Source: Solirubrobacter phytolaccae (GTDB taxonomy: Bacteria > Actinomycetota > Thermoleophilia > Solirubrobacterales > Solirubrobacteraceae). Taken from it: 32,615 bases of DNA. Shown here piece after piece: positions 1-32,615 of the stretch; the first letter of the stretch is position 1, and each line of letters opens with the position of its first letter. The stretch spans positions 1 through 32,615 of the forward strand of contig NZ_JAPDDP010000084.1 in the NCBI RefSeq assembly GCF_027587195.1. Direction: 5' to 3'. A program made the position numbers and the translations under genes. The notes under the pieces were generated by a model. The model saw only the letters and a program-made list of their open reading frames with translations. It searched no databases and was not told the origin of the DNA.

Positions 1-86
1 CCAGCCGGCGCCACCCCGGAGCGCGCCGCGCCCTCGCCGGCCACCGCCGCGGCGGCGCCGCCGCCGCCCAACGTCGTGCCGGTCAT
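1..86 (-). CDS. N-terminal fragment of the gene after the HlyD-like adaptor, probably an ABC transporter component
   Basis: An ATG at 84-86 overlaps the TGA of the adaptor gene (ATGA overlap) and opens a frame that runs off the left edge without a stop. Only 28 residues are visible. They begin MTGTTLGGGGAAAAVAGE and are Gly/Ala-rich, so no domain can be read. In actinobacterial lipoprotein/HlyD-type adaptor clusters, the next gene is usually the ATP-binding subunit of a MacB-like ABC transporter, and an alanine-rich N-terminal extension would be compatible with that. The coupled start is seen in the sequence; the identity is inferred from gene order alone. Confidence 0.55.
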   Translation of the reverse strand, partial: MTGTTLGGGGAAAAVAGEGAARSGVAPA

Positions 87-1108
87 CGCGCGGTCACCAC
101 CTTCATGCCCTCGCGGAGGCCGTCGCCGGTCACCTCGACCAGGTCGTCGGCGTACAGGCCCGTCTCGACCGGGACCTTGCGGCCGTCCGGCAGCTCGAGG
201 GCGTAGCCGCCGCCCTGCACCGCCAGCAGCGCCTTGACGGGCACGGCGAGCGCGTCCCGGCGCCGCTCGACCGCGAAGCCGACGTCCACGGGCGCCTGGT
301 CGAGCGCGTCACCGCGGCCGCGCAGCGCGATCGTCACGTCGACGGTCGGCGCCGAGTCCTCGCCCGCCTTGCTCGCCACCGTCCCGACCGACGACACGCG
401 GCCCTTGGCCGTCTCCCCCGTCGGCAGCTCCACGGTCACCTCGTCGCCGCGGCGGGCGAGCTGCTGGCGACGCGCGTCGAGCTCGACGACCACCTCGCGC
501 CCGGTCGAGGAGAGCTCCGCCAGCGGCCGCCCACCGCCGACCGTGTCGCCAACTTCGGCCTTGGCCTCGCCCATCCGCGTCGCGCCAGGCCGGAACACGA
601 CCTCGCCGCGCGTGAGCGTGCCGTCCTTCGTCAGCCCGCGGTCGGCCTGGAACGCCTTCACGGCCGCGGTCGTCTCCCAGTCCCAGTCGTCGTCGACGGT
701 CCCGGCGTCGTAGCCGAGCGCGCGCAGGTTGCGCTCGAGCTGGCGCACGTCCTCGCCGTCGGTCATCCCCGGCGCGAAGTCGCGCCACACCGGCAGCTCG
801 CCGTAGAACAGGAACGCGGCGGGAGCGCCGTCGATGTCGTAGAAGGAGTGCCCGCGCGTGATCACCGTGCCCGCCGCCCGGATGCCGGTGAGCGTGCCGG
901 CCACGCCCGCCCCCAGCACGCCCGGGTCCGCGTAGCCGAGGGTGCCGGCGAGGCTCTCGCGGTCCACGAGGTCGCTGCGCTCGACCGCGACCGTCTCGCG
1001 CTGCACGGCCGGCGCCTCGGTCGCGGGTGCCTCCTCGCCGCCCAGCGCGATCACCGCGACCGCCCCGGCGACCGCGACGGCCGCGCCGCCGCCGAGCACG
1101 CGCTTCAT
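83..1108 (-). CDS. HlyD/MacA-like efflux adaptor with peptidoglycan-binding domain
   Basis: About 341 residues. The N-terminus MKRVLGGGAAVAVAGAVAVI is a signal peptide or membrane anchor. Near residues 120-165 a peptidoglycan-binding_1-like segment is readable (RQLERNLRALGYDAG, then AVKAFQADRGL). The C-terminal half has HlyD/MacA features: a barrel-like stretch (VVVELDARRQQLARRGDEV), then VPVKALLAVQGGGYALEL and a final VEVTGDGLREGMKVV. Such adaptors bridge an inner-membrane transporter to the envelope; the peptidoglycan-binding insert suggests anchoring in the wall. The ATG at 1106-1108 shares one base with the lipoprotein stop (TGATG), and the stop overlaps the next start, so the three genes are probably translationally coupled. 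A longer upstream reading of this frame is out-of-frame lipoprotein sequence and was dropped. Confidence 0.88.
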   Translation of the reverse strand: MKRVLGGGAAVAVAGAVAVIALGGEEAPATEAPAVQRETVAVERSDLVDRESLAGTLGYADPGVLGAGVAGTLTGIRAAGTVITRGHSFYDIDGAPAAFLFYGELPVWRDFAPGMTDGEDVRQLERNLRALGYDAGTVDDDWDWETTAAVKAFQADRGLTKDGTLTRGEVVFRPGATRMGEAKAEVGDTVGGGRPLAELSSTGREVVVELDARRQQLARRGDEVTVELPTGETAKGRVSSVGTVASKAGEDSAPTVDVTIALRGRGDALDQAPVDVGFAVERRRDALAVPVKALLAVQGGGYALELPDGRKVPVETGLYADDLVEVTGDGLREGMKVVTAR

Positions 1109-1641
1109 CACTTGTCCTCGCCGGAGCCCGACGTGCCGAAGCCCGGCATCGTCTTCTCGCACGCCTTCATCGCCTTCTGGAACGCCGGCCCTTCGGGGTC
1201 GAGATTCTTGCCGATCCGGATCTGCGCGCCCCCGTTCTCGTCGAACTGCGGGTCGGGGAAGTCCGGCACGCCGTTCTCCCGCATGCAGCGCGCGTTGGCG
1301 AGCGCGGCCTTCTTGTTCTCGGCCTTCTCCTCCTCGCTCATGTCCGGCGGCTTGATCGCCTCCTGGTACTTCGCGCACGCCTTCTCGGCGGCGCGCATGT
1401 CGTCCGGGTTGATCTGCTTGCCGCCGGGCCCGCCGGCGCGCATCGTCACCCGTCCGCCCTCGAACTTCGGGTCGGGCATGTCGACGCCGTTCTCGCGCAT
1501 GCAGCGGGCGAAGTCGAGCATGGCTTGCTTGTTCTTGTCCGCGCCGGTGGCGGGACTGCCGGTGTTGGCCTCCTCGCCACCACAGGCGACGACGAACGAG
1601 GCGGTCGCCGCGACCGCGGCGAGCAGGAGACGAGTCTTCAT
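1108..1641 (-). CDS. Putative lipoprotein with two ARCMRENGV repeats
   Basis: About 177 residues. MKTRLLLAAVAATASFVVACGG is a lipoprotein signal with lipobox VVAC, so the mature protein should be lipid-anchored outside the membrane. The body has two copies of a motif: ARCMRENGVDMPDPKFEGG and ARCMRENGVPDFPDPQFDENGG. Each is followed by a Cys-containing helix (EKACAKYQEA; KACEKTMPGFG), so each unit has two Cys that could pair. This kind of protein is often found beside HlyD-like adaptors and two-component systems in Actinobacteria, but its role is not established. A GTG three codons upstream (1650) is an alternative start; neither has a strong ribosome-binding site. It lies between the sensor kinase and the adaptor, all on one strand. 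Confidence 0.82.
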   Translation of the reverse strand: MKTRLLLAAVAATASFVVACGGEEANTGSPATGADKNKQAMLDFARCMRENGVDMPDPKFEGGRVTMRAGGPGGKQINPDDMRAAEKACAKYQEAIKPPDMSEEEKAENKKAALANARCMRENGVPDFPDPQFDENGGAQIRIGKNLDPEGPAFQKAMKACEKTMPGFGTSGSGEDK

Positions 1642-1664
1642 GCTCGCCACGGTCCCGTCCGGGA

Positions 1665-1703
1665 CTGAGACCGCTGTTTTCCGAACCTAGGAAGTTGCTG
1701 AGA
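1665..1703 (-). promoter_or_regulatory. Possible response-regulator box upstream of the lipoprotein gene
   Basis: On the minus strand TCTCAG occurs at 1703-1698 and again at 1670-1665, 33 bp apart (about three helical turns). The heptamer TCTCAGC also occurs just upstream of the response regulator (plus 3693-3699 as GCTGAGA). OmpR-family regulators typically bind direct repeats spaced by whole helical turns. The distal copy lies inside the last codons of the histidine kinase, so coincidence is possible. The repeats are seen; the regulator assignment is inferred. Confidence 0.3.
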
Positions 1704-3012
1704 GGACCGGCAGCCGCAGGCGCAGCAGGGCGCCGCCGCCGTCCGCGGCTTCGGCGGCGACCGTCCCGCCGTGCGTCTCGGCGACCTGGCGCACGATCGC
1801 CAGCCCGAGCCCCGAGCCCGGCCGGCCACGCGCGGCGTCGGCGCGGTAGAAGCGGTCGAACACGTGCGCGAGGTCCTCGGCGGGAATGCCGGGCCCGCGG
1901 TCGCGGACGGTCAGCTCGCCGCCGCGCAGGCGGACGTCGACCACGGTTCCGGCCGCGCTGTACTTGCCCGCGTTGTCGAGCAGGTTCCCGACCGCGCGGT
2001 CCAGCCGGGCGGGAACGCCGTTGACGAGCGTCGGCTCGAACTCGGTCACGTACGTGATGCCCGGCGCGTGCCGGCGCGCCCGCTCCACCGCGCCCGCGAC
2101 CAGCGTGTCCAGCCGCACGTCCTCGATCTCGGGCTCCTCGTCGCGGGCGAGCTCGGTGAGGTCGCCGACGAGGCCCGTCAGCTCCTCCAGCTGCAGGACG
2201 AGGTCCTCCCGCAACCGCTCACGATCCCCGGCCTCGGGCGGGCCGCCGCGCGCGAGCACCTCGAGGTTCGTGCGCAGGGAGGTCAGCGGTGTGCGCAGCT
2301 CGTGCGACGCGTCGGCGACGAGCTGCTTCTGCGCGCGCTGCGAGCGGTCCAGCGCCTCGAGCATGGTGTTGAACGCGGCGCCGAGCCGGGCGACCTCGTC
2401 GTCGCCGTGCGTATCGATCCGGCGCGTGAGGTCGCGCGTGGAGGCGACGTGCTCGGCGGTCGTGGTGAGCTCGGCGACGGGTCGTACGGCGGTGCGCATC
2501 GCGAGCCGGGCGAGCACGACCGCGAGCCCGATCCCGCCCAGCGCGAGCAGGCCGAGCGCGATCCGCAGCGTCCCCAGCGCGCTGTCGACCTCCGTGAGCG
2601 AGCGCGCTGCGAGCAGCGTCATCCCATCCGGCGTGCGGCCGACGTAGACGCGCACGCGCACACCCTCGCTCCGCCGGTTCGCGAAGAACGGCTCCTTCTC
2701 ACCCTGCGCGACCGCGCGCACGTCCTCGTCGATGTCCAGCGAGGGCGGCACGTCGTCGGCTTCTCCCTCGCGCCGGATCACGGTCACGAACGCGCGTGGC
2801 GTCTGCGTGATCATCACGTCCGCGGGCGCCGGGCCGGGCCCGACCGAGCCGGCCGCAACCATCGGGCGCTCCATCACCTGGCGCTCGAGCGCGGAGTCGA
2901 GCTCCGCGTGGAGCGTGTCCCGCACCACCCAGTAGGCGAGCGCGGAGCCGAGCACGACGACCAGCGCCACCGCGGCCCCGCACGACAGCACGAGCCGGCG
3001 CCGGAAGCTCAT
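1687..3012 (-). CDS. Sensor histidine kinase (HAMP, HisKA, HATPase_c)
   Basis: 441 residues. TM1 is about residues 7-30, an extracytoplasmic sensor loop about 31-150, and TM2 about 151-172, followed by a HAMP linker to about 225. The HisKA box [15 protein letters not shown] carries the phospho-accepting His237. The ATP-binding domain shows the N box ([10 protein letters not shown]), G1 (VRDRGPGIP), F box (VFDRFYR) and G2 ([11 protein letters not shown]). All catalytic motifs are present, so it should be active. Its ATG overlaps the response-regulator stop (ATGA, 3009-3012), making an RR-HK operon. Architecture resembles MprB/CutS-type kinases. The adjacent lipoprotein/adaptor genes make envelope stress or efflux the likely output; the signal is unknown. 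Confidence 0.95.
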
Positions 3013-3671
3013 GGCTCGCGCAGCACGTAGCCGACGCCCCGCACCGTCTGGATGAGCCGCGGCTCGCCGAGCTTACGGCGCAGGTAGCCGACGTAGACCT
3101 CGAGCGAGTTCGAGCTCGGGCCGAAGTCGTAGCCCCACACCTGCTCGAAGATCTGCGTGCGGGTGAGCACCTGGCGCGGGTGGCGCAGCAGCAGCTCGAG
3201 CAGCAGGTACTCGGTGCGGGTGAGCTCGATCGGGGAAGCGCCGCGAGTGACCGTGTGGCCGGCCGGGTCGAGCTTCAAGTCCGCGTAGCGGAGGATGTCC
3301 GCGTTGGGCGTGCCCGTGCGCCGCAGCAGCGCGCGCAGCCGTGCCCCAAGCTCCTCGAGCGCGAACGGCTTGATCAGGTAGTCGTCGGCGCCGGCGTCCA
3401 GGCCGGCGACGCGGTCGGGCACGGCGTCGCGCGCGGTGAGCATCAGCACCGGCGTGTGGTCGCCCGCGGCGCGGAGCCTGCGGCACACCTCGAGCCCGTC
3501 CGGCTCGGGCATCAGCACGTCCAGCACGATCGCGTCCGGTGGCTGGTCGGCGAGCGCGTCGAGCGCTTCGCGACCGTCTGCGGCGACCTGCACCTTGTAC
3601 CCGTCCATCCGCAGCGCCCGGTCGAGCGCGTCGCGAACCGAGGGCTCGTCGTCCACTACGAGGATGCGCAC
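3009..3671 (-). CDS. OmpR/PhoB-family response regulator
   Basis: 220 residues. The receiver domain starts [10 protein letters not shown] with the acidic pair at residues 7-8. The phospho-acceptor is Asp51 in [12 protein letters not shown], and the conserved Lys lies in [10 protein letters not shown]. The C-terminal winged helix includes [36 protein letters not shown] and RRKLGEP, ending with the hairpin [14 protein letters not shown]. It is the cognate partner of the downstream sensor kinase (4-nt overlap) and resembles MprA/CutR-type regulators. The start is GTG at 3671. A TCTCAGC heptamer about 25 bp upstream recurs upstream of the lipoprotein, consistent with autoregulation and control of the efflux genes. 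Confidence 0.95.
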
Positions 3672-3680
3672 ATACGCATC

Positions 3681-3699
3681 CTCAGGGGCGAAGCTGAGA
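3681..3699 (-). promoter_or_regulatory. Inverted CTCAG...CTGAG element before the response regulator
   Basis: Plus-strand CTCAG (3681-3685) and CTGAG (3694-3698) form an inverted repeat 10-30 bp upstream of the GTG start. The right arm, read on the minus strand, extends to TTCTCAGC, matching the element before the lipoprotein gene. It may be a response-regulator half-site pair or a weak hairpin in the 42-base gap after the DUF2203 stop. Function is inferred. Confidence 0.3.
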
Positions 3700-3713
3700 A
3701 CTCTGTAAGAGAC

Positions 3714-4103
3714 CTAGGAGAACGGATCCAGCGGGAACCGGGACGGGTAGCCCGTCTCGGCGGTGTGCCAGTGCGCGACCTCGTGCTCGTCAACCTGCCA
3801 TGACAGGTAGACCTCGCGGCCGTCGCGGAGTGCGGGGAAGTCGATGAGCCCGGCTTCGAGGTCGCGGACCAGCAGGTCCAGCTCCTCGAGATGCTCGAAC
3901 CCCAGCGTCGCAGCCACAGCGGCATACGCGCGTTCGCGCCCCGGATACGCGCCGCCGACCACGTCGGCGAGCGTTGCGAAGCCCGTGTCGAAGCCCTCGT
4001 CCTGCAGCACGCGCTTGGCCTCCTGGAGGCGGCGAACCGTGACGCGCACCTCAGGGAGGAGGGCATTGGCCTGATCGGCTGTGTAATGGCGCTGATGAAG
4101 CAT
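3714..4103 (-). CDS. DUF2203 family protein
   Basis: 129 residues, the usual length of the DUF2203 family. The N-terminal signature HYTADQANALLPEVR and an Arg/Glu/Lys-rich helix are followed by a leucine-rich helix (LEELDLLVRDLEAGLIDFPA) and the hallmark ending YLSWQVDEHEVAHWHTAETG..SRFPL. The family's molecular function is unknown; members are small soluble proteins. The ATG at 4103 has no Shine-Dalgarno sequence; the bases before it are pyrimidine-rich and belong to a nested inverted repeat (4107-4169). The gene sits 75 bases behind the acetyltransferase on the same strand, so it could be on the same transcript or have its own leader. Confidence 0.88.
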   Translation of the reverse strand: MLHQRHYTADQANALLPEVRVTVRRLQEAKRVLQDEGFDTGFATLADVVGGAYPGRERAYAAVAATLGFEHLEELDLLVRDLEAGLIDFPALRDGREVYLSWQVDEHEVAHWHTAETGYPSRFPLDPFS

Positions 4104-4106
4104 TGG

Positions 4107-4169
4107 CTTGGTGGGAGGGTTACCCGTTCTTCACATCGGCAGACCGCGGCAAAAAAGAACTACACCAAG
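4107..4169 (-). ncRNA. Candidate structured 5' leader of the DUF2203 gene
   Basis: On the minus strand a 7-bp perfect outer stem CTTGGTG (4169-4163)/CACCAAG (4113-4107) encloses, after two bases, a 6-bp perfect stem GTTCTT (4160-4155)/AAGAAC (4131-4126). A small GGGTAACCC hairpin and a CGG-TCTG-CCG loop are also possible. The outer stem ends three bases before the ATG. The region is much more A/T-rich than its surroundings, including a T6 run. It does not match any riboswitch consensus I know. The nested pairing is seen; RNA function is inference. Confidence 0.35.
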
Positions 4170-4178
4170 GTCTAGGTA

Positions 4179-4670
4179 TCAAGACGGCGGGAACGCGGAG
4201 GCGTAGTGGAACGTCCCGTGCAGACCGGCCGGGAACGCCGGGAGCGGGAGCACCATCCAGGCTTCGGGGTGGGCACGGACGTCGTAGGTGGTTTCGATGC
4301 CCAGCGCGTCACCCCTCTCGAAGCCGAACCGCGGGTAGTACCCGGGGTGGCCGAGCAGCGCGATCAGCACGTACCCGGTCGTCTGGGCGCGCTCGATCAC
4401 GGCGCGCATGAGCTCGCCGCCGATCCCCTCGCGTTGGTGGGCGGGGTCGACGCCGATCGGGCCGAGGCCGAGCGCGGGGTGCTGGTCGACACGCCCCTTG
4501 CTCACCATCACGTGACCGTGCTCGTGGACGAGGCAGAGCTCGGGCACGTGGTCGTTCGCGGCGCGCAGGTCGTCCACGATCTGCGCTTCGACGGTGGACG
4601 GCGCGAACGCGGCGAGGTGCAGCGCCCGGATGCGGTCGTGGTCGGCGGGGGTCTCCGGGCGCGGGCTCAC
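4179..4670 (-). CDS. GNAT family N-acetyltransferase
   Basis: 163 residues. The GNAT fold is readable in order: an N-terminal DHDRIRALHLAAF helix, GHVMVSKGRV on the central strands, then LGPIGVDPAHQREGIGGELM, where QREGIGGEL is the acetyl-CoA pyrophosphate-binding motif A (Q/RxxGxG/A). ALLGHPGYYPRFGFERG is the YhbS-type motif near the C-terminus. It resembles the YhbS subgroup, whose substrates are mostly unknown. The GTG start overlaps the stop of the upstream acidic-protein gene (GTGA, 4667-4670), so it belongs to the four-gene run headed by the AAA+ ATPase. Whether it works with those proteins is not known. Confidence 0.92.
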   Translation of the reverse strand: MSPRPETPADHDRIRALHLAAFAPSTVEAQIVDDLRAANDHVPELCLVHEHGHVMVSKGRVDQHPALGLGPIGVDPAHQREGIGGELMRAVIERAQTTGYVLIALLGHPGYYPRFGFERGDALGIETTYDVRAHPEAWMVLPLPAFPAGLHGTFHYASAFPPS

Positions 4671-5122
4671 AGCTCGAACTGCTCGTCACCCGCGGCGAGC
4701 ACGACACGCTCGCCGGCGCGCGCCGCGAGCGTGATCGGCGTCTCGGGGTCGCGCGTGGCGAACTCGACGCTGGCGACGGTGCGGCCACCGAACGCGGTCG
4801 CGAGCGCCAGGACGGACGCCGCGAGGTGCTCGATCGCTCCGAGCGGGGCGGCGAGCTCGCCGGTCTCGGTGTCGATCGAGATCGCTGAGGCCGGCGCCGG
4901 CCGGATCTCCGGGAGCGGCTTGGCGGGCGACTCGACGGCGGTGGTGTGCGGCACCGCGGTGACGTCCTCGTCCTCGGTGATCTCGGCGTCCAGCCACTCG
5001 TCGACTTCGACCATCGTCGGCTCCTGGCCGGGCCGGTCGAGGACGAGCACGGTGCGCTGCGCCTCCGCCGCCCGGGTGAACGCGCGGGCCGTGGCGATCG
5101 CGACGAGGACCTCGTCCGTCAC
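4667..5122 (-). CDS. Uncharacterised acidic protein coupled to the AAA+/metallopeptidase operon
   Basis: 151 residues, function not recognised. The start is the GTG at 5120-5122, which overlaps the metallopeptidase stop (GTGA); the longer upstream reading is out-of-frame peptidase sequence. The N-terminal 35 residues look like a compact domain (DEVLVAIATARAFTRAAEA, then RTVLVLDR). A strongly acidic stretch (VEVDEWLDAEITEDEDV) follows, then a Pro/Ala linker. The C-terminal half, about residues 85-151, alternates helix and strand (LAASVLALATAFGGRTVASV, ending VVLAAGDEQFEL). There is no signal peptide or membrane segment, so it is probably cytosolic. Tight coupling on both sides suggests a partner or substrate-adaptor role, but that is inference. 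Confidence 0.8.
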   Translation of the reverse strand: MTDEVLVAIATARAFTRAAEAQRTVLVLDRPGQEPTMVEVDEWLDAEITEDEDVTAVPHTTAVESPAKPLPEIRPAPASAISIDTETGELAAPLGAIEHLAASVLALATAFGGRTVASVEFATRDPETPITLAARAGERVVLAAGDEQFEL

Positions 5123-5472
5123 GCCGCCGCTCCCGCCTTGCGCGCCTCGATCTCGTGCGGGTTGCGCGCGTAGCCGCTGGTCACGTAGCTCCACCACATC
5201 CGCAGCCGGTGGTCCTGGTCCTGCCACACGTGGCACAGCTCGTGGGCGATCAAGCCCGGCGAGCACTGGTACAGCGGGCGCTTGATCAGGATCAGCGGGC
5301 CCATCTCGTAGCCGTGGAAGCGCCGGAACCACGGCAGCTTGAACAGCCACGGCACGTGCAGGATGCGCACGTGCTCGATCTTGACCGGTGTCGAATAGAA
5401 ATCCAGCGCGTCGAGGGTCGCCTTGGCACGCCGCAGCGCCTCGCGTTCCTCCGGCGTGCGGCGCAGCGTCAC
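5119..5472 (-). CDS. Small HExxH metallopeptidase-like protein
   Basis: 117 residues from the GTG at 5470-5472, which overlaps the AAA+ stop (GTGA). A zinc-peptidase signature is visible: HELCH at residues 77-81 (two His ligands and the catalytic Glu), followed about 23 residues later by NPHEIEAR (104-111), where a Glu could be the third zinc ligand, as in gluzincins with NPxExEA. Upstream, PLILIKRPLYQCSPGLI would form the edge strand and active-site helix approach. There is no signal peptide; a hydrophobic WLFKLPWF patch lies near residues 42-49. It is far shorter than typical secreted metallopeptidases, so it may be a minimal intracellular peptidase domain. Coupling to a MoxR-like ATPase recalls ATPase/metallopeptidase pairs. 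Catalytic activity is predicted, not shown. Confidence 0.85.
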   Translation of the reverse strand: MTLRRTPEEREALRRAKATLDALDFYSTPVKIEHVRILHVPWLFKLPWFRRFHGYEMGPLILIKRPLYQCSPGLIAHELCHVWQDQDHRLRMWWSYVTSGYARNPHEIEARKAGAAA

Positions 5473-8204
5473 GGCTCGATCAGTGGCGTGATGTACGCCG
5501 CGACCAGCTCCTCGGCGAGCGTGTCCGGGTCGGTCGGGACGGCCGCCTGACGCGCGGCGGCGTGCCGCGCGGCGTCGAGCAGCACGCCCACGCCGACCCG
5601 GTCGGCAAAGTGGACGAGCTTCTCCGCGGCGGCCGCGGCGGTCGCGTCGTCGTGCGTCTCGTGGTGGATCGCGGCGCGCAGCTCCTCGGCGCCGGGCGCA
5701 TGGACCTCGACGACCGCGAACCGGCGCATGATCGCCGCGCGGGGGAACTCGGTGCCGTTCCACGTCGCGATCAGCCGCCAGTCGTCCGCGGGCGTGGCCT
5801 CCCCGCTCGCGAACGTCACGGGGATGCCGGCCAGGAACGAGCTCAGCGGCGCATACGTCGCCTGCAGGTCGGCCTGGTCGAGCTCGTCGACGATCACCCA
5901 GCGCCCCTGCGCCGCGGCCTCGGGAATGAGGTCGCGCGGGTCGCCGGTGACGATCGTGGCGCCCCGTGCCTTGCCCTCCTGGGCGGCGGCACGAGCGACG
6001 GCCATCGCGAGCGCCGTCTTGCCCGACCCGGGCGCGCCCGTGAGCAGCACGTGCTTGCCCGTGCCGAGCGCGGCGGCGACGTTCGCGTACACGCCCGGGG
6101 GCAACCGCAACCCGGCGGCGATCGCGGCGGCGCGAATCGTGGCGCCGTCGACGAACACCTCGCGCGCCGGGGACGGCGGCGTCGGCGTGGCGAGTGCCGC
6201 CGCGCTGTCGGGCGAGGCGGGAGCGGGAACGGCGGCGGGCGACGAAACCGGTTCGTCGGACGCAGCCGGCGGAGGCGACGCATCCGCCGCGGCGGCGGGC
6301 GACGAGGACGACCCGGCGACGGGCGCGCTCGACACGGCCGCCGCGGGCGGTGAGAGATCGACGGCCGGCGCGTCCGGCCCGACTCCAGGCGGCGGCGAGG
6401 CCGACTCCGCGGCGGGCGGCATCGCCTCGCCGGCCGGAGGCGGCGTGGACGACTCGACCGACGCGGGCGGCAAGGACTCGTGAGCCCCGGGCGACGCGAG
6501 CCCAGCGGACGGCGACGCCTCCGCGATGGGTGGCGTCGCCCCGGCGGGCGGCGGCGAACTCTGCCCGGTCGGCGGCGACGACTCAGCGGACGCGGCCGAC
6601 GACGACGACGGTGACTCGGCGGACGCGGCCAACGGCGACGACACCTCGGCGGACGCGGGAGGCGAGGTCGCCCCGGCCGGGGGCGGCGACGATGAACCCG
6701 CAGACGAGGGCGGCGACGACTCGACGGCCGAGGGCGGCGACGACGAACCCGCGGGCACGGGCGACGACGACTCAACGGCCGAGGGCGGCGACGACGAACC
6801 CGCGGGCGCGGGCGACGACGACTCAACGGCCGAGGGCGGCGACGACGAACCCGCGGGCGCGGACGACGACGACGCAACGGCCGAGGGCGGCGACGACGAC
6901 TCGACGGCCGAGGGCGGCGAGGCCGGCTCCACGGCCGGCGTCGACTCGACGCGCGCGGCCGGTGCGGTCTCGGCGGCCGGGGGCGGCGACGAGGACTCGG
7001 ACGACACGGGCTCGACGGCGGGCGACGACGACTCGGCGGATGCGGACGACGACTGCGCGGGCTCGACGGCGGGCGGCGGCGTCGAGGACGGCGGCGGCGT
7101 CAACGGATCGGCCGTCGGCGGCGCCGCAGACGGCGGCGGCGACAGCGGGTCGGCCGTCGGCGGCGCCGCAGACGGCGGCGGCGACAGCGGGTCGGCCGTC
7201 GGCGGCGCCGCGCCGGCCTTGGGCTGGATCGCCGTGGACGGCGGGGCGGAGCCGGCGAGCGGGTCGCCCGGGGTCAGGCCGGAGTGGTGGCGGCGTCCGC
7301 CCGCGAACGGCAGCAGCGGGTCCGCGCCGGGCGGGTTGGGGTCCACGGGGAGGTTCGGCGAGGACTTCGGGCGCGGGACGACCGGCGGGCGGGCGCCGTG
7401 GGTGCCATCGACGCCGCCGGTCGCGGACGAGATGACCGTGCGGTAGGGGGAGCTCTCGACGTCCGGAGGCGGCGTCTCGGCGGGCGTGGGCGCCGGCTCC
7501 ACCACGGGCGCGGACTCCGACGGCGGCGCGGCGGGCTCCGCGAACTCCTGCAGCGCCGCCGCGCGGACGGCTTCCGCGCCGCCCGGGTTCAGCTGGGCCG
7601 CGATGTCCGGCAGCGACATGTGCACCGGCAGCGTGAGCTCGCCGCGGACCTGCTCGCCGGTCGGCGTCAGGCGCTGGTCGGCGTCGATCAGCTCGAGGTC
7701 GGTCAGCAGCGTGAGGTGGCGCTCGCCCTGGATCAGGAGCGTGTTCTCGTTGTCCCAACCGGCGCGGCCGAGGTAGGCCATCGAGCGGCCGAAGTCCATG
7801 GTCGAGATGCGCGTCCCGGCGGGCACGGACGCGAGCAGCGACAGCCCGATCGCGAGCCCGTGGAAGATCGAGTCGGTCATGTGCCGCTCGCGCAGCTGGC
7901 GGCGCAACCACTCGGCCTGCTGGGAGGACACGTCGTACGGCGCCTCCGGGTCCCCGGAGCGGACGTAGCGCTTGCCGATGTCGGTCAGCTCTACGACCCC
8001 GCGGTCCTCCTTGACGAGGCCGGCGAGCCGCCCGAAGGAGATGAAATGGCGCATCCGGCCGAGCGCATTCTCGAGACCGGGCGGGAAGAGCTCGTCGAGG
8101 TTGAACTCGGTGACGAACTCGTCCGTGCGCAGCCGCCCGCGCTGTTCGATCGCGCGCAGGAGGCCGTGAGCATCGCCAAGGCGGGTCGCGGGAATGGGAC
8201 GCAT
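5469..8204 (-). CDS. MoxR-like AAA+ ATPase with N-terminal winged-helix-like region and very long Pro/Ser/Ala linker
   Basis: 911 residues from the ATG at 8204. Residues 1 to about 210 form a folded region with two possible winged-helix units (RLRTDEFVTEFNLDELFPP...VVELTDIGKRYV; ERHLTLLTDLELI...LTPTGEQ). Residues about 215-680 are a low-complexity Pro/Ser/Ala linker with 14-residue repeats (core SAAPPTADPLSPPP) and 17-residue repeats (core SSSPPSAVESSSP). The C-terminal AAA+ module has Walker A GAPGSGKTAL near residue 723, Walker B RWVIVDELDQAD, sensor-1 LIATWNGTEF, and an Arg-rich IMRRFAV segment. The layout resembles MoxR/dynein-related ATPases, which remodel partners, often metal-binding or VWA proteins. 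The following HExxH and acidic genes overlap in GTGA fashion. A 19-codon upstream extension has no better start and was not used. Confidence 0.9.
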   Translation of the reverse strand: MRPIPATRLGDAHGLLRAIEQRGRLRTDEFVTEFNLDELFPPGLENALGRMRHFISFGRLAGLVKEDRGVVELTDIGKRYVRSGDPEAPYDVSSQQAEWLRRQLRERHMTDSIFHGLAIGLSLLASVPAGTRISTMDFGRSMAYLGRAGWDNENTLLIQGERHLTLLTDLELIDADQRLTPTGEQVRGELTLPVHMSLPDIAAQLNPGGAEAVRAAALQEFAEPAAPPSESAPVVEPAPTPAETPPPDVESSPYRTVISSATGGVDGTHGARPPVVPRPKSSPNLPVDPNPPGADPLLPFAGGRRHHSGLTPGDPLAGSAPPSTAIQPKAGAAPPTADPLSPPPSAAPPTADPLSPPPSAAPPTADPLTPPPSSTPPPAVEPAQSSSASAESSSPAVEPVSSESSSPPPAAETAPAARVESTPAVEPASPPSAVESSSPPSAVASSSSAPAGSSSPPSAVESSSPAPAGSSSPPSAVESSSPVPAGSSSPPSAVESSPPSSAGSSSPPPAGATSPPASAEVSSPLAASAESPSSSSAASAESSPPTGQSSPPPAGATPPIAEASPSAGLASPGAHESLPPASVESSTPPPAGEAMPPAAESASPPPGVGPDAPAVDLSPPAAAVSSAPVAGSSSSPAAAADASPPPAASDEPVSSPAAVPAPASPDSAAALATPTPPSPAREVFVDGATIRAAAIAAGLRLPPGVYANVAAALGTGKHVLLTGAPGSGKTALAMAVARAAAQEGKARGATIVTGDPRDLIPEAAAQGRWVIVDELDQADLQATYAPLSSFLAGIPVTFASGEATPADDWRLIATWNGTEFPRAAIMRRFAVVEVHAPGAEELRAAIHHETHDDATAAAAAEKLVHFADRVGVGVLLDAARHAAARQAAVPTDPDTLAEELVAAYITPLIEP
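6692..6920. repeat. 51-bp coding tandem repeats in the AAA+ linker
   Basis: The 10-mer CGACGAACCC starts at 6741, 6792 and 6843, giving an exact 51-bp (17-codon) period with only a few substitutions between copies. Degenerate partial copies lie on both sides. The translated unit is SSSPPSAVESSSPAPAG and variants. Copy number is likely to vary between strains by slippage without breaking the frame. Confidence 0.8.
7085..7215. repeat. 42-bp coding tandem repeats in the AAA+ linker
   Basis: Three near-identical 42-bp units (14 codons) encode PPTADPLSPPPSAA. The last two copies are almost perfect at DNA level (core GACAGCGGGTCGGCCGTCGG), suggesting recent duplication. In frame with the linker of the AAA+ protein. 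Confidence 0.8.
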
Positions 8205-8229
8205 TCGCCAGACCCTAGCCAGGCTGGGC

Positions 8230-8256
8230 GGCGCGCGCGAGGTCTGCGCGCGCGCC
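8230..8256 (-). terminator. Strong GC hairpin after the Lys-rich protein gene
   Basis: A perfect 10-bp inverted repeat, GGCGCGCGCG (8230-8239) and CGCGCGCGCC (8247-8256), has a 7-base loop. It lies 12 bases after the TAA of the Lys/Ala/Pro-rich gene and 26 bases before the AAA+ start. There is no T-run, as is common for high-GC terminators. It could separate the two transcription units. Confidence 0.6.
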
Positions 8257-8267
8257 TGCAAGCCGGA

Positions 8268-9152
8268 TTACGACTCGGACGGGGGCTTGGCCTCGGGCTT
8301 GGCGATCGCGGGCGACGTCTGCCCGGGCGCCGCCTTGGTGACCGGCTTCGCGACCGCCGACTTGACCGCCGGCTTCTTCGCCGGAGCCGCGGGCTTCTTC
8401 GCCGCGGCCGGCTTCTTGGCCTCCAGCTCGGGCGGGAGCAGCGGGGTCGTGCTGCCTGCGGCGGCGGGCTTCTTGGCCGCCGGCTTCTTCGCCGAGGTGG
8501 GCGCCGCGGGCTTCTTCGCGGCCGGCTTCTTCGACGGCGCCGCCTGCTTGGCCGTCGTCGTCGGAGCGGGCTTCTTCGCCGCCGGCTTCTTGGCCGGCAC
8601 GGGCTTGGCGACCGCCGCGGGCTTGGGCTTCGCGGGCTCGGGCTTGGCCACGGCGACGGGCTTGGGCTTCGCCGGCTCGGGCTTGGCCACGGCGACCGGC
8701 TTGGGCTTGGGCGCCGCGGGCGGCTGCTTCGCGGCCGCCGCGGGCTTCTTCACCACGGGCTTGGCCGCGGCCGGCTTGGTCTTCGCGCGCGGCTTGGTCA
8801 GCGCGGCGCCGGTCGGCACGGCGGCCTCGGTCGGCGTGGCGGCCGCGGCGTTCGCGGTGGCCGCGGGCTCCGTGGTCGGACCCGCCTTGACGACGGCGCC
8901 GCGGCCCGAGGGCTTCGGCTTCGTCTTCGCGGCCTTGGGCTTCGGCTTGCGGGCGGTTGCGGATTTGGGCGCGGCGGGCGCGCCGGGCTTCGGAGCACCG
9001 ACCGCCTCGGGTGAGGGGGAGGTCTCCGGCTCGGGCTTGGGCGACGGGACAGTCGTGTCCTGCTCGTCGCGCGTGAGCCGGCCGACGACCTCGGCGGCCT
9101 TGCGGCCGGCCTCGGTGGCGATGTCCAGGAGCTCTTTGAGAAGCGATGGCAT
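8268..9152 (-). CDS. Histone-H1-like Lys/Ala/Pro-rich protein
   Basis: About 294 residues from the ATG at 9152; an ATG four codons upstream (9164) is the alternative, with a purine-rich GGGCAGG directly before it. The first 30 residues (MPSLLKELLDIATEAGRKAA, then EVVGRLTRDE) form an amphipathic helix. The rest is low complexity: three tandem copies of a 13-residue PKPVAVAKPEPAK unit and many KKPAAKKPA blocks, giving a strongly basic tail like eukaryotic H1 and the tails of actinobacterial nucleoid proteins. No enzyme motif, signal peptide or TM segment is visible. A DNA- or polyphosphate-binding role is plausible. The composition alone cannot distinguish this from a phasin-like or surface protein. 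Confidence 0.75.
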   Translation of the reverse strand: MPSLLKELLDIATEAGRKAAEVVGRLTRDEQDTTVPSPKPEPETSPSPEAVGAPKPGAPAAPKSATARKPKPKAAKTKPKPSGRGAVVKAGPTTEPAATANAAAATPTEAAVPTGAALTKPRAKTKPAAAKPVVKKPAAAAKQPPAAPKPKPVAVAKPEPAKPKPVAVAKPEPAKPKPAAVAKPVPAKKPAAKKPAPTTTAKQAAPSKKPAAKKPAAPTSAKKPAAKKPAAAGSTTPLLPPELEAKKPAAAKKPAAPAKKPAVKSAVAKPVTKAAPGQTSPAIAKPEAKPPSES

Positions 9153-9185
9153 ACGGGCATACATCCTGCCCGACGCCGGGGAGAC

Positions 9186-9440
9186 CTATGCGGCGACCGC
9201 CAACCGCGCGTCGCCGCAGGCCAGGGAGAGCGCCTCGGCGGCGGACAGGCGCGAGACGAGCTCACCGCTGTCCGCGGCGCGGAGCTCGCCTCGCACGCGG
9301 CCGCTGACGGACACGTCGAAGTGCAGTTCGAGCTCGTCGGCGACGAGGTCCTGGGCCCGCTCCCAAGCGGCATCCACCTCGGCCAAGACCTCTTCAGGCA
9401 GGTCGAGCAGGGGGGTGTGGCTGTGCACGAAGCGGGACAT
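9186..9440 (-). CDS. Small uncharacterised protein
   Basis: 84 residues starting MSRFVHSHTPLLDLPEEVLA at the ATG 9440, which has a good ribosome-binding site (TAGGAG, six bases upstream); a TTG one codon earlier is unlikely. The sequence is acidic and helix-rich (AEVDAAWERAQDLVADELEL), then FDVSVSGRVRGELR and a C-terminal helix (LSAAEALSLACGDARLAVAA). There is no signal peptide or TM segment and I do not recognise a family. It lies 33 bases upstream of the Lys-rich gene on the same strand, so co-transcription is likely. Confidence 0.72.
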   Translation of the reverse strand: MSRFVHSHTPLLDLPEEVLAEVDAAWERAQDLVADELELHFDVSVSGRVRGELRAADSGELVSRLSAAEALSLACGDARLAVAA

Positions 9441-9510
9441 CAACGACTCCTACGAGAACAACTGCTTGCTTGCTCTCGGGGTAGTCGACCCTCCCCTATT
9501 CGGGTGACAT

Positions 9511-9524
9511 GGGGTGAACACCCC
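9511..9524 (-). terminator. Hairpin downstream of the NlpC/P60 gene
   Basis: GGGGTGAACACCCC is an inverted repeat starting 18 bases past the NlpC/P60 stop. Arms of five to six G/C-rich pairs close a very small loop. No T-tract follows. Placement suggests a terminator; the tight loop keeps confidence low. Confidence 0.4.
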
Positions 9525-9541
9525 AGCCTCCGTAAAGGTGT

Positions 9542-10300
9542 CTAAAGACCGGCGGGGTGCCGCGCCACGAAGCCTTCCGTGGAGCGCATCTCGTTGATCC
9601 AGCGCGAGCCGGTGACCCGCTGGGCGGAGGTGTCGAAGCGGACGCCCGCCACCTCGAGGAAGACGTGACCCTGGTTGGTCCAGATCGTGACCCACTTGCC
9701 CTTGCCGGGCTCGCCCCAGGACATCAGCGGCCCGGACGCCAGCGGCCCGCTCAGCAGCCCGGCGGCCGCCAGCACGAACGAGACGGAGCCCGAGCAGTCG
9801 TAGCCCGTGTCCTGCCACTTGCCGTGCCCGCCGCCCCACTTGTAGGGCGTGCGCGCGATGCCGTTGCCGGCCTCGATCATCTTCTTGACCGCCTCGGGCG
9901 CTTCCAGCGGCGGCAGCGCGACGCCGCCACCGATCGCGACGGCCTTGTCGACGGCGTTCGCGCCGGCACCGGTCGTCTTGGACCCGCGCGCGGCGGAGGA
10001 GGCTTCGGTCGTGGGCTTGGCGTCGCTCGTCCCGGTCAACCCCGGGTCGGCGGCGGCCGCATCCGCGGCGGTGCCGGGCTGGCCGGCGACCGGCGCGACC
10101 GTCTTCGCCCGCGAGTTCTCCGGCAGCGGCGGCAGCGTGACCGTCGGGGCGGGCGTCGCGGTGGCGACCATCGGGGACGTGACGGGAGCGGCCGCGGCGC
10201 GTGCGACCGGCTCGTCCTGCCCGGCCGCGCCGAGCGCGAGGTAGCCGCCACCGAGCGTGAAGAGCCCGGCGGTCGTAGCCGCGATGCCGATCCGGCGCAT
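9542..10300 (-). CDS. Secreted NlpC/P60-like cell-wall hydrolase or amidase
   Basis: 252 residues from the ATG at 10300 (MRRIGIAATTAGLFTLGGGY, a signal peptide or anchor). Residues about 30-125 are Ala/Thr/Pro-rich linker. The C-terminal NlpC/P60-like domain reads TPYKWGGGHG, then DTGYDCSGSVSFVLAAAG with the nucleophile Cys in DCSG, and the His in NQGHVFLEVAG as the second catalytic residue. The family cleaves peptide stems of peptidoglycan or related amide bonds. Between the two motifs GPLMSWGEPGKGKWVTIW matches the usual spacing. It follows the transsulfuration operon by 80 bases on the same strand and probably has its own promoter there. An in-frame upstream extension reads through the neighbouring gene and was rejected. 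Confidence 0.88.
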   Translation of the reverse strand: MRRIGIAATTAGLFTLGGGYLALGAAGQDEPVARAAAAPVTSPMVATATPAPTVTLPPLPENSRAKTVAPVAGQPGTAADAAAADPGLTGTSDAKPTTEASSAARGSKTTGAGANAVDKAVAIGGGVALPPLEAPEAVKKMIEAGNGIARTPYKWGGGHGKWQDTGYDCSGSVSFVLAAAGLLSGPLASGPLMSWGEPGKGKWVTIWTNQGHVFLEVAGVRFDTSAQRVTGSRWINEMRSTEGFVARHPAGL

Positions 10301-10380
10301 CAGCCTAGGATGCCGACGTTTGGGTCGAGAGGAAGTAAAGATTCCCACCGACCATCCCATCGGCCTCCGCGAGACGTGAC

Positions 10381-11457
10381 TTAAGCGCCCAGCGCCTGCT
10401 CGAGGTCGGCGACGAGATCCTCCGCCGCCTCGATGCCGCAGGACAGCCGCACCAGGTCGGCCGGAACCGCCGCCGCGGAGCCCTCGACGGACCCGTGGGT
10501 CATCGCCTGCGGGACCTCGATCAGCGACTCCACGCCGCCGAGCGACTCCGCCAGCGAGAACACCTTCGTGCGCGAGACCAGCCCGACCGCGTCCGGGTGC
10601 CGGAACGAGACCATGCCGGAGAACCCGGGCCAGCGCACGTCCGTCACGCCCTCGACCTCGCTGAGCCACTCGGAGACCACGCGCGCGTTCTCGGTGTGCG
10701 CGGCCATCCGCAGGTGCAGCGTGCGCAGCCCGCGGTGCACGAGGAAGCAGTCGAGCGGGCCGGGCACGGCGCCGATCGAGTTCTGCACGAAGCGCACCGC
10801 CTTGTGGCGCTCCTCGTCCTTGACCACCACGGCGCCCGACACGGAGTCCGAATGGCCCCCGAGGTACTTGGTCGCCGAGTGCACGACGGCGTCGGCGCCG
10901 AGCTCCAGCGGCCGCTGGTAGACGGGTGTCGCGAACGTGTTGTCGACCGCGACGAACGCGCCGCCGGAGCGCTCGATCACGCCCGGAACGTCGATCACCT
11001 TCAGCGTCGGGTTCGTCGGCGTCTCGATCCACACGAGCTTGGTCTCGGGCGTCACCGCCGCCGCGACCGCGTCGAGGTCGGTCTGGTCGACCATCGTGTA
11101 TGACAGGCCCCAGCGCTTGAGCACCTTGTCGACCAGCCGGTACGTGCCGCCGTAGAGGTCGTCCGGGATCACGACGTGGTCGCCCGCGTTGCAGACCGCC
11201 GTGATCAGCGCGTGCTCGGCGGCCATGCCGCTCGAGAAGGCCGACCCGAAGCCGCCCTCGAGCTCGCCGAGCGCCCGCTCGAGCGCCGCCCGCGTCGGGT
11301 TCGCCGAGCGCGAGTAGTCGAAGTCCTCGACGTAGTCGCCGACGGCCTTCTGCACGTAGGTCGACGCCTGGTGGATCGGCGGCACCACGCCGCCGTAGCT
11401 CGGGTCGGGCTCGAGGCCCGCGTGCACCGCGCGGGTGGCGAAGCGGTACTCGCTCAT
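10381..11457 (-). CDS. Cystathionine gamma-synthase/gamma-lyase family PLP enzyme, shortened
   Basis: 358 residues. Cys/Met-metabolism PLP fold: FATRAVHAGLEPD at the N-terminus, YSRSANPTRAALE, FSSGMAAEHAL, IPDDLYGGTYRL, VDNTFATPVYQRPLELGAD and the PLP-binding Lys197 in HSATKYLGGHSD. SLAESLGGVESLIEVP and RLSCGIEAAEDLVADLEQAL close the domain. Members interconvert cystathionine with homoserine esters/Cys (synthase) or cleave it to Cys (lyase); sequence alone does not settle which, so no symbol is given. Its start overlaps the cystathionine beta-synthase stop (ATGA), favouring a role in methionine-to-cysteine flow. Compared with E. coli MetB, about 18 residues are missing between VTDVRWPG and FSGMVSF. 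Confidence 0.9.
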   Translation of the reverse strand: MSEYRFATRAVHAGLEPDPSYGGVVPPIHQASTYVQKAVGDYVEDFDYSRSANPTRAALERALGELEGGFGSAFSSGMAAEHALITAVCNAGDHVVIPDDLYGGTYRLVDKVLKRWGLSYTMVDQTDLDAVAAAVTPETKLVWIETPTNPTLKVIDVPGVIERSGGAFVAVDNTFATPVYQRPLELGADAVVHSATKYLGGHSDSVSGAVVVKDEERHKAVRFVQNSIGAVPGPLDCFLVHRGLRTLHLRMAAHTENARVVSEWLSEVEGVTDVRWPGFSGMVSFRHPDAVGLVSRTKVFSLAESLGGVESLIEVPQAMTHGSVEGSAAAVPADLVRLSCGIEAAEDLVADLEQALGA

Positions 11458-12839
11458 CCGACCAGGGCCTCCAACAGGTCCGTGCGGGTCACGATGCCGA
11501 CCGGGCGCCCGTGCTCGGACACGATCAGCGCCTGCGTGTCGCCCGAGAGCAGCTCGACGGCCTCGCGGACCGGGTCGACCGTGGAGACCGCCGCGAAGGC
11601 GTCCTCCATCACGAGCTCGATCGGCGCCGACATCACGGCCGGGTCGTTCATCGCGGCCTTCAGCAGCCCGCGCTCGCCGACGCCGCCGACGACCGTGTAC
11701 GGGTCGTCCGCGGAGACGACCGGCAGCTGCGAGACGCGGTGCTCGTGCAGGAGCGTGATCGCGTCGCGGACCGTCTGGTGCGTCTGCACGACCACGAACG
11801 GCGGCATCTCGCCCGCGCGGGTCTTCATCTGCAGCACGTCGCCCACCGTGTGGTCGGCGGCGCGCTCGAGGAAGCCGTGCTGGGTCATCCACTCGTCGTT
11901 GAAGATCTTCGACAGGTAGCCGCGGCCGCCGTCCGGCAGGATCACGGCGACCATCGCGTTGGGGTCCGTGATCGAGCGCGCGACCTCCAGGGCCGCGTGC
12001 GCCGCGAGCCCGCACGAGCCGCCGACGAGCAGGCCCTCGGTCTCGGCCAGGCGCCGCGTCGTCAGGAACGAGTCGCGGTCGGAGACCGTCACGTAGCGGT
12101 CGACCAGCGACGGGTCGTACGTCGACGGCCAGAAGTCCTCGCCGACGCCCTCAACGAGGTAGGGGTGTACTTCCTCGTTGGAGTAGATCGAGCCGACCGG
12201 ATCAGCGCCGATGACCTCGATCTTCGGGTTCTGCTCCTTCAGGTAGCGCGCGGTGCCGGTGATCGTCCCGCCCGTGCCGACGCCCGCCACGAAGTGCGTG
12301 AGCTTCCCGCCCGTCTGGCGCCACAGCTCCGGCCCGGTGCCGATGTAGTGCGCCTCCGGGTTGGCCGGGTTGGCGTACTGGTTGGGCTGGAACCCGCCCG
12401 GGATCTCGCGCGTCAGGCGCTCGGCGACCCGGTAGTAGGACTGCGGCGAGGACGGATCGACGTCGGTCGGGCAGACCACGACCTCGGCGCCGTAGGCACG
12501 CAGCAGGTCGATCTTCTCGCGCGACATCTTGTCCGGCATGACCGCGATCACGCGATAGCCCTTCAGACGCGCGGCGACGGCCAGGCCGGCGCCGGTGTTG
12601 CCGGAGGTCGGCTCGATGATCGTGCCGCCGGGGCGCAGGCTGCCGTCGGCCTCGGCCGCGGCGATCATCTGCATCGCGACGCGGTCCTTGATGGAGCCGC
12701 CGGGGTTGAAGTACTCGACCTTCGCCACGACCTGGGGAGCACACCCCTGCGCGAAGCGGCTGAGCCGCACGAGCGGCGTCTCGCCGACCGTGTCGAGAAG
12801 GGAGTCCTTGATCTCAGATGTCGTCGCCGTAGGCGTCAT
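11454..12839 (-). CDS. cbs: Cystathionine beta-synthase with C-terminal CBS pair
   Basis: 461 residues. The catalytic half is a fold-type II PLP enzyme: PLP Lys51 in NPGGSIKDRVA, the phosphate/substrate loop TSGNTGAGLAVAA, and GVGTGGTITGTARYLKEQNP. From about residue 340 two CBS domains follow (VGDVLQMKTRAGEMPPFVVV..; PIELVMEDAFAAVSTVDPV..), typical for adenosyl-ligand regulation in this family. The N-terminus is short and lacks the haem-binding segment of mammalian enzymes. The enzyme condenses serine and homocysteine to cystathionine; related O-acetylserine-using enzymes cannot be fully excluded, but the CBS pair and the adjacent cystathionine enzyme make this assignment likely. The ATG is 8 bases after the winged-helix gene stop with no Shine-Dalgarno, suggesting coupling. 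Confidence 0.92.
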   Translation of the reverse strand: MTPTATTSEIKDSLLDTVGETPLVRLSRFAQGCAPQVVAKVEYFNPGGSIKDRVAMQMIAAAEADGSLRPGGTIIEPTSGNTGAGLAVAARLKGYRVIAVMPDKMSREKIDLLRAYGAEVVVCPTDVDPSSPQSYYRVAERLTREIPGGFQPNQYANPANPEAHYIGTGPELWRQTGGKLTHFVAGVGTGGTITGTARYLKEQNPKIEVIGADPVGSIYSNEEVHPYLVEGVGEDFWPSTYDPSLVDRYVTVSDRDSFLTTRRLAETEGLLVGGSCGLAAHAALEVARSITDPNAMVAVILPDGGRGYLSKIFNDEWMTQHGFLERAADHTVGDVLQMKTRAGEMPPFVVVQTHQTVRDAITLLHEHRVSQLPVVSADDPYTVVGGVGERGLLKAAMNDPAVMSAPIELVMEDAFAAVSTVDPVREAVELLSGDTQALIVSEHGRPVGIVTRTDLLEALVG

Positions 12840-12847
12840 GAAATCGA

Positions 12848-13270
12848 CTATAGGCCCGGCGCGGTGGCAACCGGGGTTGCGAGCTTGTAACCGGTCTGCC
12901 CGCCGGGCAGCTCCGTCTTCTCCAGCTGGCCTTGCTCGACGAGCTTCGCGAGCGTGTTGTAGGTCACGGGCCGCGCGATCTTCGTGACGCCCGAGATCTC
13001 CGCCGCGCTCGCCCCGGGCCGCTCGTCGACGACCTTGAGGATCGCCTCGCGGTTGGCCCCACGCGGCGCGCGCTTCGCGGCCGGCTTGCGCGCCGCGGGA
13101 GCGCGCTTGGCGGCGGTCCGCACCGGCGCGGCCGCGAACGGCGGCTGACCCAGCGCGGCCTCGATCTGCTCGCGCTCGCGCAGCAGCGGCTCGTGCTCCG
13201 CCAGCTGACGCTCGATCTCCTTCAACCGCTGTTCCAGTTCGCGCCGCAAACCGGCGATCACGTCGCTCAC
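12848..13270 (-). CDS. Coiled-coil/winged-helix DNA-binding protein heading the transsulfuration operon
   Basis: 140 residues from the GTG at 13270 with a strong ribosome-binding site (GAGGAG). Residues 1-45 are a coiled coil (VSDVIAGLRRELEQRLKEIE..LLREREQIEAAL). Residues 50-75 are a basic AT-hook-like linker (RTAAKRAPAARKPAAKRAP). Residues about 75-140 are a winged-helix domain (NREAILKVVDERPGASAAEI; TYNTLAKLVEQGQLEKTELP) ending GGQTGYKLATPV. It is probably a dimeric DNA-binding regulator. It lies only 8 bases upstream of the cystathionine beta-synthase gene, so it may regulate sulfur amino-acid genes, although similar proteins occur in other contexts. A tandem repeat and an SD-occluding hairpin lie in its leader. 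Confidence 0.82.
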   Translation of the reverse strand: MSDVIAGLRRELEQRLKEIERQLAEHEPLLREREQIEAALGQPPFAAAPVRTAAKRAPAARKPAAKRAPRGANREAILKVVDERPGASAAEISGVTKIARPVTYNTLAKLVEQGQLEKTELPGGQTGYKLATPVATAPGL

Positions 13271-13271
13271 A

Positions 13272-13300
13272 AGGCTCCTCTCGAAAGACGCGGGGAGCCT
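13272..13300 (-). promoter_or_regulatory. Hairpin sequestering the ribosome-binding site of the winged-helix gene
   Basis: On the minus-strand transcript AGGCTCC (13300-13294) pairs perfectly with GGAGCCT (13278-13272). The second arm contains the GGAG of the ribosome-binding site, and the GTG start follows one base after the stem. The 7-bp stem has a 15-base loop. This could occlude initiation until melted or bound. Pairing is seen; regulation is inferred. Confidence 0.4.
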
Positions 13301-13310
13301 AGCGGGGAGC
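13290..13310 (-). promoter_or_regulatory. Direct repeat GCTCCCCGC upstream of the winged-helix gene
   Basis: Plus-strand GCGGGGAGC occurs at 13290-13298 and 13302-13310, a 12-bp period, 20-40 bp upstream of the GTG start. Such a repeat could be an operator, perhaps for the winged-helix protein itself. The first copy also supplies part of the hairpin arm that covers the ribosome-binding site, so the repeat could instead serve RNA structure. Confidence 0.35.
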
Positions 13311-13332
13311 GTTTCTGGCGCGTTGGCGCTCC
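13306..13332 (-). terminator. Hairpin immediately after the sigma-factor stop
   Basis: GGAGCG (13306-13311) and CGCTCC (13327-13332) form a 6-bp stem around a 15-base loop directly next to the TGA of the sigma-like gene (13333-13335). No T-run follows. It may terminate the sigma transcript before the winged-helix operon. Confidence 0.4.
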
Positions 13333-14553
13333 TCAGCCACCAGACTCGAAGCCGAACTCCTTGATCGGCTTCGACGCACCGCCGCCGCCCGACCGGGTTG
13401 GCGCGGAGCCGCCACCGCCACCGTTCACGCTGGCCACGCCCGCCTTCACGCCGCCGCCGTCGGTGGGCGCGGCCGCGCGCTTGGCGTCGCCTTCGAAGCC
13501 GAACTCCGTCGGCTTGGGCTTGCGCGTGGCGAGCTTGGTCTTCGGCGTCTTGACCTTCACCTTGCGGGTGACGGCGCGCGGCGTGGGCACCGGCGTGGCC
13601 GTCGCGACCGCGGCGTAGGTGCGCGCCGGAGGCTCGTTCTTGGCGGCCTTCACGGGCTTCTTCTCGGCCGACCGAGCCTGCTTCGGGGCCTCCGGCTCGG
13701 CCGTCGCGGTCGGCTCGGCGCGGTCCGCGGCGGCGATGATCGCCGGCGCCGGCAGCGCGCCCGTGACGATGCACGCGCCCGCGCCGGCCCCGCTCAGGCA
13801 CAGCCCGACGAGCGCCGCGGCGGGCCCCAGCCGGCCGCCGCCGTTGGACGCGGCGTACACCGTGTTCCCCACGTCGGGGCGCGACAGCACGCGCGAGATC
13901 CACCCGAACGGCGCGAGCAGCGCGATCCGGCGCGTGCGCGAGAAGCGCATCTGGCGCACGGTCGCGCGGCACGCCGCGCAGTGGCGCAGGTGCGGCCGGA
14001 TCGAGACCATCTGCACGCTCGTCGCCTTGCCCCGCGCGAGCGCGTCGAGCGTGTCCTCGTACGCCGCGCACGCCTCGCCCGACTCGATCTCGCTGAAGAC
14101 GTTCAGGAACCGCTTGCGCCCCTCGGCGATGGAGCGATTCACCTTCGTGTAGGACCAACCGAAGCGGCGGCCGATCTCGTCGTAGGAGAGCCCTTCGGCC
14201 TTGAGCAGCAGCGCCCGCGCCTCGTCGGGCTTGAGCGCCTTCAGCGCCTCGACCGACCGGCCGACGCGCTCCTCGCCCGCGACCGTGTCCGCCACCTCGC
14301 GCAGCCCCTGCGCCTCGCTGGCGTCGAAGTCGGTGTCCTGCACGTCCACCTGCGCCGCGCGCGCCTTGCGGATGGCCATCGCCTCGTGCTTGACGACGAC
14401 CCGCAGCCACGCGCCCTCGGTCGCGACGTCCACCGTCTCGAACCGCCGCAGGTAGATCTCCAGCGCGCGCTGGTAGGCGTCCAGCGCGTCGTCGTGGCAG
14501 AGCGAGAACTGGTTCGCCACACGAATCAGGGTCGGCCCATGCCGGGCCACCAT
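13333..14553 (-). CDS. ECF-like sigma factor fused to anti-sigma-like zinc motif and membrane segment
   Basis: 406 residues from the ATG at 14553, preceded by GAGGAGG and GGAGG; a GTG 20 codons upstream (14613) is an alternative. Residues about 5-65 are sigma region 2 (ANQFSLCHDDALDAYQRALE). Residues about 103-150 are region 4 with a helix-turn-helix (LSYDEIGRRFGWSYTKVNRS). Then comes a zinc-binding anti-sigma-like motif HLRHCAAC (His188, Cys192, Cys195), a hydrophobic segment about 240-272 that could cross the membrane, and a Pro/Lys/Thr-rich tail with two copies of EFGFE near the C-terminus, the second ending the protein in KEFGFESGG. The layout implies a sigma factor that carries its own membrane tether and possibly its own inhibitor. 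The stress signal and target promoters are unknown. Confidence 0.85.
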   Translation of the reverse strand: MVARHGPTLIRVANQFSLCHDDALDAYQRALEIYLRRFETVDVATEGAWLRVVVKHEAMAIRKARAAQVDVQDTDFDASEAQGLREVADTVAGEERVGRSVEALKALKPDEARALLLKAEGLSYDEIGRRFGWSYTKVNRSIAEGRKRFLNVFSEIESGEACAAYEDTLDALARGKATSVQMVSIRPHLRHCAACRATVRQMRFSRTRRIALLAPFGWISRVLSRPDVGNTVYAASNGGGRLGPAAALVGLCLSGAGAGACIVTGALPAPAIIAAADRAEPTATAEPEAPKQARSAEKKPVKAAKNEPPARTYAAVATATPVPTPRAVTRKVKVKTPKTKLATRKPKPTEFGFEGDAKRAAAPTDGGGVKAGVASVNGGGGGSAPTRSGGGGASKPIKEFGFESGG

Positions 14554-14727
14554 CGCCTCCACCCTCCTCGCGCGTACTGCCGCCCCCGGCCCGCGCTCGC
14601 CCAACGCTGCCACCGCTCAACCCATCCTGTCCGTTGCCCTCTCCGGTATTGAGGCGGATCTCGCACACTTTCGCCCCCTCCATTTGGTCAAGAAGTTCGC
14701 AAATAGCGGACATTTCGTCGTGCGAAG

Positions 14728-15368
14728 ATGGATCGCATGCCCCGTGACCCCGAACTGAGCGACTACCTGACGCGCTTCGCCGGCCAGGACGAGGTGCTCG
14801 CGCGCGTTGAACGCGAGACCCGTGAGCTGCCGAACGCCGGGATGATCTCCCGCGCCGACCAGGCCGCGCTGCTGACCATCTTGACCCGCACGCTCGACGC
14901 GAAGGTGGCCGTCGAGGTCGGCACGTTCACCGGGTACGGCGCGATCTGCATCGCGCGGGGGCTCGCGCCCGGCGGACACCTGACGTGCTTCGAGGTCAGC
15001 GAGGAGCTCGCCGCGATCGCGCAGCGCAACCTCGACGCGGCCGGCCTGACCGACCGGGTCACGATCATGCTCGGCCCGGCCGACGAGAACCTCGCACGCT
15101 GACCGAGGAACCGCACATCGACCTCGCGTACGTCGACGCGGACAAGACCGGCTACCCCGCGTACTACGACGCGCTCGTACCGCGGATGCGCCCCGGCGGG
15201 CTGCTGATCCTCGACAACACGCTGCTCGGCAACCGGGTGTTGGACCCACGGGACGAGCGCGCCCGGACGATGGCCGCGCTGAATAAGCGGATCGCCGCCG
15301 ACGATCGCGTGGAGTCGGTGCTGCTCGGACTCAGCGACGGCGTCACCCTCGCCCGTCGCGTCGCATAG
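14728..15368 (+). pseudogene. O-methyltransferase (family 3 type) split by a one-base frameshift
   Basis: Frame 1 runs from the ATG at 14728 (ATG 14737 is an alternative) to a TGA at 15100-15102. It carries a class I SAM-binding motif, VAVEVGTFTGYGAICIARGL. The remainder, DLAYVDADKTGYPAYYDALV and GGLLILDNTLLGNRVLDP, continues in another frame to a TAG at 15366-15368. Restoring one base near 15091-15096, in the GAACCTCGCACG stretch, joins the halves into about 213 residues, the normal length for caffeoyl-CoA-type O-methyltransferases. Both halves look well conserved, so the break is recent, a sequencing error, or a rare translational frameshift. As read, no intact enzyme is encoded. The gene diverges from the sigma-factor gene. 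Confidence 0.85.
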
Positions 15369-15371
15369 CAC

Positions 15372-15389
15372 GTTTGCAATATCGCAAAC
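15372..15389. promoter_or_regulatory. Inverted repeat upstream of the XRE regulator, candidate operator
   Basis: GTTTGC (15372-15377) and GCAAAC (15384-15389) form a perfect 6-bp inverted repeat around AATATC. It begins 4 bases after the methyltransferase stop and lies 23 bases before the XRE start, in the only A/T-rich patch here. A dimeric XRE protein could bind it for autoregulation. The repeat is seen; the binding is inferred. Confidence 0.5.
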
Positions 15390-15411
15390 TGGCTATTACG
15401 CTCCGCAGGAC

Positions 15412-15672
15412 ATGCCACTGAGGCGCAGCGACGAGCCCGAGCTCGACGCCCTGACGCGCGCGCTCGCCGTCCAGGTGGCGGCGGAGCGCGTGCGGCGCGG
15501 GCTGACGCAATCCGAGCTGGCCGCGATGACCGGCACGACGCAGTCGGCGGTCGCGCGGCTGGAGCGAGGCACGCGCCCGCCGCGCCTGGACACGCTGTTG
15601 CGGATCGCGAACGCGCTCGACTGCGAGCTCGAGGTGACGCTGCGCCCGCGCACGATCGAGAGGAAGCCATGA
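15412..15672 (+). CDS. XRE-family helix-turn-helix regulator
   Basis: 86 residues. A Cro/C1-type helix-turn-helix spans about residues 20-75: VAAERVRRGLTQSELAAMTG, then TQSAVARLERGTRPPRLDTL, with LLRIANALDCELEVTL closing the five-helix domain. There is almost nothing outside the DNA-binding domain, so any ligand response must come from a partner. The gene ends ATGA, overlapping the next start (15669), and is preceded by an 18-bp inverted repeat. It probably regulates itself and the membrane protein downstream. The leader is short with only a weak purine stretch before the ATG. Confidence 0.92.
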   Translation: MPLRRSDEPELDALTRALAVQVAAERVRRGLTQSELAAMTGTTQSAVARLERGTRPPRLDTLLRIANALDCELEVTLRPRTIERKP

Positions 15673-16598
15673 GCGACGACGAGCTGCCCGACATCAACGT
15701 CACCCGGGGAGAGAAGGCGCTCGCGGCGGTCCTGACGATCTTCCTGGTGATCGGCGCGCTGTGGGTGTACTTCGTCGCGCTCCCGCGTGAGGACCCGTAC
15801 GACCAGGAGCTCGGCAACGTCGCCACGGCGCAGCAGCGGCAGGCGATCGACGCGGCCGAGTCGGCGCGCGTCCGCCTCGACGAGGCCCGCCAGACCGTGG
15901 ACGACCGGGAGCGCGCGTACGAGACCGCGCGCGAGGACTACCGGACCGACCTCGACGCGGACACGTCGACCGCGATCAGCCGCCGCACGTTCATCGCCAC
16001 CCGCGAGCGGCTCACCGCGGCACGCCGCGACGCCCGCGAGGAGCAGGCGGAGGTCGACCGGCTCGGCCCCGCCGGCGACCGCGCCCGCCGGGAGGTCTCG
16101 CGCGCGGAAGAGCAGCGGGTGAAGGACATGGCCGCCGCGGCCGACCGCGCCGACCGCAACACCGCGCTGCTGCGGCTCGCGTGGGTGCTGCTGACGATCG
16201 CGCTCGCGTTCTGGCTGTTCAACACGCTGCGCCGCCGGCGCTCGCCGTACTTCGTGGCCGGCGTCGCCGCGATCAGCGCCGTGACGATCCAGGCGCTCGT
16301 GATGACCTTCGACTACCTCGGCGACGAGATCGACCTCGAGGAGTCCGGCCCGCTCGTGATCGCGGTTGCGGGCATCCTCGCGAGCGTCCTCGCGCTCGTC
16401 GGCCTCGAGCGCTACCTCGCCCGGCGCGCGCCGCGGCGACGGGTCCGCCGCGGCCAGTGCCCGTACTGCGCGTACCCGACGCGCGAGGGCGCACGCCACT
16501 GCGAGGGCTGCGGCCGCGCGACCGTCGCGGCGTGCGCCACCTGCGATGCCGATCGCCGGGTGGGCACGCCGTTCTGCGCGGTCTGCGGGGCGCCCTAG
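15669..16598 (+). CDS. Membrane protein with coiled coil and double zinc ribbon
   Basis: 309 residues. TM1 is about residues 17-37. Residues about 50-160 are a long, highly charged coiled coil (DAAESARVRLDEARQTVDDR and similar). TM2 to TM4 are about 167-187, 195-213 and 228-247. The C-terminus has two zinc ribbons, with Cys264/267/278/281 and Cys289/292/303/306. The likely topology leaves the coiled coil on one side of the membrane and the zinc ribbons in the cytosol. I recognise no named family. The start overlaps the XRE stop (ATGA), so the two genes form a unit. The zinc ribbons could sense metal or bind a partner. It ends in a TAG that overlaps the convergent acyl-CoA ligase stop. Confidence 0.85.
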   Translation: MSDDELPDINVTRGEKALAAVLTIFLVIGALWVYFVALPREDPYDQELGNVATAQQRQAIDAAESARVRLDEARQTVDDRERAYETAREDYRTDLDADTSTAISRRTFIATRERLTAARRDAREEQAEVDRLGPAGDRARREVSRAEEQRVKDMAAAADRADRNTALLRLAWVLLTIALAFWLFNTLRRRRSPYFVAGVAAISAVTIQALVMTFDYLGDEIDLEESGPLVIAVAGILASVLALVGLERYLARRAPRRRVRRGQCPYCAYPTREGARHCEGCGRATVAACATCDADRRVGTPFCAVCGAP

Positions 16599-18100
16599 CC
16601 CTCGACTTCGGTGGGCGCCTTGATCTCGCGCTTGAGGATCTTGCCGGTCGGGCCCTTGGGCAGCTCGGACGAGAACCAGATCTGGCGCGGGTACTTGTAG
16701 GCCGCGACGCGCTCCTTGACGTAGCCGCGGATGTCGTCCTCGGACGCCTCCGCGCCATCCTTCAGAACCACCATCGCCGCCACTTCTTCGCCGAGCGAGT
16801 CGTCCGCGACGCCGATCACGGCCACCTCGGACACGGCCGGATGCTCGTAGAGCACCTCCTCGATCTCGCGCGGGTAGACGTTGTAGCCGCCGCGGATGAT
16901 CATGTCCTTCTTGCGGTCGACGATGAAGAAGTAGCCGTCCTCGTCCTGCGTGGCCATGTCGCCGGAGTGGAACCAGCCGCCGCGCATGACCTCCTCGGTC
17001 GCGTCGTCGCGGCCCCAGTAGCCCTTCATCACGTTGTGGCCGCGGATGACGATCTCGCCCACTTCGCCCTGCGCCACCGGCTTGTCGTCCTCGTCGAAGA
17101 CGGCCATCTCGACGCCCTTGATCGGGGTGCCGATCGAGCCCGGCTTGCGCTCCTTGTCGGGGTGGTTGAAGGAGGCGACCGGCGAGGTCTCCGAGAGCCC
17201 GTAGCCCTCGAGGATGATGCAGTCGAAGGTCTGCTCGAACTGCTTCATGACCTCGACCGGCATCGCCGAGCCGCCGCTCACGCACACGCGCAGCGAGGAC
17301 GTGTCCGCGTCCTCATGACCGGGCGCGTTGAGCATCGCGTGGTACATCGTCGGCACGCCCTCGAGCACCGTCACCTTGTCTCGGGCGATGATCTCCAGCG
17401 CCTTCACCGGCTCGAAGCGCGGGATCAGCGTCAGGCACGCGCCGTGAGCGACCGCGGCGTTGAGGCCGCACGTCTGCCCGAACGAGTGGAAGAGCGGCAG
17501 CGCGCCCAGGACCACGTCGTCCTCGGAGACGTCGATCAGCGTCTTGGCGGTCACGCTGCAGTTGAGAATCAGGTTCTCGTGCGTGAGCTCAGCGCCCTTG
17601 GGCGTGCCGGTCGTGCCGCTCGTGTAGAGGATCACGGCCGTGTCGGTGCTCTCGCGCGGCTCGTCGTCGGGCGCGCGATCGGCCTCCATCACGAGCTGCT
17701 CGAACTCGCCCGGCTTGACGTCGATGAGCTCCGCACCGGCTTCCTCGGCACCGGCCGACGCGGCCTCGCCGAAGTCGTGCCAGGCGAACAGGACCTTCGC
17801 GCCCGAGTCCTTCAGATAGAACGCGACCTCGCGTCCCTTCAGCAACACGTTCATCGGCACCACGACGCCGCCCGCGCGCAGGATCCCGTAGTAGACGACC
17901 CCGAAGTACGGGACGTTCGGGAGCATGATCCCGACGCGGTCGCCCGGCTGGACGCCCTTGGCTTTCAGCAGACCCGCGATGCGCGTGGCACCCTCGTTGA
18001 GCACGGCGTAGTTGACGACGGTGTCATCGAGCTTGAGCGCCGGCCGTTCGGCGAACGTGCTCGCCGTCTCGGTCAGCAGCTGGGCAAGGCTGGTCGGCAT
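16595..18100 (-). CDS. Long-chain acyl-CoA synthetase/AMP-dependent ligase
   Basis: 501 residues, typical for FadD-like ANL-family enzymes. The AMP-binding P-loop is ILYTSGTTGTPKGAELTHEN. Other core motifs are FNHPDKERKPGSIGTPIKGV, VIRGHNVMKGYWGRDDAT and GYFFIVDRKKDMIIRGGYNV (the A8-hinge region). The catalytic Lys near the C-terminus lies in LPKGPTGKILKREI. The enzyme would adenylate a carboxylic acid and transfer it to CoA; chain length cannot be read from sequence. It diverges from the LacI-type regulator across only 44 bases, so shared control is plausible. Its stop overlaps the zinc-ribbon gene stop by four bases (CTAG). Confidence 0.93.
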   Translation of the reverse strand: MPTSLAQLLTETASTFAERPALKLDDTVVNYAVLNEGATRIAGLLKAKGVQPGDRVGIMLPNVPYFGVVYYGILRAGGVVVPMNVLLKGREVAFYLKDSGAKVLFAWHDFGEAASAGAEEAGAELIDVKPGEFEQLVMEADRAPDDEPRESTDTAVILYTSGTTGTPKGAELTHENLILNCSVTAKTLIDVSEDDVVLGALPLFHSFGQTCGLNAAVAHGACLTLIPRFEPVKALEIIARDKVTVLEGVPTMYHAMLNAPGHEDADTSSLRVCVSGGSAMPVEVMKQFEQTFDCIILEGYGLSETSPVASFNHPDKERKPGSIGTPIKGVEMAVFDEDDKPVAQGEVGEIVIRGHNVMKGYWGRDDATEEVMRGGWFHSGDMATQDEDGYFFIVDRKKDMIIRGGYNVYPREIEEVLYEHPAVSEVAVIGVADDSLGEEVAAMVVLKDGAEASEDDIRGYVKERVAAYKYPRQIWFSSELPKGPTGKILKREIKAPTEVEG

Positions 18101-18144
18101 GCGCCGACCCTACAAGGATTCGTTTTCCCTAGGATCAGGAATTA

Positions 18145-19092
18145 GTGGGGCGACCAAACGTAACCAGTGCAGATGTGGCCGCGGCCGCGGGCGTGAGCCG
18201 CGCGACCGTCAGCTACGTACTCAACGGCGTCGACGCGCGCGTGTCCGACGAGACCCGCGAACGGGTCCTGAAGGCCGCCCGCACGCTCGGCTACACGCCG
18301 AACGCGATGGCCTCGGCCCTCCGCGCCGGGCGCACGTCGGTGGTGATCTTCGCGCTCCCGAACTGGCCGCTCGGGCCGGCGCTCGGGGAGTTCCTGAGCG
18401 GGTGCGTGACCGAGCTCGACCGGCTCGGCTACACGCCGCTCGTCCACTTCGTGCACGCCTCCGGCCCGGACGGGCTGCAGAAGGCGTGCGACCGCGTGCG
18501 CCCGGTCGGCGTCGTCGCCCCCTCCGGAGATCTCCCCCCGGAGCGCATCGAGGCGCTGCGCGGGAACGGCACGCACGGCTTCGTGCTGATGGGCCGCGAC
18601 CCCGTCCCCGGCGTGCCGACGTTCATCCTCGACCAGAACCGGGTCGGGGCCGTGGCGATCGAGCACCTGGCCGAGCGCGGCCATCAGCGCGTGCTCGCGC
18701 TCACGCCGCTGGACCCGCAGCTCGGGGACCTCGGCGAGGTCCGGCTCGCCGGTGCGCAGGAAGCGGCCGAGCGGCTCGGGGTGACGCTCACGCACGTGCC
18801 CGCCGACGAGCTCCAGCGCGGGTTGGAGGTCGAGCCGACCGGTGTGTACGCGTTCAACGACGAGCTGGCGCTCGGCGCGCTGGACGCGCTGCCGGACGGC
18901 GTCGCGCTGATCGGGACCGACGACAGCCCGGCCGCGCGACTCTCGCACCCGCGCCTGACGACGATCCGCTTCGGTGGGCAGGACAACCCGGCCCGCATCG
19001 CCAGCACGCTGCACGCGCAGATCGCCGGTGAGACCATCCAGGAGCCCGTGATCAACAGCACGCCCACCGTGGTGCAGGGAGAGACCACGTGA
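18145..19092 (+). CDS. LacI-family transcriptional regulator
   Basis: 315 residues from a GTG with AGGA four bases upstream. The LacI helix-turn-helix is SADVAAAAGVSRATVSYVLN, and the hinge-helix region follows (RERVLKAARTLGYTPNAMAS). A periplasmic-binding-protein-like sensor domain covers about residues 60-310 (SVVIFALPNWPLG; FILDQNRVGAVAIEHLAERG; GVYAFNDELALGALDAL; LTTIRFGGQDNPARIA). The protein ends in overlap with the SDR gene (GTGA, 19089-19092). It probably controls that dehydrogenase and, from the 44-base divergent gap, the acyl-CoA ligase. Its inducer is unknown. The 44-base gap holds only a weak TTCC/GGAA dyad. Confidence 0.93.
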   Translation: MGRPNVTSADVAAAAGVSRATVSYVLNGVDARVSDETRERVLKAARTLGYTPNAMASALRAGRTSVVIFALPNWPLGPALGEFLSGCVTELDRLGYTPLVHFVHASGPDGLQKACDRVRPVGVVAPSGDLPPERIEALRGNGTHGFVLMGRDPVPGVPTFILDQNRVGAVAIEHLAERGHQRVLALTPLDPQLGDLGEVRLAGAQEAAERLGVTLTHVPADELQRGLEVEPTGVYAFNDELALGALDALPDGVALIGTDDSPAARLSHPRLTTIRFGGQDNPARIASTLHAQIAGETIQEPVINSTPTVVQGETT

Positions 19093-19850
19093 CCCTGCTC
19101 GAGCGCTTCAAGCTCGACGGCAAGGTGGCGGTCATCACCGGCGCCTCGTCCGGGCTCGGGGTCGCGTTCGCGACCGGGCTCGCCGAGGCCGGCGCCGACA
19201 TCGCCATCTGCGCCCGCCGCGCCGACAAGCTCGAGCAGACCAAGCGTGACGTCGAGGCGCTCGGCCGCCGCTGCGTCGCGGTCACCGCCGACGTGTCCAA
19301 CCCCGAGGACTGCACGCGTGTGATCGAGGAGACCGTGGCCGCGCTCGGCCGGGTCGACGTCCTCGTCAACAACGCGGGCATGGGCACCGCCGTGCCCGCC
19401 ACGCGCGAGACGCCCGAGCAGTTCCGCGTGGTGATCGACGTCAACCTCAACGGCTCCTACTGGATGGCGCAGGCGTGCGCGCGCGTCATGGCGCCGGGTT
19501 CGAGCATCGTCAACATCGGCTCCGTGCTCGGCTCGACCACCGCGGGGCTCCCGCAGGCCGCCTACAGCTCGAGCAAGGCCGCGATCATCGGCCTCACGCG
19601 CGACCTCGCCGTGCAGTGGACGGGCCGCAAGGGCATCCGCGTGAACGCGATCGCCCCCGGCTTCTTCCCGAGCGAGATGACCGAGCAGTACCCGGACGGC
19701 TACCTCGAGTCCCAGCAGGCGCGGCTGCCCGCCGGCCGCCCGGGCGAGGCCGAGGAGCTGACCGCCGCAGTGCTGTTCCTGGCCAGCGACGCCTCGTCCT
19801 ACGTCACCGGCATCCTGCTGCCGGTCGACGGCGGCATGTTGGCCACCTAG
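19089..19850 (+). CDS. Short-chain dehydrogenase/reductase
   Basis: 253 residues with a full classical SDR layout: nucleotide-binding TGASSGLG (17-24), NNAG (94-97), catalytic Ser145 in NIGSVLGS, Tyr159 and Lys163 in YSSSKAAI, and the C-terminal signature GILLPVDGG. The N-terminus FKLDGKVAVITG and the Arg after the first beta strand (CARRADK) suggest NADP(H) preference, but that is weak evidence. The substrate is unknown. The GTG overlaps the LacI-type regulator stop, so the two are probably translated together. The neighbouring acyl-CoA ligase hints at a fatty-acid or ketone substrate. A hairpin lies directly after the stop. Confidence 0.94.
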   Translation: MTLLERFKLDGKVAVITGASSGLGVAFATGLAEAGADIAICARRADKLEQTKRDVEALGRRCVAVTADVSNPEDCTRVIEETVAALGRVDVLVNNAGMGTAVPATRETPEQFRVVIDVNLNGSYWMAQACARVMAPGSSIVNIGSVLGSTTAGLPQAAYSSSKAAIIGLTRDLAVQWTGRKGIRVNAIAPGFFPSEMTEQYPDGYLESQQARLPAGRPGEAEELTAAVLFLASDASSYVTGILLPVDGGMLAT

Positions 19851-19861
19851 CTCCTCCTCAA

Positions 19862-19879
19862 GGACGACGCGGATCGTCC
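19862..19879 (+). terminator. Hairpin after the SDR gene
   Basis: GGACGA (19862-19867) and TCGTCC (19874-19879) form a perfect 6-bp stem with a 6-base loop, 12 bases past the SDR stop. An outer pair TCCTCC (19852-19857)/GGAGGA (19887-19892) could extend it. A four-base A run follows on the plus strand, not T, so it would be a non-canonical terminator. Confidence 0.45.
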
Positions 19880-19898
19880 AAAAGGCGGAGGAAACGGC

Positions 19899-19910
19899 CC
19901 GCGTACGCGG
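19899..19910. promoter_or_regulatory. Perfect 12-bp palindrome upstream of the secreted repeat protein
   Basis: CCGCGTACGCGG is self-complementary over 12 bases and lies 16-27 bp upstream of the GTG start at 19926. Its position in the short promoter region fits an operator. High GC raises the chance of random palindromes, so confidence is modest. No cognate regulator is identified here. Confidence 0.35.
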
Positions 19911-19925
19911 TTAACGTCGGCCGTC

Positions 19926-22142
19926 GTGCGCCTCACCACGCTCGTCGCTGCCCTCACGCTCCTGCTCGCCTCGCCCGCCGCCGCGCAGGTCACCGGCGTC
20001 ACCGCCGACTCGAGCACGCCGTCGGCCGCGACCGGCGCGCGGACCGTCTACCGGATCGGCCTCACCGTCAACGCGGCGCTGAGCGGGACCGACACCGTGC
20101 GGATCGCGTTGCCGGGCGACGCGGGCGCCGGCGCGTGGCAGACCGGCACGCTGCGCGACGAGACGCGCGGCGTGGACGTGGGCACGTGCGTCCAGCCGAA
20201 CGCCCAGCTCGTCTCGACGTGCGGCCTCTTCAGCAGCCAGTCGGTCGACGCCGGCGATCGGCTGACCGCGACCCTGCGCGGGATCACCAACCCGGCGACG
20301 CCGGGCAACCGCAGCGTCGCGGTGAGCACGACGAACGAGCCCCAGCTGGTCAACTCCAGCGTGTTCAACACGGTCGCCGGCGGGTCGGTGTCCCAGCCGT
20401 CGCTGGCGATCTCCGACCCGTCCGCGGCGGCCGGCGCGGTCACCCGCTACGTCGTCGGCTTCACGGTCACGGGCGGGCTCTCCGGCGAGGCCAACAGCCG
20501 CATCGCGGTCACGCTCCCGCCGGGCACCGGCACGGACGACTGGCAGACCGGGACGATCCGCGACGTCACCCGCAACGTGGACGTCGGCAGCTGCGCGCGT
20601 CCCGCCGGCGGCGTGTCCGACTGCGGGTTCTTCTCCTCCGGGTTCGTGAACGCGGGCGACCAGCTCGAGCTGACCCTGCGCGGCCTGACGAACGGGACGG
20701 CGGGCGGGAAGACCGTCGCCGTGAGCACCACGACCGACCTGCCGACCGTGACCTCGACCGCGGCGACGGTCCTCCCGGGCGGCACCGTGACGGCGCCGAC
20801 CGTGAGCATCGCGGACCCGTCGCCGGCGGCCGGCGCGCTCACCCGCCACGTCGTCCGCTTCAGCGTCTCCGCGACGGGCGGCCTGTCCGGCGAGGCCGGA
20901 AGCCGGATCGCCGTCACGCTCCCGGCCGGCACGGGCACCGCCGGCTGGCAGACCGGCACCATCCGCGACCTGACCCGCAACCTCGACGTCGGCAGCTGCG
21001 CCATCCCGATCGACGGCGTCTCGCGCTGCGGCTTCTTCTCGACCGGGTTCGTCGCGCCGGGCGACGAGGTCGAGGTCATCCTGCGCGGCCTGACGAACCC
21101 CGCCGCGGGCGCGAAGACCGTCTCGGTCGCTACCACGAGCGACCTGCCGGCGGTCGCTTCCACCCCATTCACCGTGGTCGCCGGCGGCGCGTTGACCGGC
21201 GTGTCCGTGCGCTTCGGCCTGCCCTCGCAGGTGCAGCTCACGACGTCTCCCACCGGCGGGCTGGCGGGCGAGATCGGGAGCCGGATTCGCCTCACGTTCC
21301 CGGCGGGCACGGGCTTCGCGGGCTACGCGAACGGGACCGTGCGCGACCTCACGCGCGGCGTGGACGTCGGCACGTGCGGCTTCCCGGCCGCCCTCACCGT
21401 GAGCTGCGGGCTCTTCTCGTCGGCGTTCGTGAACGGCGGCGACGTGCTGCGCGTCAGCTTCCCCCTGCTCGCCGCTCCGGCGCTGCCCGGCCCGCTGACC
21501 GCGAGCACGACTTCGGATCTCCCCGAGGTCGGGTCCGGCGACACCGTGGTGGAGCCGACCCCGACGCCGACCGTGACCGCGACGCCGACGGCCGAGCCGA
21601 CGACCGTCCCGACCCCGGTCGCCACGTTCGTCCCCACCCCCGCGCCGACGCCCACGGCGACCCCGAACGCGGAGCCGACCGAGGGCACGGTGAAGGTCAA
21701 GCGCCCCGGCTCGAGCGCCTACGTGGAGCTCGACGCCAAGCAGGGCATCCCGCTCGGCTCGACCGTCGACACCAAGCGCGGCGCCGTGAAGCTCCGCGAC
21801 GCGACCGGCGGCGAGGCCGAGTTCTCGCAGGGCATCTTCAAGCTCAGCCGGGCGGGCGGCGTCACCGTGCTCACGCTCACTGAGCCGCTCGCCCCGTGCA
21901 AGAAGGCGTCGGCCGCCAAGAAGAAGGCGAAGTCCCGCAAGCTCTGGGGCGACGGCAAGGGCGCCTTCCGCACCCAGGGCAAGTACAGCGCCGCGACCGT
22001 GCGCGGCACCAAGTGGCTCGTGCAGGACGACTGCGCCGGCACGCTCACGAAGGTCACGCAGGGCACGGTCACCGTCCGTGACCGTGCCAAGACCGTCGTG
22101 GTGCGCGCCGGGAAGAGCTACCGCGCTAAGCCCCGGCGCTGA
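19926..22142 (+). CDS. Secreted protein with four tandem repeats and a FecR-like C-terminus
   Basis: 738 residues from a GTG. MRLTTLVAALTLLLASPAAAQ is a Sec signal peptide (cleavage after AAA). Four tandem units of about 120-130 residues follow, each with a core like SRIAVTLPPGTGTDDWQTGT, then IRDVTRNVDVGSC, then CGFFSSGF, giving a conserved Cys pair in every unit (for example VGSC...DCGFF). After a Pro/Thr linker (about 538-585) comes a FecR-like domain: VKVKRPGSSAYVELDAKQGI, LGSTVDTKRGAVKLRDATGG and VRGTKWLVQDDCAGTLTKV. It also has its own Cys pair (PCKK; DDCAG) and a Lys-rich insert. FecR usually senses signals for a sigma factor, but here it seems to be a standalone exported domain. A wall-associated or structural role is likely. 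Confidence 0.85.
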   Translation: MRLTTLVAALTLLLASPAAAQVTGVTADSSTPSAATGARTVYRIGLTVNAALSGTDTVRIALPGDAGAGAWQTGTLRDETRGVDVGTCVQPNAQLVSTCGLFSSQSVDAGDRLTATLRGITNPATPGNRSVAVSTTNEPQLVNSSVFNTVAGGSVSQPSLAISDPSAAAGAVTRYVVGFTVTGGLSGEANSRIAVTLPPGTGTDDWQTGTIRDVTRNVDVGSCARPAGGVSDCGFFSSGFVNAGDQLELTLRGLTNGTAGGKTVAVSTTTDLPTVTSTAATVLPGGTVTAPTVSIADPSPAAGALTRHVVRFSVSATGGLSGEAGSRIAVTLPAGTGTAGWQTGTIRDLTRNLDVGSCAIPIDGVSRCGFFSTGFVAPGDEVEVILRGLTNPAAGAKTVSVATTSDLPAVASTPFTVVAGGALTGVSVRFGLPSQVQLTTSPTGGLAGEIGSRIRLTFPAGTGFAGYANGTVRDLTRGVDVGTCGFPAALTVSCGLFSSAFVNGGDVLRVSFPLLAAPALPGPLTASTTSDLPEVGSGDTVVEPTPTPTVTATPTAEPTTVPTPVATFVPTPAPTPTATPNAEPTEGTVKVKRPGSSAYVELDAKQGIPLGSTVDTKRGAVKLRDATGGEAEFSQGIFKLSRAGGVTVLTLTEPLAPCKKASAAKKKAKSRKLWGDGKGAFRTQGKYSAATVRGTKWLVQDDCAGTLTKVTQGTVTVRDRAKTVVVRAGKSYRAKPRR

Positions 22143-22884
22143 GCCGGTACTTGCGCACGGCCAGCGGCGCGAACAGCGCGATCAGCACCATGCACCAGAC
22201 GACGCTCAGCCACAGGCTGTTGCCCATCTCGCCGCCGAGCCACAGGCTGCGCAGCGCGTCGACCATCGTCGAGACCGGATTGACATCGGCCACCTGGCGC
22301 AGGCCCGCCGGCATCGACTCGACCGGCACGAACGCGGAGCTGATGAACGTGATCGGGAAGATCAGGATGAAGCCGACGCCGTTCGCCGCCTCGGGCGAAG
22401 AGACGCTCATCCCGATCACGGCGAAGATCCAGCTGAACGCGTAGCCGAACAGCAGCAGCAGCGCGACGCCGGCGAGGATCTCCGGCACGTTGGCGTCGAA
22501 GCGGAACCCGATCACGAAGCCCGTGACGAGCAGGATCACCATCGACAGCAAATTCGTCGCGACGTCCGCGAGCGTGCGGCCCGCGAGCACCGAGGCGCGC
22601 GCGGTCGGCAGCGAGCGGAAGCGATCGATCAGGCCCTTGGTCATGTCCTCGGCGAGGCCGAGCGCGGTCGCGAACCCGCCGAACGCGATCTGCTGGACGA
22701 TCATGCCCGGGATCAGGAAGTCGATGTAGTCGCCGTAGCCGGGCGTCTCGATCGCGCCGCCGAAGACGAACGCGAACAGCAGCACGAACATGATCGGCTG
22801 CACCGTGAAGGCGAGCAGCATGTCCGGGTTGCGCGGGAGCCGCACCAGGGCGCGCTCCGCGAGCGTCAACGTGTCGCTGATCAT
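22126..22884 (-). CDS. ABC-2 type transporter permease (DrrB-like)
   Basis: 252 residues, the normal length for DrrB-type permeases. The N-terminal amphipathic region MISDTLTLAERALVRLPRNP precedes six predicted TM helices, including MLLAFTVQPIMFVLLFAFVF, LLSMVILLVTGFVIGFRF and ILAGVALLLLFGYAFSWIFA, and the family-typical FISSAFVPVESMPAGLRQVADVNPVS loop. It would export a drug or lipid with the ATPase encoded just upstream (ATGA overlap at 22881-22884). The stop lies 17 bases inside the 3' end of the convergent secreted-protein gene. Confidence 0.92.
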   Translation of the reverse strand: MISDTLTLAERALVRLPRNPDMLLAFTVQPIMFVLLFAFVFGGAIETPGYGDYIDFLIPGMIVQQIAFGGFATALGLAEDMTKGLIDRFRSLPTARASVLAGRTLADVATNLLSMVILLVTGFVIGFRFDANVPEILAGVALLLLFGYAFSWIFAVIGMSVSSPEAANGVGFILIFPITFISSAFVPVESMPAGLRQVADVNPVSTMVDALRSLWLGGEMGNSLWLSVVWCMVLIALFAPLAVRKYRLSAGA

Positions 22885-23873
22885 GCGACCACCAGCTCGA
22901 GCTCGGCCTCGACGGCGGCTTCTTCGTCGGCCGGCGCGTGGCCGGTCAGGGAGAGGAACACGTCGTCGAGCGTCGGCCGGCGCACCGCGATGTCGTCCGC
23001 GCCCACGCCCGCCTGGCTCAGCCGCCGCGCGGCCTCCATGATCGCGCCGGAGCGCTCCGCGACCTGCACGACGACGAGCTCGCCGTCCGCGTGGACCGGC
23101 TCCTCGCTCATGCTCTCGAGCGCGCTGATCGCCGCGAACGACGCGGCGCAGTGCGTCAGCGTCACCTCGAGCCGCATCCCGCCGACGCGCGACTTGAGCT
23201 CGTCCGCCGTGCCCTCGGCGATCACGTGGCCGTGGTCGACGACCGCGATCCGGTCCGCGAGCCGGTCGGCCTCCTCGAGGTACTGGGTCGTCAGCAGCAC
23301 GGTCGTGCCGTCGCCGACGAGCTCCTCGATCGCCTCCCACAGGTCGATCCGCGAGCGCGGGTCCAGGCCCGTCGTCGGCTCGTCGAGGAACAGCACGGGC
23401 GGGCTCGCCACCAGCGCCGCGGCCAGGTCCAGCCGCCGCCGCATGCCGCCCGAGTAGGTCTTCGCCGGCCGCCCGCCGGCCTCGGTCAGCGAGAAGCGCT
23501 CGAGCAGCTCGACCGCGCGCCGCTTCGCGACGGCACGCTTGTTGCCGTACAGGCGCCCGACCATCGTCAGGTTCTCGATCCCGGTCAGGTTCTCGTCCAC
23601 GGCCGCGTACTGGCCGGCGAGCCCGATCCGCGAGCGCAGCTTCGCCGCGTCCTTGACCACGTCCAGCCCCGCGACGCGCGCCTCGCCGCCGTCGGGCGTC
23701 AGCAGCGTCGTGAGGACACGCACGGAGGTGGTCTTCCCGGCCCCGTTCGGGCCGAGCACGCCCAGCACGGTGCCGGGCGCCGCCGCCAGGTCCACACCGT
23801 CGAGCGCACGGACGTCCCCGAACGACTTGACGAGACCCTGGGCGCTGATCGCGAGTTCTTCGCTGAATGCCAT
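22881..23873 (-). CDS. ABC transporter ATP-binding protein (DrrA-like)
   Basis: 330 residues from the ATG at 23873; a longer reading from an upstream start (23915) would run into the operator region. Walker A GPNGAGKTT (41-49), Q loop around RIGLAGQYAAVDENLTGIEN, signature YSGGMRRRLDLA, Walker B VLFLDEPTTGLDP and the H loop LLTTQYLEEAD are all present. DrrA-type C-terminal extensions follow (LEVTLTHCAASFAAISALES; RRPTLDDVFLSLTGHAP). It powers the DrrB-like permease immediately downstream. Daunorubicin-resistance-type exporters expel drugs or lipids; the substrate here is unknown. It diverges from a WYL regulator across 120 bases containing repeated motifs. Confidence 0.94.
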   Translation of the reverse strand: MAFSEELAISAQGLVKSFGDVRALDGVDLAAAPGTVLGVLGPNGAGKTTSVRVLTTLLTPDGGEARVAGLDVVKDAAKLRSRIGLAGQYAAVDENLTGIENLTMVGRLYGNKRAVAKRRAVELLERFSLTEAGGRPAKTYSGGMRRRLDLAAALVASPPVLFLDEPTTGLDPRSRIDLWEAIEELVGDGTTVLLTTQYLEEADRLADRIAVVDHGHVIAEGTADELKSRVGGMRLEVTLTHCAASFAAISALESMSEEPVHADGELVVVQVAERSGAIMEAARRLSQAGVGADDIAVRRPTLDDVFLSLTGHAPADEEAAVEAELELVVA

Positions 23874-23905
23874 GAGCGCATCGTCTCGACCCTTTAGGCC
23901 AGGAT

Positions 23906-23974
23906 CTGTCCGCAACTGTGAAGACTCGTGCTAGCCGCACCCGGCGAGGTTGCGGCCCGTAACTGTCCGCAACT
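23906..23974. promoter_or_regulatory. Repeated CTGTCCGCAACT operator sites between the ABC exporter and WYL regulator
   Basis: CTGTCCGCAACT occurs perfectly twice (23906-23917 and 23963-23974), 57 bp apart. An inverted copy of the core, GTTGCGG (23949-23955), faces the second CCGCAAC (23967-23973), giving a dyad of 7-bp arms separated by 11 bases. All lie in the 120-base divergent gap, 33-102 bp from the start codons. The repeats are directly seen; assignment to the WYL regulator is inferred from position. Confidence 0.6.
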
Positions 23975-23993
23975 TCGGCCATCATGGGCGGCG

Positions 23994-24974
23994 ATGAGCG
24001 AGACCACGTCGAGCCGCCTGCTGACGCTGCTGTCGCTGCTCCAGGGTCGCCGCGACTGGCCCGGGCTGGAGCTGGCGGACCGGCTGGAGGTGTCGCCGCG
24101 CACGATCCGCCGCGACGTCGAGCGGCTCAGGACGCTCGGCTACCCGGTCGAGTCGATGACCGGCCCGGCCGGCGGCTACCAGCTGCGCGCCGGCACCGCG
24201 ATGCCGCCCCTGCTGCTCGACGACGACGAGGCGATCGCGATCGCGGTCTCGCTGCGCACCGCCGCGGGAAGCTCGGTCGCCGGCATCGAGGAGACCGCGG
24301 TGCGCGCGCTCGTCAAGCTCGAGCAGGTGCTCCCGACGCACCTGCGCCGGCGCGTGCAGGCGCTGCAGCGCGCGACCCAGACGCTGCAGGTGTACTCCAG
24401 CGGCCCGACCGTGGACCCGCAGTGCCTGACCGCGCTCGCCGCCGCGGTGCGGGACACCGAGCGCGTGCGCTTCAGCTACACCGCGCGCGACAAGGCGCCG
24501 TCCAAGCGTGAGGCCGAGCCGCACTCGCTCGTGAACGCGGGCCGGCGCTGGTACCTCGTCGCCTGGGACTGCGGCCGCTCGGACTGGCGCACGTTCCGCG
24601 TGGACCGGATCGAGAAGGTGCAGCCGATCGGCACGCGCTTCGTCCCGCGCACGCTCCCCGCGCCCGACGCCGCCGCCTACGTCCAGCAGAGCCTGCGCAA
24701 CTACCCGTCACGCTACGAGGCGCGCGTGACCGTGCACGCGAGCGAGGAAGCCCTGAAGGGCCGGCGCTGGCTCGGCGACGTCACGCCGATCGACGACACG
24801 CGCTGCGAGCTGCGCACCAACGACGACAACCTCGACTGGCTGGCGATGCGGATCGCGATGATCCCCGAGCCCTACGAGGTGCACGGCCCGCCCGAGCTGA
24901 TCGAGCGGATGCGCAAGATCGCGAGCGGGATCGGCCGCGCCGTCAGCGACGGCCCAGACGCACCAGGCGGGTGA
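23994..24974 (+). CDS. WYL-domain transcriptional regulator
   Basis: 326 residues from the ATG at 23994; an earlier in-frame ATG (23928) lies inside the operator region and is less likely. A DeoR-like winged helix covers about residues 5-60 (ELADRLEVSPRTIRRDVERL). The middle region carries DDEAIAIAVSLRTAAG. The WYL domain follows, with the hallmark Trp186-Tyr187-Leu188 in RRWYLVAWDCG, then WRTFRVDRIEKV. The C-terminal WCX-type region is WLAMRIAMIPEPYEVHGP. WYL proteins often repress or activate divergent transporters in response to a ligand. It faces the DrrAB-like exporter, so it is its likely regulator. Its 3' end overlaps the convergent RsbW-like gene by 32 bases. Confidence 0.93.
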   Translation: MSETTSSRLLTLLSLLQGRRDWPGLELADRLEVSPRTIRRDVERLRTLGYPVESMTGPAGGYQLRAGTAMPPLLLDDDEAIAIAVSLRTAAGSSVAGIEETAVRALVKLEQVLPTHLRRRVQALQRATQTLQVYSSGPTVDPQCLTALAAAVRDTERVRFSYTARDKAPSKREAEPHSLVNAGRRWYLVAWDCGRSDWRTFRVDRIEKVQPIGTRFVPRTLPAPDAAAYVQQSLRNYPSRYEARVTVHASEEALKGRRWLGDVTPIDDTRCELRTNDDNLDWLAMRIAMIPEPYEVHGPPELIERMRKIASGIGRAVSDGPDAPGG

Positions 24975-25416
24975 GCCGGCGGCGTGCGCGGCCCCTGAAC
25001 GCCCGGCGCGGCACCTGCCGTCCGTGCGGCCCGGCCGCGCCGAACAGCTCGAAGCGCGCCGTGATGCGGGTCCCGGTCGCGGCGTCCACCTGCACACCGT
25101 CCGACAGGTCGTCCATCAGCAGCACCCCGAGCCCGAGCCCGTCGCTCTCAGGGTGCGACGCGATGCCGATCCCGTCGTCGGAGACGACGACGTCGAGCGC
25201 TTCTTCCACGATCTCGGCGTGCACGCGGACGCGGCCCGGCGCTTCGCCCTCCGGGTACGCGTGCACGGCGCAGTTGGTGACGGCCTCCGAGACCATCAGC
25301 AGGACGGCATGGTGGTCCACCGCCACGTCCCGGAGCGCTTCGCTCACGGCCTTGCGCGCCGCGGGCGCGCTCTCCGGCACGGCGGGTAGGTCCAGGTCGA
25401 GCAGGGGTCGGGGCAT
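24943..25416 (-). CDS. RsbW/SpoIIAB-like ATP-binding regulatory protein
   Basis: About 157 residues (MPRPLLDLDLPAV, or one codon longer from the adjacent GTG at 25419). The HATPase_c_2 motifs are clear: N box VSEAVTNCAVHAYPEG, G1 VVVSDDGIGIAS, and G2 SDGLGLGVLLMDD. The fold matches anti-sigma-factor serine kinases and related regulators. A C-terminal basic tail, about residues 133-157 (RQVPRRAFRGRARRRLTRL), goes beyond the usual domain. No partner sigma factor or antagonist (RsbV) gene is adjacent, so its target is unknown. It lies 44 bases downstream of sufD on the same strand. Confidence 0.85.
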   Translation of the reverse strand: MPRPLLDLDLPAVPESAPAARKAVSEALRDVAVDHHAVLLMVSEAVTNCAVHAYPEGEAPGRVRVHAEIVEEALDVVVSDDGIGIASHPESDGLGLGVLLMDDLSDGVQVDAATGTRITARFELFGAAGPHGRQVPRRAFRGRARRRLTRLVRLGRR

Positions 25417-25459
25417 CACCCCAGCCTCTACCCGCCTGGGCCGCTTGTCACCAGTTCAC

Positions 25460-26728
25460 TCAGTCCAGCAGGACGGCCAGGCGCCGGTCCAGCGCGACCG
25501 TCATGGCCTCGCGGATCGGACCCGGCTCGAAGCGCTCGATCAGCTCGGCCATGAAGCCCTCGATCACGAGGCGCTTGGAATGGGCGTCGTCGAGGCCACG
25601 GGCGCGTAGGTAGAAGACCTGCTCCGGATCGATCTGGGCGATCGCCGCCGCGTGCGTGCAACGCACGTCGTTGGCGAGGATCTCCAGGCCCGGGATCGCG
25701 TCCGCGTGCGCCTTCTTGGAGAGCAGCAAGTTGCGGCACTCCTGGAACGCGTCCGTCTGCTGCGCACCCGGGTCGACCTTGATCATCCCGCGCCAGACCA
25801 CGCTCGAGCGGTCGGCGAGGATGCCGCGGAAGGCCAGGTCGGACGTGGTGTTGGCCGCGCCGTGCTCCTGCAGCGTGTGGAAGTCCACATGCTGGCGACC
25901 GTGCGGGGCGTACGCGCCCGTGACGCGGGCGTGCGAGCCCTCGCCCGCGAGCAGCGTCTCGGTGAACACCTTGCCGTTGGCCGAGCCGAAGCCGGCCGTG
26001 ACCCAGTCCAGGTGCCCGTCGCGCGCCACCTCGGCCCGCTGGGAGCCGAAGACCCACGTCTTCTCGTTCAGGTCCTGCGCGCCGACGAACCGCAGGCGGG
26101 CGTTCTGGCCCACGCGCAGCTCGACGACGGACGTCAGCAGCGTCTCGTTGTCGGTGGTGCCGGAGAGGTGCTGCTCCCAGACCTCGGCCTCCGCGCCCTC
26201 CTCGAGCACGATCAGCACGCGCCGATGCAGCGCGGTCTTCTCGGTGTCGGAGATCGCGGTCAGGACAATCGGCTGCTCGACGCGCACGCCGCGCGGGACG
26301 TACACGAACGCGCCGCCGGTCCAGCCCGCGTCGTTGAGCTCGGTGAACACGTCCTGCTGCGTGTCGACGACCTTGCCGAAGTGCTCGGCGACCAGGTCGC
26401 CGTGCGTCTCGCAGGCCAGCGTCAGCGGTAGCACCAGCAGATCATCCGGGGCGTCGCCGCCGTCGATCACGCGGCCGTCGACCTGCCCGAGGTGATGCGC
26501 ACCTTCGGGGGCCTCGAGCAGCGTCTCGACGCGGTCCACCGCGCTCGCGTCACCCTCGCCCGGCAGGGCAGCGGTGAACGAAGCAAGGTCGAGCTTGGAG
26601 ATGTCCGTGAACTCCCACCCGGCCTTGCCCTTGAAGCGGGGGACGTCGAGCGCGGCGGCTCGGCGCGCCGCTTCGCCGCGGCGCTCCTTGAGCCACTCGG
26701 GCTCGCGAATGGCGGCCAACTCAGCCAA
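25460..26728 (-). CDS. sufD: Fe-S cluster assembly protein SufD
   Basis: 422 residues. N-terminal helix ([20 protein letters not shown]), then the characteristic beta-helix core with [20 protein letters not shown], HEHxx-like segments ([20 protein letters not shown]), and the C-terminal signature [29 protein letters not shown] and [14 protein letters not shown]. SufD forms the SufBC2D scaffold with SufB and SufC to build iron-sulfur clusters. The start is TTG at 26726-26728, inside the 3' end of sufB (8-nt overlap), with GGAGGG five bases upstream. No sufC is present between this gene and the next. Confidence 0.96.
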
Positions 26729-28157
26729 TGGATCCCTCCATCTGGAGCTCGATGAGGCGGTTCATCTCCACCGCGTACTCCATCGGGAGCTCCTTGACGA
26801 TCGGCTCGATGAAGCCGTTCACGATCAACTTGCCCGCCTCTTCCTCGGAGATGCCGCGGGCCATCAGGTAGAAGAGCTGCTCCTCGCCGATCTTCGAGAC
26901 CGAGGCCTCGTGTCCGACGTCCACGTCGTCCTCGCCGATCCGGATCGTCGGGTACGTGTCCGAGCGCGAGTGCTCGTCGAGCAGCAGCGCGTCGCAGACG
27001 ACCTTGGACTTGGAGCCGTGGGCGCCCTTGGCGACCTCGAGCAGGCCGCGGTAGGAGCTGCGGCCGCCGTCCTTGGAGATCGACTTCGCGAAGATGTTGG
27101 ACGTCGTGTTCGGCGCCGCGTGGATGATCTTCGCGCCCGCGTCCTGGTGCTGGCCCTTGCCGGCGAAGGCGATGCTCAGCACCTCGCCGTGCGCGCGCTC
27201 GCCCGTGAGGTACACGGACGGATACTTCATGGTCAGCTTGGAGCCGAGGTTGCAGTCGACCCACTCCACCGTCGCGTCGGTCTCGGCGATCGCGCGCTTG
27301 GTGACGAGGTTGTAGACGTTCTGCGACCAGTTCTGGACGGTCGTGTAGCGGATGCGCGCGCCGGGCTTGGCGATCAGCTCGACGACGGCGGAGTGCAGCG
27401 AGTCCGAGCTCCACACCGGGGCGGTGCAGCCCTCGACGTAGTGCACGTAGGAGCCCTCGTCGGCGATGATCAGCGTGCGCTCGAACTGGCCCATGTTCTC
27501 GGTGTTGATCCGGAAGTAGGCCTGCAGCGGCATCTCGACGTGGACGCCCTTGGGCACGTAGACGAACGAGCCGCCCGACCACACGGCGCTGTTGAGCGCG
27601 GCGAGCTTGTTGTCGTTGGCCGGGATGATCGACGCGAAGTACTCGCGGACGATGTCCTCGTGCTCACGGAGCCCCGAGTCCATGTCCATGAAGATCACGC
27701 CCTGCTTCTCGAGATCCTCGCGCACCTGGTGGTACACGACCTCGGACTCGTACTGGGCGCCGACGCCGGACAGGAACTTGCGCTCGGCCTCGGGGATGCC
27801 CAGGCGGTCGAACGTGTTCTTGATGTCCTCGGGGACGTCGTCCCACGTGCGCGAGGACTTCTCGGACGCGCGAACGAAGTAGTGGATGTTGTCGTAGTCG
27901 ACCTCGGCCAGCATCGGCGAGCCCCAGGTGGGCTGCGGGCGCTCGAGGAAGTGCTCCAGCGCCTTCAGGCGGAAGTCCCGCATCCACTGCGGTTCGTTCT
28001 TGAACTCCGAGATCTGCTCGACGAGCCCCTTCGACAGGCCCTTGGGGGCCTTGAAGGCGTAGCCGGTCTCCGGGTCGTGGAAGCCGAACTTCGTCTCGTA
28101 ATCATCGTTGATGCCGGCCAGCGCCTGCTGCTCGGCGATCACCTCGGGAGTAGCCAT
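26721..28157 (-). CDS. sufB: Fe-S cluster assembly protein SufB
   Basis: 478 residues, normal SufB size. SufB features: [60 protein letters not shown], the NCNLGSK-like [20 protein letters not shown], and the C-terminal [20 protein letters not shown] with [13 protein letters not shown]. It is the cluster-scaffold subunit of the SUF system and pairs with SufD encoded immediately downstream. Only four bases separate its ATG from the stop of the upstream Rieske gene. The ATG is preceded by TCGACTGACCTG, with no strong ribosome-binding site, so coupling is likely. Confidence 0.97.
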
Positions 28158-28161
28158 CAGG

Positions 28162-28479
28162 TCAGTCGACCTCCACTCGAATCACGCCGTCCTCGACGAC
28201 CACCGGAAAGGTGTCGACGGGAACGTACGCAGGCAGGTTCATGGGCTTCCCGGAACGCAGGTCGAACCGCGACCCGTGCCGGGGACATTCGATGCTGCAG
28301 TCCTCTTCGTCGAGCTCACCGTCGACCAGCTCGCCGTCGTCGTGCGAGCACCGATCTTCGATGGCGAAGATCTGGCCCTTGCAGTTGACGACGCCGATCT
28401 CGAGATCCTCGTACTCGACGAGACGCTTCGCCCCAGGGGGAAGCTCGTCCAGCGGGCAGATGTCGATAAGGGGGCTCAC
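28162..28479 (-). CDS. Rieske [2Fe-2S] ferredoxin of the suf cluster
   Basis: 105 residues. Both Rieske ligands sets are present: Cys44-x-His46 in RCSHDDGEL and Cys65-x2-His68 in [14 protein letters not shown]. There is no TM helix, so it is a soluble Rieske ferredoxin like those that occur in actinobacterial suf clusters. It leads the SUF genes here and ends four bases before sufB. It may donate electrons for cluster assembly or supply a regulatory Fe-S protein; its exact partner is not established. The start is a GTG at 28479 without a clear ribosome-binding site. Confidence 0.93.
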
Positions 28480-28499
28480 GAAAGAAAACCGATTCCGGA

Positions 28500-28514
28500 G
28501 GTAGGGATTCTACC
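28500..28514. promoter_or_regulatory. Inverted repeat in the suf/amidotransferase divergent promoter region
   Basis: GGTAG (28500-28504) and CTACC (28510-28514) form a 5-bp inverted repeat around GGATT in the 64-base gap between the Rieske gene and the divergent hydrolase gene. On the minus strand TAGAAT within it resembles a -10 element for the Rieske-suf transcript. It does not match the SufR CAAC...GTTG consensus. An operator overlapping the promoter is possible. Confidence 0.3.
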
Positions 28515-28543
28515 GACCGGCCCGTTGGGTACTTTGAGGCGCG

Positions 28544-29311
28544 ATGCAGAGGAGACCGCTGGTCGGGGTGACCACCTCGGAAGTGCGGCGGGCGGAACGA
28601 ACGCGACCCTTGCCGGAGGGTGAGCCGCCGCAGCACGAGATGGCCCTGGGAATGCCGTACGTACGCGCGCTCGCGCGAGCCGGAGCCGTGCCGATCGTGC
28701 TGCCGCCGCTCGGGATCGAGGTCGTCGCGACGCTGCTCGCGCCGCTGGACGCCGTCTGCCTGAGCGGAGGACCGGACCTGGACCCGGCGGCCTACGGCGC
28801 CAAGCCCTCGCCGGACCTCGGGCCGACCGAGCCGTCCCTGGACGTGTTCGAGCTCGAGGTGGCGATGGTCGCCGACCAGCTGGGGTTGCCGATCTTCGGG
28901 ATCTGCCGCGGCGCGCAGGCGCTCAACGTCGCCCGCGGCGGCACGCTGCACCAGCACCTGCCGGCTGTCACCGACAACTCCGTCGACCATCGCCAGACCG
29001 CGCCCGGCTGGGAGGAGACGCACGAGCTGTGGATCGAGCCCGACTCGCGCCTGTCGCAGATCCTCGGCACGAACACGCCGCGCGTGAACTCCTTCCACCA
29101 CCAGGCCGTCGACCGGCTCGGGCGCGGGCTGCGTCCGGTCGCGTGGGCCTCGGACGGCACGGTCGAGGCCGTCGAGGACATGAGCGCGCACTTCGTGCTG
29201 GGCGTGCAGTGGCACGCCGAGACGCTGGACCGGCCGGGTCAGCCGCACCCGCGGTTGTTCCAGGCGCTGGTCGCCGCCGCGGCGGGCGAGCGGCTCGACC
29301 TCGCGGCTTAG
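28544..29311 (+). CDS. Class I glutamine amidotransferase-like gamma-glutamyl hydrolase (peptidase C26)
   Basis: 255 residues from the ATG at 28544, preceded by GAGG. Peptidase C26 motifs: CLSGGPDLDPAAYG, nucleophile Cys121 in FGICRGAQALNV, NSFHHQAVDRLG, and the catalytic His224/Glu226 in GVQWHAE. This is the PuuD/gamma-glutamyl-GABA hydrolase type fold: GATase-like hydrolases that remove glutamate from gamma-glutamyl compounds. Whether it acts on gamma-glutamyl-GABA, folate-like conjugates or another substrate cannot be decided without neighbours from a known pathway; none is nearby. Its TAG overlaps the convergent DUF4190 stop by four bases. Confidence 0.92.
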   Translation: MQRRPLVGVTTSEVRRAERTRPLPEGEPPQHEMALGMPYVRALARAGAVPIVLPPLGIEVVATLLAPLDAVCLSGGPDLDPAAYGAKPSPDLGPTEPSLDVFELEVAMVADQLGLPIFGICRGAQALNVARGGTLHQHLPAVTDNSVDHRQTAPGWEETHELWIEPDSRLSQILGTNTPRVNSFHHQAVDRLGRGLRPVAWASDGTVEAVEDMSAHFVLGVQWHAETLDRPGQPHPRLFQALVAAAAGERLDLAA

Positions 29312-29685
29312 ACGTTCAAGGCGACGCGGATCATCGAGATCTGCGTGTCGTAGTAGTAGTCGACGTCGCCCTCGGTGCTGGCGGCCCAGACGATGAACGC
29401 CGCGATGGCGAGGATCGCCAGCACGCAGAGCGCCACCCCGACCCAGCCGAGGATGAGCCCGGCCTTCGCCATGTCGCGGCCCGTCACGCGGCCGCCCGAG
29501 CGGTCGATCTCGTTGAGCGCGATGTTGCCGCAGATGATCGCCGCGATCGAGCAGATCAGCGGGCAGACGAAGAAGCCGCAGATGCCGAGGACGAGGGCTG
29601 CGGTGGCCGTGCCGCTCGTCTGTGGCGGCTGCGGCGGGCCGCCGTAGTAGCGGTACTCGCCCGCTCGATATTCCTGCCAGCTCAT
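29308..29685 (-). CDS. DUF4190 membrane protein (copy 1)
   Basis: 125 residues. N-terminal Tyr/Pro-rich segment (YRAGEYRYYGGPPQPPQT), then the DUF4190 core: TATAALVLGICGFFVCPLI, CSIAAIICGNIALNEIDRSG, GRVTGRDMAKAGLILGWVGV and a second hydrophobic helix ALCVLAILAIAAFIVWAAS. Two or three TM segments are predicted. The C-terminus differs from the other two copies by an added YYYDTQISMIRV tail. The family function is unknown. It is the first of three paralogues within 1.6 kb. Confidence 0.9.
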   Translation of the reverse strand: MSWQEYRAGEYRYYGGPPQPPQTSGTATAALVLGICGFFVCPLICSIAAIICGNIALNEIDRSGGRVTGRDMAKAGLILGWVGVALCVLAILAIAAFIVWAASTEGDVDYYYDTQISMIRVALNV

Positions 29686-29720
29686 GGGTGTGGGAACCGT
29701 ACCGCGCGATACTGGAGCCG

Positions 29721-30113
29721 GTGACCCCCGAAAGGCGAGAAGGCGTCGTGCTGGTGGCCGCGGGCTGCCTGCCGTTCGTGGTCGGTGCGCTGGTCTCGCG
29801 CGACGGCACCGATCTCATCCCCGGCTGCCCGTTCCGGACGCTGACCGGCCTGCCGTGCCCGCTGTGCGGCGGGACGCGCGCGTTCGCGTGGGCCGCGCGC
29901 GGGGACTCCGGCTTCCTGAGCTACAACGGCTTCTGGGTGTTCGTCGCGCTCGCCGTGATCCTCGCGGGCGTGTTCGTGCTCGCCACGCGCGTGCGGGTGC
30001 TGGACGCCCTCACCCGCACGCCGCCGCGCGCGATCCTGCTCCTCGGTGGCTTGGGCGCCGCGGGCTGGGTGTGGGCGCTCGCCGAGCGGGCGACGATCGC
30101 CCCACCCGGCTGA
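29721..30113 (+). CDS. DUF2752 membrane protein
   Basis: 130 residues from the GTG at 29721 (GGAG three bases upstream). DUF2752 signature CPFRTLTGLPCPLCGGTRAF with three conserved Cys lies at about residues 36-55. TM segments are LVAAGCLPFVVGALV, FWVFVALAVILAGVFVLAT and LLLGGLGAAGWVWALAE. The family consists of small membrane proteins of unknown function, and the Cys-rich motif suggests metal or redox chemistry. It is embedded between DUF4190 genes on the opposite strand, which may be incidental. Its stop lies one base from the convergent DUF4190 stop (30115). Longer upstream starts exist but overlap the divergent gene and lack support. Confidence 0.88.
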   Translation: MTPERREGVVLVAAGCLPFVVGALVSRDGTDLIPGCPFRTLTGLPCPLCGGTRAFAWAARGDSGFLSYNGFWVFVALAVILAGVFVLATRVRVLDALTRTPPRAILLLGGLGAAGWVWALAERATIAPPG

Positions 30114-30114
30114 G

Positions 30115-30543
30115 CTACGAGCTGCTGGCGCCGAGCGCGACGAGGCCGACGAACGCCAGGATGCCGAGCACCGTCAGTGCGATGCCGATCCAGCCCATGA
30201 CCACGCCGGCCTGCGCCATCCCGCGACCCGTGAGGCGGCCGCCGGAGGCGTCGATCTCGCGCTTGCCCTTGTTGCCGTAGATGATCGCGAGCGGGCCGCA
30301 GATCGGGCTGCAGATGACGAGCGCGCAGATGCCCAGGATCAGTGCCGCGGTCGCGGACCCGGGCGTCTGGGGCGGCTGCTGCCACCCCTGCTGCTGGTGC
30401 CCCCACTGCGGCTGCTGGCCCCACTGCGACTGATCGGACGGCGGCTGCTGCTCAGGTTGCTGCGGCTGCTGCCATTGCGATTGCCACTGGGGTTGCTGCC
30501 ACTGCGGGGGCTGCTGCTGTTCGTCGTCTCCTTGACCGCTCAT
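30115..30543 (-). CDS. DUF4190 membrane protein with Gln-rich N-terminus (copy 2)
   Basis: 142 residues. The first 60 residues are Gln/Trp/Pro-rich (QQQPPQWQQPQWQSQWQQPQ), cytosolic and probably disordered. The DUF4190 core follows: SATAALILGICALVICSPIC, GPLAIIYGNKGKREIDASGG, RGMAQAGVVMGWIGIALTVL, with two or three TM segments. The core is closely related to its neighbours, so the three copies look like duplications. Function is unknown. Gln-rich tails of this kind may mediate self-association, which is inference. Confidence 0.9.
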   Translation of the reverse strand: MSGQGDDEQQQPPQWQQPQWQSQWQQPQQPEQQPPSDQSQWGQQPQWGHQQQGWQQPPQTPGSATAALILGICALVICSPICGPLAIIYGNKGKREIDASGGRLTGRGMAQAGVVMGWIGIALTVLGILAFVGLVALGASSS

Positions 30544-30562
30544 GCGCGCACCCTAGCGACGG

Positions 30563-30871
30563 TCAGCTCGAGAAGGCCCCGGCGACGGCGAGGATGATCA
30601 CGAGGACACCCCAGGCGATGCCGATCCAGCTCAGGATCACGCCCGCTTGAGCCATGCCACGGCCGCCGAGCCGGCCGCCCGACGAGTCGATCTCCTTCTT
30701 GGCCTGGCCGCCGATGATCACGCCGATGATCCCGGCGATCAGCGGCACACAAAGGATGCTGACGATGCCGAGCACGAGCGCGGCAGTCGCCTTGCCCGAC
30801 GTCTGCTGGGGGGCCTGGCCTCCGCCACCCCATTGCGGCTGATCCTGCGGCTGCTGCCACTGTTCGCTCAT
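30563..30871 (-). CDS. DUF4190 membrane protein with Gln-rich N-terminus (copy 3)
   Basis: 102 residues. Short Gln-rich tail (MSEQWQQPQDQPQW), then GKATAALVLGIVSILCVPLI, AGIIGVIIGGQAKKEIDSSG and RGMAQAGVILSWIGIAWGVL. It shares the KKEID/REID-SGG-RLxGRGMAQAG block with copy 2 almost exactly. The start is 19 bases upstream of copy 2 on the same strand, so the two are likely co-transcribed. It diverges from the second SDR gene across 29 bases. Function is unknown. Confidence 0.9.
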   Translation of the reverse strand: MSEQWQQPQDQPQWGGGGQAPQQTSGKATAALVLGIVSILCVPLIAGIIGVIIGGQAKKEIDSSGGRLGGRGMAQAGVILSWIGIAWGVLVIILAVAGAFSS

Positions 30872-30900
30872 CGCGGCGGAACGTTACCGTCCCTCTCACC

Positions 30901-31767
30901 ATGATGTGGAACCTCGACGGACGCGTTGCGCTGATTACCGGTGCGGCGTCGGGCATCGGCGCCGAGCTGGCCCGGCAGTTGGCGGCGCGCGGGATGCGCC
31001 TCGCCCTCATCGATGTGAACGGTGAAGGGCTCGAGCGCGTGGCGGCCGGCGTGTCCGGCGCGGAGGTCGCGGTGGCCGACGTCCGCGACGCGGACGCTTT
31101 GACCGCGGCCATCGACGACCTCGCCGCGCGCTGCGGCGGGATCGACGTGGCGGTCGCGAACGCCGGGGTCGCGACGGGCGGGCCGCTGCGGATGGTCGCG
31201 CCGGAGACGGTCGAGGAGACGATCGACATCAACCTGCTGGGCGTCTGGCGGACGGCCCGCGCGGCGCTGCCGTACGTGCTCGAGCGCCGTGGCTACCTGC
31301 TGCTGATCGCGAGCGCCGCGGCCGTGCTCCCGGCGGTGGGGCTCGGCGCCTACAGCGTCTCCAAGGCCGGGGTCGACGCGCTCGGGCGCACGCTGCGCGT
31401 CGAGCTGCGCACGCACGGCGTCGGCGTGGGCGTCGGCTACTTCCTGTTCCTGAACACGCCGATGGTCACCGCGGGCGAGGACTCGCCGATCTTCGGTCAG
31501 GCGAAGCGGCGGCTGCCGAACGCGTTGGGCAAGACGTGGCCGCTCGAGCCGGCCGTCGCGCGCACGGTGCGGACGATCGAGAAGCGCTCGCGCGCGGTGT
31601 CCTATCCCCCGTTCCTGCGCGGCGCGATCGTCCTGCGCGGGCTGCTCGACAACCCGCTGACCGACCTCGCCGCCGGCGCGGGCGTCAAAGGCATGGAGGA
31701 GGCGTTCGCGGCCGAGGCCGAGCGGGTCGGCCCGGCGGCGGCCGCGCGCGCCGTGGGCGGACGGTGA
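30901..31767 (+). CDS. Short-chain dehydrogenase/reductase coupled to a Ser/Thr kinase gene
   Basis: 288 residues (a second ATG follows one codon later). Classical SDR motifs: GAASGIG near residues 14-20, ANAG (86-89), catalytic Ser138 in IASAAAV, Tyr151 and Lys155 in YSVSKAG. The C-terminal part has an extra helical region (FAAEAERVGPAAAARAVGG). An Asp in LIDVNGEG after the second strand suggests NAD(H) use. The substrate is unknown. The TGA overlaps the GTG of the kinase gene (GTGA, 31764-31767), so they are translated from one message. The promoter region is only 29 bases, so the transcript may have a very short or no leader. Confidence 0.92.
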   Translation: MMWNLDGRVALITGAASGIGAELARQLAARGMRLALIDVNGEGLERVAAGVSGAEVAVADVRDADALTAAIDDLAARCGGIDVAVANAGVATGGPLRMVAPETVEETIDINLLGVWRTARAALPYVLERRGYLLLIASAAAVLPAVGLGAYSVSKAGVDALGRTLRVELRTHGVGVGVGYFLFLNTPMVTAGEDSPIFGQAKRRLPNALGKTWPLEPAVARTVRTIEKRSRAVSYPPFLRGAIVLRGLLDNPLTDLAAGAGVKGMEEAFAAEAERVGPAAAARAVGGR

Positions 31768-32615
31768 TCCCCGGCTACCGCATCGTGCGGGAGGTCGGCC
31801 GCGGCGGGATGGGCGTGGTCTACGAGGCGGTCGAGGAGGCGCTCGGCCGGACCGTCGCGCTGAAGGTCGTCGCGCCCGAGCGCTCCGGCGAGGTCGAGTT
31901 CCGCGAGCGGTTCGTCGCCGAGTCGCGGATGGCGGCCTCGCTCGACCATCCCAACGTGCTGCCCGTGTTCGGCGCCGGGGAGAGCGACGGGACGCTGTGG
32001 CTGTCGATGCGGCTGGTCGACGGCGCGGACCTGCGCTCCCTGTCGCCTTTGGAACCCGCCCGCGCGGCGGCGATCGTCGCCCAGATCGGCGCGGCGCTCG
32101 ACGCCGCGCACGCACGCCGGCTCGTCCACCGCGACGTCAAGCCCGCCAACGTCCTGGTGACGTCGACCGGCCACGCCTACCTGACCGACTTCGGCCTCGT
32201 GAAGGCCCTGGACGCCGGCAGCGACCTCACCCGCACCGGCGAAGTCGTGGGGACCTTCGACTACATCGCGCCGGAGCGCATCCGCGGCCAGGGCGACGGC
32301 CCGGCCGCGGACCTCTACTCCCTCGGCTGCCTGCTCTACGTCGCGCTGACCGGTCGGCCCGTGTTCGAGGTCGACGGCACCGAGCGCAAGCTCTGGGCGC
32401 ACCTGTCCGAGCCGCCGCCGACCGTCCCCGGCTTCGAGGCGGTGCTCGAGCGCGCGCTGGCGAAGGACCCGGCGGAGCGCTTCGAGAGCGGCGCGGCGCT
32501 CGGCGCGGCCGCGCTGGCCGCGGCGGGCGCGGGGTCCGACGCCGCGCTAGGCGCCGGTGCCGCCGTGGTCGGCGCGGCAGTCGCGGACGCCGCGCTAGCG
32601 GGAGCGCTCGACGCG
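31764..32615 (+). CDS. Bacterial Ser/Thr protein kinase (C-terminus beyond window)
   Basis: 284 residues are visible from the GTG at 31764 and the frame continues past the right edge. The full Hanks kinase core is present: glycine loop VGRGGMGVVY, Lys34 in VALKVV, Glu53 in the C helix, catalytic HRDVKPANVL with Asp124, DFG (142-144) and the APE motif (169-171) after the activation segment GTFDYIAPE. HxD and DFG are intact, so it should be active. Residues after about 255 turn into an Ala/Gly-rich linker (GAAALAAAGAGSDAALGAG), as in PknB-like kinases before a TM segment, but the sensor or TM part is missing from the window. It is encoded directly behind the SDR gene. Its substrates are unknown. 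Confidence 0.92.
   Translation, partial: MIPGYRIVREVGRGGMGVVYEAVEEALGRTVALKVVAPERSGEVEFRERFVAESRMAASLDHPNVLPVFGAGESDGTLWLSMRLVDGADLRSLSPLEPARAAAIVAQIGAALDAAHARRLVHRDVKPANVLVTSTGHAYLTDFGLVKALDAGSDLTRTGEVVGTFDYIAPERIRGQGDGPAADLYSLGCLLYVALTGRPVFEVDGTERKLWAHLSEPPPTVPGFEAVLERALAKDPAERFESGAALGAAALAAAGAGSDAALGAGAAVVGAAVADAALAGALDA

What the first reader, a model, noticed from the sequence alone, without database searches (positions are those of the whole stretch)
13333..14553. Sigma factor fused to its own anti-sigma-like zinc motif and membrane tether
One protein carries sigma regions 2 and 4, a HxxxCxxC motif as in zinc-binding anti-sigma factors, a hydrophobic segment that could span the membrane, and a tail with two EFGFE motifs. 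Normally sigma and anti-sigma are separate proteins. Here activation might require proteolysis or a conformational change across the membrane. Related sigma fusions are known in other phyla, but I do not know this exact arrangement to be characterised.
Basis: partly seen in the sequence, partly recalled or inferred. Interest (0 to 1): 0.6.

Follow-up and report, generated by a model that had tools for sequence, protein, structure and literature searches.

The report
Self-inhibited membrane-tethered sigma factor
This soil-bacterium gene encodes a gene-switching protein (sigma factor) that carries its own inhibitor and what looks like a membrane anchor, has a candidate set of target genes including a DNA-uptake-type pilus, and in some relatives is cut in two by virus-like elements.

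Summary
Window 13333-14553 (-) encodes sigma regions 2 and 4, a CHCC zinc anti-sigma (ZAS) domain, one hydrophobic segment and a low-complexity tail. It belongs to a family found across Solirubrobacterales and in one more family of the class. All 81 complete homologues with HxxxCxxC also keep the fourth ligand; 52 of 81 end in an EF-type tag (22 exactly EFGP) against 0.7 in shuffles. The architecture is a known kind (ECF48/52/53). What is new lies around it. (1) A promoter motif, GGGGGCGAR-N-CCT(A/C), lies upstream of many of these sigma genes and directly before start codons of Tad-pilus, helicase, nuclease and other genes: 71 sites in 16 genomes with the sigma, 3 in 12 without. (2) Sigma and ComEC co-occur (124 both, 70 neither, 38 discordant of 232 genomes). 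(3) Large-serine-recombinase elements interrupt the gene at codon 137 in five relatives; in the three with both halves, removing the insert restores the frame. Best reading: a tethered, self-inhibited ECF sigma for a Tad-pilus/DNA-processing programme, possibly competence; but comEA-comEC and dprA lack the motif. Inhibition, membrane insertion, proteolysis and regulon are inferred.

The parts
13333..14553 (-). fused sigma / zinc anti-sigma / hydrophobic segment / tail gene (406 aa from ATG 14553; GTG 14613 is an alternative start)
14362..14553 (-). sigma region 2 (residues 1-64)
   Evidence: PF04542, 21.5 bits, below its cut-off 24; AlphaFold pLDDT about 95
14110..14250 (-). sigma region 4 (residues 102-148)
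   Evidence: PF08281, 35.6 bits
14143..14145 (-). codon K137; the equivalent codon is the junction of serine-recombinase elements in relatives (intact here)
13966..14070 (-). zinc anti-sigma (ZAS) domain, residues 162-196, C162-x25-H188-x3-C192-x2-C195
13765..13821 (-). hydrophobic, presumed membrane-spanning segment (residues 245-263)
   Evidence: Kyte-Doolittle 1.98; low model confidence
13336..13764 (-). low-complexity, presumed extracytoplasmic tail (residues 264-406)
   Evidence: dN/dS 0.54-0.94 against sigma 0.11-0.28 in four within-genus comparisons
13492..13506 (-). internal EFGFE motif (residues 350-354)
13345..13359 (-). C-terminal EFGFE tag (residues 399-403); 22 of 81 relatives end exactly EFGP
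14651..14678 (-). promoter-like element GGGGGCGAA-N15-CCTC, about 100 bases upstream of ATG 14553
14698..14707 (-). GCTATTTGCG box upstream of the promoter-like element (family form GCAATTTGCG)

Best explanation
This is a group 4 (ECF) sigma factor translationally fused to its own zinc anti-sigma domain and anchored in the membrane by one hydrophobic segment, with a long flexible tail outside that ends in a conserved EFG(P/F) tag. In the resting state the ZAS, joined to region 4 with almost no linker, holds the sigma domains inactive. A signal read at the tail leads to cleavage outside and then inside the membrane (an S41 tail-specific protease and M50 site-2 proteases are encoded in the genome), which frees the sigma part. 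The freed sigma fires promoters of the form GGGGGCGAR-N12-16-CCTA/C, one upstream of its own gene and others placed 7-9 nt before start codons (leaderless messages), switching on a Tad-pilus operon (cpaF-tadBC), helicase and nuclease genes, transposase-like genes and surface proteins: a DNA-uptake-like programme. Shown: domain content, conservation, the motif, its distribution, the genes behind it, co-occurrence with ComEC. Inferred: inhibition, topology, proteolysis, that this sigma reads that promoter, and the link to competence.
For: Domains. C-terminal tag: 52 of 81 end in EF plus up to 6 residues (22 exactly EFGP), 63 of 81 if E[ML]G[LI]E ends are added; EFGP also ends three of five relatives in family f5 of the class; in 10 genomes chosen because their sigma ends EFGP, the EFGP-stop DNA pattern has 16 hits (reversed control 12), 10 of them at the sigma gene, so it is not a genome-wide tag there. 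Autoregulation signature: GGGGGCGAR in 32 of 80 sigma upstreams against 1.65 mean (maximum 6) in 100 shuffles and 2 on the reverse strand; with a second box CC[TC][ACT] 19 of 80 against 0.05. Sigma-promoter link: 71 sites (control 3) in 16 genomes with the fused sigma gene, 3 sites (control 5) in 12 without; 0.82 against 0.08 per Mb. CpaF directly behind the site in 5 genera, with T2SSF genes after it in the two operons where such a gene could be called, of four fetched. ComEC: 124 both, 70 neither, 19 and 19 discordant of 232. Proteases: 3 M50 matches and 1 S41 match in the genome. Precedent for fused sigma-ZAS-membrane proteins and for proteolysis of IutY: PMC8999054, passages.
Against: The comEA-comEC operon (12 loci) and dprA (13 loci) are not preceded by the motif. 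DprA is present in 18 of 19 genomes with or without the sigma. Three genomes whose sigma gene is not interrupted (G122, G027, G024) have no site. The genomes hold other ECF sigmas, including paralogues of the same architecture, which could read the promoter. The window's own element has CCTC, not CCTA, and is not at leaderless distance. The ComEC association is not corrected for phylogeny; over 51 genera it is 38/5/3/5, p 0.0045, and some discordant genomes are over 90% complete. The membrane segment is not confidently modelled. Foldseek E-values for the ZAS model are weak (best 2.1). No EF or E[ML]G[LI]E end in 18 of 81 homologues.
Confidence: 0.6

Rival explanations
1. The ZAS is a cytoplasmic redox or zinc switch rather than a part to be cut off: loss of zinc changes its shape and frees the sigma while it stays tethered.
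For: The zinc ligand spacing is kept in 81 of 81 homologues that passed the HxxxCxxC filter; soluble ZAS proteins work by zinc loss on oxidation (passages of PMC8999054).
Against: PMC7406223 (passages) reports that zinc motifs are common in membrane-bound anti-sigmas and may be structural, as in RsiW. The conserved C-terminal tag would have no role.
Confidence: 0.2
2. The fused sigma controls its neighbouring secreted surface proteins (envelope or surface-coat programme) and has nothing to do with DNA uptake; the ComEC association is shared ancestry.
For: In several genera a secreted AGxYxVxxC-type protein follows the sigma gene; of four scanned, L044 has clear Ig-like Pfam matches and three have weak ones. 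Such genes also lie behind the promoter: L321 at leaderless distance, L270 and L282 at 32 and 43 nt. comEA-comEC and dprA lack the motif.
Against: CpaF lies behind the promoter in 5 genera, followed by T2SSF genes in two of them, and RecQ-like, SNase and PD-(D/E)XK genes do too.
Confidence: 0.35
3. The promoter class belongs to another sigma factor; the fused sigma is one of its targets, not its reader.
For: The genomes carry further sigma-ZAS paralogues, and three sigma-bearing genomes lack sites.
Against: Sites track presence of this sigma across 28 genomes, and ECF sigma genes commonly lie behind their own promoter (recalled; positive autoregulation of ECFs is also mentioned in PMC5826349 passages).
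Confidence: 0.25
4. The hydrophobic segment is not a membrane span; the protein is soluble and the tail is a cytoplasmic degron or partner-binding tag.
For: The segment is short and Ala/Gly-rich, 20 of 81 fall below Kyte-Doolittle 1.6, and AlphaFold confidence there is low.
Against: Charge is N-side positive in 53 of 81; related ECF48/52/53 fusions are described with one to two membrane helices.
Confidence: 0.15

Closest known systems
ECF52 sigma factors (SCO4117 of Streptomyces coelicolor)
   Same: ECF sigma + zinc finger + membrane region + long Pro-rich C-terminal extension in Actinobacteria; activation by proteolysis proposed (PMC5826349 passages)
   Different: no carbohydrate-binding domain found here; a conserved EFG(P/F)-type tag at the C-terminus instead; only one hydrophobic segment noted
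ECF48 and ECF53 groups
   Same: described as ECF with a C-terminal zinc finger (likely ZAS) and one to two membrane helices, extensions of up to 400 residues (PMC8999054 passages)
IutY (ECF243) of Pseudomonas putida
   Same: sigma fused to a membrane anti-sigma, activated by Prc and RseP proteolysis (PMC8999054 passages)
   Different: part of an iron cell-surface signalling system; no such link was looked for here
Class I zinc anti-sigma domains (RsiW, RslA, ChrR, DdvA)
   Same: profile and fold matches
   Different: those are separate proteins; here the domain is fused directly to region 4, and the first ligand is Cys
skin elements in sigK of Bacillus and Clostridioides
   Same: a sigma gene interrupted by a prophage-like element that is excised (start of the abstract of PMC5025042 in a search listing)
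   Different: here an ECF sigma is hit, by elements with different cargoes, at codon 137; no evidence of regulated excision
Tad/Flp competence pilus of Micrococcus luteus
   Same: Tad pilus genes required for transformation in an actinobacterium (PMC4322843 abstract); the controlling cascade is stated to be unidentified (PMC12849477 passages)
   Different: no transformation data for these organisms were seen in what I read; comEA-comEC is not under the motif here

Membership tests
ECF (group 4) sigma factors | sigma regions 2 and 4 only | tested here: met
   (family profile hits SigE of solved M. tuberculosis complexes, E 5.9e-12); PF04542 itself just below its cut-off, TIGR02937 41.7 against 42.9
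Zinc class I anti-sigma (ZAS) domain | H-x3-C-x2-C with a fourth ligand about 25 residues upstream | tested here: met
   81 of 81 (HxxxCxxC was the filter, the upstream Cys was not); C162, H188, C192, C195 invariant in A1, whose 41 rows had passed the same filter
Zinc class I anti-sigma (ZAS) domain | anti-sigma helical fold | tested here: met
   sequence profile; top rows anti-sigma entries; Z 6.4, rmsd 2.1, 56 aligned to RsiW; Foldseek E-values weak, model mean pLDDT 71
Zinc class I anti-sigma (ZAS) domain | binds zinc and inhibits a sigma factor | not testable with these tools
   needs protein work
ECF52 | zinc finger, membrane region, Pro-rich extension | tested here: inconclusive
   zinc finger met; membrane region by hydropathy only and the tail is rich in P, A, G, S and T
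ECF52 | carbohydrate-binding domain at the C-terminus | tested here: not met
   no such Pfam match listed up to E 10
ECF48 / ECF53 | sequence membership of the group | not tested
   group sequences and the classification paper are not held
skin-like intervening element in a sigma gene (relatives, not the window) | element with a large serine recombinase splitting the sigma ORF, frame restored on removal | tested here: met
   G005, G014, G016; G023 and G224 have a recombinase at the junction but no second half on the contig stretch held
skin-like intervening element in a sigma gene (relatives, not the window) | developmentally controlled excision | not testable with these tools
   needs cells
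competence-type sigma factor | its promoters precede the DNA-uptake genes comEA/comEC and dprA | tested here: not met
   0 of 12 comEA-comEC loci, 0 of 13 dprA loci
competence-type sigma factor | its promoters precede the uptake pilus genes | tested here: met
   CpaF in 5 genera, T2SSF genes follow in two of four operons fetched, not called in the other two; that this Tad pilus takes up DNA is inferred from M. luteus, and that this sigma reads the motif is inferred

The most novel reading that the evidence does not exclude
The gene is the missing switch for natural transformation in an order of Actinomycetota: a one-protein sensor, inhibitor and sigma factor that turns on Tad-pilus DNA uptake, and mobile elements evolved recombinases that cut exactly into its promoter-reading helix, which shuts the programme off (or leaves it reversible) and protects them from being removed by transformation.
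Probability: 0.3. Interest if true: 0.85.

Novelty: new variant of a known kind. Interest (0 to 1): 0.6.

Why it matters
A fused sigma/anti-sigma is a compact transmembrane switch, and this family comes with a promoter signature that may make its regulon readable from sequence. If the Tad/ComEC link holds, it offers a testable answer to an open question, how competence is switched on in Actinomycetota (stated as unidentified for M. luteus in PMC12849477, passages). The repeated insertion of recombinase elements into one codon would be a clean case of conflict between mobile elements and a host regulator; mobile elements that inactivate transformation genes are reported in other bacteria (PMC11472951, abstract).

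Tried and rejected
Neighbourhood of the window genes as a clue to function: among the loci held, the window's neighbours (CBS-like, winged-helix, O-methyltransferase) lie beside the sigma gene only within the genus, so they do not explain the family. Single-gene inversion as a switch: the sigma gene has the opposite orientation between the same flanks in G005 and G003 compared with G002, G004, G001 and G006; treated as ordinary rearrangement, not followed.

EFGP as a genome-wide sorting tag: rejected for the 10 genomes searched, all chosen because their sigma ends EFGP; 10 of 16 pattern hits are the sigma gene itself, and the total is near the reversed control of 12.

Viral sources of the inserted elements: with the G005 recombinase one stretch matched in viral contigs but no locus was returned; in phages the 81 matching records are all under 60% identity and none covers 80% of the query (best row 29% identity over 59%). 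A viral contig (L219) has a short sigma homologue that ends after region 4 and is not a split gene.

Competence genes under the promoter: comEA-comEC and dprA upstreams do not have it. The DprA profile does not discriminate. An all-against-all ORF comparison timed out and was repeated with a codon-bias filter. In the VIA-align look at the whole model mainly residues 1-159 were tested, so the ZAS was folded alone.

Not in print, as far as searched: papers on this family, its promoter or its insertions were looked for (open-licence full text only; most listings were capped, for example 20 of 173 papers and 12 of 286); none was seen in the rows shown. The ECF reclassification paper is not held, so the family may already have an ECF group number.

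Full report
WHAT IS THERE. P0001 has sigma region 2 (residues 1-64), region 4 (102-148), a zinc anti-sigma motif (162-196), a hydrophobic segment (245-263) and a low-complexity tail with EFGFE at 350-354 and 399-403. The window is contig C152 of a 7.7 Mb genome.

THE FAMILY. Of 61 genomes (own included) 51 hold a match at E 1e-5; of 232 genomes of the order 143 do at E 1e-15. In a scan of named genomes 148 stretches encode a relative and the best 80 were kept (79 loci); most are titled Solirubrobacter, Solirubrobacterales, Solirubrobacteraceae or Thermoleophilaceae, about a dozen only Actinobacteria or Actinomycetota, and a few MAGs have other names (three Bifidobacterium breve, one Frankiaceae). 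Of 198 genomes of the phylum 11 match at 1e-20: five of the order (own included), five of family f5 of the same class and one outside the class. In the loci then held, 115 distinct sigma N-parts were found; 81 have HxxxCxxC and a stop, and the other 34 are cut by contig ends, interrupted, short or without the motif. All 81 carry the fourth ligand, a Cys, at ZAS spacing. One unfiltered counter-example is L070 (G008), where the motif is lost, probably by a frameshift. A profile of this region finds DdvA, RslA, ChrR and RsiW among solved structures, and zf-HC2 matches 25 of 28 members. AlphaFold gives pLDDT above 90 for 167 of 284 residues, most of the sigma and ZAS parts, but below 50 at residues 229-279. 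The ZAS model alone has mean pLDDT 71 and its best structural neighbours are anti-sigma entries (RsiW Z 6.4, rmsd 2.1, 56 aligned).

THE TAIL. Its sequence is poorly conserved: dN/dS is 0.54-0.94 against 0.11-0.28 for the sigma part in four within-genus comparisons. The extreme C-terminus is conserved: EF within the last 8 residues in 52 of 81, exactly EFGP in 22, and 63 of 81 if E[ML]G[LI]E ends are added; the shuffled mean for EF is 0.74. Of five relatives in family f5, three end EFGP, one LFGP and one SGP. Flanking charge favours N-inside (53 of 81, 12 opposite, 16 tied). A conserved C-terminal tag on a tail thought to lie outside suggests recognition by a PDZ-type or tail-specific protease; IutY, a fused sigma, is activated by Prc and RseP (PMC8999054 passages). 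The genome has one S41 and three M50 matches. This step is inference.

A PROMOTER AND ITS GENES. Upstream of the sigma genes GGGGGCGAR occurs in 32 of 80 (100 shuffles: mean 1.65, maximum 6; reverse strand 2), and with a second box CC[TC][ACT] in 19 of 80 (0.05). A box like GCAATTTGCG lies before it in part of them (14 of 80 at score 8 or more of 10, against 0-1 in 20 shuffle sets). In the window the element is at 14651-14678, GGGGGCGAA-N15-CCTC, about 100 bases before ATG 14553. Across six sigma-bearing genomes the pattern GGGGGCGAR-N12-16-CCTM has 102 hits against 29 for its reversed control. I fetched 40 of the 102, mostly CCTA sites; in 18 of the 40 the best reading frame starts 8 nt after the site. 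With CCTA and a start 7-9 nt later built in, 16 genomes with the fused sigma gene (intact or interrupted) have 71 sites (control 3), 12 without it have 3 (control 5), and 2 with a short sigma have 1. Three of the 16 have none. Of the three exceptions, two (G012, G151) lead into ORFs of 32 aa or less, and the third, in G060 (84% complete), precedes the same small membrane-protein type as in sigma-bearing genomes. I read 50 of these 75 sites: CpaF (5, in five genera), a small RWGNV membrane protein (6), REP-type transposase-like proteins (5), AbiEi/DUF559-like (9), RecQ-like (3), methylguanine-methyltransferase-like (2), response regulators (2), pilin-like GQATTEY proteins (2), SNase (1), PD-(D/E)XK (1), one secreted AGxY-type protein, and others. 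Seven sites lead only into ORFs of 55 aa or less and may be chance. Profile searches named at least one member of the CpaF, transposase, AbiEi/DUF559, RecQ, methyltransferase, regulator, SNase and PD-(D/E)XK groups; the RWGNV and GQATTEY proteins have no match there, and the other assignments are by eye. Of four CpaF operons fetched, T2SSF (TadB/TadC-type) genes follow in G014 and G003; in G036 and G111 my gene calling showed none on that strand.

LINK TO DNA UPTAKE. ComEC is in 13 of 13 sigma-bearing and 0 of 4 sigma-lacking genomes of a first test. Over 232 genomes: both 124, sigma only 19, ComEC only 19, neither 70. Over the 51 of 54 genera whose members I could see in the tables, 38 have both, 5 sigma only, 3 ComEC only and 5 neither (p 0.0045). 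Many discordant genomes are incomplete, but not all: G041 (97%) and G084 (95%) have ComEC only, G017 (96%), G057, G139 (93%) and G224 (91%) sigma only. Against the idea: no motif at comEA-comEC (12 loci) or dprA (13 loci). In M. luteus a Tad pilus is needed for transformation (PMC4322843 abstract).

THE GENE AS A TARGET OF MOBILE ELEMENTS. In three relatives the gene is split at the codon equivalent to K137, in the region 4 helix-turn-helix: G005 (Solirubrobacter soli DSM 22325), G014 and G016, with inserts of 10,655, 8,981 and 18,506 bases. Joining the flanks at the shared core restores the frame (394, 440 and at least 352 aa, the last cut by the contig end). The inserts carry large serine recombinases (Pfam in G005 and G014; by similarity in G016). 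G005 and G014 also have HK97-type capsid genes; G005 has FtsK-like and TIR-domain genes and G014 an SDH-type protease; G016 has a further integrase-family gene. In G023 and G224 a more distant large serine recombinase starts at the same junction in the sense direction. In G223 and G119 the gene breaks at the same place near or at a contig end. I inspected only part of the genomes whose match stopped early (those fetched). Of 19 matches to the G005-type recombinase in the order, 3 lie at the sigma gene; a fourth (L197) has only a weak 49-residue similarity nearby. The interrupted genomes keep promoter sites (G014 11, G016 8, G005 3), and the C-terminal halves are still open, which fits recent or reversible insertion but does not prove excision.

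COMPARISON AND VERDICT. As an architecture this is a known kind (ECF48/52/53, IutY). As a family with its own C-terminal tag, candidate promoter class and integration site it is a new variant, as far as the rows seen show; the ECF classification paper could not be read.

Noticed in passing
L048 4030-14700, L047 5098-14170, L042 700-19240 (G005, G014, G016): Recombinase-bearing elements of 9-18.5 kb, two with capsid genes and one with FtsK-like and TIR-domain (defence-like) genes, sit at the same codon of the sigma gene.
   Followed up: yes
L046 3-215 and 9590-10195, L045 1963-2979 (G008:C31); L223 and L028 ends (G018): A second break point near codon 53-54 (GTCGTC): G008 has the gene in three pieces on one contig (C-part first), G018 has two contig ends overlapping by 8 nt there.
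   Followed up: partly
L073 17945-19216, L074 2046-3299, L072 650-1381: In G103 and G106 the sigma ORF runs at about codon 124 into a sequence that looks like part of a secreted protein (by eye); in G111 it breaks at about codon 122.
   Followed up: partly
window 14728-15368 (+): O-methyltransferase-like gene divergent from the sigma gene appears frameshifted (two overlapping ORFs) compared with single ORFs in relatives.
   Followed up: no
L047 14727-17270, L056 4229-6295, L090 5754-7838, L059, L031, L044 downstream genes: In other genera the sigma gene is followed by a large secreted protein with an AGxYxVxxC-type mature start; Ig-like Pfam matches are clear in L044 only.
   Followed up: partly
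L050/L222 (G000:C103), L220 (G000:C116), L224 (G005:C1): Paralogues with sigma and a ZAS-type motif but no EF-type C-terminus.
   Followed up: partly
L219 4371-4868 (IMG/VR contig): A viral contig encodes a short homologue of this sigma that ends after region 4, without the ZAS.
   Followed up: partly
L255-L294 and L295-L324 promoter sites: Many sites of this promoter class precede REP-type transposase-like and AbiEi/DUF559-like genes; why these share it is unexplained.
   Followed up: no
L055, L048 against L051-L054: The sigma gene alone is inverted between the same neighbours in two Solirubrobacter genomes.
   Followed up: no
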